Shown here in pieces: positions 1 to 64,000 of a stretch of DNA of 64,000 nt. The notes beneath the pieces are model-generated. The model saw only the letters and a program-made list of their open reading frames with translations, made no database searches and was not told the DNA's origin. The DNA is taken from the NCBI RefSeq assembly GCF_014725735.1, contig NZ_CP061368.1, positions 1,193,225-1,257,224 on the forward strand, written 5' to 3'. The stretch comes from Wenzhouxiangella sp. AB-CW3. GTDB lineage: Bacteria; Pseudomonadota; Gammaproteobacteria; Xanthomonadales; Wenzhouxiangellaceae. The translations under genes and the position numbers were made by a program. Position 1 is the stretch's first letter. Every line of letters begins with the position of its first letter.

Positions 1-1
1 G

Positions 2-769
2 CGGGGCAACACGCCCTTCTATATCCGTGATGTTGCAGCCCTTCCCCCTGATGCCGAGTCCGAGCGCCGTCTGTTTGAAGGTCAGGAGATCGAGACGCTG
101 GTGACCATGCAGCTCAAGACCGGCGAGCGAATGATTGGCTTTTTCGGGTTTGATGCCTGCAAGCCGCATACCTGGGAGCGCGAACTCGATTCACTGCTGA
201 TTGTGCTGGCCAACCTGCTCTCCGACGTGTTCGAGAAGATGCGGCTGGAGCAGGAGCTGACGCGCAGTTCGCAGACCGATCCGCTGACCGGCCTGTTCAA
301 TCGTCGCTATCTGCTGGCGTGGTTGCGCCAGGTCATCGAGCGCTATCGCAGTGAAGGGGTGCCGTTTGCCCTGGCCTTGCTGGATATTGATCACTTCAAG
401 CAGTTCAACGACAGTCATGGCCACCTGGCTGGCGACGCCGTGCTTGAATCCATGGCACGGGTGGTAGATGGGGCATCGCGCGGCAACGACGTAGTCGGAC
501 GTTACGGTGGTGAAGAGTTCGTGATCGTTCTTGACGAGATCGAAGCCAGCGCCGCAGTGACCACGATGGAACGGGTGCTGGATGCCATTCGCCAGCACCG
601 TTTCGAGGTCGATGGCAAGACCTACAGTATTACGGCCAGCAGTGGACTGGTGGCCGCCGGCGAGTTCCAGTCCGACCAGATCGATACCGATGCACTGATC
701 GGGCAGGCTGATCGTCGACTCTATCGCGCCAAGGCCGGGGGCAGGGACCGGCTGGTGTGGCAGGACTGA
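2..769 (+). CDS. GAF-GGDEF diguanylate cyclase, 5' end outside window
   Basis: This is the C-terminal part of a protein that makes cyclic di-GMP from two GTP. The reading frame is open from base 2, so the true start lies to the left; the GTG at 101 is only an internal codon. The first ~85 residues look like the end of a GAF-type sensor domain. They are followed by a short helical linker and a GGDEF domain that begins at the DPLTGLFNRR motif. The active-site loop reads GGEEF and is preceded by RGND, a good match to the RxxD product-inhibition site, so the enzyme should be active and feedback-inhibited. The signal sensed cannot be told from this fragment. The next gene is on the other strand. 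Confidence 0.9.
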   Translation, partial: RGNTPFYIRDVAALPPDAESERRLFEGQEIETLVTMQLKTGERMIGFFGFDACKPHTWERELDSLLIVLANLLSDVFEKMRLEQELTRSSQTDPLTGLFNRRYLLAWLRQVIERYRSEGVPFALALLDIDHFKQFNDSHGHLAGDAVLESMARVVDGASRGNDVVGRYGGEEFVIVLDEIEASAAVTTMERVLDAIRQHRFEVDGKTYSITASSGLVAAGEFQSDQIDTDALIGQADRRLYRAKAGGRDRLVWQD

Positions 770-779
770 AACGGCACAT

Positions 780-3416
780 TCAGACCGACCCGCCCGGCGA
801 TGCCCAGTCCAGCCGCAGGCGGCGGGTTATCAGTTTCTCCAGCTCAACCAGCAGGAACACCAGCAGGGCAAAGCCGGCAATCGGAGCCCAGGCACTGGCC
901 GGCAGCGAGGCGGTGCCGAAGACATTCTGGGCAAACGGCAGATAGGTAAAGCCAAGCTGCATGACAATCAGCAGGCCAGCTGTCACCCAGGCCCATGGGT
1001 TGGCGAACAGATATTGCAGGGCCAGGCTGGGTGCCTGCCAGCGTCGACAATTGAACAGGTAGGAGATCTGGCCGGCGACCAGCACGTTGACTGCCATGGT
1101 TCGAGCCAGGGCTTCGTTGTCAGTGGCTTGCAGTACCGCACCGTAGAGCGAGAAGGCGCCGGCGGTCAGCAATAGCCCCACCCAGATCACGCGCACTGCC
1201 ACGAAACTGGTGACCAGCCCCTGGCTGATGGGACGTGGCGGTCGTTTCATCACGTCCGACTCCAGCGGCTCGAAGGCCAGCGCAAGTGCCAGGGTGATGG
1301 CGGTGGCCATGTTGACCCACAGGATCTGGACCGGTGTGATCGGCAGTGCCAGGCCGGCCAGCACGGCCAGGATGATCACCAGTGACTGCGCGGTGTTGGT
1401 CGGCAGCAGAAACAGAATGGATTTGCGGATGTTGTCGTAGACGCCGCGGCCTTCTTCCACGCCGGCCTTGATGGTGGCGAAATTGTCATCGGCCAGCACC
1501 ATTTCGGCCGCCTGCCTTGAAGCCTCTGTCCCCTTGATGCCCATGGCCACACCAATATCGGCCCGCTTCAGGGCCGGCGCGTCGTTGGCGCCGTCGCCGG
1601 TCATGGCCACGACCTCGCGTCGGGCCTGCAATGCCTTGACCAGCCTGAGCTTGTGTTCCGGCGTGGTGCGCGCAAATACATCGGTATCGCCGACCCTCCG
1701 GGCCAGCTCCTCGTCGTCGATCCCGTCGATGTCCCGCCCGCTGAGTGCCTTCGCGTTCTCGTTGCCGATGCCCAGTTCACGGGCGATGGCCACGGCCGTG
1801 GCAGCGTGGTCGCCGGTGATCATCTTGATGCGGATACCAGCGTCCTGGCATTCGCGGACCGCCGCGGGCACCTCGTCACGTGGGGGGTCGGCAAAGCCCA
1901 CCAGGCCGATCAAACACAACTGTTCCAGTTGGTCTTCGGGCTGGAGAGCCTCGGCATCTTCCGGTACATCTCTCCGGGCAACGGCCAGTACCCGCAGGCC
2001 TTCGCTGGTGAGTTGCTCGAGCTGGTTCTGCCAGTAGTCCAGATCGACCGCTTCGGTTTCATCCTCCGCATACTGCCGGTCACACAGTTCCAGTATCGCT
2101 TCCGGGGCACCCTTGACGCTGATCAGCCCGGGTGTGTGCACGGCCATGAACTTGTGATCCGAAGAGAAAGGGATCAGGCCCAGCCGCTTGTGGTTGGCTC
2201 TGAGCGTTTCGATATCCAGCCCGCCGGCCTCGGCCAGCTCGATCAGCGCGCGTTCGAGCGGATCGCCGCCGTCGCCACCGGGCTCGAAGTCGTTGCACAG
2301 CGCGCCAGCCTGCAGCAGGGCGTCGGCGGCCGGAGCTTCGGACTGTTCCTGTTCCGGTCGAAAGTCGGAATCGGGCAGCACCACGTGGCGGGCCTTGAGC
2401 TCGTTGCGCGTCAGTGTGCCGGTCTTGTCGCTGCAAATGGTGTTGACCGAACCCAGGGTTTCCACCGCCGGCAGTCGGCGAATGATGGCCTTGCGGTCGG
2501 CCATCTGGCGAACGCCAACGGCCAGGGTGATGGTGATGATGGCCGGCAGGCCCTCGGGAATGGCGGCCACGGCCAGTGCAATACCGGCCAGCAGACCCTC
2601 TGACAGCGGCAGGCCGTGGAACAGTGCGCCCAGCCCGATGACCAGAACGGTGAGCAGCAGGATGATCACCGTCAGCCAGCGGCCGAATACGTTGATGCGC
2701 TGCAACAGTGGGGTGGTGAGCTGCTCCACATGCTGGAGCATGTCGCTGATTCGACCCAGTTCGGTTTTCTCGCCAGTAACGGTGACCATCCCGGTGGCCT
2801 GGCCGTTGGTCGTCATCGAGCCGGAATAGATCATGGCCCGCCGGTCGGCCAGGTCGGTGTCTTCCTCGTCGGCCTCGGCACGCTTGCCGACCGGAACCGA
2901 TTCGCCGGTCAGTGCGGCCTGGTCGACGCGCAGACCATGGGTTTCAAGCAGGCGGATATCGGCGGGTACCCGATCGCCGGCACGAACCTCGACGATATCG
3001 CCGGGTACAAGCTCTTCGGCGGGGATGCTTCGCCACTGGCCGCCGCGCCGCACGCGCGCCTTGAGCGCCAGCATCTCGCTGATCGCCTCCATGGCTTTCT
3101 CGGCCTTGCCTTCCTGGATGAAGCCAATGGCGGCATTGATCAAAACGACAGCCAGAATGACCGCGGCATCGACCCAGTGATCCAGCGCGGCTGCAGCAAC
3201 GCCGGCAATCAGCAGGACGTAGATCAGGACATTGTGAAACTGGGAGAGAAATCGAAGCCAGCCGGGGCGGCGCGGCGCGCGGGGCAGGGAGTTGGGGCCA
3301 TGTTTTTCAAGCCGCTGTGCCGCTTCATCCTGCGACAGGCCCTTTTCGGACGTGGCCAGCTTGTCGATGGCCGCACTGGTTTCCAGTGCGTGCCAGTCCG
3401 CTTGCTTGTCGTTCAT
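780..3416 (-). CDS. P-type cation-transporting ATPase (type II, HAD-IC)
   Basis: An 878-residue ATP-driven cation pump of the inner membrane. Visible elements are a cation-ATPase N-terminal domain, TGES in the actuator domain (~170), PEGLP in M4 (~287), the phosphorylated aspartate in DKTGT (~330), KGAPE in the nucleotide domain and TGDGANDAPAL in the hinge. PEGLP and the overall layout are those of SERCA/PMCA-like type II pumps. However, the M5 segment reads PTNTAQS where SERCA has a glutamate ligand, and M6 reads NMATA where SERCA has NxxTD. Two acidic ligands are therefore neutral and Ca2+ cannot be assumed. It appears to be a single-gene unit; slyD lies downstream of its start on the same strand. 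Confidence 0.9.
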   Translation of the reverse strand: MNDKQADWHALETSAAIDKLATSEKGLSQDEAAQRLEKHGPNSLPRAPRRPGWLRFLSQFHNVLIYVLLIAGVAAAALDHWVDAAVILAVVLINAAIGFIQEGKAEKAMEAISEMLALKARVRRGGQWRSIPAEELVPGDIVEVRAGDRVPADIRLLETHGLRVDQAALTGESVPVGKRAEADEEDTDLADRRAMIYSGSMTTNGQATGMVTVTGEKTELGRISDMLQHVEQLTTPLLQRINVFGRWLTVIILLLTVLVIGLGALFHGLPLSEGLLAGIALAVAAIPEGLPAIITITLAVGVRQMADRKAIIRRLPAVETLGSVNTICSDKTGTLTRNELKARHVVLPDSDFRPEQEQSEAPAADALLQAGALCNDFEPGGDGGDPLERALIELAEAGGLDIETLRANHKRLGLIPFSSDHKFMAVHTPGLISVKGAPEAILELCDRQYAEDETEAVDLDYWQNQLEQLTSEGLRVLAVARRDVPEDAEALQPEDQLEQLCLIGLVGFADPPRDEVPAAVRECQDAGIRIKMITGDHAATAVAIARELGIGNENAKALSGRDIDGIDDEELARRVGDTDVFARTTPEHKLRLVKALQARREVVAMTGDGANDAPALKRADIGVAMGIKGTEASRQAAEMVLADDNFATIKAGVEEGRGVYDNIRKSILFLLPTNTAQSLVIILAVLAGLALPITPVQILWVNMATAITLALALAFEPLESDVMKRPPRPISQGLVTSFVAVRVIWVGLLLTAGAFSLYGAVLQATDNEALARTMAVNVLVAGQISYLFNCRRWQAPSLALQYLFANPWAWVTAGLLIVMQLGFTYLPFAQNVFGTASLPASAWAPIAGFALLVFLLVELEKLITRRLRLDWASPGGSV

Positions 3417-3537
3417 TCGCCTCCGGTCCCGTCATGTGGAATCGTCAGCTCATGTTAGCGGAATCCGGTCATGCCGGATGTGTAATCGAGTACGAACGGG
3501 AGCAGATTCCACCCCCGTTCGGCCGGGTGCCGGGTGG

Positions 3538-4005
3538 TCAGGCAGCCTCGACCGTACCCTGCTCGATCTCCGACTCGGTGGCTTCGCGCACACCCTTGAT
3601 GGCGACCTTGAAGTTGAGCACCTGACCGGCGAGCATGTGGTTGCCATCGACGGTTACGGTGTCGTCACCCACTTCGCGCACCACGACCGTCATCGGTCCG
3701 GCGTTGGACTCGGCACGGAAGCTCATTCCGGGCTCGACCTTGTCGACACCGGCAAAAGCATCACGCGGCACATCCTGCACCAGCTCGTCACGGTAAGGGC
3801 CGTAGCCTTCCTCGGGCTGGACGGCCACGTCGAGCTCGTCACCTTCCGATGCGCCTTCGATGGCTTTTTCCAGGCCGGGAATGATGTTCTGGTGCCCATG
3901 CAGGTAGACCAGCGGCTCGCGGCCTTCGGAGGTGTCGATCACCTGACCGTCGTCGCCCGTGAGTGTGTAGTCGATGGAGACGACGGAGTTCTGGGAAATT
4001 TGCAT
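3538..4005 (-). CDS. slyD: FKBP-type peptidyl-prolyl isomerase, SlyD-like
   Basis: A 155-residue cytoplasmic prolyl isomerase and chaperone of the SlyD/FkpB group. The N-terminal FKBP strand (YTLTGDDGQVIDTS), the YLHGHQNIIPGLEKA segment and an inserted-in-flap domain (residues ~70-130, with EEGYGPY and NHMLAGQ) are clear. The histidine/cysteine-rich metal-binding tail of E. coli SlyD is absent: the protein ends soon after the FKBP fold in EQGTVEAA. It is therefore more likely a folding helper than a nickel-storage protein. A 7-bp repeat array lies just upstream of its start, between it and the carrier gene on the same strand. Confidence 0.92.
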   Translation of the reverse strand: MQISQNSVVSIDYTLTGDDGQVIDTSEGREPLVYLHGHQNIIPGLEKAIEGASEGDELDVAVQPEEGYGPYRDELVQDVPRDAFAGVDKVEPGMSFRAESNAGPMTVVVREVGDDTVTVDGNHMLAGQVLNFKVAIKGVREATESEIEQGTVEAA

Positions 4006-4048
4006 TGATATTCCGTGGGTTGAGATGAACCCGTCAGTCTAACACGGC

Positions 4049-4200
4049 AAAGGTTTCAGGGTTCAGCTTTCAGGGTGGGCTTCGATTATCTTGGAAGCCG
4101 CTTCACACCCTTCAGGCATGACAAAACTCGAAGCAGCTCCAAACACATAACCAGGCCCGCCCTGAATCCTGAAACCTGACCCCTGAAACCTGAAACCTTG
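4049..4200. repeat. Heptad-repeat fold-back element R7-1
   Basis: The gap between the YfcC-like gene and slyD is filled by degenerate 7-bp repeats (GGTTTCA, GGGTTCA and similar). About three copies lie on the left and five inverted copies on the right (4157-4200). The arms end in GGGTGGGC and GCCCGCCC and enclose ~75 bp. The right arm stops directly at the carrier's stop codon. The enclosed core resembles that of the element at 11969-12115. Confidence 0.8.
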
Positions 4201-4203
4201 GAT

Positions 4204-5679
4204 TCACGAATACCCGATCGCCACCGCCACGCCGATGAACGTCAGTGCCAGGGCCGCGTAGATGCCGAGTATGGGCAGGATCCAGCGGGCCCAGATGGCC
4301 CAGTCGATGCGGGCGGCTCCCAGAACACCCATCAGGGTGGCCGAGGTGGGGATGATCAGGTTGGTGAGGCTGTCGCCCAGCTGAAAGCACAACACGGTGA
4401 TCTGTCGGCTCACGCCGACCAGGTCACCCAGCGGGGCCATCAGCGGCATGGTCAGGGCGGCCTGGCCCGAACCCGAAGGCACCAGGAAATTGATCAGTGC
4501 CTGAACGAAGAACATCAGCCAGGCCGAGATCATCTCTGGCACATGCGTCAGCCCGGAGGCGAGAAAGAACAGAATGGTGTTCATGACCGAGGGTTGATCC
4601 GGATCCGTGCCACCGAGCAGCAGCACCAGTCCCTTGGCCAGACCGACCACCAGTACCGCGGGAATCAGGCTGGCCGCGCCCTCGCGGAATGCGCGGGCCT
4701 GGTGATTGGCATCCATCCGATGGGGGCCTGGAAGCAGATAGAGCAGGCCGACGGCAAAGCCGATGGTAAAGAACTGTGCCGCGATTTCGGGAATGAAATA
4801 CTGGTGCATCGTCACTCCCCAGATCACCCAGGCGATGCCGGCAACGATCAGGGTGAGAGCGGTGGCGTCTCGCCAGTCGAAATCGCCGTGGGTGTCAGCC
4901 GTCACCTCGCTTTCGCGGAAATAACGGTCGGACTCATGGACCGGGGAGCTTTCCGGGTTGGCATAGACGCGCCGTGCCCACCAGATGGTCACGGCCATGC
5001 CGACCAGCGTGAACAGAATCCACATCACGACCCTGAGCGGCGCGCCCGAAAGCAGCGGCACATCGGCGATGCCCTGGGCAATGGCCACGTTGAACGGGTT
5101 CATCCAGCTGGCGGCGAAGCCGACCCGGCTGGCGACGAAAGTGACCAGCACGGCGGTGATGGCGTCATAGCCCAGGCGCACGATGATGGGCGCGAGCAGA
5201 ATCACGAAGGCGATGGTCTCCTCGCTCATGCCGAAGATCGCCCCGCCCAGCGAGAACAGGAAGAACAGCAAGGGCAGGATGACGATGGGGTCTTTCTCGG
5301 TGCGGCTGATCAGGGCGCGGATGCCGCGGTCGATGCAGCCGGTTTTCATGATGATGCCGAAGGCGCCGCCGATGACCAGCAGAAAGCCCATGATGCCGAT
5401 GGCTGCCGAGTAGCGCGACCCCGATATCAGGCCCTCGAACGGGGCATTGAGAAAACCCGTTCTTTCCGGGTCGGCATTGAACAACGGTGTGCCGGGCGGG
5501 CCCTCGTCGCTCAACTCGAAGCTCGACAGCTCCACTGGCAGGCGGTTGCCGTCTGCATCGAGTGTGACGTCGAAACTGCCGGCCGGAACCAGAAAACTCA
5601 GGGCGACCAGCGCCAGGGCCACCCAGAACAGGATGACCAGGGTGTCGGGTGTCTTGCGTGCGGATTGTTGTGGTGTCAT
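4204..5679 (-). CDS. YfcC/DcuC-family membrane carrier
   Basis: A 491-residue polytopic inner-membrane protein with about a dozen hydrophobic segments, of the C4-dicarboxylate/arginine-ornithine carrier superfamily that includes E. coli YfcC. Supporting motifs are GGAFGIIMKTG (~105), GMSEETIAF (~150), SWMNPFNVAIAQG (~190) and the C-terminal SGSGQAALTMPLMAPLGDL and LGDSLTNLI segments. These correspond to the duplicated substrate-site hairpins of this fold. The substrate may be a dicarboxylate or an amino acid; the sequence does not decide. Its start overlaps the end of aidB by 4 bp, so the two are probably co-transcribed. Confidence 0.85.
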   Translation of the reverse strand: MTPQQSARKTPDTLVILFWVALALVALSFLVPAGSFDVTLDADGNRLPVELSSFELSDEGPPGTPLFNADPERTGFLNAPFEGLISGSRYSAAIGIMGFLLVIGGAFGIIMKTGCIDRGIRALISRTEKDPIVILPLLFFLFSLGGAIFGMSEETIAFVILLAPIIVRLGYDAITAVLVTFVASRVGFAASWMNPFNVAIAQGIADVPLLSGAPLRVVMWILFTLVGMAVTIWWARRVYANPESSPVHESDRYFRESEVTADTHGDFDWRDATALTLIVAGIAWVIWGVTMHQYFIPEIAAQFFTIGFAVGLLYLLPGPHRMDANHQARAFREGAASLIPAVLVVGLAKGLVLLLGGTDPDQPSVMNTILFFLASGLTHVPEMISAWLMFFVQALINFLVPSGSGQAALTMPLMAPLGDLVGVSRQITVLCFQLGDSLTNLIIPTSATLMGVLGAARIDWAIWARWILPILGIYAALALTFIGVAVAIGYS

Positions 5680-7382
5680 GCCTCAGCCGGGGGCCATGTG
5701 CGGGAAACAATGGTGTCGAAATCGATTGACTCGGGCAGGTTGCCGAACAGCAGGCCATGACCGGCCGGCAGGCGGCCGGATACGAAGGCCTCGGCAACGG
5801 CTGTGCTGCCGGACTCGATCAGCAATATCGCCTGCAGGCACAGCGCCATGTCTTCGACCAGACGGCGGGCCTGCTGCTCGAGTTGACTGCCGCTGCTGAC
5901 GGCCTTCTTGATGGCAGCGATCCTGTGTGCCAGCCCGAGGTGGTCACCGGAGTGGGATTCGAGGCGGGCCATCAAGGCATCCAGGCAACGCGGTTCGCGT
6001 TGCAGCACGCGCAGCACGTCAAGGCATTGCACATTGCCGGATCCTTCCCAGATGGCATTGACGGGCGCCTCGCGGTAGATGCGTGGCAGGATGGATTCCT
6101 CCACGTAGCCGCCGCCGCCCAGGCATTCCTGTGCTTCATAGGCCACGCCAACGGCGCGCTTGCAGACCCAGTACTTGGCCACCGGTGTGGCCACGCGGGC
6201 AATCAGGGCCGACTGCTCGTCAGACTCGCCGCGCTCGGCCAGTCCGGCCAGGTGCAGGGCCAGTACCGTCGCCGCCTCCGACTCCACGGCCAGGTCGGCC
6301 AGCACGTTCTTCATCAGAGGCTGATGCACCAGTCGCTTGCCGAAGGCCGATCGGCCACAGCAATGATGCACAGCCTCGACAACTGCCTGTCGCATCAGTG
6401 AAGCCGAGCCGATCACGCAGTCCATGCGGGTTTCGGCCACCATGCGGATGATGGTGGCCACGCCGCGTCCGGGTTCGCCGACCATCTGCGCCCAGGTGCC
6501 GGGAAACTCCACTTCCGACGAGGCATTGGAACGGTTGCCCAGCTTGTCTTTCAGGCGCATGAGATGAAACGGGTTGAGGCTGCCGTCGGGTCTGAAGCGC
6601 GGCACCAGAAAGCAGCTCAGCCCCGCTTCGGTCTGGGCCAGGGTCAGAAAGGCATCGGACATGGGTGCTGAGCAGAACCACTTGTGACCGACCAGTTCAT
6701 ACTCCCGGGCCGGGCCCGGCTCGCCCAGGGGCGTGGCAGTCGTGGTATTGGCGCGGACATCCGAGCCGCCCTGTTTCTCCGTCATGGCCATGCCCAGGGT
6801 CACGCCCTTCTTCTGTTCGGCCGGCAGGAAGCGCGGATCGTACGTACTGGCCAGTACGCGAGGCTCCCACTCCGCGGCGATCTCCGGCTGCAGCCTGAGC
6901 GATGGCAGCACCGCGTGGGTCATCGTGATCGGGCACATGGTGCCGGCCTCGAACTGGCTGTGCACAAACATCATGGCCGCTCGGGCCACGCGTGCGCCCG
7001 GGCGCCCGGACCAGGTCAGCGAGGCCAGTCCATGACCCAGCCCCAGCGCCATGAGTTCATGGTAGGTCGGATAAAACTCCACCCGATCGACCCGCCGGCC
7101 GTGCCGATCATGGGTTTGCAGTCGCGGCAAGTGCTCGTTGGCCTGCTCACCCAGCCTGAGAATGTCGTGGCCGGCAACGCGACCGTACTCCACCACCTGG
7201 CCTTCGAAGGCCTGGCCGCCTTCGCGCTGCAGGGCCTCACGCAGTGCAGGATGCTGGTCGAATGCATTGTGGGCTGGTAGCGGGGGCGGCTGGTTGATGA
7301 CCTCGTGAGTGGTCGAGCCGCCTTCATGCAGGCGAGGGGTGGCTCCGGCGGATCCGTGATCGGGCGTCGTGGAATCAGTCAT
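5676..7382 (-). CDS. aidB: AidB-like acyl-CoA dehydrogenase-fold flavoprotein
   Basis: 568 residues, slightly longer than E. coli AidB (541). The early THEVINQPPPL segment, CPITMTHAVLPSL, KWFCSAPMSDAFL and the C-terminal YEAQECLGGGGYVEES and IWEGSGNVQCLDVLR motifs are characteristic of AidB. AidB is an FAD protein of the acyl-CoA dehydrogenase superfamily that binds DNA and is linked to protection from alkylation damage. The first ~30 residues are low-complexity and extend beyond E. coli AidB. It is divergent from an NsrR-type regulator across a ~100-bp gap and overlaps the downstream carrier gene by 4 bp. Confidence 0.9.
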   Translation of the reverse strand: MTDSTTPDHGSAGATPRLHEGGSTTHEVINQPPPLPAHNAFDQHPALREALQREGGQAFEGQVVEYGRVAGHDILRLGEQANEHLPRLQTHDRHGRRVDRVEFYPTYHELMALGLGHGLASLTWSGRPGARVARAAMMFVHSQFEAGTMCPITMTHAVLPSLRLQPEIAAEWEPRVLASTYDPRFLPAEQKKGVTLGMAMTEKQGGSDVRANTTTATPLGEPGPAREYELVGHKWFCSAPMSDAFLTLAQTEAGLSCFLVPRFRPDGSLNPFHLMRLKDKLGNRSNASSEVEFPGTWAQMVGEPGRGVATIIRMVAETRMDCVIGSASLMRQAVVEAVHHCCGRSAFGKRLVHQPLMKNVLADLAVESEAATVLALHLAGLAERGESDEQSALIARVATPVAKYWVCKRAVGVAYEAQECLGGGGYVEESILPRIYREAPVNAIWEGSGNVQCLDVLRVLQREPRCLDALMARLESHSGDHLGLAHRIAAIKKAVSSGSQLEQQARRLVEDMALCLQAILLIESGSTAVAEAFVSGRLPAGHGLLFGNLPESIDFDTIVSRTWPPAEA

Positions 7383-7485
7383 GGGTGCAGGGCCTGGTCG
7401 CTGGCATTGGTCGGGGAGTATATCGAATGCAGTGAACCGGCATGTGGTGCCACCTTCTTGACCAGTGCTGGGTTAGAATTGTCTT

Positions 7486-7935
7486 ATGCGCCTGACTCAG
7501 TACACAGACTTCTCGCTGCGCGTCCTGATTTACCTGGGCCTGCAGTCGGACCGACGCTGCACCATCCGTGAGATATCGGAGGCCTATGGTGTGTCACGCA
7601 ATCACCTGATGAAGGTCGTCCAGCAGTTGGCGGCGGAAGGCTACGTTGTCTCGACACGTGGCGTGGGTGGCGGATTGACGCTGGCGCATCCACCCGAGGA
7701 AATGATGGTCGGCGACCTCATCAGGGCCATGGAGCCAGACCTGGGCCTGGTGGAGTGTCTGCGTCCGGACAACGAATGCGTGATCACGGGCAGCTGCCGG
7801 CTTACGGGCATGCTCAAAGAGGCGCGTACGGCGTTCCTGGATACGCTCGATCAGTACAGCCTGGCCGATATTCTCCATCCCCGCCAGCTACCGGGGCTGA
7901 GCAGGAAGCTGGGCATCCGACTCATTGACGCCTGA
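7486..7935 (+). CDS. nsrR: Rrf2-family regulator, NsrR-like
   Basis: A 149-residue winged-helix regulator. It starts with the classic MRLTQYTDFSLRVLIYLG and has a recognition region around SRNHLMKVV. The three cysteines expected to hold a [Fe-S] cluster are seen in VECL, NECV and GSCRL (~91-104), with the spacing of NsrR rather than IscR. NsrR senses nitric oxide and represses NO-detoxification genes. The divergent neighbour aidB is a likely target. Start chosen at 7486, where the family's N-terminus begins; a TAGAAT box lies only 6 bp upstream, so the message may be nearly leaderless. Confidence 0.88.
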   Translation: MRLTQYTDFSLRVLIYLGLQSDRRCTIREISEAYGVSRNHLMKVVQQLAAEGYVVSTRGVGGGLTLAHPPEEMMVGDLIRAMEPDLGLVECLRPDNECVITGSCRLTGMLKEARTAFLDTLDQYSLADILHPRQLPGLSRKLGIRLIDA

Positions 7936-8064
7936 TTCCGGGGCTTTTCGGATGACCTGAAACCGGTTTCTCGGAAGTCGCCGTATCTTTCCGATTTCAC
8001 TTGAAAAAAGCCTTTGAAGGGTGCATGATTGGTGAAACCGCGAGGAACCGGGCGGGGTCGCATC

Positions 8065-9378
8065 ATGCAAATATTCAAAATCTGCACCGTATTTGTGCTG
8101 CTGGCAGGCTGGGCGCTGGCCCAGGCCGGGCAGGTGCAGAACCTGCGCGTCTGGTCGGGGCCTGAAAGCACGCGGGCCGTGCTGGATCTTGATGGCCGTG
8201 TGGATTATCGCCTGTTCACGCTGGACGACCCTCATCGGGTGGTGGTCGACATCAGTAGTGCCAATATCGATGGCGATCTCACGTTTGACCGCGAGTACAG
8301 CGGCATCATCGAGGGGGTTCGCCATGGAGCGCGCAACGGCAGTGATCTGCGCGTGGTCTTTGATCTCGACGACAAGGCCCGCCCCCAGAGTTTTCTACTT
8401 GAGCCGGCCGGAGACCATGGGCACCGACTGGTCATTGACCTGTACCCGGAAGGAGCCGTTTCTCCGGGTGAGCGGGTGAAAGAGGCAGTACGATCGGCTT
8501 CTACCGATGGCGAGCGCGACATGATCGTCGCGATCGATGCCGGTCATGGCGGTGAAGATCCTGGCGCGATCGGTCCGGGTGGCACTTTCGAGAAGGAAAT
8601 CACGCTGGCGCTGTCGAAGGAACTGGCCAGGCGCATCGATGAAGCGCCGGGCATGCAGGCGGTGCTGATTCGCACCGGCGACTATTACATTCCACTGGCC
8701 GAGCGCTACGACCGGGCCCGCAAGGCCCGCGCCGACCTCTTCCTGTCGATTCATGCCGACGCTTTTCAGGACTTCAGAGTGCGCGGCAGCTCGGTCTACG
8801 TGCTTTCGCGCAGCGGCGCGTCCAGCGAGGCGGCGCGGCTTCTGGCCCGAAGCGAGAACAAGGCCGACCTGGTCGGCGGCGTCAATCTGGACCGGGGCGA
8901 TGATGTGCTCAGTTCCGTGCTGCTCGATCTGTCGCAGAGTGCGGCGCTTGAGTACAGCAACAGTGCTGCCGAAACCATCCTCGATCAGCTTGGAACGGTG
9001 CGTCACCGCCATCGCGATCGTGTCGAGCGTGCCAACTTCGTCGTCCTGCGCTCACCCGATGTTCCCAGCGTCCTGATCGAGGTCGGCTTTATCAGCAATC
9101 CGCGTGATGAGCAGGAACTTAGTACGGCCGAACACCAGCGCAAGGTCGCCCGTGCGATCACCTCGGGAGTCGAGCGCCATTTTCAACAGACTGCACCGCA
9201 GGGCACCTGGTTTGCCAACAACCGCAAGCCCTCGCGCCACGTCGTTCAGCGTGGCGACAGCCTGGGAACAATTGCCCAGAAATACCAGGTCTCGGTCAGC
9301 CGGCTGCGCCAGGTCAACAACCTAAACGGAGACGTGATCCACCCCGGGTCGGAGTTGGTCATTCCCACAGGGAGTTAG
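8065..9378 (+). CDS. amiC: N-acetylmuramoyl-L-alanine amidase with AMIN and LysM domains
   Basis: A periplasmic cell-wall amidase that cleaves between muramic acid and L-alanine, used in daughter-cell separation. Starting at ATG 8065 gives 437 residues with a good signal peptide (MQIFKICTVFVLLAGWALAQA); the TTG 36 bp upstream would spoil it. Order: signal peptide, AMIN domain (~25-120) for septal targeting, Amidase_3 catalytic domain (~150-375, zinc motifs AIDAGHGGEDPGA, FEKEIT, SIHADAF, EVGFISN), then one LysM near the C-terminus (HVVQRGDSLGTIAQKY). This combination fits AmiB/AmiC. A fold-back element starts 8 bp after its stop codon. Confidence 0.92.
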   Translation: MQIFKICTVFVLLAGWALAQAGQVQNLRVWSGPESTRAVLDLDGRVDYRLFTLDDPHRVVVDISSANIDGDLTFDREYSGIIEGVRHGARNGSDLRVVFDLDDKARPQSFLLEPAGDHGHRLVIDLYPEGAVSPGERVKEAVRSASTDGERDMIVAIDAGHGGEDPGAIGPGGTFEKEITLALSKELARRIDEAPGMQAVLIRTGDYYIPLAERYDRARKARADLFLSIHADAFQDFRVRGSSVYVLSRSGASSEAARLLARSENKADLVGGVNLDRGDDVLSSVLLDLSQSAALEYSNSAAETILDQLGTVRHRHRDRVERANFVVLRSPDVPSVLIEVGFISNPRDEQELSTAEHQRKVARAITSGVERHFQQTAPQGTWFANNRKPSRHVVQRGDSLGTIAQKYQVSVSRLRQVNNLNGDVIHPGSELVIPTGS

Positions 9379-9385
9379 GGGGCAT

Positions 9386-9597
9386 GGCGGGTGGTATGGG
9401 GTATTTCCTGGTCGGTCAGGACAATCGGTATAGGCGCTAGATTGGGGCCGGAGCGGCGTTCTGGTGCCACCGAAATCAGGATCGTGCCGGACAACCCCTT
9501 TAGCGTTCGAGTGACACCATTCCAACGGATGGTACGGCTAGTCTATAGAACGTTTCCGCTGTCCTGACCGACCAGGAAATACCCCATACCACCCGCC
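9386..9597. repeat. Fold-back element FB1-A (37-bp perfect arms)
   Basis: Bases 9386-9422 and 9561-9597 are perfect 37-bp inverted repeats. The ~138-bp interior contains GGTGCCACCGAAATCAGGAT at 9463-9482. This motif recurs with further flanking matches in the element at 15006-15212, whose arms are unrelated. There is no ORF inside and no obvious target duplication. It could act as a bidirectional terminator in the gap after amiC. Confidence 0.9.
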
Positions 9598-9826
9598 TGA
9601 AAGGTTGGAGAAGGTTTCTTGGGGGTACTAGATGGTTTTGTGTTTCTCTTCTCCCTCCCCTCAAATCGAGCGGTTGTGGCTGAAGCGTAAGGAAGCGGGG
9701 GTGGTGGTGGATGGCGCGGTCTCAAGCGGCCCGGGTTCTGGCAATGCAGTAGCCGGACTCTCGGTTGTTCAAATGCCTGATAGAAGGCAGGACCGAGAAG
9801 CGGCAACTAGCTAGTGGGCCATGCGG
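9598..9826. other. Non-coding spacer
   Basis: No convincing gene. The only sizeable open frame here (9632-9814) has no family resemblance and no ribosome site. A weak hairpin (GGAGAAG…CTTCTCC, ~9608-9656) is the only structure seen. Confidence 0.5.
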
Positions 9827-9902
9827 TTATTAACCCGGCACGAATGTAGATCGCATTCAGCCGCAGTCTGCCGAAGCGCACACTGCGGCCTGACTTTTTA
9901 GA

Positions 9903-10466
9903 GTCCCCGATAGGGGATCCGTAAACCCCTCGCCTTTAGGCGATGGATGATATTGTGAGGCGATGGAGGATTACAAGCGCGGCAGCCATACGGTCTGGGA
10001 TTGCAAGTACCACCTGGTGTGGACGACCAAGTACCGTTATCAGGTGCTGGGCGGTGATGTTGGACTGAGGTGCAGGGCGCTGTTGCGTGAAATTGCGATG
10101 AGCAAGGAGATGATCATCTACGCCGGCTCGATCAATCGGGACCATGTGCACATGCTGATTGGTATTCCCCCGCAGTTGTCGGTGTCTCGGGCGGTGCAGT
10201 ATCTTAAGGGGAAGAGTTCCCACAAGCTGTTATCGGAGTTCCGGGCACTAAAGAAGCGGTATTGGGGCCAGCACCTGTGGGCCCGGGGCTACTGGGTTGC
10301 GTCGAGCGGCAACGTGACCGACGACGTATGGAAGGAATACATCAAGAATCAGACGCCCCCGGAGCCGGACGATGATTTCGAGGTGGTTTCAATCGGCCGA
10401 ACGGCCGATCGATCCGGCTTTGAGCCGTAACAGCAAGCCACCGGCTTTAGCCGGTGGTCGTTGACA
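9903..10466 (+). mobile_element. IS200/IS605-family insertion sequence
   Basis: A 564-bp single-gene element. Its ends are set by comparison with the uninterrupted copy of the host repeat at 38968-39255. The left flank …CTTTTTAGA and right flank ATCAGA… are contiguous there (allowing for strand). There is no target duplication, as expected for this family. Subterminal hairpins are seen at the left (CCTCGCC-TTTA-GGCGATGG, ~9928-9946) and right (CCACCGGC-TTTA-GCCGGTGG, 10438-10457). No tnpB/IscB gene is present. Confidence 0.9.
9963..10430 (+). CDS. tnpA: IS200-type TnpA (HUH/Y1) transposase
   Basis: A 155-residue single-strand DNA transposase of the Y1 HUH class. It shows the N-terminal WDCKYHLVWTTKYRYQVL strand, the metal-binding HVH in RDHVHMLIGIPP (~60), the KGKSSHKLL helix, the WARGYWVASSG segment and the catalytic tyrosine in EYIKNQ (~127). 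Length and motifs are full, so it is probably functional. It lies between the two subterminal hairpins of the element and is the only gene in it. Its last ~20 residues (SIGRTADRSGFEP) are not conserved in the family and run into the right-end region. Confidence 0.93.
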   Translation: MEDYKRGSHTVWDCKYHLVWTTKYRYQVLGGDVGLRCRALLREIAMSKEMIIYAGSINRDHVHMLIGIPPQLSVSRAVQYLKGKSSHKLLSEFRALKKRYWGQHLWARGYWVASSGNVTDDVWKEYIKNQTPPEPDDDFEVVSIGRTADRSGFEP

Positions 10467-10623
10467 ATCAGAAAGTTAGGGGCTTCAATCAGGGCCCGAC
10501 TCTGCGTTCTCGCTCTTGCCAAGGGGATCACCCTTGGCGGCGAGCGACGCCTTGATTCGGGCCCTGATTGAAGCCCTGAATGTGATCTACATTCGTGCCG
10601 GGTTAATAATAAGGTAACGCTCA

Positions 10624-10719
10624 GAGCCACTGTGCTGGCGGGAATCAAGGCGCGTTTCGCAGGGAATGGAGCGTCCTTGCCAGGAAACGCAACGCCGAGT
10701 CGCGCCAGCACAGTGACTC
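10624..10719. repeat. Fold-back element H3 (FB2 family)
   Basis: Arms 10624-10640 and 10703-10719 (17 bp, one mismatch). The interior begins GAATCAAGGCG and ends AACGCCGAGT, with an inner stem CGTTTC/GAAACG. These internal-loop bases match hairpins H1 and H2, while the outer and inner stems are different. Confidence 0.8.
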
Positions 10720-10726
10720 CCGAAGG

Positions 10727-10890
10727 GCCGTCGCACAAGCGCCGTGGGCAGGGCAGGCGAAACCGCATGGCGACTTTCGCGTAGCGAATGAAGCCTTGCG
10801 AGTGGAGCCGCTGCACGTGTTCCGCTCGCTTGAATTGGCGACGGCCAGTCCTGCGCTCGCGCGCCTTGCCCACGACGCTTGTGCGACGGC
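10727..10890. repeat. Fold-back element H4
   Basis: 28-bp arms at 10727-10754 and 10863-10890 with two mismatches, one of them G-T. They enclose ~108 bp with inner hairpin potential. No gene. It ends 30 bp before the fahA stop codon (bottom strand), so it lies in the 3' region of the homogentisate operon. Confidence 0.8.
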
Positions 10891-10920
10891 TGAGTGCTAC
10901 CCAGTTGGCCGCGTGGCCCA

Positions 10921-11907
10921 CTAGCGCTCGTATCGCACCACTTCCTGTTCGATGGCTCCGAAGAGGGATTCGCCGTCGCGGGATTTCATTTCGATGCGCA
11001 CCTTGTCACCGAACTGCATGAACGGCGTTTCCGGCTTGCCGTTGGCGATGATTTCCAGCATGCGCTTCTCGGCCAGGCAGGACGCACCCTTGCTGGTGTC
11101 CTGGTTGGCGATGGTGCCCGAGCCCAGCAGGGTGCCGGCGGCCAGGGGACGGCTCTTGACGGCGTGGGCGAGCAGCTCGGCGAAGGAGAACTGCATGTCC
11201 TCGCCCGCTTCGGGTTCGCCGAACAGTTCGCCGTTCAAGTGCGTGAGCAGCGGCAGGTGCAGCTTCTCGTTCTGCCAGGCATCGCCCAGCTCGTCCGGGG
11301 TCACGACCACCGGGGCCAGTGCCGAGCGCGGCTTGGACTGCAGGAAACCGAAGCCCTTGGCCAGTTCGCCGGGAATCAGGTTTCTCAGCGAGACGTCATT
11401 GAGGATGGTCACCAGCTGGATGTGGCTGGCACATTCCTCGGGCGTGGCGCCCATCGGCACGTCGTCGGTGATCACGCCGATCTCGGATTCGAAGTCGATG
11501 CCCCATTCGGTCGAGGCCATGGCGATGTCGTCGAGCGGCCCCATGAAGCCGTCGGACACGGCCTGGTACATCAGCGGGTCGGTGAAAAAGCTCTCCGGCA
11601 CCTCGGCGCCACGTGCCTTGCGCACGCGCTCGACATGCGGCAAGTAGGCCGAGCCGTCGAGGAACTGGTAGCAGCGGGGCAGGGGAGCAGCCAGCTCACT
11701 CATGTCCAGGTCAAATGCGTCCTCGACCTTGCCGGCATTGAGTTCATCGTAGAGCGTGTTGAGCCGGGGCGCGGTCTGGCCCCAGTCGTCGAGTGCATCC
11801 TGCAGCGAGGCGGCGATATCCTTCGCCTCCACCGCTCGGGTCATGTCGCGATTGACGACGATCAGCGTACCGTCGCGACCGCCTTCTTTGAGGGTTGCCA
11901 GTTTCAT
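10921..11907 (-). CDS. fahA: Fumarylacetoacetate hydrolase
   Basis: A 328-residue enzyme that splits fumarylacetoacetate into fumarate and acetoacetate, the last step of tyrosine breakdown through homogentisate. The FAH-fold metal ligands are in DFESEIGVITDDVP (D-x-E-x-E pattern, ~137-141), and the C-terminal GTLLGSGTIAN loop is present. The pathway assignment rests on its place directly downstream of hmgA and hppD. No maleylacetoacetate isomerase gene is seen in the window; it may be elsewhere. The gap to hmgA (11908-12116) is filled by a heptad-repeat array. Confidence 0.92.
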   Translation of the reverse strand: MKLATLKEGGRDGTLIVVNRDMTRAVEAKDIAASLQDALDDWGQTAPRLNTLYDELNAGKVEDAFDLDMSELAAPLPRCYQFLDGSAYLPHVERVRKARGAEVPESFFTDPLMYQAVSDGFMGPLDDIAMASTEWGIDFESEIGVITDDVPMGATPEECASHIQLVTILNDVSLRNLIPGELAKGFGFLQSKPRSALAPVVVTPDELGDAWQNEKLHLPLLTHLNGELFGEPEAGEDMQFSFAELLAHAVKSRPLAAGTLLGSGTIANQDTSKGASCLAEKRMLEIIANGKPETPFMQFGDKVRIEMKSRDGESLFGAIEQEVVRYER

Positions 11908-11968
11908 GATGCGTTGCCTTTGATCAGATGATTGATGGGTGATTCGGTTGCGGTGCCGGGGTTGGCAG

Positions 11969-12115
11969 GAAAGGTTTCAGGGTTCAGGATTCAGGGTTCA
12001 GGGGAGGCTCCGGACTGCACTGAAGCAGGCTCGAAGCCCGAAAATACCTTAAAGGCTCGAGCGGCATCCAAAACAATCAAAGCCCGCCCTGAAACCTGAA
12101 ACCTGAACCCTGTGT
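11969..12115. repeat. Heptad-repeat fold-back element R7-2
   Basis: Lies in the fahA-hmgA spacer. Left array of GGTTTCA/GGGTTCA/GGATTCA units (11971-12002) and inverted copies at 12086-12113. The ~85-bp centre shares CTCGA-GC-GC, CCAAA and AGCCCGCCCTGAA blocks with the centre of the element at 4049-4200. The right array ends next to the hmgA stop codon. Confidence 0.8.
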
Positions 12116-12116
12116 C

Positions 12117-13238
12117 CTATCCTTTCCAACTATTCACATATTCCTTGAATTCGATCTTCTCCGCCTCGCCGGTGACTTCCAGCGCATCGCGGGTATCGAC
12201 CATCACGGCGACTTCTTCGGTGGCCTTGGCCTTGGGCTCGAAGGCATTTTTCATGGCCTTGGGGTGCGGGCCATGGGTGAAGCCACAGGGGTGCAGCGAC
12301 ATCATGCCCGGATGGATGTTGTCACGCGAGAAGAAGTTGCCGGCGTGGTAGAACAGCAGCTCGTCGAAATCGTCGTTGTTGTGGAAGAACGGCACCTTGA
12401 GCGCGTCCTCGGAACTCTCGAAGGGACGCGGTGCAAAGGTGCAGATGACGAAGCGATGGGCCACGAAAGTGGTATGGGCCGACGGCGGCAGGTGGTAACG
12501 ATGGCTCATCAGCGGGCGGATATCGCGCCAGTTGATCCTGACCGGCATCAGGTCGCCCTTCCAGCCGACCGCGTCGAGCGGATTGAAAGGGTAGGTGATG
12601 GTCGATAGTGCATTGCGGCGCTTGACCACGACTTTCCATTCGTCCTCGCCCTGCTGAGCGCGGAAGGCATTGTTGATCTCCGGAGTATCCAGCATGGCTG
12701 GATCGAAGATGGCGTGCGGGCCGACCAGCCCCTTGTCGGGCAGCATGTAGCTGGAGTTGGTGGCCTCGATCAGCAGGCCCTCGACCGGCCCGTCGGACTC
12801 GATGCGCCACATCGTCCCGCGCGGCAGCACGATGTAGTCGCCGTCGCGGAAGGTCATGTGGCCGTAGTCGCAGTACAGGTCGCCCGTGCCGTCGTGGATG
12901 AACAGCAACTCGTCGCCGTCGCCGTTTCGTACCAGGTGAGCCATGCTGCCGCCCGTTTTCCAGAAACGGATGCGCGTATGGGCGTTGTGCAGAAGTTCCT
13001 TGGCGGACCAGGGAGAATCGGCCGTTTCACCGATCTTCGTGGCATCGAAGGCCCGGGGTTGCAGCGGACCTTCGAAGTCACTCCAGCCGGTGGGCATGTG
13101 GGTGTGATACATATGCGAGGCCGGGCCGAAGAAACCTTCCTTGCCCATCTCGCGTTCATAGGTGCCCTCCGGCAGATTCGCATGCGCCTGCCGGCTGCTG
13201 CGACCTTCCACTTTGGGGTGACTGATCCACTTTTTCAT
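12117..13238 (-). CDS. hmgA: Homogentisate 1,2-dioxygenase
   Basis: 373 residues, cupin-fold, non-haem Fe(II) enzyme that opens the ring of homogentisate to maleylacetoacetate. Recognisable stretches are MYHTHMPTGW near the N-terminus, the cupin segment DYGHMTFRDGDYIVLPRGTMWRIE split across ~125-150, and the C-terminal iron-site region (DELLFYHAGNF, HPCGFTHGPHP). It belongs to the shorter bacterial group (the human type is ~445 residues). It lies between fahA and hppD on the same strand. A second heptad array separates it from hppD. Confidence 0.93.
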   Translation of the reverse strand: MKKWISHPKVEGRSSRQAHANLPEGTYEREMGKEGFFGPASHMYHTHMPTGWSDFEGPLQPRAFDATKIGETADSPWSAKELLHNAHTRIRFWKTGGSMAHLVRNGDGDELLFIHDGTGDLYCDYGHMTFRDGDYIVLPRGTMWRIESDGPVEGLLIEATNSSYMLPDKGLVGPHAIFDPAMLDTPEINNAFRAQQGEDEWKVVVKRRNALSTITYPFNPLDAVGWKGDLMPVRINWRDIRPLMSHRYHLPPSAHTTFVAHRFVICTFAPRPFESSEDALKVPFFHNNDDFDELLFYHAGNFFSRDNIHPGMMSLHPCGFTHGPHPKAMKNAFEPKAKATEEVAVMVDTRDALEVTGEAEKIEFKEYVNSWKG

Positions 13239-13258
13239 ATGCTCTCTCCGTTTTCGCT

Positions 13259-13339
13259 GCGCGGTGAAAGGTGAGAGGTAAAAGGTGAAAGGTGGAAAGG
13301 AAAAGTCCTTTTACCTTTCACCATTAACCTTTTACCGCC
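13259..13339. repeat. Heptad-repeat hairpin R7-3
   Basis: GGTGAAA, GGTGAGA, GGTAAAA, GGTGAAA units (13263-13290) are followed after a short loop by the inverted series TTTTACC, TTTCACC, ATTAACC, TTTTACC (13309-13337). The whole hmgA-hppD spacer is thus one long imperfect hairpin abutting the hppD stop codon. Confidence 0.82.
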
Positions 13340-13340
13340 T

Positions 13341-14387
13341 TTACAACACCCCACGCTTCTCCTGGTCACGCTCGATGGCTTCGAACAGCGCGGTGAAGTT
13401 GCCTTCGCCGAAGCCATCGTTGCCCTTGCGCTGGATGATTTCGAAGAAGATCGGGCCGATGTTGGTCTTGGTGAAGATCTGCAGCAGCTGTTTGCTGCTG
13501 TCGTTGCGATCGGCATCGATCAGAATCGAGTTCTTGCGCATGCGCTCGAGATCTTCGCCGTGGCCCGGGATGCGTTCGTCGATGACGTCATAGTAAGTGC
13601 CCGGCGTGTCCAGGAAGTCGATGCCGGCGGCATGCAGCTTCTCGACGGTGTCGTAGATATTGTCGGTATACAGCGCAATGTGCTGGACGCCCTCGCCGTT
13701 GTACTCGTCGAGATATTCGTTGATCTGGCTCTTCGGGTCCTCCGACTCGTTGATCGGGATGGAAATATTGCCGTTGGGCGCGGTCATGGCCTGTGACTTC
13801 AGGCCGGTGGCCTTGCCCTTGATGTCGAAGTACTTGACTTCGTAAAAGCCGAAGTGCTTGGTGTAGAACTCCGACCACTCGCCCATGTTGCCGTTGTAGA
13901 CATTGTGGGTGAGGTGATCGATAAAGGTCAGGCCGACGCCTTCGGGGTTGCGGTCGACGGAAGGATCGAACTCGAATTCCTTCTCGTAGTCTTCCTTGCC
14001 GCCGGTCAGGTACAGCACGCTGCCGCCGATGCCGGAAATGCACGGGGTGTCGACCGCCAGGGTATCGGCCTTGTGCTCGATATCCTTGGCACCATTGGCG
14101 CGGGTCTTTTCGTAGGCCTCCTTCGGGTCGGCCACGCGCAGCGAAAAACCGGTGCAGCAGGGGCCGTGCTCGGCGGCGAAATCGCTGGCAAAAGAGTCCG
14201 GTGTCTCATTGACCAGAAAGTCGATGTCGCCCTGGCGATACAGGGTGATCGGCTTGGACTTGTGCTTCGCGACCGCGGTGAAACCCAGGTTCTTGAACAG
14301 GTTGTGGAGCAGCGACGCGTCCGGCGCGGCGTACTCGATGAAATCGAACTGCTGGACACCCAGCGGATTGGGACGTGCTTCGGTCAT
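13341..14387 (-). CDS. hppD: 4-hydroxyphenylpyruvate dioxygenase
   Basis: A 348-residue Fe(II) dioxygenase converting 4-hydroxyphenylpyruvate to homogentisate. Two vicinal-oxygen-chelate domains. The iron ligands of the C-terminal one are His in TFIDHLTHNVY (~176), His in GVQHIALYTD (~257) and Glu in PIFFEIIQRKG (~335). The C-terminal gate region (GEGNFTALFEAIERDQ) is intact. First gene of the hppD-hmgA-fahA unit and divergent from a MarR regulator. Palindromes lie between the two starts. Confidence 0.95.
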   Translation of the reverse strand: MTEARPNPLGVQQFDFIEYAAPDASLLHNLFKNLGFTAVAKHKSKPITLYRQGDIDFLVNETPDSFASDFAAEHGPCCTGFSLRVADPKEAYEKTRANGAKDIEHKADTLAVDTPCISGIGGSVLYLTGGKEDYEKEFEFDPSVDRNPEGVGLTFIDHLTHNVYNGNMGEWSEFYTKHFGFYEVKYFDIKGKATGLKSQAMTAPNGNISIPINESEDPKSQINEYLDEYNGEGVQHIALYTDNIYDTVEKLHAAGIDFLDTPGTYYDVIDERIPGHGEDLERMRKNSILIDADRNDSSKQLLQIFTKTNIGPIFFEIIQRKGNDGFGEGNFTALFEAIERDQEKRGVL

Positions 14388-14467
14388 GTCGGCTCTCCTT
14401 GGGGAACTACCCGAATCTGTTGGTGATGTTTGTCTGCGTGTTCGCGTGTCTTGCGACTGCCCTCGAT

Positions 14468-14494
14468 ATTAGTTACATTTGAAACTAATTTCAA
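14468..14494. promoter_or_regulatory. Overlapping palindromes, likely MarR operator
   Basis: ATTAGTT-N8-AACTAAT (14468-14489) overlaps TTGAAA-CTAA-TTTCAA (14479-14494). They lie in the 129-bp gap between hppD and the divergent marR gene. MarR proteins usually bind such palindromes next to their own gene, so repression of both directions is likely. Confidence 0.6.
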
Positions 14495-14516
14495 GCCGGT
14501 TCACACTCATTCGACC

Positions 14517-14942
14517 ATGCTGGAGCTGGAAAAATTTCTGCCCTATCGGCTCTCCGTGCTGTCCAACCAGGTCAGCCGGGGCATCGCCGAGACCTATGCC
14601 GGGCGTTTTGGCCTGAGCGTGACCGAGTGGCGCGTGATCGCCATTCTCGGCCGCTACCCCGATCTGACCGCCACCGAAGTGGCCGAGCGCTCGGCCATGG
14701 ACAAGGTTGCCGTCAGCCGCGCGGTTCGCCGACTGCTTGATGGTGATCTGCTGCAACGCCGCGAGAGCGATGCCGATCGCCGCACCCGGCACCTGCGCCT
14801 GAGCAGGGAAGGCGTGAAGGTTTTCGACGCCATCGCCCCGGCCGCCCTGGACTACGAGCGACGTCTGCTGGAGCGACTCGATCCCGAAGAGCGGCGCGTG
14901 TTCAACCGGGTGATCGACAAGCTGCTGGAGGTTTCACGATAG
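14517..14942 (+). CDS. MarR-family transcriptional regulator
   Basis: 141 residues with the MarR winged helix: LSVTEWRVIAILGRYPDLTATEVAERSAMDKVAVSRAVRRL is split across helices ~37-78, followed by the wing (RRESDADRRTRHLRL). Start ATG 14517 is preferred over the frame opening at 14430, because the family begins LEKFLPYRLSVLSNQVS. Divergent from hppD with palindromes between, so it probably controls tyrosine/homogentisate catabolism. The effector is unknown; homogentisate or 4-hydroxyphenylpyruvate are reasonable candidates. Confidence 0.9.
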   Translation: MLELEKFLPYRLSVLSNQVSRGIAETYAGRFGLSVTEWRVIAILGRYPDLTATEVAERSAMDKVAVSRAVRRLLDGDLLQRRESDADRRTRHLRLSREGVKVFDAIAPAALDYERRLLERLDPEERRVFNRVIDKLLEVSR

Positions 14943-15005
14943 TTGAACCGGCGAAAGCTGATGGCCCTGCCATGATCCTTATTTTCTGAACTCTCCCCTC
15001 ACAAA

Positions 15006-15212
15006 CCGGGCAGTGCCGGGCGCAACGGGAGGAAAGATGCAACGGACTTCAGCTCCAATCCGGCCGTACTATCCGTGGCAGTGAGCTCATTCGAAGGCAG
15101 GCAGCGTGCCTCGGCTCTATCCTGATTTCGGTGGCACCAAAACGCCCCTTTGCATTCACCTGGCGACCAGGCCGATTGCACCTTTCCTCCCGTTGCGCCC
15201 GGTACCGCCCGG
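15006..15212. repeat. Fold-back element FB1-B
   Basis: Inverted arms 15006-15043 and ~15176-15212 with about three mismatches (outer part CCGGGC-GT-CCGGGCGC). The reverse strand interior carries GGTGCCACCGAAATCAGGAT (complement of 15119-15138), placed ~73 bp from the arm tip, as in FB1-A (77 bp). More matches follow (TTCGA-TGA, CGGAT-GTACGGC). The arm sequence has nothing in common with FB1-A. It fills the 327-bp gap after the marR gene. Confidence 0.88.
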
Positions 15213-15269
15213 TGCCAACTCCCCACTTTGGGCTACCATGACGCACTGGTTCAGACACAGGTCGACACT

Positions 15270-16799
15270 ATGACGATCACCCGATGGACGGCAGCCACGC
15301 TGCTTGGCCTTGCCGCGCTGACAGTCCAGGCCGATGCCCTCGAGGGGCTCGACAACTGGATCGAGAACGAACGCGAGCGCTGGAACGTCCCCGGCCTGGC
15401 CATCGCCGTGGTGCACGAGGACGAACTGGTCTATGCCCGCGGTTTCGGGCGCCTGGGCCTGGAAGATGGACGCCCGGTCGACGCCGACACCCAGTTCGGG
15501 GTTGCCAGCCTGAGCAAGGCCATGACGGCAACGGCACTGGGCATCCTGGTTGAAGAGGGCAAGCTCGACTGGGACGACCGTGTCGTCGATCACCTGCCGG
15601 AGTTCCGCTTGAGCGACGACTGGGTCACCGGCCAGGTTACCGTGCGCGACCTACTCAGTCACCGGGTCGGGGTCGGGCGACTGTTCGGTAACCGGCTGAC
15701 CTTCATGCCCAAGCGCTCGCGTGCCGATTTCATGGCACACCTGCGCCATCATGATTTCGAACAGCCCTTCCGCCAGGGTTATGTCTACTCCAATGCCATG
15801 TACACGGTGGCCGGAGAGGTGCTCGAAAGGGTCTCGGGTGAGAGCTGGGAAAGCTTTCTGGCTGACCGCCTGTTCGCGCCGCTGGGCATGAATCGCAGCA
15901 ATACCTCCATTCATGAGCTTGGCGACAACGCCGCGCTGCCGCACCAGGATATCGACGGTGAGCTGGTGCCCATCGAGCGGCGTGACTGGGGCTACTCGGG
16001 GCCGGCTGCCGCGGTCAATACCAGCATGAACGACCTGGTGCGCTGGATGCGGTTCAACCTGGGTGAGCCCGGCGTGCTGGATGACGAAACCGTCCTCGAC
16101 GAGGAGGTCATGGCCCGTATTCACTCGCCTTCCAGCCTGACGGGGTTCGACCAGGACGAGCAGTCGGTCAATGCCTATGCGCTGGGCTGGGGTATCGCCA
16201 GCTATCGCGGTCATCACGTGCTGCGTCATGGCGGCGCCACCGACGGCTTCAATTCCCAGATCTGGCTGCTGCCGGAACTCGACCTGGGCATTGTCATGAG
16301 CGCCAACACCTTTACCGCCATGCGCGACCCCGTTTTCAAGCACATCATCGATCGTGTCGCAGGCTTCGAGGAACAGGACTGGGCCGATGAGGCTTATGCC
16401 GACTACACCGAGCGCCGACAGGAAGCCCGCGAAGCGCGCGAGGCGGTGCATGCCGATCGGCAGATGGGAACACGCCCCAGCCAGGACCTGGGTGCCTATG
16501 CCGGTCGATACCATGACCCGCTTTACGACAGCGCCGAGGTGGAGCTGGTCGACGGCGAACTTACCGTGACCTTCTGGGACGACGACAGCCAGGTACTGAC
16601 GCTGGAGCACTGGCACCACGATACCTTCCGCGGCCACTGGAAGAATCCGGCCCAGCGCAAGAAGTTCGTGTGGTTCACGCTGGGCGAGGATGGCCAGCCC
16701 GACGCCCTGAAAGTGCGCTTCACCCTGCGCCCGAAGTTACTGCAGGAAGGGGTCTACCCGGCCGATTACACGCGCGTGGTGGAGTTTGAACGAAAGTAG
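15270..16799 (+). CDS. Serine beta-lactamase-fold hydrolase (class C/esterase family)
   Basis: 509 residues from ATG 15270, which gives a plausible signal peptide ending around QADA; the longer frame from 15150 runs into the repeat and is rejected. Active-site motifs of the class C/DD-peptidase/esterase family are in order: SxxK in ASLSKAMT (~75), YxN in YSNAMY (~178) and HGG in RHGGATDGF. A C-terminal beta-rich domain (~405-509) follows, as in many secreted esterases of this family. It is probably a periplasmic or secreted esterase or peptidase rather than an antibiotic-resistance enzyme; the substrate is unknown. Confidence 0.88.
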   Translation: MTITRWTAATLLGLAALTVQADALEGLDNWIENERERWNVPGLAIAVVHEDELVYARGFGRLGLEDGRPVDADTQFGVASLSKAMTATALGILVEEGKLDWDDRVVDHLPEFRLSDDWVTGQVTVRDLLSHRVGVGRLFGNRLTFMPKRSRADFMAHLRHHDFEQPFRQGYVYSNAMYTVAGEVLERVSGESWESFLADRLFAPLGMNRSNTSIHELGDNAALPHQDIDGELVPIERRDWGYSGPAAAVNTSMNDLVRWMRFNLGEPGVLDDETVLDEEVMARIHSPSSLTGFDQDEQSVNAYALGWGIASYRGHHVLRHGGATDGFNSQIWLLPELDLGIVMSANTFTAMRDPVFKHIIDRVAGFEEQDWADEAYADYTERRQEAREAREAVHADRQMGTRPSQDLGAYAGRYHDPLYDSAEVELVDGELTVTFWDDDSQVLTLEHWHHDTFRGHWKNPAQRKKFVWFTLGEDGQPDALKVRFTLRPKLLQEGVYPADYTRVVEFERK

Positions 16800-16805
16800 G
16801 AGAGC

Positions 16806-16876
16806 GTTCAGGTTCCAGGTTTCGGGAAAACGATCCGTTCGCATCCTGAAACCTGAAAGCTGAACCCTGAAACCTT
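16806..16876. repeat. Heptad-repeat fold-back element R7-4
   Basis: Short version: GGTTCCA/GGTTTCG on the left and four inverted units (TGAAACC, TGAAAGC, TGAACCC, TGAAACC) on the right, around ~20 bp. It begins 7 bp after the hydrolase stop codon. Confidence 0.75.
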
Positions 16877-16975
16877 GTCTTTTCCGAGCAAATTCCGCGT
16901 CTGCGTCGGAAGCGGATCGACAGATCGTGGCCAGCTGTTGCTTGCCGATCGATCTGTTCGATCCGGGGATGCCGA

Positions 16976-18454
16976 TCAGGCGCTGCGAGTATCGGCAATG
17001 CGTTCTCGGTTGATCCAGCAGGCGTGGAAACCCGATGGCACGCGCACGGGCATTTTCACACGTGCGACCGGGCCGGCATCGATATCGCGGGCATCGAATA
17101 CCTGCAGCTGCTGCTCGCGATTGGCCTGATCCCAGCGAAAAACGACGACATAGCCATCGTCTTCGGCACTACCGCCATCGGCCGGCGCGAACCAGGGCTC
17201 CGAATACCATGAATGTTCATGGCCATCGCTGAATGACCCCAGCAACTGGCCGGTGTCGGTGTCAAACTTGCGAATACCCGTCCAGTGCAGTATTTCGGGA
17301 TTATGGTCGACCAGGTAGGCATAGCGTGTCTTTTGCCCGATGTGCTCGGCCCGGAAGGACGGGAACTCGACGTTGTAGCGGTCGTCGATGGGCTCTTCCT
17401 TGCACTGGCCGGTCTTCATGTTCATCCGCCAGCGCCACAAGCGCGCATTCATCTTCAGCTGTGCGATGTCACGGGCGGTGCGGTTGGAATCGATGTCGCC
17501 GGAGGTCGTTCGTGCCGGCATGTAGCGACAGGCCACCATGACCACTTCATCGCCTTCCTCCCAGGCATTGACCGTGTGATAGAGAAAGCAGGGTGAAAAC
17601 TCGAACCACCGAATGGAGTCCGAATCACCGTAGCGCGGGATGACGCCGAAACGGGTCGGCATTGCTGGATGAAACTCCAGCTTGTGACGGCCGGCCGCCA
17701 GCGCCTTTTCTTCATGCAACAGCGGCAGGTCGTGCAGGATGGAATAGTTCTTCGTGATGGCCATGTCGTGCGGCAGCCGCGGGCCGGGCAACTGGATCGG
17801 GACGTGGTTTTTCACCTCGCCATTCGCGCCGACTACGCCGTAGCTCATGTACGGAGATTCGTTCCAGTAGTCGAAGAACATCAACTCGCCGGTGCTTTCA
17901 TCGACCTTGGAGTGTGCTGAATAGCCTCCGCCCAGTCCCTGAGCGTAGGGTGCGGTGCCGAGGGTCTCGAGCGTGACCGGGTCGATCTTGTAGATATCAC
18001 CGGACATGTACCAGCTGGCCAGGGCAATGCCGCCGTGGCCGATCACATCGGTATTGGCCGTATCCTTCAGACGCTTGTCGTCGCGCCCCTTGAGCGTTTC
18101 GCGAATGCCCCAGTAGGTAGCCTTGCCTGCCTGCATTTCCTCGACCAGGCCGGCGGTGCGGACCCAGCGATTGCGATAAACGACCCGTCCGTTCTCGAAG
18201 TGGGCCGCATGGATCATGCCGTCGCCGTCAAACGGATGGTAGCGGCCCTGTGGCGGAAAGCGCGGGTTGGGACCGTTGCGTAAGTAGACGCCGTTGAGAT
18301 CGGACGGGATTTCTCCTTCCACCTCCAGGTCATCGAGCACCGTTTCCTCCAGAACCGGGGCAAATGGTCCCATCAGTACCGGACCGTATTCCTGACCGAA
18401 TGGCGCCTCGGGGGAATAGTCCATTTCCCGGGCTGACATGTTGACCTGGCTCAT
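16976..18454 (-). CDS. Carotenoid cleavage-type oxygenase (RPE65/lignostilbene dioxygenase family)
   Basis: 492 residues, seven-bladed propeller Fe(II) oxygenase that cuts a C=C double bond to give carbonyl products. The N-terminal NGVYLRNGPNPRF is the family signature. The four iron histidines are visible in YSAHSK, ITKNYSILHDLP, FLYHTVN and the C-terminal SGFHACW. Substrate could be a carotenoid, apocarotenoid or stilbene-type phenylpropanoid. Neighbours (kinase, acyl-CoA dehydrogenase, SDR, aldehyde dehydrogenase) suggest the cleaved product is degraded. It is the last gene of the bottom-strand island, separated by 110 bp from the kinase gene, and has its own copy of the motif at 18491-18515. 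Confidence 0.9.
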   Translation of the reverse strand: MSQVNMSAREMDYSPEAPFGQEYGPVLMGPFAPVLEETVLDDLEVEGEIPSDLNGVYLRNGPNPRFPPQGRYHPFDGDGMIHAAHFENGRVVYRNRWVRTAGLVEEMQAGKATYWGIRETLKGRDDKRLKDTANTDVIGHGGIALASWYMSGDIYKIDPVTLETLGTAPYAQGLGGGYSAHSKVDESTGELMFFDYWNESPYMSYGVVGANGEVKNHVPIQLPGPRLPHDMAITKNYSILHDLPLLHEEKALAAGRHKLEFHPAMPTRFGVIPRYGDSDSIRWFEFSPCFLYHTVNAWEEGDEVVMVACRYMPARTTSGDIDSNRTARDIAQLKMNARLWRWRMNMKTGQCKEEPIDDRYNVEFPSFRAEHIGQKTRYAYLVDHNPEILHWTGIRKFDTDTGQLLGSFSDGHEHSWYSEPWFAPADGGSAEDDGYVVVFRWDQANREQQLQVFDARDIDAGPVARVKMPVRVPSGFHACWINRERIADTRSA

Positions 18455-18490
18455 TCCTGTATCTCCTCGTGGTTCGACTCTCCGACAGCA

Positions 18491-18515
18491 GGAAAGTCTG
18501 CTTATGAAAGTAACT
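18491..18515 (-). promoter_or_regulatory. Candidate regulon motif upstream of the oxygenase
   Basis: On the bottom strand: AGTTAC followed by TTTCATAAGCAGACTTTCC. It matches the site at 28910 (AGTTACTTTC…GACTTAAGG) and the 21-bp iterons at 32394-32481. It lies ~40-60 bp upstream of the oxygenase start codon. Confidence 0.55.
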
Positions 18516-18564
18516 AAAGTCTACCGAATATCGACCGTCGCTTCAAGCGAGCCGGCCTGCTGCA

Positions 18565-19635
18565 TCAAGCCTTGTCGTGTGTGCTCCGGTCGGTCGTGGC
18601 CAGGGCTCGACGAGCCGCCAGGCCGGCCAGTTCGCTGTAACCGGCGAAACGCCGGTCCCGGGTCTGGCCGCGGTGATAGCGGATGAAGATCTGCTGCAGA
18701 ATGACGGCCAGCCTGAACAGCCCCAGCACGTGGTAGAAGGCAATGGCGCTGACATCCAGGCCGGAGCGCTTGGCGTAGCGTTCGACAAGTTGCTCACGTG
18801 ACGGGAAGCGGGGATCGATCGGCATCATGGCCATGGCGCGGAACTCGGCCGGATCATCAGCCTGGGTCCAGTAGGTGAGCAGGGCGCCCAGATCGCTGAG
18901 AGGATCGCCCAGCGTACACATGTCCCAGTCGAATATGGCCACGATGCGACCGGGGTCGTCGCTTGCCAGCATGGCATTGTCGAGCTTGTAGTCGTTGTGG
19001 ATCAGCGAGACGCGCTGGCTCTCGGGCAGGTGCTCGCGCAGCCAGTGGCACACTTGATCCATTTCCTCGACCGGATCCAGCTCAGCCGCTTGCCAGCGCT
19101 TGTACCAGCCTTCGACCTGGCGCTGGATGAACCCCTCCGGCCGCCCCAGTTCTCCCAGGCCCGCCCGTTCCGGATCGACCCGGTGAAGATCGGCCAGGGC
19201 ATCGACCAGGGCGAAGCTCATGCGCTCGGGCGCATCATCGAGCGCGGCGAATTCGGCCGGCATCTGCTCGCGCACGACCACCCCCTGGCGATACTCCATG
19301 ATGAAGAAGTCGGCGCCGATGATGTCGTGGTCGTCGCTGAACAACCAGGCACGGGGTGCGGGTGGAAACTCGCGATGCAGTCTGGACAGGACCCGATACT
19401 CCCGGCTCATGTCGTGAGCGCCTTTGGGGATCTCACCCAGCGGCGGGCGACGCAGGACGTAGCGGGCCTGGTCGAATTCGAGCAGATAGGTCAGGTTGGC
19501 CTTGCCGCCGCCGAACTGACGCACGCGCATGGACCCCTCGAGCCCGGGCAGTTCCTGTTGGCGCAACCACGCCAGCAGCCTGGCTTCGTCGAAGGTTTCA
19601 TCCGGTCGAACCTCGATGACGTCACGGGCACTCAT
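18565..19635 (-). CDS. Phosphotransferase (APH family, LvaA/ACAD10-N-like)
   Basis: 356 residues of the aminoglycoside-phosphotransferase/choline-kinase fold. Seen: glycine-rich QFGGGKANLTYLL (~43), catalytic loop HNDYKLDN (~213) and metal site IFDWDMCTLGDP (~235). This branch is not antibiotic resistance. In Pseudomonas LvaA, and in the N-terminal half of animal ACAD10/11, it phosphorylates the 4-hydroxyl of 4-hydroxyacyl-CoA so that an acyl-CoA dehydrogenase partner can eliminate it. The 4-bp overlap with the acyl-CoA dehydrogenase gene supports that role. Confidence 0.88.
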   Translation of the reverse strand: MSARDVIEVRPDETFDEARLLAWLRQQELPGLEGSMRVRQFGGGKANLTYLLEFDQARYVLRRPPLGEIPKGAHDMSREYRVLSRLHREFPPAPRAWLFSDDHDIIGADFFIMEYRQGVVVREQMPAEFAALDDAPERMSFALVDALADLHRVDPERAGLGELGRPEGFIQRQVEGWYKRWQAAELDPVEEMDQVCHWLREHLPESQRVSLIHNDYKLDNAMLASDDPGRIVAIFDWDMCTLGDPLSDLGALLTYWTQADDPAEFRAMAMMPIDPRFPSREQLVERYAKRSGLDVSAIAFYHVLGLFRLAVILQQIFIRYHRGQTRDRRFAGYSELAGLAARRALATTDRSTHDKA

Positions 19636-20849
19636 GTCGCAAAATCCCGAATCAGACGACGGGCCAGTGCCATCTTGTGGGTTTCATCGGGGCCATCGTA
19701 AATGCGGGCAGCCCGTTCGTGCCGATACCAGTAGGCCAGCGGCGTGTCGTCACACATGCCCAGGGCGCCGTGAATCTGCAATGCCCGATCGAGCACGCGC
19801 TGCAAAACGCCGGCGGTATGGAACTTGATCATGGACACGGCGCTGCGGGCGGCATATTGTCCGTCCCGGTCTATGCGCGCCGCGGTGTCCAGAACCAGCA
19901 GTCGGGCCGACTCGATCTCGGCCCGGCTTTCGGCCAGCCAGTTCTGTATGGTTTGCTGATCGGCCAGCATCCGGTCCGGACCCAACTGGCGCTGTGCCGC
20001 CCGCTGCCCGGCCAGTTCATAGGCGCGGGCGCAGATACCCAGCCAGCGCATGCAATGATGAATTCTGCCCGGCCCCAGGCGCTCCTGGGCAATTCTGAAG
20101 CCTTCGCCCTCGGCGCCGATTCGATGGGTCAGGGGCACCCGTACCTTGTTGAAGCGAACCTCGGCATGCGAGTGATGTCCCCAGCCGGTTTCGCCCATGA
20201 CCGGAATGTTGCGGACGAGTTCGTAGCCCGGCGTGTCGGCCGGGACAATGATCTGGCTGGCGGCCTGGTGGGGCGGTGCGTCCGGATCGGTCACCGCCAT
20301 CACGATCAGGAAGGCGGCGCCATCGGCGCCGGTCGTATACCACTTGTGACCGTCGATGACGTATTCCTCGCCGTCGCGGCGCGCGCGCGTCGACATGACC
20401 ACCGGGTTGGAACCGGCATGTCCGGGCTCGGTCATGGCGAACGCGCTGCGGGTCTTGCCGGCCAGCAGCGGCTTCAGAAATGTCGCTTGCTGCTCGTCCG
20501 TGCCTCGCTCGATCAGCACTTCCATGTTGCCGGCATCGGGCGCCTGACAGTTGCAGGCCACATGCCCGACGAGGCTGCGGCCCAGCTGCTCGCTGACCAG
20601 GCCATGCTGATACAGGCTCAGTCCCTGACCGCCGTGCCCGGTCGGCACCTGGGGCAGCCAGAATCCTTCTTCGCGCATTCGCGCCCGAACCTGTTCCAGG
20701 GCGGATTCGAACTCGGACTGTTGATGGCCAAGCATCAGCGGCTCGAGCGGAATGAGCACCTCGTCGACCAACTCGCGCAGCCGCTCCAGGCGCGCGCTGA
20801 ATTCATCACTGACCGGTGGAAACGAGGGAATGGGGGTCAGATGCATCAT
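19632..20849 (-). CDS. Acyl-CoA dehydrogenase (ACAD10/11, LvaC-like)
   Basis: 405 residues, FAD-dependent. Conserved parts: FAMTEPGHAGSNP (~138), the DGHKWYTTGADG strand (~165), and near the C-terminus QIHGALGMCDDTPLAYWYRHERAARIYDGPDETHK (start ~355), where the final segment is typical of the ACAD10/11 branch. Partner of the overlapping kinase gene downstream. The pair would remove the 4-hydroxyl of a 4-hydroxyacyl-CoA, or the enzyme could be a plain beta-oxidation dehydrogenase. It follows the SDR gene by 7 bp in the same operon. Confidence 0.9.
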   Translation of the reverse strand: MMHLTPIPSFPPVSDEFSARLERLRELVDEVLIPLEPLMLGHQQSEFESALEQVRARMREEGFWLPQVPTGHGGQGLSLYQHGLVSEQLGRSLVGHVACNCQAPDAGNMEVLIERGTDEQQATFLKPLLAGKTRSAFAMTEPGHAGSNPVVMSTRARRDGEEYVIDGHKWYTTGADGAAFLIVMAVTDPDAPPHQAASQIIVPADTPGYELVRNIPVMGETGWGHHSHAEVRFNKVRVPLTHRIGAEGEGFRIAQERLGPGRIHHCMRWLGICARAYELAGQRAAQRQLGPDRMLADQQTIQNWLAESRAEIESARLLVLDTAARIDRDGQYAARSAVSMIKFHTAGVLQRVLDRALQIHGALGMCDDTPLAYWYRHERAARIYDGPDETHKMALARRLIRDFAT

Positions 20850-20856
20850 GGTGAAA

Positions 20857-21651
20857 TCATCCTCCGATGTTCAGGCTGCCGGCACAGTGGCCACCGTCGA
20901 TCACGAAGACCGAGCCGGTCGTAAACGATGAGGCCGGCGCGGCGAGATACAGGGCCATGCCGGTCAATTCTCCTGCCTCGCCCACCCGGCCTTGCGGAAT
21001 GCGCGAGTTCAATGCCGCGCTGCGCGCTTCATCGGCCCACAGTGCGGCACTGAAGCGGGTCTTGATGAAGCCCGGCGCCAGGGCATTGACCTGAATGTCG
21101 TCATCGGCCAGCTCCGTGGCCAGCGCCTTGGTGAGCATCAGGACCGCGGCCTTGCTGATCGCGTACAACCCCATGCCTTCACCGGGTGCAAGCCCCAGGA
21201 TGGATGCGACATTGATGACCTTGCCGCCTCCGCGCTGACGCATGCCCGGCACACTGGCGCGAACCCAGCGGGCATAGCCTTTGACATTGACATCGAGAAT
21301 CTTGTCCCAGAGCGTTTCGTCGGCATCTAGTACCGGACCGAAATGCGGATTGGTGGCCGCGTTGTTGACCAGGATATCGATTCCGCCGAAGGCTTTTTCG
21401 ACTTCGATCAGGGCCTGGTTCACCGCATCGCGATCACCACTGTGAGCGGCCAGCGGCAGGGCCTGCCCGCCATCGGTTTCGATGGCAGTGGTGATGTCCT
21501 GCAAAGACTCGAGGCTTCGCGCCGTTACCGCGACCCGTGCTCCGGCCCGGGCATAGCAGGTGGCGATGGCCGCGCCGATGCCGCGCGAGGCACCGGTGAC
21601 CAGGGCCACCTTTCCGCTCAGGTCGAATGCCGGGTGGCTGGTTTCACTCAT
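20857..21651 (-). CDS. Short-chain dehydrogenase/reductase
   Basis: 264 residues from ATG 21651. The frame runs 36 codons further upstream, but the Rossmann core begins directly after MSETSHPAFDLSGKV, and that start overlaps the upstream gene by 8 bp as expected in an operon. NAD(P)-binding TGASRGIGAAIA, NNAATNPHFGP, catalytic Ser in NVASILG and YxxxK in YAISKAA are all present. Probably a hydroxyacyl-CoA or alcohol dehydrogenase of the same degradation pathway, comparable in position to LvaD. Confidence 0.88.
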   Translation of the reverse strand: MSETSHPAFDLSGKVALVTGASRGIGAAIATCYARAGARVAVTARSLESLQDITTAIETDGGQALPLAAHSGDRDAVNQALIEVEKAFGGIDILVNNAATNPHFGPVLDADETLWDKILDVNVKGYARWVRASVPGMRQRGGGKVINVASILGLAPGEGMGLYAISKAAVLMLTKALATELADDDIQVNALAPGFIKTRFSAALWADEARSAALNSRIPQGRVGEAGELTGMALYLAAPASSFTTGSVFVIDGGHCAGSLNIGG

Positions 21652-23347
21652 CCCCGTCCCCCGAAAGTGGCCGGCGCACCTGGGCGTAGCGGAAGCGTCC
21701 GGTAATGAACGACGGTTCGGCCAGGGTGGCATTGCCGGCCGGGTTGAGGCCGGAGACATGCAGATCGCTGTAAGCGGCCGAGAAATTCAACGGCATGTTG
21801 CCGGTCACGTTGCAGGTCAGTGCGGCTCCGGCCCAGGCGAACGCATCGGTGGCCGACTCGATGTAGTCCTCATCGGTGGAATACAGGTAGGCCGTGATGG
21901 CGCCGTGACGTCGCGCGCTGTCGGCGGCGTGTTGCAGGGCCTGATCGCGGTCGGCAGTGCGGATCACAAAGGCGATCGGCCCGAAAACCTCTTCCTGAGG
22001 TGCGGTGCCGTCTTCAAGATCCAGGCCGAGCACCAGCGGGGTCGCGGTGCGGGCATCGGGTCCAGCCGGATGCGCGTAATGGTCACTGCGATGAAGCAGG
22101 CGGTAGCGGCCGGACTCGGCCAAACCGGTCCACTCGTCGATCAGCGACAGGGTCGCGGGCGACTGGATGCAGCCCATGACGCTGGCCGCCCTTTTCGGGT
22201 TGGCGGCCAGTGCATCGATGCGCCCGGCCAGCGCCGCCTCGACTTCATCGGCTGACAGGCAACGACCGTTGCCGTCGCTCATGCCACTGGCAGGCACGTA
22301 GAACGTCTGCGGGCTGGTACACATCTGGGCTGAGAACAGGCACAGGGTATTGACCACCGAATCGAGTGCAGCGTCGATATCCTCGGCACCATCCAGGATG
22401 ACCGTGTTGATGCCGCTGGTCTCGGTATAGCAGGGACGGTTGCCGGCATGCTGCTCGACCCACGATCCGAATCGGGCACTGCCGGTAAAGTCGATGATGG
22501 CAGCCTGGTCATGCTCGACCAGCACCTTGCCCAGGGGCTTGCTGGAGCTGTCGACCACAAGCTGGATCAGGCCCGGATCGAATCCCGCTTCGGCCAGCAC
22601 CTTGCGTATGATGCGAACGGCAATGGCCATCGGCAGCACCGCGGTGGGGTGAGGCTTGACCAGAACCGGGTTGCCGCAGGCCAGGTTGGCCATCATGGCC
22701 GGGTAGCCGTTCCAGGTTGGAAAGGAAGCGCAGCAGAAGACCACCGCCGGTCCGCGCGGCATGAGACGCCAGCGCTTGGCCAGGCGCACCGGGTCGCCGG
22801 CGCCGACCTGCTTTTGCCAGCTGGCCTGAAACGGCAGCGCATTCATCATCAACCATGACCAGGCCACCGCCTCCAGGCCACGATCGAGCGCATTGGCGCC
22901 ACTGCCGGCATAGGCCATTGGAAAGCTCTGACCGGCCGTGTGCATGATGGCGTGAGCGATCTCGAAGCCGTGTTCATCCACTTGCCGGAGCATCTCGACG
23001 CACAGCTTGATGCGTTGCTCCACCGAAGCGCTCGCCCAGCCTTTCATGGCCGCGCGAGCGGCGGCGAACTGCCGGTCCGGGTCCGGACCGGCATAGCGAA
23101 TGCCCAGGGCCTCGCCGGTGAACGGAGAGACTTCCTCGGCCGCAATGAAGTCGGCTTCGCTGTCATCCAGGCGAAACGCCTGTCCCAGGCAGGCCTCGTA
23201 CGCGGCTTTTCCGGCGGCCGGCTTCTCGGTACCGTGGATGCGGCTGCTCCCCGACTCCTTGAAACCGCTGAACGCGCTGCGGGTTGCAATGGCCGACAGG
23301 GCCTCATCAAGCAAGGGGTCGATTCCGGTGGGTTCGAAATTCATCAA
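21644..23347 (-). CDS. PaaN-like aldehyde dehydrogenase
   Basis: 567 residues of the aldehyde dehydrogenase superfamily, closest in layout to PaaN (phenylacetate degradation protein N). Features: a long N-terminal extension (~1-90), PRGPAVVFCCASFPTWNGYP (~197), the NAD-site FTGSARFGSWVE (~290), ETSGINTVILDG in place of the usual EMGG, and the nucleophile in FSAQMCTSPQ (~355). It likely oxidises an aldehyde, possibly made by the cleavage oxygenase, to an acid or CoA ester. No ring-epoxidising paaABCDE genes are nearby, so ordinary phenylacetate breakdown is not implied. Confidence 0.85.
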   Translation of the reverse strand: MMNFEPTGIDPLLDEALSAIATRSAFSGFKESGSSRIHGTEKPAAGKAAYEACLGQAFRLDDSEADFIAAEEVSPFTGEALGIRYAGPDPDRQFAAARAAMKGWASASVEQRIKLCVEMLRQVDEHGFEIAHAIMHTAGQSFPMAYAGSGANALDRGLEAVAWSWLMMNALPFQASWQKQVGAGDPVRLAKRWRLMPRGPAVVFCCASFPTWNGYPAMMANLACGNPVLVKPHPTAVLPMAIAVRIIRKVLAEAGFDPGLIQLVVDSSSKPLGKVLVEHDQAAIIDFTGSARFGSWVEQHAGNRPCYTETSGINTVILDGAEDIDAALDSVVNTLCLFSAQMCTSPQTFYVPASGMSDGNGRCLSADEVEAALAGRIDALAANPKRAASVMGCIQSPATLSLIDEWTGLAESGRYRLLHRSDHYAHPAGPDARTATPLVLGLDLEDGTAPQEEVFGPIAFVIRTADRDQALQHAADSARRHGAITAYLYSTDEDYIESATDAFAWAGAALTCNVTGNMPLNFSAAYSDLHVSGLNPAGNATLAEPSFITGRFRYAQVRRPLSGDGDE

Positions 23348-23359
23348 TCAATCTGCTCC

Positions 23360-23791
23360 TCAAATGCGTTGCCACTTCAGGCAATGTCGACGCTGGCGGC
23401 CCCGGGCATCGGTTTCATTGCCAGTGAGAATCAAGCGGTCATCTTCCAGCACTGCCTTGCGATGCTGGTCCTGACCGATAAAGTCGGGATTGAGGGCCAC
23501 ATCCACCTCGTGGATGATGACATCGCCCTCGATCCGGTAGCGGCCGGCATAGGCAAAGAAGGTTTCGAGCACATCGATTCGCTCCTGGTCGGACAGCTTG
23601 CGAATCGACCGTCCGCCCAGACCAGTTCGCCCCGCACTCATCAACTGGGCCGACATCGCACCGTCCGCGCTGTAGACCAGCCAGCCGATCGGATCTGTGC
23701 CGAACGGATGGACCGGCTCATCAAGGCCCTCGAAGTCGATTTCCCAGGCCAGCAGCCGCCAGGCGCCAATCACATCATTGCTGTTGATCAT
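23360..23791 (-). CDS. Lipocalin-like small protein
   Basis: 143 residues with the lipocalin-like domain signature: an N-terminal GAWRLLAWE strand, then IGWLVYSADGAMSAQLMS, FFAYAGRYRIEGD and a C-terminal RRHCLKWQRI strand. Such proteins form a small beta-barrel that may bind a hydrophobic ligand; some members act as isomerases or cyclases. No signal peptide, so cytoplasmic. It overlaps the thiolase gene upstream by 4 bp and is followed 12 bp later by the aldehyde dehydrogenase. A role as intermediate carrier or enzyme in the pathway is inferred only from context. Confidence 0.75.
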   Translation of the reverse strand: MINSNDVIGAWRLLAWEIDFEGLDEPVHPFGTDPIGWLVYSADGAMSAQLMSAGRTGLGGRSIRKLSDQERIDVLETFFAYAGRYRIEGDVIIHEVDVALNPDFIGQDQHRKAVLEDDRLILTGNETDARGRQRRHCLKWQRI

Positions 23792-24996
23792 GGCAGACGC
23801 TCCACAACCATGGCGCTGCCCAGCCCGCCACCGCCGGCCACCGCAACCAGGCCGTAACGCCCCTGGCAGGCGTCCAGGGCATCGAGCAGCTGGGCGATGA
23901 GCATGGCGCCGGTGGCACCCATGGCATGTCCAAGGGCAATGGCGCCGCCATTGACGTTGAGTCGATCGGGGTCGATGGCGAATTCCCGGCGATAACGCAG
24001 CAGGGTGGCGGCAAATGCTTCGTTGACCTCCCAGCGCTCGATCTCTCCGGCTTCAAGTCCCGACCTGTGCAGGGCCTTTCGGGTGGCATCTTCGGCGGCC
24101 GTGAGCATCAGCACCGGATCGGCCGCCGCGCTTGCCCATCCCAGGATCCGGGCGCGCGGTGCCAGGCCGCTGTCGTTGCCGGCCTGCTCGGATCCGATCA
24201 GGACCAGGCCGGCCCCGTCGGCCGGCGCCGGCGAGTTGCCGGGGCTGTGCAGGTGTTCGATGCGATCCAGGTCGGGGAAGGCGGTCAGGGCGCGGCGATC
24301 GGCACCTTTCTCTCCCATTTCGGCAAACACTGCCGGCAGGCCGGCCAGTTTTTCCATGCTCAGGCCGTCGCGCGGCGGCTGGTCGGCATCGAGCACGACC
24401 TCTCCGTCGGGGGCGGTGACCGCCACCAGGTGCTTGTCGAATGCCCCTTCGGATCTTGCCCTGACCGCGCGAGTTTGACTCTCCAGGGCGAGTGCATCGA
24501 GGTCCTCGCGACTGAAACCTTCCAGGGTGGCGAGCAGATCGGCCGATATGCCCAGCGGTGTGAAGCGGGTCGATTTCATGATGGCCGGGTCGCTGTACCA
24601 GGCGCCCTGATCGCTGAACATCGGCACCCGCGACATTGATTCGACCCCGCCACCAACCAGCATCCCGCACTCACCTGACTGAATCCGGGCAGCGGCCAGC
24701 GCACAGGCATCGAGCCCGGAGGTGCAGAAGCGGTTGACGGTCATGCCGGCGACCGGGTCGGGCCAGCCGGCATGCAGAACCGCGATGCGGGCAGGATTCG
24801 CGCCCTGATCGCCGATCTGGGTCACGCAGCCCAGGACCACGTCCTCGACATTTGCCGGATCCAGTCCGGTCCGTTCGGGCAGGGCCTTGAGCAGCTGGGC
24901 GCAAAGCTCCAGCGGTGCCACATCGGCCAGGGCGCCACCATCGGCCTTGCCCGCACCACGCGGTGTTCGCACCGCATCGAAAATCATTGCATTCAT
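23788..24996 (-). CDS. Thiolase (acetyl-CoA acyltransferase family), second Cys replaced
   Basis: 402 residues, thiolase fold. The nucleophilic cysteine is present in NRFCTSGLDACAL (~88) and the catalytic histidine in GGAIALGHAMGATGA. The C-terminal motif, normally C-x-G-G-G-x-G with the proton-relay cysteine, reads AVAGGGGLGSAM: the cysteine position is alanine. The enzyme may be a slow or specialised thiolase, or may use another residue. It overlaps the lipocalin-like gene by 4 bp and the second thiolase gene by 4 bp, within the island operon. Confidence 0.87.
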   Translation of the reverse strand: MNAMIFDAVRTPRGAGKADGGALADVAPLELCAQLLKALPERTGLDPANVEDVVLGCVTQIGDQGANPARIAVLHAGWPDPVAGMTVNRFCTSGLDACALAAARIQSGECGMLVGGGVESMSRVPMFSDQGAWYSDPAIMKSTRFTPLGISADLLATLEGFSREDLDALALESQTRAVRARSEGAFDKHLVAVTAPDGEVVLDADQPPRDGLSMEKLAGLPAVFAEMGEKGADRRALTAFPDLDRIEHLHSPGNSPAPADGAGLVLIGSEQAGNDSGLAPRARILGWASAAADPVLMLTAAEDATRKALHRSGLEAGEIERWEVNEAFAATLLRYRREFAIDPDRLNVNGGAIALGHAMGATGAMLIAQLLDALDACQGRYGLVAVAGGGGLGSAMVVERLP

Positions 24997-26216
24997 CGAT
25001 TCACCACAAAGCTTGCAACGGTGGTCGCACTGCCACCGACGTTGAGTGTTGCCACGTGACGGGCTCCTTCGACCTGGCAGTCTCCGGACTCGCCACGGAC
25101 CTGACGTGCGGCATCGTTGAGCATCCTGACGCCGGTTGCGCCAACGGGGTGACCCAATCCAATCAGGCCACCGCCGGGATTGACCGGCAATTCACCATCC
25201 AGGCCGATGCCGCGCTCGATCACCTGCCAGGCCTGACCCGGCGGGGCCAGTCCCAGGTGATCAAGCAGCATGTAACCGGTAATGCTGAAACAATCGTGCA
25301 GTTCGATGGCATCCAGCTGACTCGCGTCCTGCAGTCCGGCCCGTTTCAGAGCGGCAAAGAACGCCCCGGCCACGTGGGGCAGCATGGCGCCCGAAGCAGC
25401 TTGGCCATCGAGCTTGCTTTGCAGACGAATGGGGGCACCGGTGTGGCCCCAGCCCGCAATCTTCGGAATGGTTGCCAGATCATGACCATGCCTCCGGCAC
25501 CAGGCGCTGGCGAAGTCGGCATCGGCCAGGACGACCATGGCGGCGCCATCGGTGATCTGGCCGCAATCCTGCTTGCGCAGGCATCCCTCGATCAGTGGAT
25601 TGGCTTCATCGTCTTCCGACAACTGGGCTGCCCCCACCGTCCATTTTCGCGTCTGGGCCAGCGGGTTCCTGCGCGCATTGGCAAAGGCATTGCGCGAGAG
25701 CTCCACCAGCCATTCTCGCTTCAGACCATGGCGTTCATCGTAGGCCCGGGCCAGCTCGGCAAACTGTGCCGGCCACAGGAAGCGCGCCTCTTCGCTTTCG
25801 TGCCCGCGCCATGCGGCGGCGGCCAGGTGGTCGGCAGCCGTTTGCCCATCGAGATTGCGCATTTGCTCGATCCCGAGCACGCAGGCACAGGAGTAGCGTC
25901 CACTTTCGATGTCGGCCATGGCAGCCAGAAGGGCCATGGAACCTGATGCGCACGCCGCCTCGTGGCGTACGGACGGCATGCCGTCGAAGCGGGTGTCCGC
26001 CTCGGCAAAAAAGCCGCCCAGATGGCCCTGGCCGGTGAACAGTTCGGCAACGAAGTTGCCGACGTGACCGACGCCAATCTGATCTGGCGCCAGACCGGTT
26101 TGCTCCAGGCCGTCGGTCAGCACTTCCCGGAACAGGTCGAACAGTTCCCGGTCCTCGCGGGCGAGGTTGCGGGCAAAGTCGCTCTGGCTGCCACCAAGGA
26201 TATAGACCGGTCTCAT
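24993..26216 (-). CDS. SCP2-type thiolase
   Basis: 407 residues of the sterol-carrier-protein-x/SCP2 thiolase group, which cleaves bulky or branched 3-ketoacyl-CoA. Motifs: nucleophile in HEAACASGSMAL (~89), HDCFSITGYM (~302), GGGLIGLGHPVGATG (~348) and NVGGSATT near the C-terminus. SCP2-type enzymes often act on branched or ring-bearing side chains, which fits an isoprenoid or aromatic substrate for this island. 4-bp overlaps on both sides. Confidence 0.88.
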   Translation of the reverse strand: MRPVYILGGSQSDFARNLAREDRELFDLFREVLTDGLEQTGLAPDQIGVGHVGNFVAELFTGQGHLGGFFAEADTRFDGMPSVRHEAACASGSMALLAAMADIESGRYSCACVLGIEQMRNLDGQTAADHLAAAAWRGHESEEARFLWPAQFAELARAYDERHGLKREWLVELSRNAFANARRNPLAQTRKWTVGAAQLSEDDEANPLIEGCLRKQDCGQITDGAAMVVLADADFASAWCRRHGHDLATIPKIAGWGHTGAPIRLQSKLDGQAASGAMLPHVAGAFFAALKRAGLQDASQLDAIELHDCFSITGYMLLDHLGLAPPGQAWQVIERGIGLDGELPVNPGGGLIGLGHPVGATGVRMLNDAARQVRGESGDCQVEGARHVATLNVGGSATTVASFVVNR

Positions 26217-27895
26217 AGTTGCTGACGCAACTCGTCACGGACCACCTTGCCCAGTGCATTGCGCGGCAGGGCGTCGATGGTTTCCAGGCGCTCGGGCAAC
26301 TTGAACACGGCCAGCCCCTGTTCACGCAGGAAACCGGTAATGTCATCCAGGCTCACCTGCTCGCCGGGCTTGGGGACCACGAATGCGCACACGCGCTCGC
26401 CCAGGTCTTCGTCGGGATAGCCTACGGTGGCCGCTTCGGCCAGGGCAGGGTGGGCAGCCAGCATGGTGTCGAGCTCGTCGGGCGAAATGTTGTTGCCGCC
26501 ACGAATGATGATGTCCTTGCTGCGACCGACGAAATGGTAGAACGGCGGCGGATTGCCATCGCCGGAAATCTCGAACAGGTCGCCGGTGCGAAAGTACCCG
26601 TCGTCGGTAAAGACTTCGGGATTGTCCGGAGTGTCGCCGAGATAGTGGTCGAAGATGGTCGCGCCCTTGATCTCGAGTTCTCCGGGCTGCCCCTTCTCGG
26701 TAATGATGTCGCCGGTCTCCAGGTCGCGCAACCGGGTGCTGACCATCTTCGAAACACTGGCATTCCATTCGATACCATCGACGCCAAAGCGCGGGAAATA
26801 GCTGGCACGAAGGGTTGGGTCCGGCATGTCCTCAAGGCCACTGACCAGGCTGACGCCTTCGTTCGATCCAAACAGGTTGACCACGCCGATGTCGTACTTG
26901 TCGGCAAAGCCCTTGACCATCCAGGGCGACAGGGGCGCCGAACCCGATGCGATGCAGCGCAGGTTGGACAAATCGAACTGGCTCATCAACTCGTCGTTTT
27001 TCAGCAGCATGTTGAGCAGAGCCGGCGGGGCAATCGTGAAAGTCACCCCTTCCTGAGGAATCTGGCTGAGGAAAACCGGCAATTCCAGTGGATGATGGAG
27101 AACCAGCGTGCCCTGGCAACGCAGCCAGTTGATCAGAAACCCGCCAATGCTTGCCATGTTGACGAACGGAAACGGATTGAGCAGCACATCGCCCTCGCGC
27201 ATCTCCGCACCCTCGTAGGTGGCCGGAGCAATGGCCATCCATTGATTGTGCGTGCGCGGCACACCCTTGGGGGAGCCGGTGGTGCCTGAAGTCCAGCAGA
27301 CCGTCATGATGTCATTGGCATTCGAATTGACCGGCGGCGTGTCGGTTTCCGATCGGGCCTGATCGAGCAGGCTGGAAAAGGGGGCGTCGCCATCGGGTGG
27401 TTCCGGGCCCAGCCAGACACATTGCCGGAAGCCGACCGCCTTGGCGGCCTGGGTCAGATCGTGGTCGTGAAAACGGGTGATCCCGATAAACAGGGCCGGC
27501 TCAAGTGCCTCGGCAATCATGCTCAGCTCATGACGGCTGTACTGCACCGGTACCGGACTGATGACGGCTCCGATGCGTGCCAAGGCGAGGTAGAGAACGA
27601 CGAACTCGGCGACATTGGGCAACTGCACGACCACTGCATCGCCCCGACCGATGTTCAGCCTGGATAATGCGCGCGCGCAGGTCTCGACTTCATCGCTGAG
27701 CTCCGCCCAGGTCCATCGTTTTGGGGTATCACCGTCCAGGCTCTCCCGGTTGGGTTGATCGACCAATGCCATCCTTTCGGGATGCGCAGCGACTGCCTGT
27801 TCAAGCAGGTCGCTCAGTGTCGTTTCGCCCCACCAGCCGCGTCGGACATATTCACGTACGCGTTCTTCTACCTTCGGGTACTTATGTTCATGCAT
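26213..27895 (-). CDS. AMP-forming acyl-CoA ligase
   Basis: 560 residues of the adenylate-forming family. A3 motif WTSGTTGSPKGVP (~212), LFGSNEG (~350), TGDLFEISGDG (~438), IIRGGNNISPDELD (~465) and the C-terminal lysine in PRNALGKVVR. It activates a carboxylic acid to its CoA thioester with ATP. The layout resembles 2,3-dihydroxybenzoate-AMP ligase and medium-chain CoA ligases. In the island it would activate the acid released by cleavage and oxidation (LvaE-like role). First gene of the overlapping block; 63 bp separate it from the flavoprotein gene upstream. Confidence 0.9.
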   Translation of the reverse strand: MHEHKYPKVEERVREYVRRGWWGETTLSDLLEQAVAAHPERMALVDQPNRESLDGDTPKRWTWAELSDEVETCARALSRLNIGRGDAVVVQLPNVAEFVVLYLALARIGAVISPVPVQYSRHELSMIAEALEPALFIGITRFHDHDLTQAAKAVGFRQCVWLGPEPPDGDAPFSSLLDQARSETDTPPVNSNANDIMTVCWTSGTTGSPKGVPRTHNQWMAIAPATYEGAEMREGDVLLNPFPFVNMASIGGFLINWLRCQGTLVLHHPLELPVFLSQIPQEGVTFTIAPPALLNMLLKNDELMSQFDLSNLRCIASGSAPLSPWMVKGFADKYDIGVVNLFGSNEGVSLVSGLEDMPDPTLRASYFPRFGVDGIEWNASVSKMVSTRLRDLETGDIITEKGQPGELEIKGATIFDHYLGDTPDNPEVFTDDGYFRTGDLFEISGDGNPPPFYHFVGRSKDIIIRGGNNISPDELDTMLAAHPALAEAATVGYPDEDLGERVCAFVVPKPGEQVSLDDITGFLREQGLAVFKLPERLETIDALPRNALGKVVRDELRQQL

Positions 27896-27958
27896 GTACT
27901 CTATCCTCTAAAAAGTGCAAGAAGTTCTGAGTGTCGGTCGATCCGGCTGTAGTCCACT

Positions 27959-28900
27959 TCAGGAGCGCTTTCCAGCGACCGGAAGTTGACAGGCGGCCTG
28001 ATATTCCTCGGTTAGTTGGTCGACCAGTTCAGCGACGGTCTGTACCTGGTCGATCGCGCCCACTCCCTGGCCGGCAGACCACACATGCTTCCAGGCCTTG
28101 AGGCTCTGGTGCGGGTCGTCGAAGTTGGGCTTTTTGCCTGCTTCCAGATTGTCCGGATCATAGCCGGCGGATGCCAGGCTGGGCTTGAGCCAGTTGGCCG
28201 GAACACCCGTGATGGCCGGTGAGCAAACGATGTCGGAAGGACCGGCTTCGACCAGCATGGACTTGTAATCATCACTGGCCAGGCTTTCTCGTGTCGCGAT
28301 GAACCGGGTACCCATGTAGGCCATGTCAGCTCCCAGTACCTCGGCTGCCCGTATGGCCCGGCCCGTCGAAATTGATCCAGCCAGAACCAGCGGACCATCG
28401 AAGAACTGCCTGACCGCGTCCACGAACGCGAAACCGGAGACCTGGCCGGTATGTCCGCCTGCTCCGGCACTGACCAGCACCAGACCGTCGGCACCGGCAT
28501 CGACCGCCTTGCGGGCAAAGTCGACGCTGTTGACATCAGCCAGTACCAGTCCGCCATAGGAATGAACAGCCTCGATCGCATCGCGTGGGCTGCCCAGTGC
28601 GGTGATGACCAGAGGCGGCTTGGCTGCAACGGTCATTTCAAGGTCGCTGTCGCGACGGGCATAACTCTTGTGCATGACCAGGTTGACTGCCCAGGGGTGG
28701 CCAGTGTCGGCAAGTCCTTCACGAATGGCCTGCAACCACTCGGCAAAGATTTCCGGGGTGCGTGCATTGGGTGCGGGGAAAGCGCCAATGATGCCAGCAC
28801 GACATGCTGCCAGGACCAGGTCCGGACCGGATACGAGAAACATGGGGGCCGCGATCAGCGGTAAACGCAGATCGCCCATCAGGCGTTCAAAGGAATTCAT
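27959..28900 (-). CDS. Nitronate monooxygenase-family flavoprotein
   Basis: 313 residues, FMN-binding TIM barrel of the 2-nitropropane dioxygenase/enoyl-reductase FabK group. Seen: PMFLVSGPDLVLAACRAGIIG (split over ~18-40), phosphate-binding VLAGSISTGRAIRAAEVLGADMAYMGTRF near ~195-225 and GAGGHTGQV. Many proteins with this label are NAD(P)H-dependent oxidoreductases or enoyl-CoA reductases of degradation pathways rather than nitronate oxidases. Divergent from the tandem HxlR gene with a regulon-type motif between them. Confidence 0.85.
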   Translation of the reverse strand: MNSFERLMGDLRLPLIAAPMFLVSGPDLVLAACRAGIIGAFPAPNARTPEIFAEWLQAIREGLADTGHPWAVNLVMHKSYARRDSDLEMTVAAKPPLVITALGSPRDAIEAVHSYGGLVLADVNSVDFARKAVDAGADGLVLVSAGAGGHTGQVSGFAFVDAVRQFFDGPLVLAGSISTGRAIRAAEVLGADMAYMGTRFIATRESLASDDYKSMLVEAGPSDIVCSPAITGVPANWLKPSLASAGYDPDNLEAGKKPNFDDPHQSLKAWKHVWSAGQGVGAIDQVQTVAELVDQLTEEYQAACQLPVAGKRS

Positions 28901-28909
28901 TAAAGTTAC

Positions 28910-28929
28910 TTTCTTAGCTGGACTTAAGG
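28910..28929 (+). promoter_or_regulatory. Candidate regulon motif in the flavoprotein/hxlR divergon
   Basis: TTTCTTAGCTGGACTTAAGG, preceded by AAAGTTAC. It aligns without gaps to iteron 3 upstream of the TonB receptor over its first 18 bases and shares AGTTACTTTC with the site at 18491-18515. It starts 9 bp from the flavoprotein start codon and lies 46 bp before the regulator start, positions suited to repression of both. Confidence 0.55.
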
Positions 28930-28974
28930 TTATGCTACGATTCCCATCCGGTTATTGCAAGGCAATTTGTAGCG

Positions 28975-29916
28975 ATGGGGACTCCTGTGGATACTCGACA
29001 TCTGATCAAGGCCAGTTCAATACATCGGGTGCTTGAGGTCATCGGTGATCGCTGGGTTGTAGTGATCCTTCAGCAATGCTTTCTCGGCGTCCACGGCTTC
29101 GAGGACTTTCAACGTCGACTCGATATTCCTCGCAGCACGTTGAGTGCGCGCCTGCGCATGCTGGTTGATCAAGGGATACTGTCGCGTGCTCCTTCTTCGA
29201 CCCCCAATCAACGCCTGGACTACCTGTTGACCGAAAAGGGGCGGGACCTGTTTGACACCGCTTTGATGGCGCTGGCCTGGCAGCAGCAATGGGTGCCTCG
29301 TTTCAATAAGCCGGCAGTCAGGCACCTGGGGTGCGGAAAGGCGATAACGCCGGTCATGGTCTGTGCCGATTGCCGCAAGCCAATCGATGCGCGGGAAGTG
29401 ACATTTCGCGATGGCCCGGGTGCTAGCTGGATCATGCGCAACAAGCGACGTCGTCGAAGAACGACGGCTGCATCCAGTTCCAGGCAGGCGCTTCCCGTGT
29501 CCGGACAATTGCTTGACTTGATCGGTGATCGCTGGACCCCGCAGGTCGTGGCCTTGGGCTTTTTCGGCATTCGGCGTTTCGACGAAATGCAGAAGACCCT
29601 GAAACTGGCCAGCAATATACTGACTGATCGTCTCAAGCGCGTGGTGGAAATGGAGATCTTCCGGCAGCGTCAGTATCAGTCTCGTCCGCCTCGAAGTGAG
29701 TACCTGTTGACCGAAAAGGGGTTTTCCCTCTACCCCATGCTCATGGCCATGACCCAATGGGGCGATCGCTGGTACTCCGGTCCGGAAGGTCCACCGTTGT
29801 TGTTCCGACATGACCCATGCGGAAAGCCACTGAAAGGGTTGGTGATATGCAGTCAATGTGAGTCTCCGATCAAGCCGGACACCACTGAGGCCATTCTCGA
29901 CGGGGGAGCCGAATAG
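28975..29916 (+). CDS. Tandem-domain HxlR-type regulator with two Cys motifs
   Basis: 313 residues made of two HxlR winged-helix units: ~10-155 (VIGDRWVVVILQQCFLGVHGFEDFQRRL) and ~180-310 (LIGDRWTPQVVALGFFGIRRFDEMQKTL). Each unit ends with CGK-N6/7-CxxC (GCGKAITPVMVCADC; CGKPLKGLVICSQC), a zinc-ribbon-like pattern. Ordinary HxlR proteins have one domain of ~110-130 residues and act as dimers, so this is a covalent pseudo-dimer. An RRRRR stretch links the halves. Divergent from the flavoprotein and flanked by the TonB receptor gene; likely controls the island. Confidence 0.85.
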   Translation: MGTPVDTRHLIKASSIHRVLEVIGDRWVVVILQQCFLGVHGFEDFQRRLDIPRSTLSARLRMLVDQGILSRAPSSTPNQRLDYLLTEKGRDLFDTALMALAWQQQWVPRFNKPAVRHLGCGKAITPVMVCADCRKPIDAREVTFRDGPGASWIMRNKRRRRRTTAASSSRQALPVSGQLLDLIGDRWTPQVVALGFFGIRRFDEMQKTLKLASNILTDRLKRVVEMEIFRQRQYQSRPPRSEYLLTEKGFSLYPMLMAMTQWGDRWYSGPEGPPLLFRHDPCGKPLKGLVICSQCESPIKPDTTEAILDGGAE

Positions 29917-29987
29917 ATCATGTGGCTGAGCAGATCCGCTGGCTTTCTGGGCTAATAATTCCCGGCCGAAAATCATTTGCCGAAAAG

Positions 29988-30018
29988 GACCGGAGTATCC
30001 AGCGGGGGATCTCCGGTC
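29988..30018. terminator. Hairpin between convergent genes
   Basis: GACCGGAG…CTCCGGTC, an 8-bp perfect stem with a 15-base loop, between the ends of the hxlR gene and the TonB receptor gene. No T-run follows, so a rho-independent terminator is only possible. Confidence 0.35.
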
Positions 30019-30085
30019 AAGGGTCGATGCTGCCTGCTGGGGCGGACAGTCAGCACCACAATAGATTGAAGCGTCTTCTACAGAA

Positions 30086-32299
30086 TCAGAACCGATAATC
30101 GGCCGTCAATCCCCACATGCGAGGCGGGCCTATGACTGCCGAGCCGCTTTCACTGAGGTTGAACGGGCCGCGTCCGTCAATGACATTGAGTCGATAGACT
30201 TCATCGGTCAGATTATCCGCCCAGAGCGAGAATGACCAGTGGTCACCAACCCCTAGTGTGACTCGAGCGTTGAGCAGTCCTACCGAGGAATCACCAACCA
30301 GGGGGAAATTGTCCGGGTCATAGAAGATTCGGCTACGGTAACTGTATTCGGCCAGTGCAGAAAAGCGCATGTTGTCACCGATGCGTGAGTCGTAATTCAG
30401 GCCGACGTTGTAGCTGTGTTCTGGTGATCGGGTCAGACGGTTGCCGCTGAAGTCCTGGCCATCTTCATTGATGAACGTATCGTATGTGGCATCAAGATAG
30501 GCATAGCTTCCCTGAAGGCGCCAGTTATCGCTGAGCACGGCCCAGGCCTCGGCTTCAAAGCCCTGGCTGGTGGCATCAGCTGCATTCGACACGACAAGTG
30601 ACGCGCCATCGACAAGTTGAAAGACCTGCAGGTCGGAATAGTCGATATGAAAGGCGGCAAGATTCAAACGTACCCGGTCATCGAGAAGTTGGGACTTCAG
30701 CCCGACCTCGAACTGGCGTGCATGTTCTTCATCGAAGCCGCGCTCAGCTGCTTCGGCATCACGTGCGGTGCCATCGAAGCCTCCGCTCTTGAATCCTTCG
30801 GAATAAGACACGTAGGCCATTGCGCCGGGATGAAAGTGATAGTCGAGAGATACCATGGGCGTGAACGAAGACCAGGTTTCGCTCGGGCTGACATCATAGG
30901 GTTCCGCCAAAAAAGTTCCGGTGGGGTCAAAGCCCTCGGTCCGGATATTTGCGCGCTTTTCTTCCCAGGTGTAGCGTGCTCCCACTTTCAATGAAAGGCG
31001 GTCAGTCAGGGCACGAGTCACTTGGCCGAAGAAGGCATGATTGGTCGTCTTATTGCTTTGGAAATAGAATGGGTTGAAACTCAATGGCGGTGGCAGCTCA
31101 AGAGGAACATCATTTCCGGAAAAATCGTTGTTCTCCAGCCGGTCGATATCGGCATACAGGAAGTAGTATCCGGCAAGCCACTGCAATTGCTGGGGATCGC
31201 CGCCGGTCAGGCGAAGCTCCTGGGTCCACTGATCGCTGTCGTCATTGACATTGCGTATGACCAGGGGGGCATCTGACCCGCTGAAGTCATCCTTGAAGTC
31301 AATCTCTGCGCGCCGGAACGAGGTGATGGAGGTCAGCTCGGCCCAGTCCATTGCCCAGGTCGCAGTGGCCGAAAGGCCCCAGACATCGGTGTCGGTGAAA
31401 CCATCCTCGGTCTTTTCGTTGACGAACGGGTCGGAGCTGCAAGGGGAGGCGGCAAACGGAGAACCTGGGGCAAACCAGGGGAAGAAGATGAATTGTTCGC
31501 CGACGCACTCGCGATTGGTGCCAGCCAGTCGGGCCTTCCTGTAGTCGGCCGAGACCAGGATATCGAGGCCGTTGTCCATCAAGAAATGCAGTTGCCCCCG
31601 GAGTCCAATGCTGTTCTCGTCACTCAGATCGTTGCCCGTGGTGGCGTTGACAGAGTAGCCATCACGTTTGTTCCGGTTAAGCGTCATCTTGGCATTGACA
31701 TTATCCGAAATCGGGCCTTCGACCAGCCCGCGAAAATCCTGCCGGTTGAAGTTTCCGAACTGGGCTTCGGCGCGCCCGCTGAACTCGCTGGAAGGTGGCC
31801 GGGTGACGTAGTTGATTGCGCCACCAACCACGTTCTTGCCATATAGTGTTCCCTGGGGTCCGCGCAGTACTTCTACACGCTCCAGATCGAAGAAATCGAG
31901 ATCCATTGCGCCATGGCGGGAGATGTAAACGCCATCAATAAATACACCGACAGAAGGGTCACCCGAGGCCGACTGGTCGGTGGAGCCGATTCCACGAATG
32001 TAGATCTGTGGCTGGGCCGGGTTGAAGCGGCCGATGCTCAGCCCCGGCACTCGCATGCTCAGGTCATCCACGTTGCTGATTCCGGATTGTTCCAGGGTTT
32101 CGGCTTCGACTGCCGATACAGCAATGGGCACATCCTGGAGGCTTTCTTCGATCCGCTGTGCGGTCACGGTGACTCTATCCAGCACCGCTCGGGCGACTTC
32201 AACCCGCTCATCTGGCTCCTCATCCTCTGCAACTGTGACGGACGGCATGATGAACAGAATCGCGATCGGAAAACAGGTAAGGCTCCAAAATATCCGCAT
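30086..32299 (-). CDS. TonB-dependent outer-membrane receptor
   Basis: 737 residues. Signal peptide (MRIFWSLTCFPIAILFIMPSVTVAE), plug domain with VTVTAQRIEESLQDVPIAVSAV (~44), IRGIGSTDQSASGDPSVGVFIDGVY (~100) and the VEVLRGPQGTLYGKNVVGGAINYVTRPP segment (~150), then a beta-barrel ending in the aromatic WGLTADYRF. The plug type is the one common in sphingomonads and marine gammaproteobacteria, where it takes up aromatic, steroid or terpenoid compounds as well as siderophores. No siderophore genes are near. Its upstream region carries iterons shared with two promoters of the island, so it probably imports the island's substrate. Confidence 0.93.
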   Translation of the reverse strand: MRIFWSLTCFPIAILFIMPSVTVAEDEEPDERVEVARAVLDRVTVTAQRIEESLQDVPIAVSAVEAETLEQSGISNVDDLSMRVPGLSIGRFNPAQPQIYIRGIGSTDQSASGDPSVGVFIDGVYISRHGAMDLDFFDLERVEVLRGPQGTLYGKNVVGGAINYVTRPPSSEFSGRAEAQFGNFNRQDFRGLVEGPISDNVNAKMTLNRNKRDGYSVNATTGNDLSDENSIGLRGQLHFLMDNGLDILVSADYRKARLAGTNRECVGEQFIFFPWFAPGSPFAASPCSSDPFVNEKTEDGFTDTDVWGLSATATWAMDWAELTSITSFRRAEIDFKDDFSGSDAPLVIRNVNDDSDQWTQELRLTGGDPQQLQWLAGYYFLYADIDRLENNDFSGNDVPLELPPPLSFNPFYFQSNKTTNHAFFGQVTRALTDRLSLKVGARYTWEEKRANIRTEGFDPTGTFLAEPYDVSPSETWSSFTPMVSLDYHFHPGAMAYVSYSEGFKSGGFDGTARDAEAAERGFDEEHARQFEVGLKSQLLDDRVRLNLAAFHIDYSDLQVFQLVDGASLVVSNAADATSQGFEAEAWAVLSDNWRLQGSYAYLDATYDTFINEDGQDFSGNRLTRSPEHSYNVGLNYDSRIGDNMRFSALAEYSYRSRIFYDPDNFPLVGDSSVGLLNARVTLGVGDHWSFSLWADNLTDEVYRLNVIDGRGPFNLSESGSAVIGPPRMWGLTADYRF

Positions 32300-32723
32300 G
32301 ACGTGAAATTCCTTCTTTGATCTGATGTTTTCTGCAGCCTCGGCTGTAGATTTAGGGGTTGTCGTTCCCTTGTAACCGGGCAGCTGAGCTGGTCCGTTAG
32401 GTCCACTTACGCAACCTTTAAGTTTGATTATGCAAGTAGCCAGTCCGATTATGCAAGCTTGATTTCGGTCAACTTTTGCATTTTTTCGGACGCGTGGAAT
32501 TGATCAGCGTCATTTCCAACGCCTGCGGGAGGGTGGTATTCGTGGGCTTCGGAGCCTGTTTTCGGGGCGCCAGACGGCCAGTTGAGCGGGGTAAATCGCC
32601 GTGGTTTCCCGGCGACGAAGATCTCGCTGCGTCGCCGGCATGGTGGCGGGCACCAGGCACCTCAATGAGGTACGATTCGGCGTTTCGCTGCCCTTTTTGC
32701 CGCCGGATCAATGAATTTTGCTC
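32300..32723. other. Intergenic region between TonB receptor and truC
   Basis: 424 bp without a convincing gene. The left part holds the receptor's promoter region, with a purine-rich ribosome site (GAAGGAATTT on the bottom strand) and the iterons. The right part (32490-32723) shows nothing definite apart from short GC-rich inverted stretches. Confidence 0.6.
32394..32481 (-). promoter_or_regulatory. 21-bp iterons upstream of the TonB receptor
   Basis: On the bottom strand three adjacent direct repeats of exactly 21 bp: TTGCATAATCGGACTGGCTA(C) at 32456-32436, TTGCATAATCAAACTTAAAG(G) at 32435-32415 and TTGCGTAAGTGGACCTAACG(G) at 32414-32394. A weaker fourth lies at 32481-32461. The 21-bp spacing equals two helical turns. 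Similar sites occur at 28910-28929 and 18491-18515. Confidence 0.7.
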
Positions 32724-33455
32724 ATGACTGTCAGCCTGGAATCCTCCCCTCGATTTCGCATCGTCTATCAGGATCAGTGGCTGTGCGCCATCGACAAGCC
32801 CTGCGACCTGATGGTGCATCAGAGCAAGCTGGGCACCGATCGGCAGTTCGCGGTGCAGTTGCTGCGTGACCAGATTGGACAGAAGGTGTGGCCGGTGCAC
32901 CGCCTCGACCGGGCCACCTCGGGCGTGCTGCTGTTTGCGCTCGACCGGGAAACAGCAAGCGCCGTGGGCCGGCAGTTCATGGCCCAGAGCGTGGACAAGC
33001 GCTACCTGGCCGTGGTTCGCGGCTGGGTGGATGCGGCGGGCGAAATCGACCACCCGCTGAAGAAACACAAGACAGCGGCAGAAGGGCAGCCGTCACAAAC
33101 CGGCTACCGCCGGCTGGCCAAGGCCGAGTTGCCATTTCCCATGGGTGAGCATGATACCGTGCGCTATTCGCTGGTCGAGGCGGTTCCGAAAAGCGGACGG
33201 CGTCACCAGATCCGGCGCCACTTCAAGCACATTTCGCATCACCTGATTGGCGATACCACCTACGGCGATGGTCGCCACAATCGCCTGTTCCGGCAGCACC
33301 TGGGTTGCCACCGCCTGCTGCTGCATGCCGCCAGCCTTGAACTGCGGCACCCGTACGAATGCAGGGACATCCGGCTTGCAGCTTCTCTGAATGACAAGTT
33401 CACGGAGGTTGTCGACCGGGTGTTCGGCCAGATAGACGCAAGCCGGGCTCCCTAG
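32724..33455 (+). CDS. truC: tRNA pseudouridine synthase TruC-like (RluA family)
   Basis: 243 residues from ATG 32724; an in-frame TTG 6 bp upstream is less likely. The catalytic aspartate is in HRLDRATSGVLLFAL (~55), preceded by IDKPCDLMVHQSKLG and followed by GRRHQIRRHFKHISHHLIGDTTYG (start ~157). Early QLLRDQIGQ and the overall length match TruC, which makes pseudouridine 65 in certain tRNAs. Other RluA-family targets cannot be excluded. Convergent with the hepT gene, whose end overlaps it by 4 bp. Confidence 0.9.
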   Translation: MTVSLESSPRFRIVYQDQWLCAIDKPCDLMVHQSKLGTDRQFAVQLLRDQIGQKVWPVHRLDRATSGVLLFALDRETASAVGRQFMAQSVDKRYLAVVRGWVDAAGEIDHPLKKHKTAAEGQPSQTGYRRLAKAELPFPMGEHDTVRYSLVEAVPKSGRRHQIRRHFKHISHHLIGDTTYGDGRHNRLFRQHLGCHRLLLHAASLELRHPYECRDIRLAASLNDKFTEVVDRVFGQIDASRAP

Positions 33456-33862
33456 TCTGCTTCAAGGGCCAGGCGGGCAAACTCCAGCAAGCCGTCAAGC
33501 CGGTTTTCGATGACATCCACCATGATGTCCAGGTCCAGTTTTCGGTACTCATGCACGAGAATGTTGCGAAAACCGACCATGCCCTTCAGCCTGTTGGCCA
33601 GCTCATCGCCAATGATTCCGGCCTCATTGAGGAGGGAAAAGCTGTCTCGGCTGTCCTGGGGCAATCCCAGTTTTCTCTTGCGCACCAAGTGATTTGCAAT
33701 ATCGATGCAGAGCTCAGCGGCACGCTGGAGATTCATCGCGATGGCATCCTGGCGCAGATGATCCCGTTCAAAGGGCAAATCGGAATCCAGGCGATAGTAC
33801 TCTCGAATCTGTCGGACACAGCGTTCGATGCTGATCTTCTTGTTGACCAGAACATCATTCAT
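33452..33862 (-). CDS. hepT: HepT-like toxin (HEPN RNase)
   Basis: 136 residues, DUF86/HEPN fold, helical. The catalytic RX4HXY motif is intact in FRNILVHEYR (~98-105), including the tyrosine that the partner AMPylates in type VII toxin-antitoxin systems. It would cleave RNA (tRNA in studied cases) when free of the antitoxin. Its start overlaps the mntA end by 4 bp. The 3' end overlaps truC by 4 bp on the other strand. Confidence 0.9.
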   Translation of the reverse strand: MNDVLVNKKISIERCVRQIREYYRLDSDLPFERDHLRQDAIAMNLQRAAELCIDIANHLVRKRKLGLPQDSRDSFSLLNEAGIIGDELANRLKGMVGFRNILVHEYRKLDLDIMVDVIENRLDGLLEFARLALEAD

Positions 33863-34272
33863 GTCTGCAGAAAGCGACCGGAGGATCGGCCCTCGGCCAG
33901 GATTTCGGCGCGTTCGGCGTTGAGCTTCTGGTACAGCGACAGCACGTGCATTTCGAACTCGTCGGCGGCGTTGACATCGGGGCAGTGAATACGCTTTCCG
34001 TTGATGATGATTTCCTTCTGAAAGACGGTCGTCGCCTCTCTGAGGTTGATCAGATCGACGTCGCGTGCGAGTCCTGATTCGAGGTCGAGATGCAATTGGC
34101 TGCCGGTCAGCTTGCTGGCATCTCGCGCCACAGTCGGAGGCAACAGTACGGCAATATCAACATCACTGCCCGGCAGCATTTCATCTGTTGCCGCGGAGCC
34201 GAACAGGTAGATTGCCTGTGTTTGCGGCAGTCGATCCACAATGTGCCGAACGATTTGCATCTGGTCTATCAT
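33859..34272 (-). CDS. mntA: MntA-like nucleotidyltransferase antitoxin
   Basis: 137 residues from ATG 34272. The frame continues 67 codons upstream into the carboxypeptidase gene, but that part has no family similarity. The minimal nucleotidyltransferase motif GSX10DXD is present in FGSAATDEMLPGSDVDIAVL (~25-43), with a third acidic residue expected in ARDVDLINL. In type VII systems this enzyme adds AMP to a tyrosine of HepT and thereby neutralises it. Gene order antitoxin-toxin with a 4-bp overlap is standard for this pair. Confidence 0.9.
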   Translation of the reverse strand: MIDQMQIVRHIVDRLPQTQAIYLFGSAATDEMLPGSDVDIAVLLPPTVARDASKLTGSQLHLDLESGLARDVDLINLREATTVFQKEIIINGKRIHCPDVNAADEFEMHVLSLYQKLNAERAEILAEGRSSGRFLQT

Positions 34273-34315
34273 GCCCCCAGTATACCGCTGAGCCTCCAAC
34301 TGGTAATCCATAACC

Positions 34316-35440
34316 ATGCGCATTCTTTCCAATTTTGACGGTGGCAACATCGAAGTGTCGTCCGCCGACACACCCGACGATATTCGCCTGAAGATCCGGC
34401 CCGACGCCGGTGGCGAGCACATGCAGTGGTTTTTCTTCCAGCTCTGCGACGCGCGCGATACCGACTGCACCATGGTTATCGAGAATGCCGGAAAAGTGTC
34501 TTACCCGGATGGATTCGAGAACTACCAGGCCGTGGTCAGCACCGATCTGGAGAACTGGTTCCGTACCGATACCGAGTTTGACGGCAAGCAGCTGGTCATC
34601 CGGCACCGCCCGGAATCCGACGTCGTCTACGTGGCCTATTTCGCACCCTACAGCCTGCGCGAGCACCAGCAGCTGATCTCCTCGGCGCTGGAGCATTCCC
34701 GGGTGCTCTCCGAGACACTCTGCACGACACCCGACGGCCATGCCCATACCCTGCTGACCATCGGCGAAGCGGCCGAAGGTCGCAAGAAGCTGTGGGTCAT
34801 CGCCCGTCAGCATCCCGGCGAGACCATGGCCGAATGGTGGGTGGAAGGGTTTGTCGAGCGCCTGCTGGACCCGGAAGATCCGGTGGCGCGCGAGTTGCTC
34901 GAACAGGCGGTGGTCTACCTGGTACCCAACATGTGCATCGATGGCGCCGTGCGCGGCCACCTGCGCACCAATGCGCATGGCCGCAACCTCAACCGTGAAT
35001 GGGCCGAACCCTGTGCGGACCAGTCGCCCGAGGTGTACTACACGCGCCAGAAGATGCACGAGACCGGTGTGGATTTCGCGCTGGACGTGCACGGCGACGA
35101 GGCGCTGCCGTACAACTTCATTGCCGGACCCGAGGGCACACCTTCGTGGAACGAGCACAAGCAGCGTCAGCTGGACAACTTCAAGCAGTTGCTGGCCGCG
35201 ATCACGCCGGATTTCCAGACCGACCACGGCTACGAGGTGGATGCACCGGGCAGTGCCGACATGAAGAAGAACTCCGACTACATGGCCGAGACCTTCGACT
35301 GCCTAGCCGTGACCCTGGAAATGCCATTCAAGGACACCGCCGACCGGCCCGTGCCAGAGATCGGCTGGTCACCGGGCCGCTGTCGTCACCTGGGCCGGGC
35401 CTGCCTGGATGCCATGTACCGCATTCTGCCAGAGCTCTGA
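34316..35440 (+). CDS. M14-family cytosolic carboxypeptidase-like protein
   Basis: 374 residues. An N-terminal beta-sandwich (~1-115, with EHMQWFFFQL and VYVAYFAPYSLREHQ) typical of cytosolic carboxypeptidases precedes an M14 zinc peptidase domain. Zinc ligands are His and Glu in RQHPGETMAEWW (~154) and His in LDVHGDEALP (~247); the catalytic Glu is in VTLEMPFK. Other conserved parts are NPNxxxDG-like VPNMCIDGAVRGHLR and GRNLNREW. No signal peptide, so cytoplasmic. Eukaryotic relatives remove glutamate tails; the bacterial substrate is unknown. Confidence 0.88.
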   Translation: MRILSNFDGGNIEVSSADTPDDIRLKIRPDAGGEHMQWFFFQLCDARDTDCTMVIENAGKVSYPDGFENYQAVVSTDLENWFRTDTEFDGKQLVIRHRPESDVVYVAYFAPYSLREHQQLISSALEHSRVLSETLCTTPDGHAHTLLTIGEAAEGRKKLWVIARQHPGETMAEWWVEGFVERLLDPEDPVARELLEQAVVYLVPNMCIDGAVRGHLRTNAHGRNLNREWAEPCADQSPEVYYTRQKMHETGVDFALDVHGDEALPYNFIAGPEGTPSWNEHKQRQLDNFKQLLAAITPDFQTDHGYEVDAPGSADMKKNSDYMAETFDCLAVTLEMPFKDTADRPVPEIGWSPGRCRHLGRACLDAMYRILPEL

Positions 35441-35459
35441 GGTCATTGCGGGGCCGGGC

Positions 35460-36137
35460 TCAGCCCGGGCTCCGCTCCATTCTCGAGGCCGGATCGACCA
35501 GCTCCAGCCGGCGGAAGGCAATGCCGGCCTGGGTCCGGTTGCGCACATCGAGCTTCTGCAGGATCTCGCTCATGTGAGCCTTGACAGTGCGTTCCTGGAT
35601 ATCGAGCCTGGCGGCGATCTGCTTGTTGAGCTGGCCGTCGGCGACTAGCGCCAGAACCCGGAACTGCTGCGGTGTAAGCGATGCGATGCGCTCGGCCAGC
35701 AGCAGATCCTCGTCATCCGTGTCGAGTCCTTCGACGGCATGCTGCAGGTGTGCGGGCACCCATTCGCGACAATCGAGCACGGTCTCCAGCGCCCGGGTCA
35801 GTTCCGGCAGGGGCGTGCTTTTGGGAATGTAGGCCGCGGCACCGTGATCCAGAGCGTGACGGATGGTGCGCGGTTCCTCGTTGGCCGAAACGACCACCAC
35901 TGCCACGCTGGGGAACATGCAGCGAATCGAGGCCAGTCCCGCCAGGCCGTGATTGCCCGGCATGTGCAGATCGAGCAGCAGCAGATCGACGGGCGGTTCG
36001 GTTTCCAGCAGCTCGGTGGTGGAAGGCAGATCCTCCGCCTCGATGATGTCGACATCCGACAGGCTGGAATGAAGTGCCTGGGTCAGGGCGGCACGAAACA
36101 GCGGATGGTCGTCGGCAATCAGCACTCGAGTGGTCAT
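35460..36137 (-). CDS. NarL/LuxR-type response regulator
   Basis: 225 residues. Receiver domain (~1-120) with acidic pocket IADDHPLFR and phospho-acceptor aspartate in LLLLDLHMPG (~57), the switch Ser in VVVSANEE and Lys in IPKSTPL. LuxR helix-turn-helix (~155-215) with LTPQQFRVLALVADGQLNKQIAARL and VKAHMSEILQKL. No histidine kinase gene is adjacent, so the signal is unknown. The start is 78 bp from the 3' end of the upstream dehydrogenase gene on the same strand. Confidence 0.92.
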   Translation of the reverse strand: MTTRVLIADDHPLFRAALTQALHSSLSDVDIIEAEDLPSTTELLETEPPVDLLLLDLHMPGNHGLAGLASIRCMFPSVAVVVVSANEEPRTIRHALDHGAAAYIPKSTPLPELTRALETVLDCREWVPAHLQHAVEGLDTDDEDLLLAERIASLTPQQFRVLALVADGQLNKQIAARLDIQERTVKAHMSEILQKLDVRNRTQAGIAFRRLELVDPASRMERSPG

Positions 36138-36215
36138 GTCGGACAGGCTGGCCCTGGGCGGATCCTCGTGTTGGAATCCCCATGATGCCAGAAGTCGAGG
36201 CTGGGCCGGTGTCGA

Positions 36216-36971
36216 TCAGGTCGCGGTCCAGCCGCCATCGACCACGATGGCCTGCCCGGTGATGTTGCGCGCTGGCGGCGATATGAGAAATTCGCAGATG
36301 CCGGACAGCTCCTCGAAACTGATGAACACCCCCTTGGGCATGGGCTTGAGCATGATTTTCTCGACGACTTCATCCTCGGAGATGCCATGCACCCGGGCCT
36401 GGTCGGCAATCTGCTTTTCAACCAGCGGTGTCTTGACGTAAGTCGGGCAGACGGTATTGATGGTGATGTCGGTGTCGGCCGTCTCCAGCGCCAGCACGCG
36501 CGAGAAGCCGATCAGGCCGTGCTTGGCCGCCACGTAGGCCGATTTGTAGGCACTGGCCACCAGGGAGTGGATCGACCCGATATTGACGATGCGCCCGAAT
36601 GCCCGCTGGCGCATGCCGGGTAACAGGCCGCGGGTCAGCCGGGCCGTGCCCGTCAGCATGACCTGCACGAGCTGGTCCCACTTGTCCATCGGAAAGTCCT
36701 CCAGCGCGGCAACGTGCTGCAGGCCGGCATTGTTGATCAGCACGTCCACCGGCTGATCGAGTTGCCGCAGCAATGATTCGACACTGGCATCATCGGTAAC
36801 GTCCAGTGCCCGTCCGATGGCCCGGCCGCCGGCAATACCGATCTCGCCGGCGACCGCGACGGCCGCGCCCTCGTCCAGATCGGTCACGACGATGCTGTGG
36901 CCCCCGCCGGCCAGGTGGTGGGCAATACCCGCGCCGATGCCACTGCCGGCGCCGGTGATGAGAATGTTCAT
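36216..36971 (-). CDS. bdhA: D-3-hydroxybutyrate dehydrogenase
   Basis: 251-residue SDR oxidising D-3-hydroxybutyrate to acetoacetate with NAD. TGAGSGIGAGIA at the N-terminus, NNAGLQHVAALEDFPMDKWD (~87), catalytic Ser in NIGSIHSLVAS, YxxxK in YVAAKHGL, and CPTYVKTPLVEKQIADQAR near ~190, the lid segment characteristic of this enzyme. Divergent from the gene for the hydroxybutyrate oligomer hydrolase, so the two steps of oligomer use are side by side. Confidence 0.92.
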   Translation of the reverse strand: MNILITGAGSGIGAGIAHHLAGGGHSIVVTDLDEGAAVAVAGEIGIAGGRAIGRALDVTDDASVESLLRQLDQPVDVLINNAGLQHVAALEDFPMDKWDQLVQVMLTGTARLTRGLLPGMRQRAFGRIVNIGSIHSLVASAYKSAYVAAKHGLIGFSRVLALETADTDITINTVCPTYVKTPLVEKQIADQARVHGISEDEVVEKIMLKPMPKGVFISFEELSGICEFLISPPARNITGQAIVVDGGWTAT

Positions 36972-37080
36972 GGCGATGTCTGCCGCTTGTCAGAAACGGG
37001 TGAAAAGGCTAGCAGACGACGCTGGGCGTGCCGACTGTACCAAAGTCCATGACGGGTCGCGCGGGAGACTTGTTAAAGTG

Positions 37081-37096
37081 ATGGTTGGTCAACCAT
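37081..37096. promoter_or_regulatory. Palindrome upstream of the oligomer hydrolase
   Basis: ATGGTTG-GT-CAACCAT, 7-bp perfect arms, ending 16 bp before the hydrolase start and in the gap to the divergent bdhA. A possible operator; the binding protein is unknown. Confidence 0.35.
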
Positions 37097-37112
37097 TGCA
37101 GGAAACGCGGGC

Positions 37113-38942
37113 ATGAGGAAAGAGTTGCTTTTGCTGTCTGCCGGGGCGGTGTTTGTTCTGGCCGCCTGTGAGGCGCCCGAGCCGCCACCGGAGCCGGTCG
37201 AGGAGGCGCCCGCCGAGGCGGTGGCCGCCGATCCCTCAGAGCGGTTGCAGTTTCCCTTTCCGGTGCGGGTGACCGAACACCGTGATGGCGATGATCTGGT
37301 CAGTGCCGGCCTGAACGTGGCGGATCTGACCGGCACTGCACCGGCGCCTGCCGACCCTGAAGCCCCCTCTGCCGCCGAGTTGCGGCGCCTTGCCGTTCAT
37401 GCCAACTGGCAGGGCATTGGCACCCTGTCACCGGCCGCCGGCCTGGGCGGACTGCTCGACGGACTTCCCGAAGTGCCCGGACATGAGTTTCATGCCTTCC
37501 TGACCCTGCCGGATGCCAGCCAGCCGTTCCGAGTGGCACTGCAGTTGCCCGACAGCTTTGATGCCGATGCGGCCTGCCTGGTTGTCAGCCCGGCATCGGG
37601 CTCACGTGGGACATACGGGGCCATTGCCGTGGCCGCGCCTTGGGCATTCGAGCGTGGCTGTGCCGTGGCTTATACCGACAAGGCGGCCGGTACCGATATC
37701 TTCGATTTCTCCGATGGCACGGGGACCGACCTGGCAGGGCGGCGAGTCGAGTCCGGCGAGGCCGAACTGGGCCTGGCATTCGCGCCGCTCGAGGAACCGG
37801 CCGCGACCGTGGGCATGCGGCATGCTCACTCGGGCGACCAGCCCGAAGCTGACTGGGGTCAGCACGTGCTTGCCGCGGCGGCCTTCGGCCTGGATGTCAT
37901 TGATTCGGTGCTGGATGCCGAACTCGATGCCGATTCGGTGCGTGTTCTCGGGTTTGCCCTTTCCAACGGCGGCAACGCAGTCCTGCGGGCAGCAGAGATC
38001 GACGATTCCGGCCTGCTCGATGCCGTGGTGGCCGTGAGTCCGAACATCACGCCGCTGGGACAGCCGGCACTGTTTGACTATGCCAGCCTGGCCGCGCTTT
38101 ACCAGCCCTGCCTGCTGGCCGATGCCGATTTTCTTGACGAAGTGCCCATGGGCCAGTCACCGATGGATGTGATGGGCCAGGCTCGTTGCCAGTCGCTGGC
38201 CGAAGCGGGGCTGCTGGATGAGCCCAGTCCCTCGGCGGCGCGTGATGTGCTGACCGAGGCCGGTTTTGACGACGCGGCCCTGAGCCAGAGCGCGGTCAAT
38301 ATCGCCCTGGATCTGTGGCGCTCGGTGCTGGTGACCTATGCATCGTCCTACCTCCAGCGCGGGCCGTTTGACATGCCCTGCGGATTCGCTCTGGAGGCGG
38401 CGGAGGCCACTGCCGCCCAGCGCCAGGCTTGGTGGGGCAGTCATTCCGGTATTGCGCCCGGCAACGGCATTGAAATCGTCGACACGATGGCCGACGGCAA
38501 TGATTCGACTTTTGCCGGCCTCAAGTGCCTGCGTGAACTGGTCGATGGCAACGGCCCCGAATCCGACAGCTTGCATGCCGCCCTGCGCGCCACCCAGGCC
38601 AGCGCGGTGCTGCCTGATATTCCCGTGGTGGTGGTTCATGGCCGCGATGATGGACTGATTCCGGTGGCTTTCAGCAGCCGCCCCTATGTCACCATGGCCC
38701 GCAACAACGGCGCCCGAATAGCCTACTGGGAGGTGGAGCAGTCGCAGCACTTCGATGCCTTGCTGGCCGTACCGGGTTTTGCCGGCGAGTACGTCCCCAT
38801 TCTGCCGTATGGCTGGCAGGCCATGGATCATATCCTGGCCGTGCTCGATGATGCCGCAGAACTCGGCGAGGACTGGCACATCCAACCGCAGCCACCCGAG
38901 CCTGGCGAGCCACTGGAAATCGAACACCTGGGGCTCGAGTAA
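37113..38942 (+). CDS. D-(-)-3-hydroxybutyrate oligomer hydrolase, lipoprotein
   Basis: 609 residues of the 3-hydroxybutyrate oligomer hydrolase family. A lipoprotein signal with lipobox LAAC (cysteine 19) is followed by a proline/glutamate-rich spacer, so it is anchored outside the cytoplasm. The catalytic serine lies in GFALSNGGNAVLRAAE (~290), and SGSRGTYGAIAVAAPWAFERGCAVAYTDKAAG (from ~155) is a family hallmark. A C-terminal DGLIP (~515) and SQHFDALL (~545) provide the likely acid and base. It would release 3-hydroxybutyrate monomers for BdhA, encoded divergently. Confidence 0.9.
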   Translation: MRKELLLLSAGAVFVLAACEAPEPPPEPVEEAPAEAVAADPSERLQFPFPVRVTEHRDGDDLVSAGLNVADLTGTAPAPADPEAPSAAELRRLAVHANWQGIGTLSPAAGLGGLLDGLPEVPGHEFHAFLTLPDASQPFRVALQLPDSFDADAACLVVSPASGSRGTYGAIAVAAPWAFERGCAVAYTDKAAGTDIFDFSDGTGTDLAGRRVESGEAELGLAFAPLEEPAATVGMRHAHSGDQPEADWGQHVLAAAAFGLDVIDSVLDAELDADSVRVLGFALSNGGNAVLRAAEIDDSGLLDAVVAVSPNITPLGQPALFDYASLAALYQPCLLADADFLDEVPMGQSPMDVMGQARCQSLAEAGLLDEPSPSAARDVLTEAGFDDAALSQSAVNIALDLWRSVLVTYASSYLQRGPFDMPCGFALEAAEATAAQRQAWWGSHSGIAPGNGIEIVDTMADGNDSTFAGLKCLRELVDGNGPESDSLHAALRATQASAVLPDIPVVVVHGRDDGLIPVAFSSRPYVTMARNNGARIAYWEVEQSQHFDALLAVPGFAGEYVPILPYGWQAMDHILAVLDDAAELGEDWHIQPQPPEPGEPLEIEHLGLE

Positions 38943-38967
38943 ATGTCCTCCGGCTTTGCCGGGTAAG

Positions 38968-39255
38968 TATTAACCCGGCACGAATGCAGATCACATTCAG
39001 GGCTTCAATCAGGGCCCGAATCAAGGCGTCGCTCGCCGCCAAGGGTGATTCCCTTGGCAAGAGCGAGAACGCAGAGTCGGGCCCTGATTGAAGTCCCTAA
39101 CTATCTGATTCTAAAAAGTCAGGCCGCAGTGTGCGCTTCGGCAGACTGCGTTATCGAAACTTGCTGTAGGAGTGCTACAGCGGCGTTTCGCTGCCTTGCT
39201 GCCGAAGCGCACACTGCGGCTGAATGCGATCTACATTCGTGCCGGGTTAATAATA
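38968..39255. repeat. Composite inverted-repeat element C, copy 2 (intact), with hairpins H1 and H2
   Basis: A 288-bp element with ~34-bp terminal inverted repeats beginning TATTAACCCGGCACGAATG. It encloses H1 (arms 39000-39019 and 39077-39097) and H2 (perfect 22-bp arms 39123-39144 and 39199-39220). H1 (top strand) and H2 (bottom strand) share the loop bases CAAGGC, CGCC, AAG and AACGCAG-GT, but all their stems differ. It sits between convergent genes; its right end is next to the amidotransferase stop codon. Confidence 0.9.
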
Positions 39256-39256
39256 G

Positions 39257-40003
39257 CTAACGGGAACCGAGAATCACGCGTCGCCGGGGGCTCTCGAGCA
39301 GCCCGAGCCAGTTGCCAAAGACCTGATCGGCCAGTTGCAGTGATTGCGGCAGATGCTGTTGCGTGGCTTCGCGCAAGTCCTCCGGTGTCTTGCGCAGGCC
39401 CGCTGCGGCCAGGTCCTTGCGATAGAAGGGCAGGGTCAGCCAGCGCCGGATGAGACGCTCGTCGAGCTCGAGGTGAAACTGGAACCCCCAGGCGCGTTCA
39501 CCATGGCGGAATGCCTGGCAGCCGGACTGGTCGGACACCGCCAGAGAAACCGAATCAGCCGGGCAGTCAAACCCCCAATGGTGCCATTGATAGACCGGTC
39601 TCCGATCTTCCAGCGGGCAGAGTACCGGATCGTGTGACGTGACGTTGGTGGGCTTGAGGTCGTACCAGCCGATCTCGGGTTCTTCGCAGGGGCCCACCGG
39701 TGCCCCCAGCACATGGGCCATGAGCTGGGCGCCCAGGCAGATGCCCAGTACCGGCATGTCGGCTGCCATGGCTTGTTCGATCAGGTGGCATTCGGTCAGC
39801 AGATGGGGGTGGGTTTGGGCATCGTCGACCTGCATCGGCCCGCCCAGGACGATGAGCGCCTGGTAGCGATCCAGTCGGGGTCGGGCATCCGGGTCGCGGG
39901 CGAAGTTGACGTAGCGAATGCGATGGCCGCGCTCGCGCAGCATCGGATCGAGCAGACCCAGCGGTTCGGCTACCACATGCTTCAGTACCAGTACTCGTGC
40001 CAT
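39257..40003 (-). CDS. Class I glutamine amidotransferase (GATase1) protein
   Basis: 248 residues from the start at 40003, where the domain begins MARVLVLKHV; 40015 is an alternative. Triad: nucleophile in VLGICLGAQLMAHVLGA (~98), His and Glu in WGFQFHLELDE (~185). It is a stand-alone GMP-synthase-like amidotransferase without a synthetase domain, as in the YfeJ-like group; possible roles are gamma-glutamyl hydrolysis or polyamine breakdown. No partner gene is adjacent. The stop codon directly follows the fold-back element. Confidence 0.85.
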   Translation of the reverse strand: MARVLVLKHVVAEPLGLLDPMLRERGHRIRYVNFARDPDARPRLDRYQALIVLGGPMQVDDAQTHPHLLTECHLIEQAMAADMPVLGICLGAQLMAHVLGAPVGPCEEPEIGWYDLKPTNVTSHDPVLCPLEDRRPVYQWHHWGFDCPADSVSLAVSDQSGCQAFRHGERAWGFQFHLELDERLIRRWLTLPFYRKDLAAAGLRKTPEDLREATQQHLPQSLQLADQVFGNWLGLLESPRRRVILGSR

Positions 40004-40065
40004 GACCAGCTTCATGTGCTGCAGGGGTGAGCGCCTGATCATAGTCCATACGCTATGCTTGCACG

Positions 40066-41007
40066 ATGGAATTATCGGCAGTTCAACGTTTGCTCGTCTT
40101 TGTGCGCTACTGGGGCAGCATTCTCGTCGCCGCGGCATCGAACTGGCTGCAGAGCCAGGCCTTCATCTATGCCGCTGCCCTGGCTTTCTTTACCGTGTTT
40201 TCGATCGCACCGGTCATGATCGTGGTCGTCACCGTGGTCGGGCTGGTGCTGGGCGAGCGCGCGGCCAAGGGCGAGCTGATGGATCAGCTCGAGGAAGTGC
40301 TCGGCTCACAGGCGGCCGAGGTGGTGCAGACAGCCGTGGTCAATTCCCAGATCGAGCAGAGCGGCATCTGGCCCACGTTGGCCGGCATTGTGGCCATAGT
40401 GCTGGGTGCCACGACGGTCTTTGCTCAGATGCAGCAGTCGCTCAACCAGATCTGGGATGTCGCGCCTCGTCCGTCGAAGAACAGCCTGTGGATCTTCATC
40501 AAGGCGCGGGTGCTGTCGCTGACCATCGTGCTGGCCATCGGTTTCGTGCTGATGGTCTCGCTGCTGCTCAGCGTTGCCATGCGGGCGATCATGGCTTTTG
40601 CCGAACAGTGGTTGCCGGTGCCTGGCTGGGCCATGGTGAGCATTGAAATGGCAGTCTCACTGGCCGTCATTACGATGCTGTTCGCGGCGATTTTCAAAAT
40701 ATTGCCCGACGTGGTGCTGGGCTGGCGAGACGTGTTGGCCGGTGCCCTGATCACGGCCGTCCTGTTTACCGCGGGCCGCTCGCTGATCGCGATGTACCTG
40801 GCCAATACCGCAACTGCCTCCACCTATGGTGCGGCCGGATCGCTGGTTTTGTTGCTGCTCTGGGTCAACTACTCCTCGCTGATTCTGCTCTACGGGGCGT
40901 CCATCACACGGGCGCACCTGGAGGCCCGGGGCAAGCGCATTCAGCCCGGGGCCACGGCCGTGTGCGTGCATCGTGAGTTGATTGAGGAGCCGGCCGACTC
41001 TTCCTGA
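40066..41007 (+). CDS. YihY/BrkB-family inner-membrane protein
   Basis: 313 residues with about six transmembrane helices. Family motifs: AAALAFFTVFSIAPVMIV (~38), LNQIWDV (~127), the RD-LAGAL segment GWRDVLAGALITAVLF (~222) and YGAAGSLVLLLLWVNYSSLILLYGASITRAHL (from ~255). Formerly called ribonuclease BN in error; the function of the family is not established. Divergent from the amidotransferase gene. Confidence 0.92.
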   Translation: MELSAVQRLLVFVRYWGSILVAAASNWLQSQAFIYAAALAFFTVFSIAPVMIVVVTVVGLVLGERAAKGELMDQLEEVLGSQAAEVVQTAVVNSQIEQSGIWPTLAGIVAIVLGATTVFAQMQQSLNQIWDVAPRPSKNSLWIFIKARVLSLTIVLAIGFVLMVSLLLSVAMRAIMAFAEQWLPVPGWAMVSIEMAVSLAVITMLFAAIFKILPDVVLGWRDVLAGALITAVLFTAGRSLIAMYLANTATASTYGAAGSLVLLLLWVNYSSLILLYGASITRAHLEARGKRIQPGATAVCVHRELIEEPADSS

Positions 41008-41026
41008 CAGGCAGAAGGCATCAACT

Positions 41027-42061
41027 CTAGTCGAGGAGGATCTGCCAGCGCTTTCCTGTCGCCGGGGCCAGCCAGTCATCGACCCGGCATGCCGGCGGCA
41101 GCCCTACCTGCAGCCAGGTACCGAGGCGCCTTGCCAAGGCGCCGTCCTCATCGGGCCGATACCGGTATTCCGAAGGATACTGTTCGCGGTAGCACAACGC
41201 ATCGGGTACCAGCGGGCGAGCGCCGGCACTGGTTGCTTCCAGCATGCCGATGCCCTGGAACTCATGGATGGCGGTACTCACGGCTATACCGGCCTGCCCC
41301 AGCAGCAGTCGATAATCCGGCGCCGGCAGATGGCCGTCGGCGATGATTCGATCGCCCAGTGTGCGGCGCAGGTGCGCCAGTGCCGTGGGGGTTTTGCGGG
41401 GCCGTCGACCAAGCAGGGCCAGGCGAAAGTCCATGCCGGCTTCCGCCAGCTCTATCAGGGCCGTGGCGAAGCGCTCGGGTGCCTTGTCATATTCCCAGCG
41501 GTGATTCCAGACGATCAGCTTGTGGTCACGCTGGTCTGCTGACGGCACTGGCGCGACCGGCACGGGCAGCACGTCCGAGCGAGTTTCCAGCCGCGTCAGG
41601 ACATCGGCCGGCACGCCGTCGGGCAGCCTGTCCAGCAGTTCGGACAGACCGGCGAAAAAACTGTCGCGATTGAACGCTGAGTTGAAGAACACGCGATCAG
41701 CGGCCAGTGCCCCGTAGACCTGGACCATGCTCGCCTCGATGGACGTGATCTGCCGGTCGCTGGCCGGGTAGGCAAACTGGTTTTCGTGGAAGTAGTACCA
41801 GGTCGGGACCCTGGCCAGCTGCGGATGCAGGCCGCGAATGGTGGCCAGGTCCGCCATGGAGGTGGCCAGCAGCAGGTCGGGTGGGTCGCGCGGGATCTCG
41901 TCGAGCCAGCTCAGTGGGTTGCCGCGTATGCGCCAGGCAAAGTGGCGTCCGGGCAATTCCAGTACCTGCCAGTCGACCCCGGTGATATGGTTCTGCAACC
42001 AGTCGGCCCAAGCGGCGTGGCTGTCGGAGCGGTAGGGGGAGAGGAGGAGGGTTTTTGGCAC
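41027..42061 (-). CDS. tRNA-queuosine alpha-mannosyltransferase-like glycosyltransferase
   Basis: 344 residues with a GTG start at 42061. The N-terminal domain (LLLSPYRSDSHAAWADWL; DLLLATSMADLATIRGL; TWYYFHENQFAYP; RVFFNSAFNRDSFF) is the DUF3524 domain of the queuosine mannosyltransferase (GTDC1-like) family. A GT-B C-terminal half follows (VWNHRWEYDKAPE; AVSTAIHEFQGIGMLEATSAGARPLVPD). The family member studied in animals mannosylates queuosine in tRNA-Asp; in bacteria the role is by homology. No ribosome site is clear before the start, where the heptad array begins. Confidence 0.87.
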   Translation of the reverse strand: MPKTLLLSPYRSDSHAAWADWLQNHITGVDWQVLELPGRHFAWRIRGNPLSWLDEIPRDPPDLLLATSMADLATIRGLHPQLARVPTWYYFHENQFAYPASDRQITSIEASMVQVYGALAADRVFFNSAFNRDSFFAGLSELLDRLPDGVPADVLTRLETRSDVLPVPVAPVPSADQRDHKLIVWNHRWEYDKAPERFATALIELAEAGMDFRLALLGRRPRKTPTALAHLRRTLGDRIIADGHLPAPDYRLLLGQAGIAVSTAIHEFQGIGMLEATSAGARPLVPDALCYREQYPSEYRYRPDEDGALARRLGTWLQVGLPPACRVDDWLAPATGKRWQILLD

Positions 42062-42066
42062 GGGGG

Positions 42067-42187
42067 GGTGGTGTTAGGTGTTAGGTGTTAGGTGTGAAGT
42101 GTGAAGTGTGAAGTGTGAAGTGGGGAGCGTGAAGGGTGAAGGGTGAAGGGTGAAGTGAGTAGGGTGAAGTGAGTAGGTGTTGGGTGA
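42067..42187 (+). repeat. Heptad-repeat array R7-5 (one-sided)
   Basis: About sixteen consecutive 7-bp units: GGTGTTA x3, GGTGTGA, AGTGTGA x3, then AGTGGGG, AGCGTGA, AGGGTGA x3, AGTGAGT and variants. All are on the same strand without an inverted partner array. It begins 5 bp upstream of the mannosyltransferase start codon. Confidence 0.85.
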
Positions 42188-42196
42188 TTTTGGTTT

Positions 42197-42319
42197 GTCG
42201 TCCCGGAATCGCCGTAGGCGATATCCGGGATCTCGCACGGTGGGTCTGGCATGGGGTTGAGCAATGGCTGCCGTGCAGGTGCCGGGGGTGGTAGGTTTCG
42301 GTTCTGCGGGCGGGACGAC
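42197..42319. repeat. Nested hairpin element
   Basis: Outer arms GTCGTCCCG (42197-42205) and CGGGACGAC (42311-42319). Within the left part is a strong hairpin, CCCGGAATCGCC-gta-GGCGATATCCGGG (42202-42229), a type of short repeat common in gammaproteobacteria. The remainder up to rarA (42320-42396) is strongly G/T-rich with no gene. Confidence 0.65.
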
Positions 42320-42399
42320 GGGGTGGGTGAGGTGTGGTTTTAGTTTCTGGTTGTTTGGTGTGGGGTTTGGTGTGGGGTTTGGTTGGGTAGGATGGTGTG

Positions 42400-43707
42400 A
42401 TGGGTGATCTTTTTTCTGGTCAGGAGTCTTCGGCGGGTGGGGTTGGCAGTCCGTTGGCGGATTGTTTGCGGCCCGGTTCGTTTGATGATGTTGTCGGGCA
42501 GGATCATTTGCTGGGGGTTGATGGTCCGCTGCGGCGTATGGTGGATTCCGGCAAGGTGGCTTCGCTGGTGTTCTGGGGGCCGCCGGGTACGGGCAAGACG
42601 ACGCTTGCGCGTCTGCTGGCGCGGGTCGGCGATCTCGAGTTTGTTCAGATTTCGGCCATTTTTTCCGGGGTGGGGGATCTGAAGAAGATTTTCGAGGCGG
42701 CGCGAGTCCGTCGTGGCAACGGCCGGGGCACGCTGTTGTTTGTCGACGAGATTCATCGATTCAACCGGGCCCAGCAGGACGGCTTTCTGCCGCACGTGGA
42801 AGACGGCACGATCACGCTGGTGGGGGCCACTACCGAGAATCCGTCCTTCGAGCTCAATGCCGCCCTGCTTTCGAGAATGCAGGTGCTGGTGCTCAAGCGG
42901 CTCGACGAGTCGGCGCTGGGCCGCCTGCTGCACCGTGCCGAGGCGCACCTGAAACAGGCCTTGCCGCTGACCGACAAGGCCCGCGAAATGCTGCTGGCCA
43001 TGGCCGACGGGGATGGCCGTTACCTGCTCAATACGGTCGAGGCCATCGCCGACCTGGCTGTTGCCGATGAACAGCTCGACGAGCAGTCACTGGCCCGCCT
43101 GATTCAGCGCCGTGCACCGGTCTATGACAAGGATCGTGAAGAACACTACAATCTGATATCGGCCCTGCACAAGTCGCTCAGGGGCTCGGATGCCGACGCC
43201 GCGTTGTACTGGATGGCACGTATGCTTGCCGGTGGCGAGGATCCACTCTACATCGCCCGGCGCCTGATCCGATTTGCCTCCGAGGATATTGGCCTGGCTG
43301 ATCCGCAGGCGCTGGTCCAGGCCCTGTCGGCGCGCCAGGCCTACGAGGTGCTGGGATCACCCGAGGGTGAGTTGGCCCTGGTACAGGCGCTGCTCTACCT
43401 GGCCACCGCGCCCAAGTCCAACGCGGCTTACACGGCCCAGAAGGCGGCCATGCGTGCGGCGGCCGATACCGGCTCGTTGATGCCGCCGGACCATATTCTC
43501 AATGCACCAACCGGATTGATGAAGGAACTGGGTCGAGGCCAGGGCTATGTCTACGACCATGACACCGAGCGGGGCTTTTCCGGCCAGGATTACTTCCCCG
43601 ACGAGATGTCGAGACAGCAGTTTTACCGGCCGGCCGAGCGCGGCTTCGAGCGTGAGGTCGCCAGGCGGCTCGATTGGTGGGCCAGACAGCGCAAGCTGAA
43701 TTCGTGA
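42400..43707 (+). CDS. rarA: Replication-associated recombination protein A (AAA+)
   Basis: 435 residues from ATG 42400, preceded at 7 bp by AGGA; the GTG just before it is less well placed. Walker A GPPGTGKTT (~55), Walker B LLFVDEIHRFN (~105), sensor 1 GATTENPSF, and the C-terminal MgsA/RarA tetramerisation region (ARMLAGGEDPLYIARRLIRFASEDIGLADP; QAYEVLGSPEGELALVQALLYLATAPKSNA). It acts at stalled replication forks with RecA and SSB. The first ~50 codons are unusually T-rich compared with the rest. Confidence 0.95.
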   Translation: MGDLFSGQESSAGGVGSPLADCLRPGSFDDVVGQDHLLGVDGPLRRMVDSGKVASLVFWGPPGTGKTTLARLLARVGDLEFVQISAIFSGVGDLKKIFEAARVRRGNGRGTLLFVDEIHRFNRAQQDGFLPHVEDGTITLVGATTENPSFELNAALLSRMQVLVLKRLDESALGRLLHRAEAHLKQALPLTDKAREMLLAMADGDGRYLLNTVEAIADLAVADEQLDEQSLARLIQRRAPVYDKDREEHYNLISALHKSLRGSDADAALYWMARMLAGGEDPLYIARRLIRFASEDIGLADPQALVQALSARQAYEVLGSPEGELALVQALLYLATAPKSNAAYTAQKAAMRAAADTGSLMPPDHILNAPTGLMKELGRGQGYVYDHDTERGFSGQDYFPDEMSRQQFYRPAERGFEREVARRLDWWARQRKLNS

Positions 43708-43719
43708 CAGGTCATGCTG

Positions 43720-43747
43720 TTCAATTTGTGAACTGGAGCACTATAAT
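43720..43747 (+). promoter_or_regulatory. Sigma70-type promoter
   Basis: TTCAAT, 16-bp spacer, TATAAT (perfect -10 at 43742-43747), 29 bp before the small ORF's ATG, which has AGGAG 7 bp upstream. The -35 is weak. Confidence 0.6.
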
Positions 43748-43776
43748 AGGGTGAACCTCCAGGCAGGAGCGGGCCT

Positions 43777-44172
43777 ATGCCGCGTGACAAGGAACTCTAT
43801 GAAGCGCTGACCGACGATGCAGTTCGCCGCGCCGAGGAGATGTGTGCTTCGCTGTCCACCAAGCTGGGCCTTGAACGCCGCGGTCAGACTACCTACTTCC
43901 AGGGTGCGATTTCTGGCGTCGGTGACGATGAACGCCGCTTCACCAAGGTGACCGTCGCGGCGCTGGACAATGATGCCCATCTGACGGTGATTGCCGACCA
44001 CGAGCTTCCCCAGACGCGAAAGGTTTTGCTGGTATATCGGCAGGCTCCGGGCTCGGACATGAAATACCTGGGTGTGCTTCGCAATCAGCGAACCGGCAAT
44101 CGTCAGGATGACAAGCCGGGTGAACAACAGTTTGCCCGCTTCGAGATTCTTCAGGACGTGCGCAAGCGCTGA
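43777..44172 (+). CDS. Hypothetical protein, 131 residues
   Basis: Not recognised. 131 residues, no signal peptide and no membrane segment. A helical N-terminus (ELYEALTDDAVRRAEEMCASL) is followed by a beta-rich middle (TTYFQGAISGVGDDERRFTKVTVAAL; KVLLVYRQAPGSDMKYLGVLRN) and a charged tail. A consensus -10 box, a good ribosome site and codon use like its neighbours argue that it is a real gene. It is convergent with the alcohol dehydrogenase gene and follows rarA by 69 bp with its own promoter. Confidence 0.7.
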   Translation: MPRDKELYEALTDDAVRRAEEMCASLSTKLGLERRGQTTYFQGAISGVGDDERRFTKVTVAALDNDAHLTVIADHELPQTRKVLLVYRQAPGSDMKYLGVLRNQRTGNRQDDKPGEQQFARFEILQDVRKR

Positions 44173-44191
44173 TGTTTCTGTCGGGGGCGGT

Positions 44192-45226
44192 TCAGGCGGT
44201 CAGGTCCAGCACCTTGGCGCCCCGGATCTGCCCGTCTTGCATCTCCCGCAACGCCTGGTTGGCCTGCTCCAGCCGATAGCGTCGGGTCACCGGGCGCAGG
44301 CTACGGTGTTTTGCTGCAATCTCCAGAAAGCCCCGGATGTCTTCCCGGGTCACGTTGGCCACTGACCGGATCATGCGTTCCTGCCACAGTTGTCGACTGT
44401 AATCCAGATCGGCCAGAAGGTGCCGGTCGTCTGATTCCTTGCTGATGGCGTTGACGACCAGACGTCCGCCGGGTGCAATCTGTCGCAGTGCCTCCATGAC
44501 CGGTTTCCAGGCCGGCGTGGTATCGATGATGGCATCGGGTTGTCGAGGGGCCTGTTCCTCGGTGTCGCCGGCCCAGTCGGCTCCCGAGCCCAGGGCTTGC
44601 CTGCGCTGGTCCGGATTGCGCGCCCAGACCATGACCGGGCTGTCGGGTAACAGGATGCGGGCCAGTTGCAGGACTTGGTGATTGGAGCCGCCGAAGCCGG
44701 TCAGGCCCAGTACCTGACCGTTGGTCAGCTTGCACAGGTGAAGGCTTCTCAGGCCGATGGCCCCGCCGCAGAGCATCGGTGCGGCTTCGATGTCGTCAAG
44801 CAGCCCGGGGATGGGGTGGACGAACGCCGATGGCGCGGTCATGTACTCGGCATAGCCCCCGTGGACATGACAGCCGGTGCCGTGAAACGCATCACACAGG
44901 TTTTCCCGACCTTCTAGACAGCGATCGCACTGGCCACAGGCACTGAATATCCAGCCCACACCGATACGCTGGCCAATCGCCGGAGCGTCCTCGGTTCCGG
45001 GCCCATGAGCCTCGATGGTGCCGATCACCTGGTGGCCCGGTATGACGGGGAGTCGGGCGGGCACGCGGCCGTGAATCTCGTCAAGCTCGGTGTGGCAAAT
45101 GCCACAGGCATGGACACGGATCAACACCTCGCCCGGGCCCGGTTGTGGCACCGGAAGCTCGACAGCGCGCAGTGGCTCGTCGACCTCGTCAATGGCGCTC
45201 ACCTGTTCCAGCAACATGGCCCGCAT
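44192..45226 (-). CDS. Zinc-dependent alcohol dehydrogenase
   Basis: 344-residue medium-chain dehydrogenase. Catalytic zinc ligands in HACGICHTELDE (Cys ~40) and PGHQVIG (His ~62); structural zinc cysteines in CGQCDRCLEGRENLC (~94-108). NAD-binding GLTGFGGSNHQVLQLA (~175). Start taken at 45226: the ATG overlaps the stop of the upstream protease gene in TGATG. The open frame continues far upstream but is only the antisense shadow of that gene. Resembles adhA/AdhP-type enzymes with a GHG to GFGG change; the substrate is unknown. Confidence 0.88.
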   Translation of the reverse strand: MRAMLLEQVSAIDEVDEPLRAVELPVPQPGPGEVLIRVHACGICHTELDEIHGRVPARLPVIPGHQVIGTIEAHGPGTEDAPAIGQRIGVGWIFSACGQCDRCLEGRENLCDAFHGTGCHVHGGYAEYMTAPSAFVHPIPGLLDDIEAAPMLCGGAIGLRSLHLCKLTNGQVLGLTGFGGSNHQVLQLARILLPDSPVMVWARNPDQRRQALGSGADWAGDTEEQAPRQPDAIIDTTPAWKPVMEALRQIAPGGRLVVNAISKESDDRHLLADLDYSRQLWQERMIRSVANVTREDIRGFLEIAAKHRSLRPVTRRYRLEQANQALREMQDGQIRGAKVLDLTA

Positions 45227-46353
45227 CAGGCTTTCAGCTCCAGGTGCAGCTCGATGGTGCCAAGCAGCCGGCGCCTGTCGATCCAGCCAATGACCCGGTC
45301 GTCGTCCATGACCGGCACCTGGTTGAGACTGTGCTCGTTGATCAGGCGAAGTATGTCCTCGGCACTGCTGTCGGGCGATACCCGCACCAGTTTTCCGACC
45401 GGTGTCATGATGTCGGCCACGGTCGTCTGCGGCCATTGTTCGCGCGGTAGCTTGCGGGCATCGGACAGCGTGGCCAGCCCGACTACCTTGTTCCTGTCGC
45501 CGATGAAGTGGGCGCGAAGCCCGCCCGCCAGCATGTGGTCGTGCACCCACTCGTCGACCGGCGTGGACGGAGAAACCAGTGGCAGGTTGCGATCGGCCAG
45601 ATCGCGGGCACACAGGCCGCGCAAGCGTTCTCTCATCCCGTAGTCGCGGCCGCTGGCCTCGGCCATGTTGAGCAGAAACCAGGCGATGATCATGATCCAA
45701 AGTCCGCCCAGCAGGTTGTTCATGGCCAGCATGATCCACAGCCCGACGGCGAACAGGGCGTAGGCGACCAGCCGGCCACCCATGACCGCGGCGCGCATGC
45801 CGCGGGCGGCATCGCCGGTAAACTTCCAGACCAGTGCGCGAAAAACCCGTCCGCCATCCAGGGGAAAGCCGGGGATGAGGTTGAAGATGGCCACGATGAG
45901 GTTGATCAGACCCAGCCAGCTCATGGCCACTGACAGTGGCTCGCTGATCTGAGCGGCGGGAAGCGACAGCATCAGGAACCCGGCGGCCAGGGCGAAACTG
46001 ACTGCCGGGCCGGCGATGGCGATCCAGAACTCGTCGTCGGCCGACTCCGAGTCCCTGCTGATCTGCGCCATGCCACCGAAGATGAACAGCGTGATGGCCC
46101 GCACCGGAATGCCACGGCGGATGGCGACAACACTGTGTCCCAGTTCGTGGGCCAGGATGCTGGCGAAAAACAGCAAGACCGTGAGCACGGTCGTGATGAC
46201 AACCGCGGTTATCGACCAGTCGGGGTAGGCCTGCGAAAGCCCGGTCCCCAGGGAGGCCAGCAGCAAAACGAAGATGATCAGCCAGCTGACGTGGATTTCG
46301 ATGCGGATGCCGCGGATGTATCCCAGCACCAGGACGGATCGGAACATGCGCAT
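45226..46353 (-). CDS. Site-2 protease (M50) with CBS domains
   Basis: 375 residues. Six or so membrane helices contain the zinc site HELGH (69-73) and the distal NLIPGFPLDGGRVFRA motif (Asp ~160). A cytoplasmic C-terminal part (~235-370) holds a CBS pair (VADIMTPVGKLVRV; LNQVPVMDDDRVIGWIDRR). This is the SpoIVFB/Rip3-type intramembrane protease layout; CBS domains usually sense adenine nucleotides. The target is unknown. Translationally coupled to the alcohol dehydrogenase gene by overlapping stop and start. Confidence 0.9.
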   Translation of the reverse strand: MRMFRSVLVLGYIRGIRIEIHVSWLIIFVLLLASLGTGLSQAYPDWSITAVVITTVLTVLLFFASILAHELGHSVVAIRRGIPVRAITLFIFGGMAQISRDSESADDEFWIAIAGPAVSFALAAGFLMLSLPAAQISEPLSVAMSWLGLINLIVAIFNLIPGFPLDGGRVFRALVWKFTGDAARGMRAAVMGGRLVAYALFAVGLWIMLAMNNLLGGLWIMIIAWFLLNMAEASGRDYGMRERLRGLCARDLADRNLPLVSPSTPVDEWVHDHMLAGGLRAHFIGDRNKVVGLATLSDARKLPREQWPQTTVADIMTPVGKLVRVSPDSSAEDILRLINEHSLNQVPVMDDDRVIGWIDRRRLLGTIELHLELKA

Positions 46354-46446
46354 ACTCCAAAGCGGGGCATGGAGGGATTCTAGTGTACCCCGTCGTTAAT
46401 CCTGTAACTTTCAGGGTGTGCCTGAGTCGACAACTCCACGTTACAC

Positions 46447-46584
46447 TATTAAACCGGCAACGAAATACCTACGGTATTCGTTGCGCGGCATTTGCGGCAT
46501 ATGTCCGAAAATGCCTTCGCTTCGCGGCCCCGGCCGTTCCGTCCGGGCATTAACCCAGCAACCTGTTTGGTTGCCGGGCTAATA
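46447..46584. repeat. Small inverted-repeat element D, relative of element C
   Basis: Left end TATTAAACCGGCAACGAAAT, right end (bottom strand) TATTAGCCCGGCAACCAAAC. Inner hairpins: CAACGAAATACC-tac-GGTATTCGTTG at the left, and an imperfect 15-bp stem ATTAACCCAGCAACC/GGTTGCCGGGCTAAT (46550-46583) at the right. The ends resemble TATTAACCCGGCACGAA of element C. The MATE stop codon lies inside the right end. Confidence 0.7.
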
Positions 46585-47991
46585 GCGCAGCGACTGGCTC
46601 CAGCGGCGCGAGTTCGCCCGCTGCCCGGAAAAAGTGGTCAGCACGATCAGCAGCAGCCAAAGTGCGCACAGGAAATCGATGGCGGTGGAGCCGTAGTACA
46701 CTCCGCCAACCCCGATCAACTGCGGCAGCACCAGCATCACCGGTGTGTAGAGCAGCAGCTGGCGCGAAACCGACACCGTGGTGGCCTTGCCCGGCTGCTC
46801 GATGGCCGGCAGCAGCGCCAGCGCGATGAACACGATGGGCAGGACCGGCAGGACCAGCATCAGCACCCGGAAATGATGAAGGTCCGTGGCGCTGAAGCTG
46901 GCCTCGGGCAGCATCAGCCCCAATACCGGCTCGGGGAACAGGTTCATCAGCCCCCAGATCGGCACGATCATCAGCGCCCCGGCAGCCACAAAGGTCCAGT
47001 AGTGGCGCTGTACCCGCTGCCATTGACCGGCGCCGTAATTCATGCCGGCGACCGGCTGAAAGGCGCGCATGAGGCCGAACAGTGGCGTGATGATGAACAG
47101 CAGCAGACGCCAGGCCGCCCCGAAAAAGGCGATGTCGTGCTCGTCGCCGATGCGCGTGAGTACGTTGAAGACCACGATGGCCTGCACCAGTCCCATGGAG
47201 CTCATGATCATGGCGGGCGTGCCCAGGCGGACGATGCGAGCGGTGAGCCGGCGCGGCAGACCAAAAAAACGGGCATCGACCGGGTAGCTGGCATGACCAC
47301 GGACGTAGCGACGCCATACCAGCACACCGCCAATGGCATTGCCGATGTTGGTTGCCCAGGCTGCTCCGGCCACGCCCCAGTCGAACACGACGATGAAAAC
47401 CGGGGTCAGGATGATATTGGCCACCAGGCCGATGCCCATGTAGCCAGCGGCAAGCTTCATCTTGCCTTCGCCTCGCAGCAGCATGTTCAGCGTGACGCCG
47501 GCAATGGCGCCGATGCCGCCCAGAGCCGATGCGCGCAGGTACTCGGCGGCGATGTCGATCAGGGCTTCTCGCGCGCCCATACCGAACACCAGGGTTTCGG
47601 CAAACAGGCCGCCAGCCAGTGCATAAAGAAGCGCCAGAACCGCGGAAATGGCCAGTGCCGTGCCCGGCAGGCGACGCACGGTGTCCTGGTCGCCGCGGCC
47701 GATGGCAATCGAAAGCGCCACGCCACCCCCGATGCCGGCCAGTGAACCCAGCCCCAGGGTGATCTGGGTAATCGGATAGGCGAGGACGGCACCGGCGAGC
47801 GCCTGTTCGCCGATCAACTGACCGATGTAGACGGCATCCATCACCATATTCAGGCCCAGGGCCATCATGACTGCCACGGCCGGCCAGGCCATGTGCCAGA
47901 CCACCCGCCAGGGATGGCCTTCCAGTATCAACTGCGCGTGCGGATCGCTGTGATCGCGCACCGAGGCATTCTGGGTGTGCTCCTGTTGCAT
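46579..47991 (-). CDS. MATE-family efflux transporter
   Basis: 470 residues, twelve membrane helices, MatE fold. Conserved stretches: the N-terminal WPAVAVMMALGLNMVMDAVYIGQL and LGLGSLAGIGGGVALSIAIGRGD, NMLLRGEGKMKLAAGYMGIGLVANIILTPVFI (~165), and the repeat-half PVAGMNYGAGQWQRVQRHYW (~310). It exports organic cations or other compounds by Na+ or H+ antiport. Its last codons read into repeat element D, whose TATTAG end supplies the stop codon. The start is 10 bp upstream of the ABC permease's stop codon region on the same strand. Confidence 0.9.
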   Translation of the reverse strand: MQQEHTQNASVRDHSDPHAQLILEGHPWRVVWHMAWPAVAVMMALGLNMVMDAVYIGQLIGEQALAGAVLAYPITQITLGLGSLAGIGGGVALSIAIGRGDQDTVRRLPGTALAISAVLALLYALAGGLFAETLVFGMGAREALIDIAAEYLRASALGGIGAIAGVTLNMLLRGEGKMKLAAGYMGIGLVANIILTPVFIVVFDWGVAGAAWATNIGNAIGGVLVWRRYVRGHASYPVDARFFGLPRRLTARIVRLGTPAMIMSSMGLVQAIVVFNVLTRIGDEHDIAFFGAAWRLLLFIITPLFGLMRAFQPVAGMNYGAGQWQRVQRHYWTFVAAGALMIVPIWGLMNLFPEPVLGLMLPEASFSATDLHHFRVLMLVLPVLPIVFIALALLPAIEQPGKATTVSVSRQLLLYTPVMLVLPQLIGVGGVYYGSTAIDFLCALWLLLIVLTTFSGQRANSRRWSQSLRY

Positions 47992-48001
47992 GACGATGCG
48001 A

Positions 48002-50461
48002 TCAGTGTCCCGTGCGCAGGATTCTCACCGGTGGTGTGCGCAGTACCGACCGGTTGCCCAGCCAGCCACTGCCCACGATCAGCAGGGCGGAAGCAGCGAA
48101 GCCGGCCAGGAACAGCCAGGCCGAAGGCTGATAGCGGAACTCGAACAACTCCGCAGCCAGCAGCCAGCCGGTGATGCCGGCTCCCGCCGTGGCCAGCGCG
48201 GCGGATATCAGCGCCATGGCGCCATACTCGACCAGCAGTCCGCGACCGACCATGCGGTTGTCGGCGCCCAGTGTCCGGATCAGCGCGGCTTCATGCCGGC
48301 GCTCGTCCCGGGTTGCTTCCAGGGCGGCGAGCAGCACCACCAGTCCGGCCAGCAGGGTAAAGAAGAATACCACCTGGGCGGCCTGGCTGACCTGGTCGAT
48401 GATCTCGCCGACGCGCGCGATGATCGCACCAATATCAATGACCGAGACATTCGGCCAGGAGCGCGTTAGTTGCCTGAGCAGGTCGCTGTCGGTATCACCG
48501 AGGTGGAAGCTGGCGATCTTCTGGTGCGGCAGGATCTGACCGGCCTCCGGCGTCAGCAGGATGAAGAAGTTGACGTTGAACGAATTCCAGTCCACTTCGC
48601 GGATACTGGTGACCGTGGCGGTGAAACTGCGCGCACCCGACTCGAATGTCAGTTCGTCGCCCAGCCCCACGCCCAGACGTTCGGCCCACATCTGTGCAAG
48701 CGAGACTTCGCCGGTGGTGCTGGCATCGAAGAATTGCCCGGCGACGATTTCGTTGGCTGGCGGCAGCGTATCGATCCAGGACACATTGACCTGGCCGGCC
48801 ATGCGATCGTCCGGTGGTCGCTTGCCGTTGATCGCCACCAGGTTGGCGTTGGCCATGGGTCGGACCTGAAGATTGATCACCCCGGCGTCGCGCAGCATGC
48901 GCTCGACCTCGTCGACCTGATCGGGCTGGATATTGACGGCGAAATGATCGGGTGCGTCGGCCGGCAGGCTGGTCCGCCACTGCTCCAGCATTTCGGCACG
49001 CACGATGACCAGTAGCAGCAGGGCCATCAGACCCAGGCCCAGGGCGGTGACCTGGATGATGCCGGCGCCACGTCGTCGCTGCAGACCGGCCAGTCCGAAG
49101 CGCCATGCCGCCCGCGCACGTCGTGCCAGCCGGCCACTGGCCAGCATGGCCAGCCAGCCGAACAGGGCCAGGCTGCCAGCCAGCAGGGCGCTGGCGCCCA
49201 GCACGATCAGGGCCAGTCGGGTATCGCCAAGCTGCACAACCGGAATCGACAGGGCCGCGGCCACGGGCAGCAGCCACAACAAACGCGAGATGCCAATGCG
49301 CCGGTCCAGCGAGCGATTGAGGATGCGCATCGGTGGCACACCGCGCAGGTTCAGAAGCGGCGGCAGCGCGAAACCGGCAGCCAGCAGCAGGGTAAATGCA
49401 CCGGCTCCGGCCAGCGGCCCAAAGCGCACCCCGGGAAGGTTGCTGCCGGGCCCATCGGCCAGAATCCTGGCAATCAGTTCCTGGGCGACCAGGGCGGCCG
49501 CACCCCCGGCCACGATACTGATCAGCACCAGCCACAGCAGCATCAGCGACATCGATGCCATGACCGCACCGCTCTTGGCGCCGAAAGCCTTGAGCAGGGC
49601 GACCAGGTCGCGCTGGGCGAGAGAGAATCGCATGGCCGAGAGCAGAATGGCCACGGCGGCCAGGATCACGGCCGTCAGGGCGGCCACGCCAAGGAAACGA
49701 CTGGCCTGGGCCAGCGCCGCGCCGGTCTGATCTTCCGCGTCGGCCACGGTGATCAGTCGCTGGTTGTCATCGAGTCTCGAGCTGACCCAGTCGCGAAAAT
49801 CATCGACGGCCGATTCACTGCCGGCGACCAGCAGACGATAACGGGCACGGGCGCCGGGGCCCAGCAGTTCGCTGTCGAGCAGATCGTCGAGATGCACCAT
49901 CATGCGCGGCGCGAGCATGAAACGACCGCCACCGCGATCGGGCTCGAACAGCAGGGCCTGGTCGATGACCAGCTCGCTGTAGCCCAGTTCGGTGACGTCT
50001 CCGGTCTCGGCATCCAGTGCCCGCAGGCCACGAGGTTCCAGCCAGGCCGTGCCGCGCTCGGGCAGTCGGCTTACCGTCTGTTCCTCGCCATCGATGCGAT
50101 CGGCAATGCGCAGCCGGCCGCGCAGCGGATAACCGCCGCCCACGCCTTTGACATCAATAAGCTGGCTTTCGTCGCCGACGAACACGGCGGTGCTGAGCAG
50201 AATGATTTCGGCGGTATCCAGGCCAAACTGTTCGGCCCGCTCGAAATACTCGTGCGGCAGCCGTTCGCGTCCGGCCACCACCAGGTCGGCAGCCAGTGCT
50301 TCACCGGCCTCCCGTTCCAGCGCCCGACCGACGCGATCGGTGAACAGACTGACCGCGCCCAGCGCGGCCGTGGCCACGATCAGGCCGGCTGCCAGCATGG
50401 CCAGGGCGCCCGAGCGCCCCTGGCGGGTCAGTAAACGAAAAGACAGGACGACGGGGTTCAC
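48002..50461 (-). CDS. ABC transporter permease (YbbP/FtsX-type)
   Basis: 819-residue inner-membrane protein with an N-terminal helix, a large periplasmic domain (~45-240), three helices around 245-370, further helices ~395-490, a second periplasmic domain (~505-680) and three C-terminal helices. This is the duplicated FtsX layout of E. coli YbbP. FTLLAGLVVLLAALEATRDERRHEAALIRTLGAD (from ~690) is the family's most conserved segment. It works with the overlapping ATPase gene; TesA-type genes are commonly linked to this pair, suggesting a lipid or envelope role. Confidence 0.92.
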   Translation of the reverse strand: MNPVVLSFRLLTRQGRSGALAMLAAGLIVATAALGAVSLFTDRVGRALEREAGEALAADLVVAGRERLPHEYFERAEQFGLDTAEIILLSTAVFVGDESQLIDVKGVGGGYPLRGRLRIADRIDGEEQTVSRLPERGTAWLEPRGLRALDAETGDVTELGYSELVIDQALLFEPDRGGGRFMLAPRMMVHLDDLLDSELLGPGARARYRLLVAGSESAVDDFRDWVSSRLDDNQRLITVADAEDQTGAALAQASRFLGVAALTAVILAAVAILLSAMRFSLAQRDLVALLKAFGAKSGAVMASMSLMLLWLVLISIVAGGAAALVAQELIARILADGPGSNLPGVRFGPLAGAGAFTLLLAAGFALPPLLNLRGVPPMRILNRSLDRRIGISRLLWLLPVAAALSIPVVQLGDTRLALIVLGASALLAGSLALFGWLAMLASGRLARRARAAWRFGLAGLQRRRGAGIIQVTALGLGLMALLLLVIVRAEMLEQWRTSLPADAPDHFAVNIQPDQVDEVERMLRDAGVINLQVRPMANANLVAINGKRPPDDRMAGQVNVSWIDTLPPANEIVAGQFFDASTTGEVSLAQMWAERLGVGLGDELTFESGARSFTATVTSIREVDWNSFNVNFFILLTPEAGQILPHQKIASFHLGDTDSDLLRQLTRSWPNVSVIDIGAIIARVGEIIDQVSQAAQVVFFFTLLAGLVVLLAALEATRDERRHEAALIRTLGADNRMVGRGLLVEYGAMALISAALATAGAGITGWLLAAELFEFRYQPSAWLFLAGFAASALLIVGSGWLGNRSVLRTPPVRILRTGH

Positions 50462-51162
50462 GCCCGCTCCGATTCCACTGGCGACTCCAGCAGCCTGCCG
50501 TCAACGATCTCCTCGATGTGACCGCAGCGCCGGGCCAGCTCAAGGTCATGGGTCACCAGGATCAGGGCCGTGCCATGGTCGCGATTGAGTTCGAACAGCA
50601 GGTCGGCGATGGACTGTCCGGTGCGGCGGTCGAGGTTGCCGGTGGGTTCATCGGCAAACAGGATGTCCGGGTTGCCGGCGAATGCACGTGCGATGGCCAC
50701 GCGCTGCTGCTCACCCCCCGACATCTGGCGGGGATAGTGCGCCATGCGGTGTTCCAGTCCGACCTGCGTCAGAGCCTCGACGGCCCGGTCCCTGACGCGG
50801 TCAAAGCCGGCAATCTCCAGCGCCAGCATGACATTCTCCAGCGCGGTGAGGCTGGGCAACAGGTGAAACGACTGAAACACGAAACCGACCTGACGTCGTC
50901 GCAGCGTGGCACGTTGATCTTCGTCCAGGGCTCCGAGATCAGCATCAGCCAGCCGGATATGGCCGGAGGACGGCAATTCCAGTCCGGCCAGCAGGCCAAG
51001 CAGGGTGGTCTTGCCCGACCCCGACGCCCCGACGATGGCCATGGTTTCACCTGCATTCAGGCTGAGGGTGATATCGTCGAGAATGACGAGCCGCCCGCCG
51101 GGGGCGTCGACGGCAAAGCCGACATGCTGACACGAGAGGATTTCCCGGGTTGAGTGCTTCAT
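50458..51162 (-). CDS. ABC transporter ATP-binding protein (YbbA-like)
   Basis: 234 residues from ATG 51162 (MKHSTREIL); the longer frame has an unrelated leader. Walker A GASGSGKTT (~47), Q-loop FVFQSFHLLP, signature MSGGEQQRVAIARA (~148), Walker B ILFADEPTGNLD and H-loop VTHD, as in the LolD/MacB-type subfamily. Overlaps the permease gene by 4 bp. Its start codon overlaps the start codon of the divergent tesA by two bases. Confidence 0.93.
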   Translation of the reverse strand: MKHSTREILSCQHVGFAVDAPGGRLVILDDITLSLNAGETMAIVGASGSGKTTLLGLLAGLELPSSGHIRLADADLGALDEDQRATLRRRQVGFVFQSFHLLPSLTALENVMLALEIAGFDRVRDRAVEALTQVGLEHRMAHYPRQMSGGEQQRVAIARAFAGNPDILFADEPTGNLDRRTGQSIADLLFELNRDHGTALILVTHDLELARRCGHIEEIVDGRLLESPVESERA

Positions 51163-51775
51163 GATGAAAAAATATTCCAGATTGGTCTTGTCGCTGCTGG
51201 TACTGAGTCTTGCCTGCGCCGTCGTACCACTGCAGGCGCGCACGCTGCTGGTGGTCGGCGACAGCCTGTCAGATGCCTACAACATGCCACGTGAAGCCGG
51301 TTGGGCTCATCTGCTGTCCGAGCGCCTGGGCGATGACTACGAGGTCGTCAATGCCAGCATTTCCGGCGAGACGACCGCCGGTGCCGCCAGCCGGATCGAC
51401 GACCTGCTCGCCGATCATCACCCCGATGTGCTGCTGATCATACTGGGCGGCAATGATGGCCTGCGCGCGCTCAGCCCGCGCCAGATCAAGGACAATCTTG
51501 CGGCAGTCATCGAAAAGGGCAAGGCCTCGGGAGCAAAAGTGGCGCTGATGCAGATCCGCATGCCGCCCAACCTGGGACCGGCCTACGTGCGTCGATTCGA
51601 GGAGGTCTATCCAGCCCTCTCGGAACGTCATGACATCGAGTTGGTTCCCTTTTTCCTCGACGAACTGTTCGACCAGCCCGGCATGATGATGCCCGACGGC
51701 ATTCACCCCGCGGCCCAAGCCCAGCCCGGAATGCTTGATCGTCTATGGCCGGAACTCGAGCCGCTGCTTCGGTAA
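51161..51775 (+). CDS. tesA: TesA-like arylesterase/thioesterase I
   Basis: 204 residues, GDSL/SGNH hydrolase. Signal peptide (MMKKYSRLVLSLLVLSLACAVVPLQA); catalytic Ser in VVGDSLSDAYNM, Gly block, Asn in GGNDGLRAL and the Asp-His pair in DGIHPAAQAQ. A periplasmic lipase/thioesterase/protease I type enzyme. Start is at 51161 or the second ATG at 51164; either lies on top of the divergent ABC gene's start codon. The neighbouring ybbA/ybbP pair is the same arrangement as in E. coli. Confidence 0.92.
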   Translation: MMKKYSRLVLSLLVLSLACAVVPLQARTLLVVGDSLSDAYNMPREAGWAHLLSERLGDDYEVVNASISGETTAGAASRIDDLLADHHPDVLLIILGGNDGLRALSPRQIKDNLAAVIEKGKASGAKVALMQIRMPPNLGPAYVRRFEEVYPALSERHDIELVPFFLDELFDQPGMMMPDGIHPAAQAQPGMLDRLWPELEPLLR

Positions 51776-51856
51776 TTCTCTTCTGGCCACGACTGTTACG
51801 GACGGGACAGTCCGGTTCGTTATAATCAGGCGCTGCCCTCGCAATCGAGAATCCCG

Positions 51857-53452
51857 ATGTCCGAACGCGAAATCATGGAATACGACGTGGTCATTGTCGG
51901 TGCCGGTCCGGCCGGGCTGGCCTGTGCCATTCGGCTCAAGCAACTCAAGGACGACCTCAATGTCTGCGTGATCGAAAAGGCGGCCGAAATCGGCGGCCAC
52001 ATCCTGTCCGGTGCGGTGATCGAACCTGAACCGCTGGATGCGCTGATTGACGGCTGGCGCGATGATCCGCCGCCGATCTGCGTGCCGGCCGGTCGCGACC
52101 AGTTCCTGAAGCTGTCAAAGACCGGTTCACGCAAATTGCCCACGCCGCCGCAGCAGAAGAACCATGGCAACTTCATCGTCTCGCTGGGCGCGATGTGCGG
52201 CTGGCTGGCACCGAAGGCCGAGGCGCTGGGTATTGACCTGTTTCCCGGCTTTGCCGCCGCCGACTTGTCATACAACGACAAAGATGAGGTTCAGGGCGTG
52301 ATCATCGGCGACATGGGGGTCGACAAGGAAGGCAACTACAAGGATACCTATGTGCAGGGCATCGAGATCCGCGCGGCCGTGACCGTGCTCGGCGAAGGCT
52401 GCCGCGGGCACCTGTCCAAGCGCGCGATCGCCCGGTACAAGCTGGACGCCGACAGCGATCCGCAGACCTACGGTATCGGCATGAAGGAGCTGTGGCAGTT
52501 GCCCGAGGGTCGCGTCGAGCCCGGGTTGATCCAGCACACCGTGGGCTGGCCCTTGCCTGGCGAGATTTATGGTGGCAGCTTCATTTACCACCTCGACAAG
52601 GATCGCGTGGCCGTGGGTTTTGTCTGCGGGCTGGACTACCAGGACCCGAACTTCAGCCCGTTCGAGGCCTTCCAGCAGTTCAAGCATCACCCGATGATCA
52701 AGGAGATGCTGGGCGGTGGCGAGATCCTGTCGGCCGGCGCGCGCGCCCTGGTCGAGGGGGGCTACCAGTCGCTGCCGAAGGTCGAGATGCCCGGCGCGAT
52801 GCTGATTGGCGATTCGGCCGGTCTGCTCAATGTGCCCAAGATCAAGGGTACCCACCAGGCGCTGAAGTCCGGCATGCTGGCTGCCGAGCACCTGTCGGAG
52901 AAACTGTCCAGTGAAGGGTTCGATGCCCGGCTGCGCGCGTCCGACGTCGTCGCCGAGCTGAAGAAAGTGCGCAATGTGCGCCCCGGTTTCAACAAGGGCC
53001 TGTGGCGTGGCATGACCACCGCGGCCGTCGAGACCGTGACCGCGGGCAAGCTGCCGCGCACCTTGCCCAACCATGCCGATCACGAACAGTTCCGCAAGCT
53101 CGACGAACAGGGCTTCAACTACGACTTTGTCGAGCGCGATCTGCCGCCGCGCGATCGCCTGGCCTCGGTGTACTTTGCCGCCACGGCGCATGACGAGGAC
53201 CAGCCGGTGCATCTGAAAATCATCGAGCCGGACGTGTGTTTTACCCGCTGCGAGGAAGAGTACGGCAACCCCTGCACGCGTTTCTGTCCGGCCAATGTCT
53301 ACGAAAAGGTCGAGGACGAGAATGGCAAGCGCATCCAGATCAATGCTGCCAACTGCGTGCATTGCAAGACCTGCGACATTGCCGATCCGTACCAGGTCAT
53401 CGAGTGGGTCACGCCGGAAGGCGGATCAGGCCCCAACTACACCAATCTCTAG
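51857..53452 (+). CDS. Electron transfer flavoprotein-ubiquinone oxidoreductase
   Basis: 531 residues. It passes electrons from ETF, reduced by acyl-CoA dehydrogenases, to ubiquinone. FAD-binding [17 protein letters not shown] at the N-terminus, [16 protein letters not shown], the ubiquinone region [23 protein letters not shown] (~235), [16 protein letters not shown] (~315), and a C-terminal ferredoxin-like [4Fe-4S] site ([23 protein letters not shown]). It would serve the acyl-CoA dehydrogenases encoded elsewhere in the window. Ends 26 bp before aroC. Confidence 0.95.
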
Positions 53453-53478
53453 CCGGGGGCGGCCGCAATTTTGCGGAC

Positions 53479-54576
53479 ATGCAGATGAATAACTCGTTTG
53501 GAAGAGTTCTGGCCATCACGACCTTCGGCGAAAGCCATGGGCCGGCGATCGGGTGCGTTCTGGACGGGTTTCCGCCGGGCCTGGCGATCACGCCCGAGGA
53601 AATCCGGGCCGAGCTGATGCGGCGGGCGACCGGACAGAGCCGCTGGACTTCTCAGCGCAAGGAAGCCGAAGATGTTCAGATCCTCTCCGGCACTTTCGAG
53701 GGGCGGACAACCGGCACCCCCATCGCGCTGCTGATTCACAACACCGATGCGCGCTCGAAGGATTATTCGAAGATCGCCGCGCAGTTTCGTCCTGGCCATG
53801 CCGACTACACCTACCACCATAAGTACGGCATTCGCGACTATCGTGGCGGCGGGCGCTCCTCGGCGCGCGAGACGGCCATGCGGGTGGCGGCCGGAGCGCT
53901 GGCGAAGAAATACCTGCGCGAGCAGCTGGGCGTGGAAATCACGGGCTGGCTCGGCCAGCTTGGCGAGGAAGTCTGTGATGAGCATTTCGATGCATCGGTC
54001 ATCGAGACCAACCCGTTCTTCTGCCCCGATGCCGATCGGGTGCCCGCGCTGGAAGACTACATGAAGCGTTTGTGGAAATCCGGCGACTCGGTGGGCGCGC
54101 TGGTCCGCGCTCGGGCCACAGGTGTGCCGGTTGGGCTGGGTGCCCCGGTCTACGCCAAGCTCGACGGCGACCTGGCCGCGGCAATGATGAGCATCAATGC
54201 CACCAAGGGGGTCGAGATCGGTGCGGGTTTCGCCTCGGTGGCGCAGAAAGGCACCGAGCACCGCGACGAGATCACGCCGGAAGGATTCGAATCCAATCAT
54301 GCCGGCGGTGTCCTGGGCGGCATTTCCACCGGCCAGCCGGTCGAGGTGGCGGTGGCGTTCAAGCCAACCTCGTCGCTCAGATTGCCGGGCAAAACGGTGG
54401 ACACATCCGGCCAGCCGGTTGAAATCGTCACCACCGGCCGCCATGACCCCTGTGTCGGAATTCGCGCCGTGCCCATCGTCGAGGCCATGCTGGCCCTGGT
54501 GATCATGGACCACTACCTGCTAAACCGCGCCCAGTGCGGGGATGTGGGGGAACAGGCGCCGAGGATTCCGACGTGA
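53479..54576 (+). CDS. aroC: Chorismate synthase
   Basis: 365 residues from ATG 53479 ([25 protein letters not shown]); the frame upstream overlaps the oxidoreductase gene and is not conserved. It converts EPSP to chorismate using reduced FMN. Signatures: GESHG (~19), [14 protein letters not shown] (~127), GSALVRA-like [12 protein letters not shown] and, near the C-terminus, [18 protein letters not shown]. Full length. The heptad-repeat region follows its stop codon. Confidence 0.96.
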
Positions 54577-54581
54577 GCAGA

Positions 54582-54779
54582 GAGTTTGAAGTGTGAAGTG
54601 ACTAGGTGTTAGGTGTTAGGTGTTTGGGCATTAGATGTTCAGGGGTTCAGTTGGGGTTTTGCAGTTGAATTTTGAGTCTCCGAAACCCACCGTAGCCCCC
54701 TCAACCCCAAGCACCCAAAGCCCAACCCGCAAGCCGTTCTTAACACTTCACACTTCACACTTCACACTTCACACTTTCT
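54582..54779. repeat. Heptad-repeat fold-back element R7-6
   Basis: Left array GTTTGAA, GTGTGAA, GTGACTA, GGTGTTA x2 (54583-54625) and right array of five inverted units (TTAACAC, TTCACAC x4; 54740-54777). The ~115-bp centre is polarised: G/T-rich left half (54630-54680), C/A-rich right half (54680-54735). It starts just after aroC and ends just before asd. Confidence 0.82.
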
Positions 54780-54806
54780 TTGACCCCAAACCGGATACAA
54801 GGACGC

Positions 54807-55832
54807 ATGAGCGAACAAAACAAAGGATTTCGAGTGGCCGTGGTCGGCGCGACCGGGGCCGTGGGTGAGGTGATGCTGGAGTTGCTGGCTGAGCGTCAGT
54901 TTCCGATCAGCGAGATTGCGGCTTTGGCCAGCAGTCGTTCTGCCGGTCGCCAGGTTCAGTTTGGCGGCAAGAGTCTGACGGTCGAGGACTTGGCCACGTT
55001 TGACTTCAGCGGCTGGGATTTTGCCCTGTTTTCGGCCGGAGGCAGTATTTCGGCCGAGCATGCGCCCCGCGCGGCGAAGGCCGGCTGTACGGTCATCGAC
55101 AACACCTCGCATTTCCGCATGGACCCCGACTGCCCGCTGGTGGTGCCCGAGGTCAATGCCGATGTGCTGGACGACTTCTCGGGTGGCGGCATCATTGCCA
55201 ACCCGAACTGCTCGACCATTCAGATGGTCCTGGCCGTGGCGCCCCTGCACCGGGCGGCTGGCGTGTCGCGCATCAACGTGGCCACTTACCAGTCAGTCTC
55301 CGGCGCCGGCAAGGCGGCCATGGAGGAGCTGGCCCAGCAGAGCAAGGATCGGTTCAATTTCAAGGATCCGACAGTCGAGGCGCTCAATGCCCCGATCGCC
55401 TTCAACGTCATTCCCATGATCGACGTGCTGCAGGACAACGGATACTCGAAAGAAGAGATGAAGATGCACAACGAGACCCGCCGGATTCTCGGAACCGATG
55501 ACATCGCGGTCAATGCCACGGCGGTTCGTGTGCCGGTGTTCTTCGGTCACGGCGAGGCCGTGCACCTGGAAACGGTCGAGCCGCTGGATGTCGAGCAGGC
55601 ACGCGAACTGCTGGCCAGCGCGCCGGGCGTGGAGGTCATGCAGGGCGAAGAACTGGCGACACCGCTGACTCATGCCTCCGGAAACGACCCGGCCTACGTG
55701 TGCCGCCTGCGGCGTGATATCAGCCATCCGCGGGGCCTCTGTTTCTGGGTCGTGGCCGACAACGTGCGCAAGGGTGCGGCACTCAACGCCATCCAGATTG
55801 CCGAGTACCTGGCCGGTCGTGCTCGCAACTGA
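54807..55832 (+). CDS. asd: Aspartate-semialdehyde dehydrogenase
   Basis: 341 residues from ATG 54807, with AAGGA 5 bp upstream; an earlier frame opening at 54780 lacks conservation. NADP-binding VVGATGAVGEVML, active-site Cys in NPNCSTIQMV (~133), phosphate and substrate residues in SVSGAGKAAMEEL and KMHNETRRILG, His in RVPVFFGHGEAVHLE. It provides the branch point to lysine, threonine, methionine and diaminopimelate. Followed by fimV, as in Pseudomonas. Confidence 0.96.
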   Translation: MSEQNKGFRVAVVGATGAVGEVMLELLAERQFPISEIAALASSRSAGRQVQFGGKSLTVEDLATFDFSGWDFALFSAGGSISAEHAPRAAKAGCTVIDNTSHFRMDPDCPLVVPEVNADVLDDFSGGGIIANPNCSTIQMVLAVAPLHRAAGVSRINVATYQSVSGAGKAAMEELAQQSKDRFNFKDPTVEALNAPIAFNVIPMIDVLQDNGYSKEEMKMHNETRRILGTDDIAVNATAVRVPVFFGHGEAVHLETVEPLDVEQARELLASAPGVEVMQGEELATPLTHASGNDPAYVCRLRRDISHPRGLCFWVVADNVRKGAALNAIQIAEYLAGRARN

Positions 55833-55857
55833 TCGGGTGGGGCGTCTGATCCGCTGC

Positions 55858-55887
55858 TTCCATATTGCCTGAAGTCATTGGTATACT
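55858..55887 (+). promoter_or_regulatory. Candidate promoter for fimV
   Basis: TTCCAT, 18 bp, TATACT (55882-55887), about 170 bp upstream of the fimV start, leaving a long leader. Only the -10 is strong. Confidence 0.45.
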
Positions 55888-56059
55888 CGCTTGAATATCA
55901 ACGAGGTCAGCGGTGGTCTTCGGGCTGTCGAATTGCCTTCCAGAGTGGATCTGGCTCTCCGGAAGGACGGGGAGCACGCATCATGACAGTATCGGATCGA
56001 GTACCGATGACCCCAGCCACCAGGGCGATCCATTGACCGAAAAGAGGGTGCCGGCGCCA

Positions 56060-59000
56060 ATGTCCAATTTCAGTCTTCGAATGACTCTCGTCGCCTTGAT
56101 CGGCGGTTTCGTGTTGCTGTTTCCCGCCGAGGGCCTGAGAGCGCTGGGGCTTGGAGAGGCGCGCGTCGATTCTTACCTGGGGCAGCCGCTGGACGTGTCG
56201 ATACGCCTGCTGGATGTCGACTCCGATGCGGTGGAGGCGCTGACCGTTGTCTCTGCCTCGCCTTCCGACTACGAGCGAATCGGATTGCCATCGGAGGCAT
56301 TGGCCCTGGGGCTGGATGTCAGCATAGACCGTTCTGCCGAACCACCGACCATTCAATTGCGATCGCAGCGCCCGGTCAATGATCCGGTCGTTCAGGTCTT
56401 GCTGGATGCCCGCTTCGCCAGTGGCCGGATTCTGCGCGAGTACACCCTGTTTCTTGATCCGCCCACGATTGATTCTCCCGCGCCGATTCGGCGCGTTGAC
56501 GAGGTTGATCCGGCCGAGGAAACACCGGCGGAGCCAGCGGACGAAAGAGTGGTCGAGCGCGACGAGCCCGAACCCGCGCCACCGCCTGCGGAACGTCCTG
56601 AGCCCGCGCCGGAGCCGGCGGAACCAGAAGCAGAGCCGGAACCGGCGCCCGCGCCCGAGCCGGCCGCGGCCCCGGCTGCTGACGACACGGTGACCGTGGC
56701 CTCGGGGGACACCCTTTGGAGTATTGCGTTCAACTGGCGGCCGGAGCCGGGACTAAGCATGGACCAGGTGTTGCTGGCCATCTACGAGCGCAACCGTCAT
56801 GCCTTCATGGACGAGAACATCAACCGCCTGCGCAGCGGCGCCGAGCTCACCATGCCCGAGCTGGATGATGTTCGGGCCGTGGGCCGCCAGGAGGCCGAGC
56901 AGCGGGTGCGTGAACACATGCAGGCCTGGCAGCATGCGGCGCCGACGGAGGATGTCCCGGAGGTGGCCGATGCCGCCGTTCCGGAAGTCGAAGAGCCCGC
57001 CGAGCCGGCGCCGACACCCGCCGAGGAAGTAGAGGAAACCGCACACCGGCTCGATGTGGTGCCCCCCGAGGACGACGCGTTTGCCGAGGGCGCTGCGGTG
57101 TCTGATGGCGAGGTTGAGCGGGTCAGCGGTGCGCTGGATGAACTCGAGGACGAGATTGTCACCGAGGGGCTGGAAGCCGAGCGCTTTGAGGACCACGTGG
57201 CCGAGATCCGCGAGGCGCTGGATACCCGCGACATGGCGGGGCTGGCCTTCGCCGAAGAGTCACTCGCGGAGCTGGAGGCACGCCTGCGTGAGGCTCGACG
57301 CGAGCGTGAAGAGGACGAGGAACCGGCGCCGAGCCGTCGCGATGCGGTCGATGCCTATTTCCAGGGCCTGGAGCGCGAACTGGTTGACGTCGATGAAGAG
57401 CCGGCACCCGTTCCCGACGAGGCGCCTGAAACAGAACCCGAACTGGCAGAGCGTGACACCGAGCTGGCCCCGGTCGAAGAGACCGAAGAGCCGGTGGCCG
57501 AGCCCGAACCCGAGCCGGTGGCTGACGTCGCGGAGCCCGCCGTGGCCGAAACCGAGCCGGCCACGGGACGCGATGCACTGCCCCTGACCTGGATCGCCTT
57601 GAGTGCGGCGTTGTTCCTGGCAATGGTGGCCGCCGTGGTGTTGCTGGTCCTGCGTCGGCGCCGCCTGGCCGCAGAAGGTGCGGGTATGTCTGCCGCCGAG
57701 CCGGTCGACGATGCCGAGGTACTGGCTCGCAAGGCACTGGCGGCCAATCCGGCCAACCTGGCCAATCACCTGGCGCTGCTGAAGGTGCTGGGCGCAGAGG
57801 AAGACAGTGAGCGCTTTGCCGACGCGCTTGACCAGATGTATCAGCACGTCGACGACGAGGACGACGAGCACTGGCGCGAGGCGCTGGAACTGGCCTCGGT
57901 GCACGCGCCCGATCACCCGATGCTGACGCCGCCTGAAGAACCGGTGACGATGGACGAGCCCGATGAGGTTGACGACGCCGATCGCCCCGAAAGCCAACGG
58001 TACGGTCAACAGGATGACCAGCCGGCCGGTGATGAAGAGGAGGAGGACGAGTTGCTTCGTCGAACCGACGAAATGCTCAGCATGTTCGATAGCGATGATG
58101 ATCTTGAAGACGAGGACGAGGCATCCGACAGGCAATCGGTAGGCGCGGCGGATGAATCGTCTGCCGCCGACAATGACGAGGCCCGCCGGGAGCGTGAGCT
58201 GGGCGAGAACCTGGATCTGGGCGAACTGGCCAACCGGCTCGATGAGCCCGAACCCTTTGCCGCCGCCGACGAGCCGGCCGACGATGACGATGATCTGGAG
58301 TTCAGCCGCTACTCCGAAGATGACGACACGTTCGATACCATCGATGAGTCGGAACAACCCGCCGAGGTCGAGGACTCCGGAACGGATACAGCGTCAGCGG
58401 ACGTCGACGACTTCAGTCTGGATTTCGACGATGACGAGGAAGAGCCGGCAACGACGGATTCGCAAGCCGGTGACGAAGATGCTCTCGAACTGTCGGTTCC
58501 CGATGTGCTGCCGGAAGAGCCGGCTGACAACGAGCCCGATACGCAGGAGACTTCGCAAGCTGCCGATCAGGGCTTCGACTTCATCCTCGACACGGATCGA
58601 TCCGAGGATGAGGCCGCCGACGACGCCGATGAGGATGACCATGTACTAGAGGGCGTCGATGCCGGGCTGTCGCTGGACTTCGACCCGGGCGACGCTGTCC
58701 GAGGCGACGAGGAATCTGACGACAGCCTGTCGGATTCGGTGGCCGATGCCGAGGCCGGAGACGCCGGTGATGGTATGGAAGACCTTTCACTGGATTTCGA
58801 GGGCGACCTGTCTGATGATCGAAGCGAGACGCCGGATGACGTCGAAACCGGGGTCGAAGAAGAGATCGAAGATGACGATCAGTCCTTGGATGCAGATCCC
58901 TTCTCCCTGGAACAGGAGGAGGCCGGACGGCCGGATGGGGACAGGTCCGAATTGTCCTCCGAGGCACTGGATGCCGGCGAGGAAGAACTCGGTGACGAGG

Positions 59001-59143
59001 ATGCCGAGGTCAAGCTCGATCTGGCGCGAGCCTACATGTCGGTCGATCTGGCGGAATCTGCCCGCACCATCCTCGAAGAGGTGGTTGCCGGAGCGTCGCC
59101 CGAGAAGCAGGCCGAGGCGCGCAAGCTGCTCGACGAGCTCTAG
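56060..59143 (+). CDS. fimV: FimV/HubP-like polar scaffold protein
   Basis: 1027 residues from ATG 56060 (signal segment MSNFSLRMTLVALIGGFVLLFPAEG); the frame opens 49 codons earlier without conserved sequence. Order: FimV N-terminal domain (LGEARVDSYLGQPLDVSI, ~35-135), Pro/Glu-rich linker, LysM-type peptidoglycan-binding domain (VASGDTLWSIAFNW, ~213-270), one transmembrane helix (~510-530) flanked by RRRR, a very acidic cytoplasmic region (~560-960) and the C-terminal FimV motif (DEDAEVKLDLARAYMSVDL, ~980). It organises poles, type IV pili and twitching in relatives. Confidence 0.92.
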   Translation: MSNFSLRMTLVALIGGFVLLFPAEGLRALGLGEARVDSYLGQPLDVSIRLLDVDSDAVEALTVVSASPSDYERIGLPSEALALGLDVSIDRSAEPPTIQLRSQRPVNDPVVQVLLDARFASGRILREYTLFLDPPTIDSPAPIRRVDEVDPAEETPAEPADERVVERDEPEPAPPPAERPEPAPEPAEPEAEPEPAPAPEPAAAPAADDTVTVASGDTLWSIAFNWRPEPGLSMDQVLLAIYERNRHAFMDENINRLRSGAELTMPELDDVRAVGRQEAEQRVREHMQAWQHAAPTEDVPEVADAAVPEVEEPAEPAPTPAEEVEETAHRLDVVPPEDDAFAEGAAVSDGEVERVSGALDELEDEIVTEGLEAERFEDHVAEIREALDTRDMAGLAFAEESLAELEARLREARREREEDEEPAPSRRDAVDAYFQGLERELVDVDEEPAPVPDEAPETEPELAERDTELAPVEETEEPVAEPEPEPVADVAEPAVAETEPATGRDALPLTWIALSAALFLAMVAAVVLLVLRRRRLAAEGAGMSAAEPVDDAEVLARKALAANPANLANHLALLKVLGAEEDSERFADALDQMYQHVDDEDDEHWREALELASVHAPDHPMLTPPEEPVTMDEPDEVDDADRPESQRYGQQDDQPAGDEEEEDELLRRTDEMLSMFDSDDDLEDEDEASDRQSVGAADESSAADNDEARRERELGENLDLGELANRLDEPEPFAAADEPADDDDDLEFSRYSEDDDTFDTIDESEQPAEVEDSGTDTASADVDDFSLDFDDDEEEPATTDSQAGDEDALELSVPDVLPEEPADNEPDTQETSQAADQGFDFILDTDRSEDEAADDADEDDHVLEGVDAGLSLDFDPGDAVRGDEESDDSLSDSVADAEAGDAGDGMEDLSLDFEGDLSDDRSETPDDVETGVEEEIEDDDQSLDADPFSLEQEEAGRPDGDRSELSSEALDAGEEELGDEDAEVKLDLARAYMSVDLAESARTILEEVVAGASPEKQAEARKLLDEL

Positions 59144-59163
59144 CCGGTCGACCGTAGACGGCA

Positions 59164-59955
59164 ATGCGACTGGCTGCAGGAGTCGAGTACGACGGCAGTG
59201 GCTTTTTCGGCTGGCAGCGTCAGCGCCAGTCGCCGACGGTGCAGGAGTGCCTGGAGACGGCGCTGGGCCGGGTGGCCGATCATCCGGTTACCGTGCATTG
59301 CGCCGGCCGCACCGATACCGGCGTGCATGCGGTCTGCCAGGTTGTTCATTTCGATACCCCGGCCGTTCGCAACGAACGCTCGTGGGTGCTGGGCACCAAC
59401 ACCCACCTGCACCCGGGGATCAGCCTGCTGTGGGCACGTGAAGTCGACGAGGAATTCCATGCCCGCTTCCGGGCGAACCGACGGCACTATCGCTACCGTA
59501 TACTCAATCGCTGGGTTCGACCGGCCATCGCTCGTGGACGAGTCGCCTGGGTCCGGCATCCGTTGGATGCCGGACGGATGCATGAAGCAGCCCGGGCGCT
59601 GATTGGCGAGCACGATTTTTCCAGCTTTCGGGCGGTGGGCTGTCAGGCCAGGTCACCGAAGCGAACGGTTCATCGTCTGGATGTCCGCCGCGATGGCCAC
59701 GAGCTGGTCATTGACATCGAGGCCAATGCCTTTGTCTACCATATGGTCAGAAACATTGCCGGAACATTGATCGCCATTGGCCGGGGAGAGCGCCCGGTGT
59801 CCTGGGCGGCCGATGTGCTGGCCGCCCGCGACCGGATGGTCGCGGGCGTGACCGCGCCGGCCGAAGGGCTTTACTTTCTGGCACCGGGCTATCCCGACTA
59901 CCCCGAGCTGCCCACCCATCGGGAGGTCGGCTTTCCAGCGAGATTGTCACAATGA
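59164..59955 (+). CDS. truA: tRNA pseudouridine(38-40) synthase TruA
   Basis: 263 residues. The catalytic aspartate is in CAGRTDTGVHAVCQVVHFDT (~46), with YDGSGFFGWQRQ at the N-terminus and NAFVYHMVRNIAGTLIAIGRGE (~190). Modifies uridines 38-40 in the anticodon stem-loop of many tRNAs. Its stop overlaps the trpF start by 4 bp. Confidence 0.96.
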   Translation: MRLAAGVEYDGSGFFGWQRQRQSPTVQECLETALGRVADHPVTVHCAGRTDTGVHAVCQVVHFDTPAVRNERSWVLGTNTHLHPGISLLWAREVDEEFHARFRANRRHYRYRILNRWVRPAIARGRVAWVRHPLDAGRMHEAARALIGEHDFSSFRAVGCQARSPKRTVHRLDVRRDGHELVIDIEANAFVYHMVRNIAGTLIAIGRGERPVSWAADVLAARDRMVAGVTAPAEGLYFLAPGYPDYPELPTHREVGFPARLSQ

Positions 59956-60557
59956 CCCGTATCAAGATCTGCGGCATGACCCGAAGCGAGGACGCACTGG
60001 CGGCCGCGAGGAGCGGCGTCGATGCCATCGGCCTGGTGTTCGTGCCGGCCTCGCCCCGTAATGTCGATATTGAGTCCGCGCGTGCGATTTGTCGCACACT
60101 GCCGCCGTTCGTCAGCCGCGTGGGCCTGTTCATGGACGCCGGGGCCGGGCAGATTCGACAGGTGCTCGACGAGGTGGGGCTGGACTGGCTGCAGTTTCAC
60201 GGCGGCGAGGAATCCGATTTCTGCCGTCAGTTCGGGCGGCCGTGGATCAAGGCCGTGGCCATGGGCGCGGGCGGGGCGCCGGACGTGGCTGCATTCGAGT
60301 CAGCCGATGCACTGCTGCTGGATTCGCATGGCGCCGGTGGCATGGGGGGCAGCGGAAAAACCTTCGACTGGAATCGCGTGCCGCGGATCAGCAGACCCTG
60401 GGTGCTGGCCGGCGGACTGCACCCGGGCAATGTTGCCGAAGCCTGTCGTCGACTGAAACCGGACGCAGTCGATGTCTCCAGTGGCGTGGAAGTCCGTCCG
60501 GGCGTGAAGAGTGATAAGCTGATGGATCAATTCATCAAGGCGGTGAGAAATGGCTGA
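59952..60557 (+). CDS. trpF: Phosphoribosylanthranilate isomerase
   Basis: 201-residue TIM barrel. IKICGMTR at the N-terminus contains the catalytic Cys (general base); [15 protein letters not shown] and LQFHGGEE follow; the catalytic Asp is in [19 protein letters not shown] (~120), and AGGLHPGNV and [14 protein letters not shown] bind the phosphate. Third-stage step of tryptophan synthesis. Overlaps trpB by 8 bp. Confidence 0.96.
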
Positions 60558-61773
60558 ACCAGCCCGACAGACTGTACTTTCCGGACCCATGCCCGACGCC
60601 TCTGGGCATTTCGGAATTTTCGGCGGCAAATTCGTCTCCGAAACCCTGATGCCTGCGCTCGAAGAGCTGGAGGCGGCCTGGCGAAAGTACCTGTCGGATG
60701 CCGAATTCGTCGCCCGTCTTGACTCCGACCTGGCCCATTTTGTCGGTCGGCCCTCGCCACTGTATCTCGCCGAGAACCTGACGGATCGAGCCGGTGGTGC
60801 GCGTATCGTGCTCAAGCGCGAGGACCTCAACCATACCGGTGCGCACAAGATCAACAATACCGTTGGCCAGGCCCTGCTGGCCCACGCCATGGGCAAGCAG
60901 CGCGTGATCGCAGAGACCGGTGCCGGACAGCATGGTGTGGCTACGGCCACGGTGGCTGCGCGTCTGGGGCAGGAATGCGTGGTGTACATGGGCGCGGAGG
61001 ATGTACGCCGTCAGGCGGTCAATGTCTATCGGATGAAGTTGCTCGGCGCCGAGGTCATCAGCGTGGATGCCGGCTCAAGGACGCTGAAAGACGCCCTCAA
61101 CGAGGCAATGCGTGACTGGGTCACGAACGTGGACGATACCTTCTACGTGCTTGGCACCGTGGCCGGCCCGCACCCGTATCCGGCCATGGTGCGCGACTTC
61201 AATGCCGTGGTCGGGCGCGAGGCGCGTTCTCAGATGCTGGAAGAGTACGGGCGTCTGCCTTCGGCCCTGGTGGCCTGCGTGGGCGGTGGATCGAATGCCA
61301 TGGGCATGTTCCACCCCTTCATCGAAGATGAGTCGGTGGCCATGTACGGCGTCGAGGCGGCCGGTCGTGGACTGGACGGCGATGCTCATGCCGCCAGCCT
61401 GTGTGCCGGACGCGTCGGCGTGCTGCACGGGTCGCGCACCTACCTGCTCGACGACGAAGCCGGGCAGATCCGCGATACCCATTCGGTCTCGGCCGGTCTG
61501 GACTACCCCGGTGTCGGACCCGAGCATGCCTGGCTCAAGGACAGTGGCAGAGCGCAGTATGTAGGCATCAGCGACGAGGAGGCCATGGCCGCATTTCATG
61601 AGCTGACGCGTCGGGAAGGCATCATGCCGGCGCTGGAAAGTGCCCATGCCGTGGCCCATGGCATGAAACTCGCCGCGACGTTGAGCGCCGATGACATTGT
61701 GCTGGTCAATCTTTCCGGACGCGGTGACAAGGACATCAATACCGTGGCCGAACTGGAGGGAATCGAGTTTTGA
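60550..61773 (+). CDS. trpB: Tryptophan synthase beta chain
   Basis: 407 residues, PLP enzyme joining indole and serine. The PLP lysine is in [13 protein letters not shown] (~98), [11 protein letters not shown] binds the substrate, [12 protein letters not shown] (~240) binds the PLP phosphate, and [12 protein letters not shown] and NLSGRGDKD are intact. The start at 60550 overlaps trpF. It overlaps trpA by 4 bp, as expected for coupled synthesis of the alpha2beta2 complex. Confidence 0.97.
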
Positions 61774-62609
61774 ATCGCATTGATGCGCGTTTCCGCGAGT
61801 TGAAGGAAAGCGGCCGCACGGCCCTGATCCCTTACGTGACTGCCGGCTATCCGCAGCCGGGGGCCACCGTTCCCGTGCTGCATGCCGCCGTCGAGGCCGG
61901 TGCCGATCTGCTTGAAGTCGGCATGCCGTTTTCCGATGTCATGGCCGACGGGCCGGTGATCCAGGAGGCCTGTGCGCGGGCTCTGGAGCAGGGTACCCAT
62001 CTCGACGAGGTGCTGGCGATGGTGGCGGAGTTCCGGCGCAACGATCCGCACACCCCCGTCATCCTGATGGGATACACCAACCCAATTGAACGCCGAGGCG
62101 TGGCGCGGTTCGTCGAGCAGGCGGCAGACGCCGGCGTCGATGGCCTGCTGATCGTCGACTGCCCGGCCGAGGAGGCCGCCGACATGCGGTCGGCGCTGGC
62201 GCAACGCTCGCTGCACCAGATCTTCCTGGTGGCACCGACGACCACCGAGTCGCGTCTGGAGCGTACCGCGACGCTGGCCGGCGGGTTTGTCTATTACGTT
62301 TCTATCAAGGGTGTGACCGGCGCTGCCACTCTGGATACCGATTCGCTGGCTCCGGCCGTGGCTCGGATTCGCTCGCGCATGGATCTTCCGGTGGCCGTGG
62401 GTTTTGGCATTCGCACCCCCGAGCAGGCCGCCGCCAGCGCCCGGGCAGCGGATGCCGTGGTCATCGGTTCGGCACTGGTCAGTCGCCTGGGCGAGTGCAT
62501 CGATGTCGAGCAGGCCGTGGCCACGGCGCATGAATACCTTGCTCCGATTCGCGAGTCGATGGAAAATAACGCGCCTTCAAGAACCAACAAGACCAAGCGG
62601 ACTGCCTGA
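61770..62609 (+). CDS. trpA: Tryptophan synthase alpha chain
   Basis: 279-residue TIM barrel releasing indole from indole-glycerol phosphate. Catalytic Glu in [16 protein letters not shown] (~49) and Asp in [11 protein letters not shown] (~130); [11 protein letters not shown] at the N-terminus and [10 protein letters not shown] near the C-terminus bind phosphate. The ten-residue basic tail ([10 protein letters not shown]) is a small extension. Two bases separate it from accD. Confidence 0.96.
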
Positions 62610-62611
62610 CA

Positions 62612-63523
62612 ATGAGCTGGTTCCAGAAACTCATGCCCGCACGCATTCGCACCGAGGGCGGCAAGAGCCGAAAGGTGCCTGATGGACTGTGGACCAAGTG
62701 CAAGGCCTGCGATGCCGTGCTCTATCGTCCCGAACTGGAGCGCAACCTTAACGTATGCCCGAAGTGTGACCACCACATGGCGCTGACCGGGCGTGCGCGC
62801 CTGGAGGCTTTTCTTGACGAAGGTGAGCACATCGAGATCGGCGCCGGACTGTCGCCGGTTGACAGGCTCAGGTTTCGCGATACCAAGAAATACCGTGATC
62901 GCATCCATGCCAGTCAGAAGGCCACCGGCGAGCGCGACGCACTGGTTGCCCTGCGAGGGCAGTTGCTGGATATGGAGTTGGTGGCCTGTGCCTTCGACTT
63001 CCGTTTCATGGGTGGGTCGATGGGCTCGGTGGTCGGCGAACGCTTCGCCCGGGCGACCCGGGAATGCCTGGATCGGGGGCTGCCGCTGGTGTGTTTTTCG
63101 GCTTCGGGTGGTGCGCGCATGCAGGAAGGCCTGTTCTCGCTGATGCAGATGGCCAAGACCTCGGCGGGGCTGTCGCGCATGGCCGAGGAAGGGCTTCCCT
63201 ACATCTCGGTTCTGACTCACCCCACCACCGGCGGTGTCTCGGCCAGTCTCGGCATGCTGGGAGATATCAATATCGGTGAGCCCAATGCCCTGATCGGTTT
63301 TGCCGGCCCGCGGGTGATCGAACAGACGGTGCGGGAGAAGCTGCCCGAAGGCTTCCAGCGCTCGGAGTTCCTGCTGGAGAAAGGCGCCATCGACCAGATC
63401 GTCGACCGGCGCGAACTGCGCAAGCGGATTCACAGCCTGCTGTCCATGCTGCTGGGGGGGCGCCGGCATCCAGCCCGAGAGGGTGAGCTGCTCGAAAACG
63501 ACGCCCCTGACGAACCGTCGTAA
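62612..63523 (+). CDS. accD: Acetyl-CoA carboxylase carboxyltransferase beta subunit
   Basis: 303 residues. N-terminal zinc ribbon with [10 protein letters not shown] and [10 protein letters not shown] (four Cys, ~30-52), then the crotonase-like transferase domain ([60 protein letters not shown]). It works with AccA to transfer CO2 from biotin to acetyl-CoA. Sits in the conserved trpA-accD-folC order. Confidence 0.97.
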
Positions 63524-63541
63524 ACGGCGGGGTTCAGCAGT

Positions 63542-64000
63542 TTGTCCGACATCTCGCTGGCCACGTGGCTTGATCGGCTGGAGCAGCGAACCCCCGAGTC
63601 GCGGATTGATCTGGGGCTCGAGCGGGTTCGCGAGGTGGCCGATCGGCTCGATATCGCGCGGCCCGACTGTCCGGTGGTCACGGTGGCCGGGACCAATGGC
63701 AAGGGCTCGGTGGTCGCCATGCTGGAGGCCATGGCCGTTGCCGGTGGTCTCAAGCCGTTCGCTTATACCTCCCCGCATATCCTGCAGTTCGCCGAGCGCA
63801 TGCGTTTTGACCGTGCGCTGGCTCCGGATGACAGGATTGCCGCGGCCATTGCAGCCGTTGAACGGGCACGGCGCCAGGTGGCGCTGACCTACTTCGAGCA
63901 CATCACGCTTGCCGCCTTGTTGCTGGCCTCGCGCATGAAGCCCGACGTGCTGTTTCTCGAGGTCGGTCTTGGTGGTCGGCTGGATGCGGTCAACCTGGTT
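63542..64000 (+). CDS. folC: Folylpolyglutamate/dihydrofolate synthase, 3' end outside window
   Basis: First 153 codons. The only start in frame after the TAA at 63521-63523 is TTG 63542, giving LSDISLATWLDRLEQ, which fits the family N-terminus (E. coli FolC has ASWLSYLE). The ATP-binding P-loop is in VAGTNGKGSVVAML (~55), followed by TSPHILQFAERMR and, at the window edge, EVGLGGRLDAVN. It adds glutamate to dihydropteroate and folates. 18 bp follow the accD stop. Confidence 0.93.
   Translation, partial: MSDISLATWLDRLEQRTPESRIDLGLERVREVADRLDIARPDCPVVTVAGTNGKGSVVAMLEAMAVAGGLKPFAYTSPHILQFAERMRFDRALAPDDRIAAAIAAVERARRQVALTYFEHITLAALLLASRMKPDVLFLEVGLGGRLDAVNLV

Follow-up and report, generated by a model that had tools for sequence, protein, structure and literature searches.

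The 281-bp element FB2, which lies in a 64,000-nt stretch of Wenzhouxiangella sp. AB-CW3 DNA (the window; contig NZ_CP061368.1, positions 1,193,225 to 1,257,224), is a complete non-autonomous transposon (MITE) that carries two inverted copies of a hairpin whose internal loops are fixed and whose stems vary while remaining paired. The hairpin fold is under selection and, as judged from the sequences of its carriers, looks like a cargo common to MITEs of unrelated transposases.

FB2 occupies the gap between two convergent genes, one for a hydrolase and one for an amidotransferase. The features of this locus, numbered from the first base of the window, are listed below; R1 and R2 are covariance models of the hairpin built from 22 and, more broadly, 34 sequences.

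37113–38942, + strand: 3HB-oligomer hydrolase gene, neighbour of FB2 (Pfam)
38968–38969: TA target duplication, left copy (deduced from copies L003 and L010)
38970–39250: FB2, complete non-autonomous element (MITE), 281 bp (sequence and genome copies)
38970–38999, + strand: left terminal inverted repeat (TIR), begins TTAACCCGGCACGAATG (sequence and genome copies)
39000–39097, + strand: hairpin H1 (fold z −10.9; R1 and R2 matches)
39098–39122: linker separating H1 and H2 (sequence; a second copy at 10 kb has an IS200 here)
39123–39220, − strand: hairpin H2 (fold z −9.8; R1 match)
39221–39250, − strand: right TIR (sequence and genome copies)
39251–39252: TA target duplication, right copy (deduced from L003 and L010)
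39257–40138, − strand: glutamine amidotransferase gene, neighbour of FB2 (Pfam)

Side-by-side comparison of copies defines the FB2 unit as TTAACCCGG..CCGGGTTAA, 281 bp long with TA on each side. Its TIRs span ~30 bp, and the left and right ends are 94% identical across 33 bases. Searched by BLAST with the complete element, the genome yields nine near-full copies (FB2 included) at 98–100% identity, together with a split copy and numerous isolated ends. Two copies are inserted at different TAs within the TIR of another element, FB1, with junctions that read GCGGT-TA-[FB2]-TA-ATAAGG (L010) and GCGGTTAA-TA-[FB2]-TA-AGG (L003). Comparison of these insertions with uninterrupted FB1 TIR sequence, for example GCGGTTAATAAGG in L032, identifies TA as the target duplication; a third copy in an FB1-type TIR (L008) sits in differing host sequence and was left out of this analysis. 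With TIRs, a TA duplication, multiple copies and no transposase of its own, FB2 is a MITE. A ~90-bp palindromic derivative (L012/L016, genome positions 3601029–3601121) is a minimal form that retains both TIRs and, of the hairpins, no more than the tip of H2's outer stem; it adjoins an H4-type hairpin.

The cargo of FB2 consists of H1 and H2, which have opposite orientations. H1 comprises an outer stem of ~20 bp, the loop CAAGGC/AACGCAGAG, stem A, the loop GCC/AA, stem B and the terminal loop TGATT; H2 has the loops of H1 and different stems. Predicted folding energies of H1, H2 and a third hairpin, H3 of FB1, are −71.9, −70.1 and −58.0 kcal/mol; the fold z-scores are −10.9, −9.8 and −6.0, and none of 200 shuffled sequences folds equally well. 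A re-reading of the sequence confirms the positions and sequences that an earlier model-made reading of the bare DNA (the sequence-only reading) had given for the three hairpins. It had aligned them through their unpaired bases. The outer loop, CAAGGC .. AACGC, is present in each. The inner loop is CGCC/AAG in H1 and H2 and GCAG/AG in H3; H3's sister copy, L008, has CGCC/AAG. H1, absent from the sequences of both models, matches R1 (39010–39083, E 7e-9) and R2 (E 1e-10), and H2, itself included in R1, matches that model at 39136–39210 (E 2e-19). Neither model matches H3 in a search of the window, so that its assignment rests on the outer loop and the stems. A weak R2 match elsewhere in the window (42916–42975, − strand, E 0.0095) was taken as chance.

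Across copies, the internal loops are conserved and the terminal loops are not. The module is characterised by CAAGGC/AACGC(A/C)G and by an inner loop of G followed by CC, AA or CA opposite AA or GA, and the stems between these loops vary. Among 114 stem combinations, parsed such that the outer loop and an opposing AA or GA were required, the inner loop is GCC/AA in 77, GCA/AA in 23, GAA/AA or GAA/GA in 8 and different in the other 6. One copy from Oscillospiraceae and one from Gammaproteobacteria have minimum-energy folds of identical layout, to which the folds of L206 and L096 come close; that of L189 departs from the consensus fold.

The window contains a second FB2 copy, which is part of a nest of three mobile elements (an IS200 in an FB2 MITE in an FB1 MITE, 9814–10921):

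9814–10921: FB1, the H3-bearing element, TIR begins GTGGGCCATGCGGTTAATAAGGTAAC; split by the nested FB2 copy
9830–10606: second FB2 copy, interrupted by IS200; TA at 9828–9829 and 10607–10608
9904–10466, + strand: IS200-type element within the second FB2 copy; tnpA at 9963–10430 (Y1_Tnp, E 2e-42)
10624–10719, + strand: hairpin H3 (fold; degraded inner loop; 7-bp stem GCGTTTC/GAAACGC)
10806–10880, − strand: second, inverted hairpin arm of FB1 (R1 E 8e-6; R2 E 7e-9)

In the nested FB2 copy, the inner part of the left hairpin is deleted (sequence; L010, L014 and L015), and the remaining hairpin matches R1 at 10493–10566 (− strand). FB1 is distinct from FB2 and has seven genome copies, that of the window included, in which at least 290 bases of a 309-bp query are matched. 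The position of tnpA between hairpins, and the resemblance of paired inverted hairpins to REPINs, would fit REP/REPIN-like units that have a Y1 transposase (RAYT or IS200) as their mover, the tnpA copy of the window being the active form. Several observations oppose this idea. A second genomic copy of the IS200 has an identical left boundary, preceded by TTTAGA, and lacks the hairpins (a string search did not find its right end); when 20 of the 23 Y1_Tnp loci found were scanned with R2, the window copy was the only one with hairpins; the genomes G003, G006 and G013 bear hairpins and yield no Y1_Tnp match; and the insertions duplicate TA. We thus rejected IS200 or RAYT as the driver on the strength of the locus scan, the second IS200 copy and the Y1-free genomes, and leave the REP/REPIN-like reading hardly any credence. 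The second IS200 copy likewise led us to reject the hairpins as IS200/IS605 ends. Because that copy and 19 of the 20 scanned loci are free of hairpins, the IS200 in the 10-kb FB2 copy is a passenger, acquired by secondary insertion. REP/REPIN systems with RAYTs resemble the present elements in their inverted hairpin pairs and many copies, but differ in that the present hairpins lack an association with Y1 and are accompanied by a TA duplication.

The hairpin extends far beyond this genome. A loop-only pattern, in which the stems are free, matches 22 places in the source genome, as compared to 2 for a reversed control, and matched 38 of 61 genomes, with the matches in distant relatives including chance ones in coding sequence. 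Among the loop-only matches are new subfamilies that have other stems and other TIRs. The usual build is TIR, hairpin, CCCTTCGGG-like linker, inverted hairpin and TIR, or simply TIR, hairpin and TIR. R1 matches at least 51 of 151 genomes of the order (E ≤ 0.001) and R2 at least 71 of 299 genomes of the phylum (E ≤ 1e-4); five R2-matched genomes hold 15, 35, 20, 58 and 64 matches at E ≤ 0.001. The last two counts, an unusual load, belong to G430 and G379, two incomplete genomes (1.3 and 2.0 Mb) from other parts of the phylum. The GTDB species genomes, scanned with a 22-base loop-only pattern, gave at least 120 stretches, some of which resemble chance matches (L159 and L181, with 2 of 7 stem A positions paired). 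The matches listed fall in further Gammaproteobacteria, in metagenome-assembled genomes (MAGs) of Bacillota and in a Nocardioidaceae MAG, and less cleanly elsewhere. Among them are Sedimenticola, Thiodiazotropha, Aliagarivorans, Wenzhouxiangella and Aquitalea, together with MAGs named Gemmiger, Faecalibacterium, Ruminococcus, Oscillibacter, Angelakisella, Oscillospiraceae and Nocardioidaceae. Pairing is poorer in a Gemmatimonadetes MAG (L189) and an Elusimicrobia MAG (L231), which have G.A mismatches in stem A. All listed matches outside Pseudomonadota are on MAG contigs, for which misbinning is possible. Viral contigs gave no hairpin match. The loop-only pattern, the covariance models and the GTDB scan thus supply in abundance the further copies on which the sequence-only reading had made its proposal depend.

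Some of these copies depart from the common form. In five Aliagarivorans loci (L166, L172, L195, L203 and L236), the first loop of the partner arm is CGAGGC/AACGA, changed on both sides together. In stem A of L189, L231, L280 and L157, tandem G.A/A.G mismatches replace Watson-Crick pairs, as in sheared-GA helices. The second arm of L231 has a long stem and other loop letters and is perhaps a second type of module.

Several lines of evidence demonstrate that the fold is selected. In alignments A2 and A3, which like A1 were selected with a pairing filter, doubly changed cells number 95 (shuffled mean 29, slid maximum 33) and 225 (shuffled mean 84, slid maximum 111), and in A3 six of eight stem A pairs have four or more standard pair types. 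Two further measures show no excess over controls: the observed value is reached by 205 of 500 shuffles for further pair types in A2 and by 76 of 500 for pairs changed on both sides in A3. The unfiltered test uses loop-only matches, 120 of the 121 listed having a 7-nt gap and yielding 56 distinct stem A strand pairs. In these 7-nt stems, 258 of 336 positions are Watson-Crick, as compared to a mean of 99 and a maximum of 134 in 1000 shuffles. The mismatches are skewed: G.A and A.G total 36 vs 1 for T.C and C.T, and G.T occurs 20 times vs 10 for A.C. Clustering into 23 representatives that differ by more than 4 of 14 letters leaves 100 of 138 positions Watson-Crick, with G.A at 14 vs 1 for T.C (8 vs 1 representatives) and G.T at 9 vs 7 for A.C; the G.A-rich stem with the most matches (10) comes from a single chromosome. 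A larger set of distinct stem A strands has 33 G.T vs 7 A.C, a ratio biased by a parse that rewarded wobble. The G.A asymmetry thus stands after clustering, and the G.T asymmetry mostly does not. The preponderance of G.A over T.C mismatches makes it probable that folding occurs on the CAAGGC strand; this assignment rests on G.A, as the G.T excess hardly survives clustering.

The partner arm, which lies outside the searched pattern, provides a separate view. Among 47 twin-length elements, CAAGGC plus AACGC carries 0, 1, 2, 3 or 5 mismatches in 19, 12, 13, 2 and 1 cases, so that 44 of 47 keep these loops with at most two mismatches, as compared to 18% after shuffling. The hairpin fold is under selection. 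The proposal of the sequence-only reading that conserved internal loops combined with stems changing on both sides mark a selected single-strand fold is strongly supported by A2 and A3, the 56 stems and the partner arms, and the covariation that it expected beyond background is present in the main measures of both alignments, which exceed shuffled and slid controls.

Could the hairpins instead be neutral fold-back DNA, whose arms stay complementary through template switching or gene conversion and whose loops are conserved by descent alone? Long palindromes are corrected by these processes, copies within one genome are nearly identical, and the excess of G.T over A.C is nearly gone after clustering. 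However, the loops are identical across phyla where the stems have no common sequence, and correction of a double-stranded palindrome does not predict the 36:1 ratio of G.A over T.C (14:1 clustered). We consider neutral fold-back unlikely, with a slim chance of being correct.

The hairpins are internal to the elements that carry them. A TIR pair with up to 3 mismatches in 20 encloses 70 of the 89 loop-only matches listed with enough flank, and none of 270 controls; the numbers are 72 vs 5 controls at four mismatches and 76 vs 14 at five. Twin length is found in 49 of 72 TIR-enclosed matches and single length in 23. The ends used in transposition are accordingly the outer TIRs, contrary to the suggestion of the sequence-only reading that a transposon end is recognised as a hairpin.

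The TIRs of the carriers fall into many unrelated families, three of which also end complete elements with transposases. TAGGGC.TGTTCACACTA and TAAGAACGTGTTTGCGATCT terminate IS5-annotated elements on Cupriavidus and Pandoraea plasmids (L284 and L285), and TAGTGTCCTGTCCCGTAAATAA terminates an IS630-annotated element on another Cupriavidus plasmid (L348). The BLAST matches that led to these elements have little length and poor E values (3, 3 and 0.004); both ends were read in each complete element. Per pair of ends, carrier MITEs and complete elements differ at 1 and 4 of 24, 4 and 3 of 21, and 2 and 4 of 21 positions. The IS630-family (L348) and IS5-family (L284, L285) elements thus have TIRs like those of three carrier MITE families, but differ from the MITEs in encoding a transposase and having no hairpin detectable with R2; a lone weak match (E 0.32) in the L285 record lies outside the element. 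Because these three carrier TIRs also end complete, hairpin-free elements, the hairpin looks like a cargo that MITEs of unrelated transposases have in common. L284 and L348 are flanked by TA on each side, and L285 and its MITE relative L274 by TAA on each side; an exact TA duplication is therefore not universal among carriers. The ends of the carrier families L274, L280 and L285 agree better with a 3-base T-N-A duplication than with TA.

BLAST of its own genome, the IS630 locus of that genome and plasmids, where the TIR has no match, yielded no autonomous partner that ends in the FB2 TIR. Several candidate partners were rejected. The surroundings of the genome's own IS630 copy match none of five FB TIRs; DUF4096-type IS5, considered as partner in the family, gave a single match, below cut-off, in 37 genomes; a Salinivibrio match to the FB1 TIR and a Nostoc TIR match involve one end only; and in Rhabdochlamydia a pair of ends ~225 bp apart has no transposase gene wholly within it and no hairpin match. 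A 17-base match that lies beneath an IS4-annotated gene (E 7) was attributed to chance. On reading of the sequence, an apparent 1.5-kb autonomous copy at L158 proved to be two separate elements around an ordinary gene.

Neither the window nor 10 loci from other subfamilies have a match in Rfam 15 at gathering score, in agreement with the sequence-only reading, which had recognised no known family. In a loose search, the best matches of FB2 are microRNA precursors (E 0.04 and 0.06), far under the cut-off, and a loose search of eight loci gave a single match at a hairpin, CRISPR-DR33 (E 0.44, 24.7 bits vs a cut-off of 39). GCAAGGC presumably resembles one strand of twister-sister ribozymes; we rejected this identity, as the family is absent from the loose search of FB2.

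The two internal loops might still be the active site of a new, putative self-cleaving ribozyme that would cut MITE transcripts beside AACGC(A/C)G. Internal loops that are short and fixed, stems free to vary, a wide scatter, lack of gene association and the absence of Rfam matches at cut-off are compatible with such an activity, and recent small ribozymes looked alike before their activity was assayed. However, both loops vary by subfamily (GCC/AA, GCA/AA and GAA/GA, and the changed outer loop of Aliagarivorans), and we regard a ribozyme as improbable.

Published elements resemble FB2 in part. Small bacterial MITEs with RNA hairpins include Correia/NEMIS, ERIC and RUP (~100–155 bp), and RUP is paired with IS630-Spn1 and TA sites (PMC2229807). 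They are like the 281-bp FB2 in their TIRs, many copies and foldable transcripts; however, the parts of that review available to us treat them per genus and name no conserved internal-loop module, whereas here a single module is combined with many unrelated TIRs across several phyla. CIR of Caulobacter has two inverted-repeat arms and a linker, but is ~110 bp long, alphaproteobacterial and characterised by GANTC in a terminal loop (PMC2229807), whereas here the internal loops are conserved. GANTC does not define the present elements: H1 has GATTC at its terminal loop, other copies have GATCC, and H2 has neither. Within the accessible portion of this review, RUP (IS630-like, TA) and CIR (two arms, linker) are the nearest relatives. 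The R0 and R2 repeats of Pseudomonas fluorescens SBW25 (89 and 110 bp) are MITE-like, with inverted repeats that match full insertion sequences; we liken them to FB2 by description only, and no covarying hairpin is described for them in the sections available (PMC2718517). A literature search of open-access main texts recognised no description of the hairpin, and the accessible parts of PMC10969869, PMC2267715 and PMC2718517 do not describe it. The MITE is of a known kind; the conserved, covarying cargo hairpin, which MITEs with unrelated ends have in common in several phyla, is undescribed as far as this search extends.

The orientation of the hairpin relative to genes bears on its role. Among 60 of 192 R2 matches, taken from four of the five genomes and classified with simple ORF predictions, 14 are sense to both flanking ORFs, 13 antisense to both, 18 convergent, 14 divergent and 1 unresolved; the picture is blurred by eight loci inside a predicted ORF and by some G173 loci that are perhaps twin elements. 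The lack of bias argues against a strand-specific (cis) effect on neighbouring genes or host mRNA, and with 14 sense vs 13 antisense cases the regulatory 3′-end RNA offered by the sequence-only reading is not favoured. What remains is a function that serves the element itself, or one in trans.

The selected form may be a single-stranded DNA hairpin, extruded on one strand in replication, repair or an excision intermediate. A conserved DNA-handling protein would then bind the hairpin and aid copying or survival of the element, as for attC and REP hairpins. The carriers are related to DNA transposons, the inverted twin copies place one hairpin on each DNA strand, and G.A and G.T pairs are tolerated in DNA too. 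In addition, an IS110-family element (PF01548, PF02371) is located inside the hairpin outer stem of L248 (4674–5993, − strand, on an uncultured Pseudomonadales chromosome), just after the core in the 3′ arm. The junction recurs in L169, and the hairpin is also present in uninterrupted form (L170). IS110-family elements are known for hairpin targets. However, we know of no use of single strands in IS630 and IS5 transposition, and the hairpins display no clear strand preference: 7 vs 5 in G454 and 6 vs 3 in G332, hand-read from 12 of 15 and 9 of 20 matches listed with the origin assumed at coordinate 1. We consider a DNA hairpin doubtful, yet with a substantial chance of being right.

RNA is weakly favoured over single-stranded DNA because RNA folds often contain internal helices rich in G.A and because twin copies would make transcription orientation-proof. 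We therefore prefer, with slightly more belief than doubt, an explanation in which FB2 is a TA MITE that would be moved in trans by a transposase recognising its TIRs and would carry an ancient hairpin module in two inverted copies, with fixed loops and with stems that are free as long as they pair. Read-through transcription would yield the CAAGGC strand as a folded candidate RNA, in which the two loops may bind a conserved cellular factor or, alternatively, constitute a small catalytic core. The inverted twin copies would ensure one working hairpin per transcript, whichever direction is read, and the benefit would probably go to the element rather than to a single host gene. A bolder proposal, which we put forward tentatively and would sooner doubt than accept, is that the hairpin represents a new pan-bacterial class of functional RNA, possibly a self-cleaving ribozyme, that has passed as MITE cargo between elements moved by unrelated transposases (IS630 and IS5 types), with the RNA and not the transposon as the unit conserved in inheritance.

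MITEs are usually viewed as empty shells that keep only the ends needed by a transposase. Here, MITEs with unrelated ends and differently annotated transposase partners retain one internal fold across several phyla. This points either to an undescribed RNA (or DNA-hairpin) function with a wide distribution among bacteria, or to a general trick that helps non-autonomous transposons to prosper; both alternatives are directly testable, given a short motif and an ample supply of intact copies.
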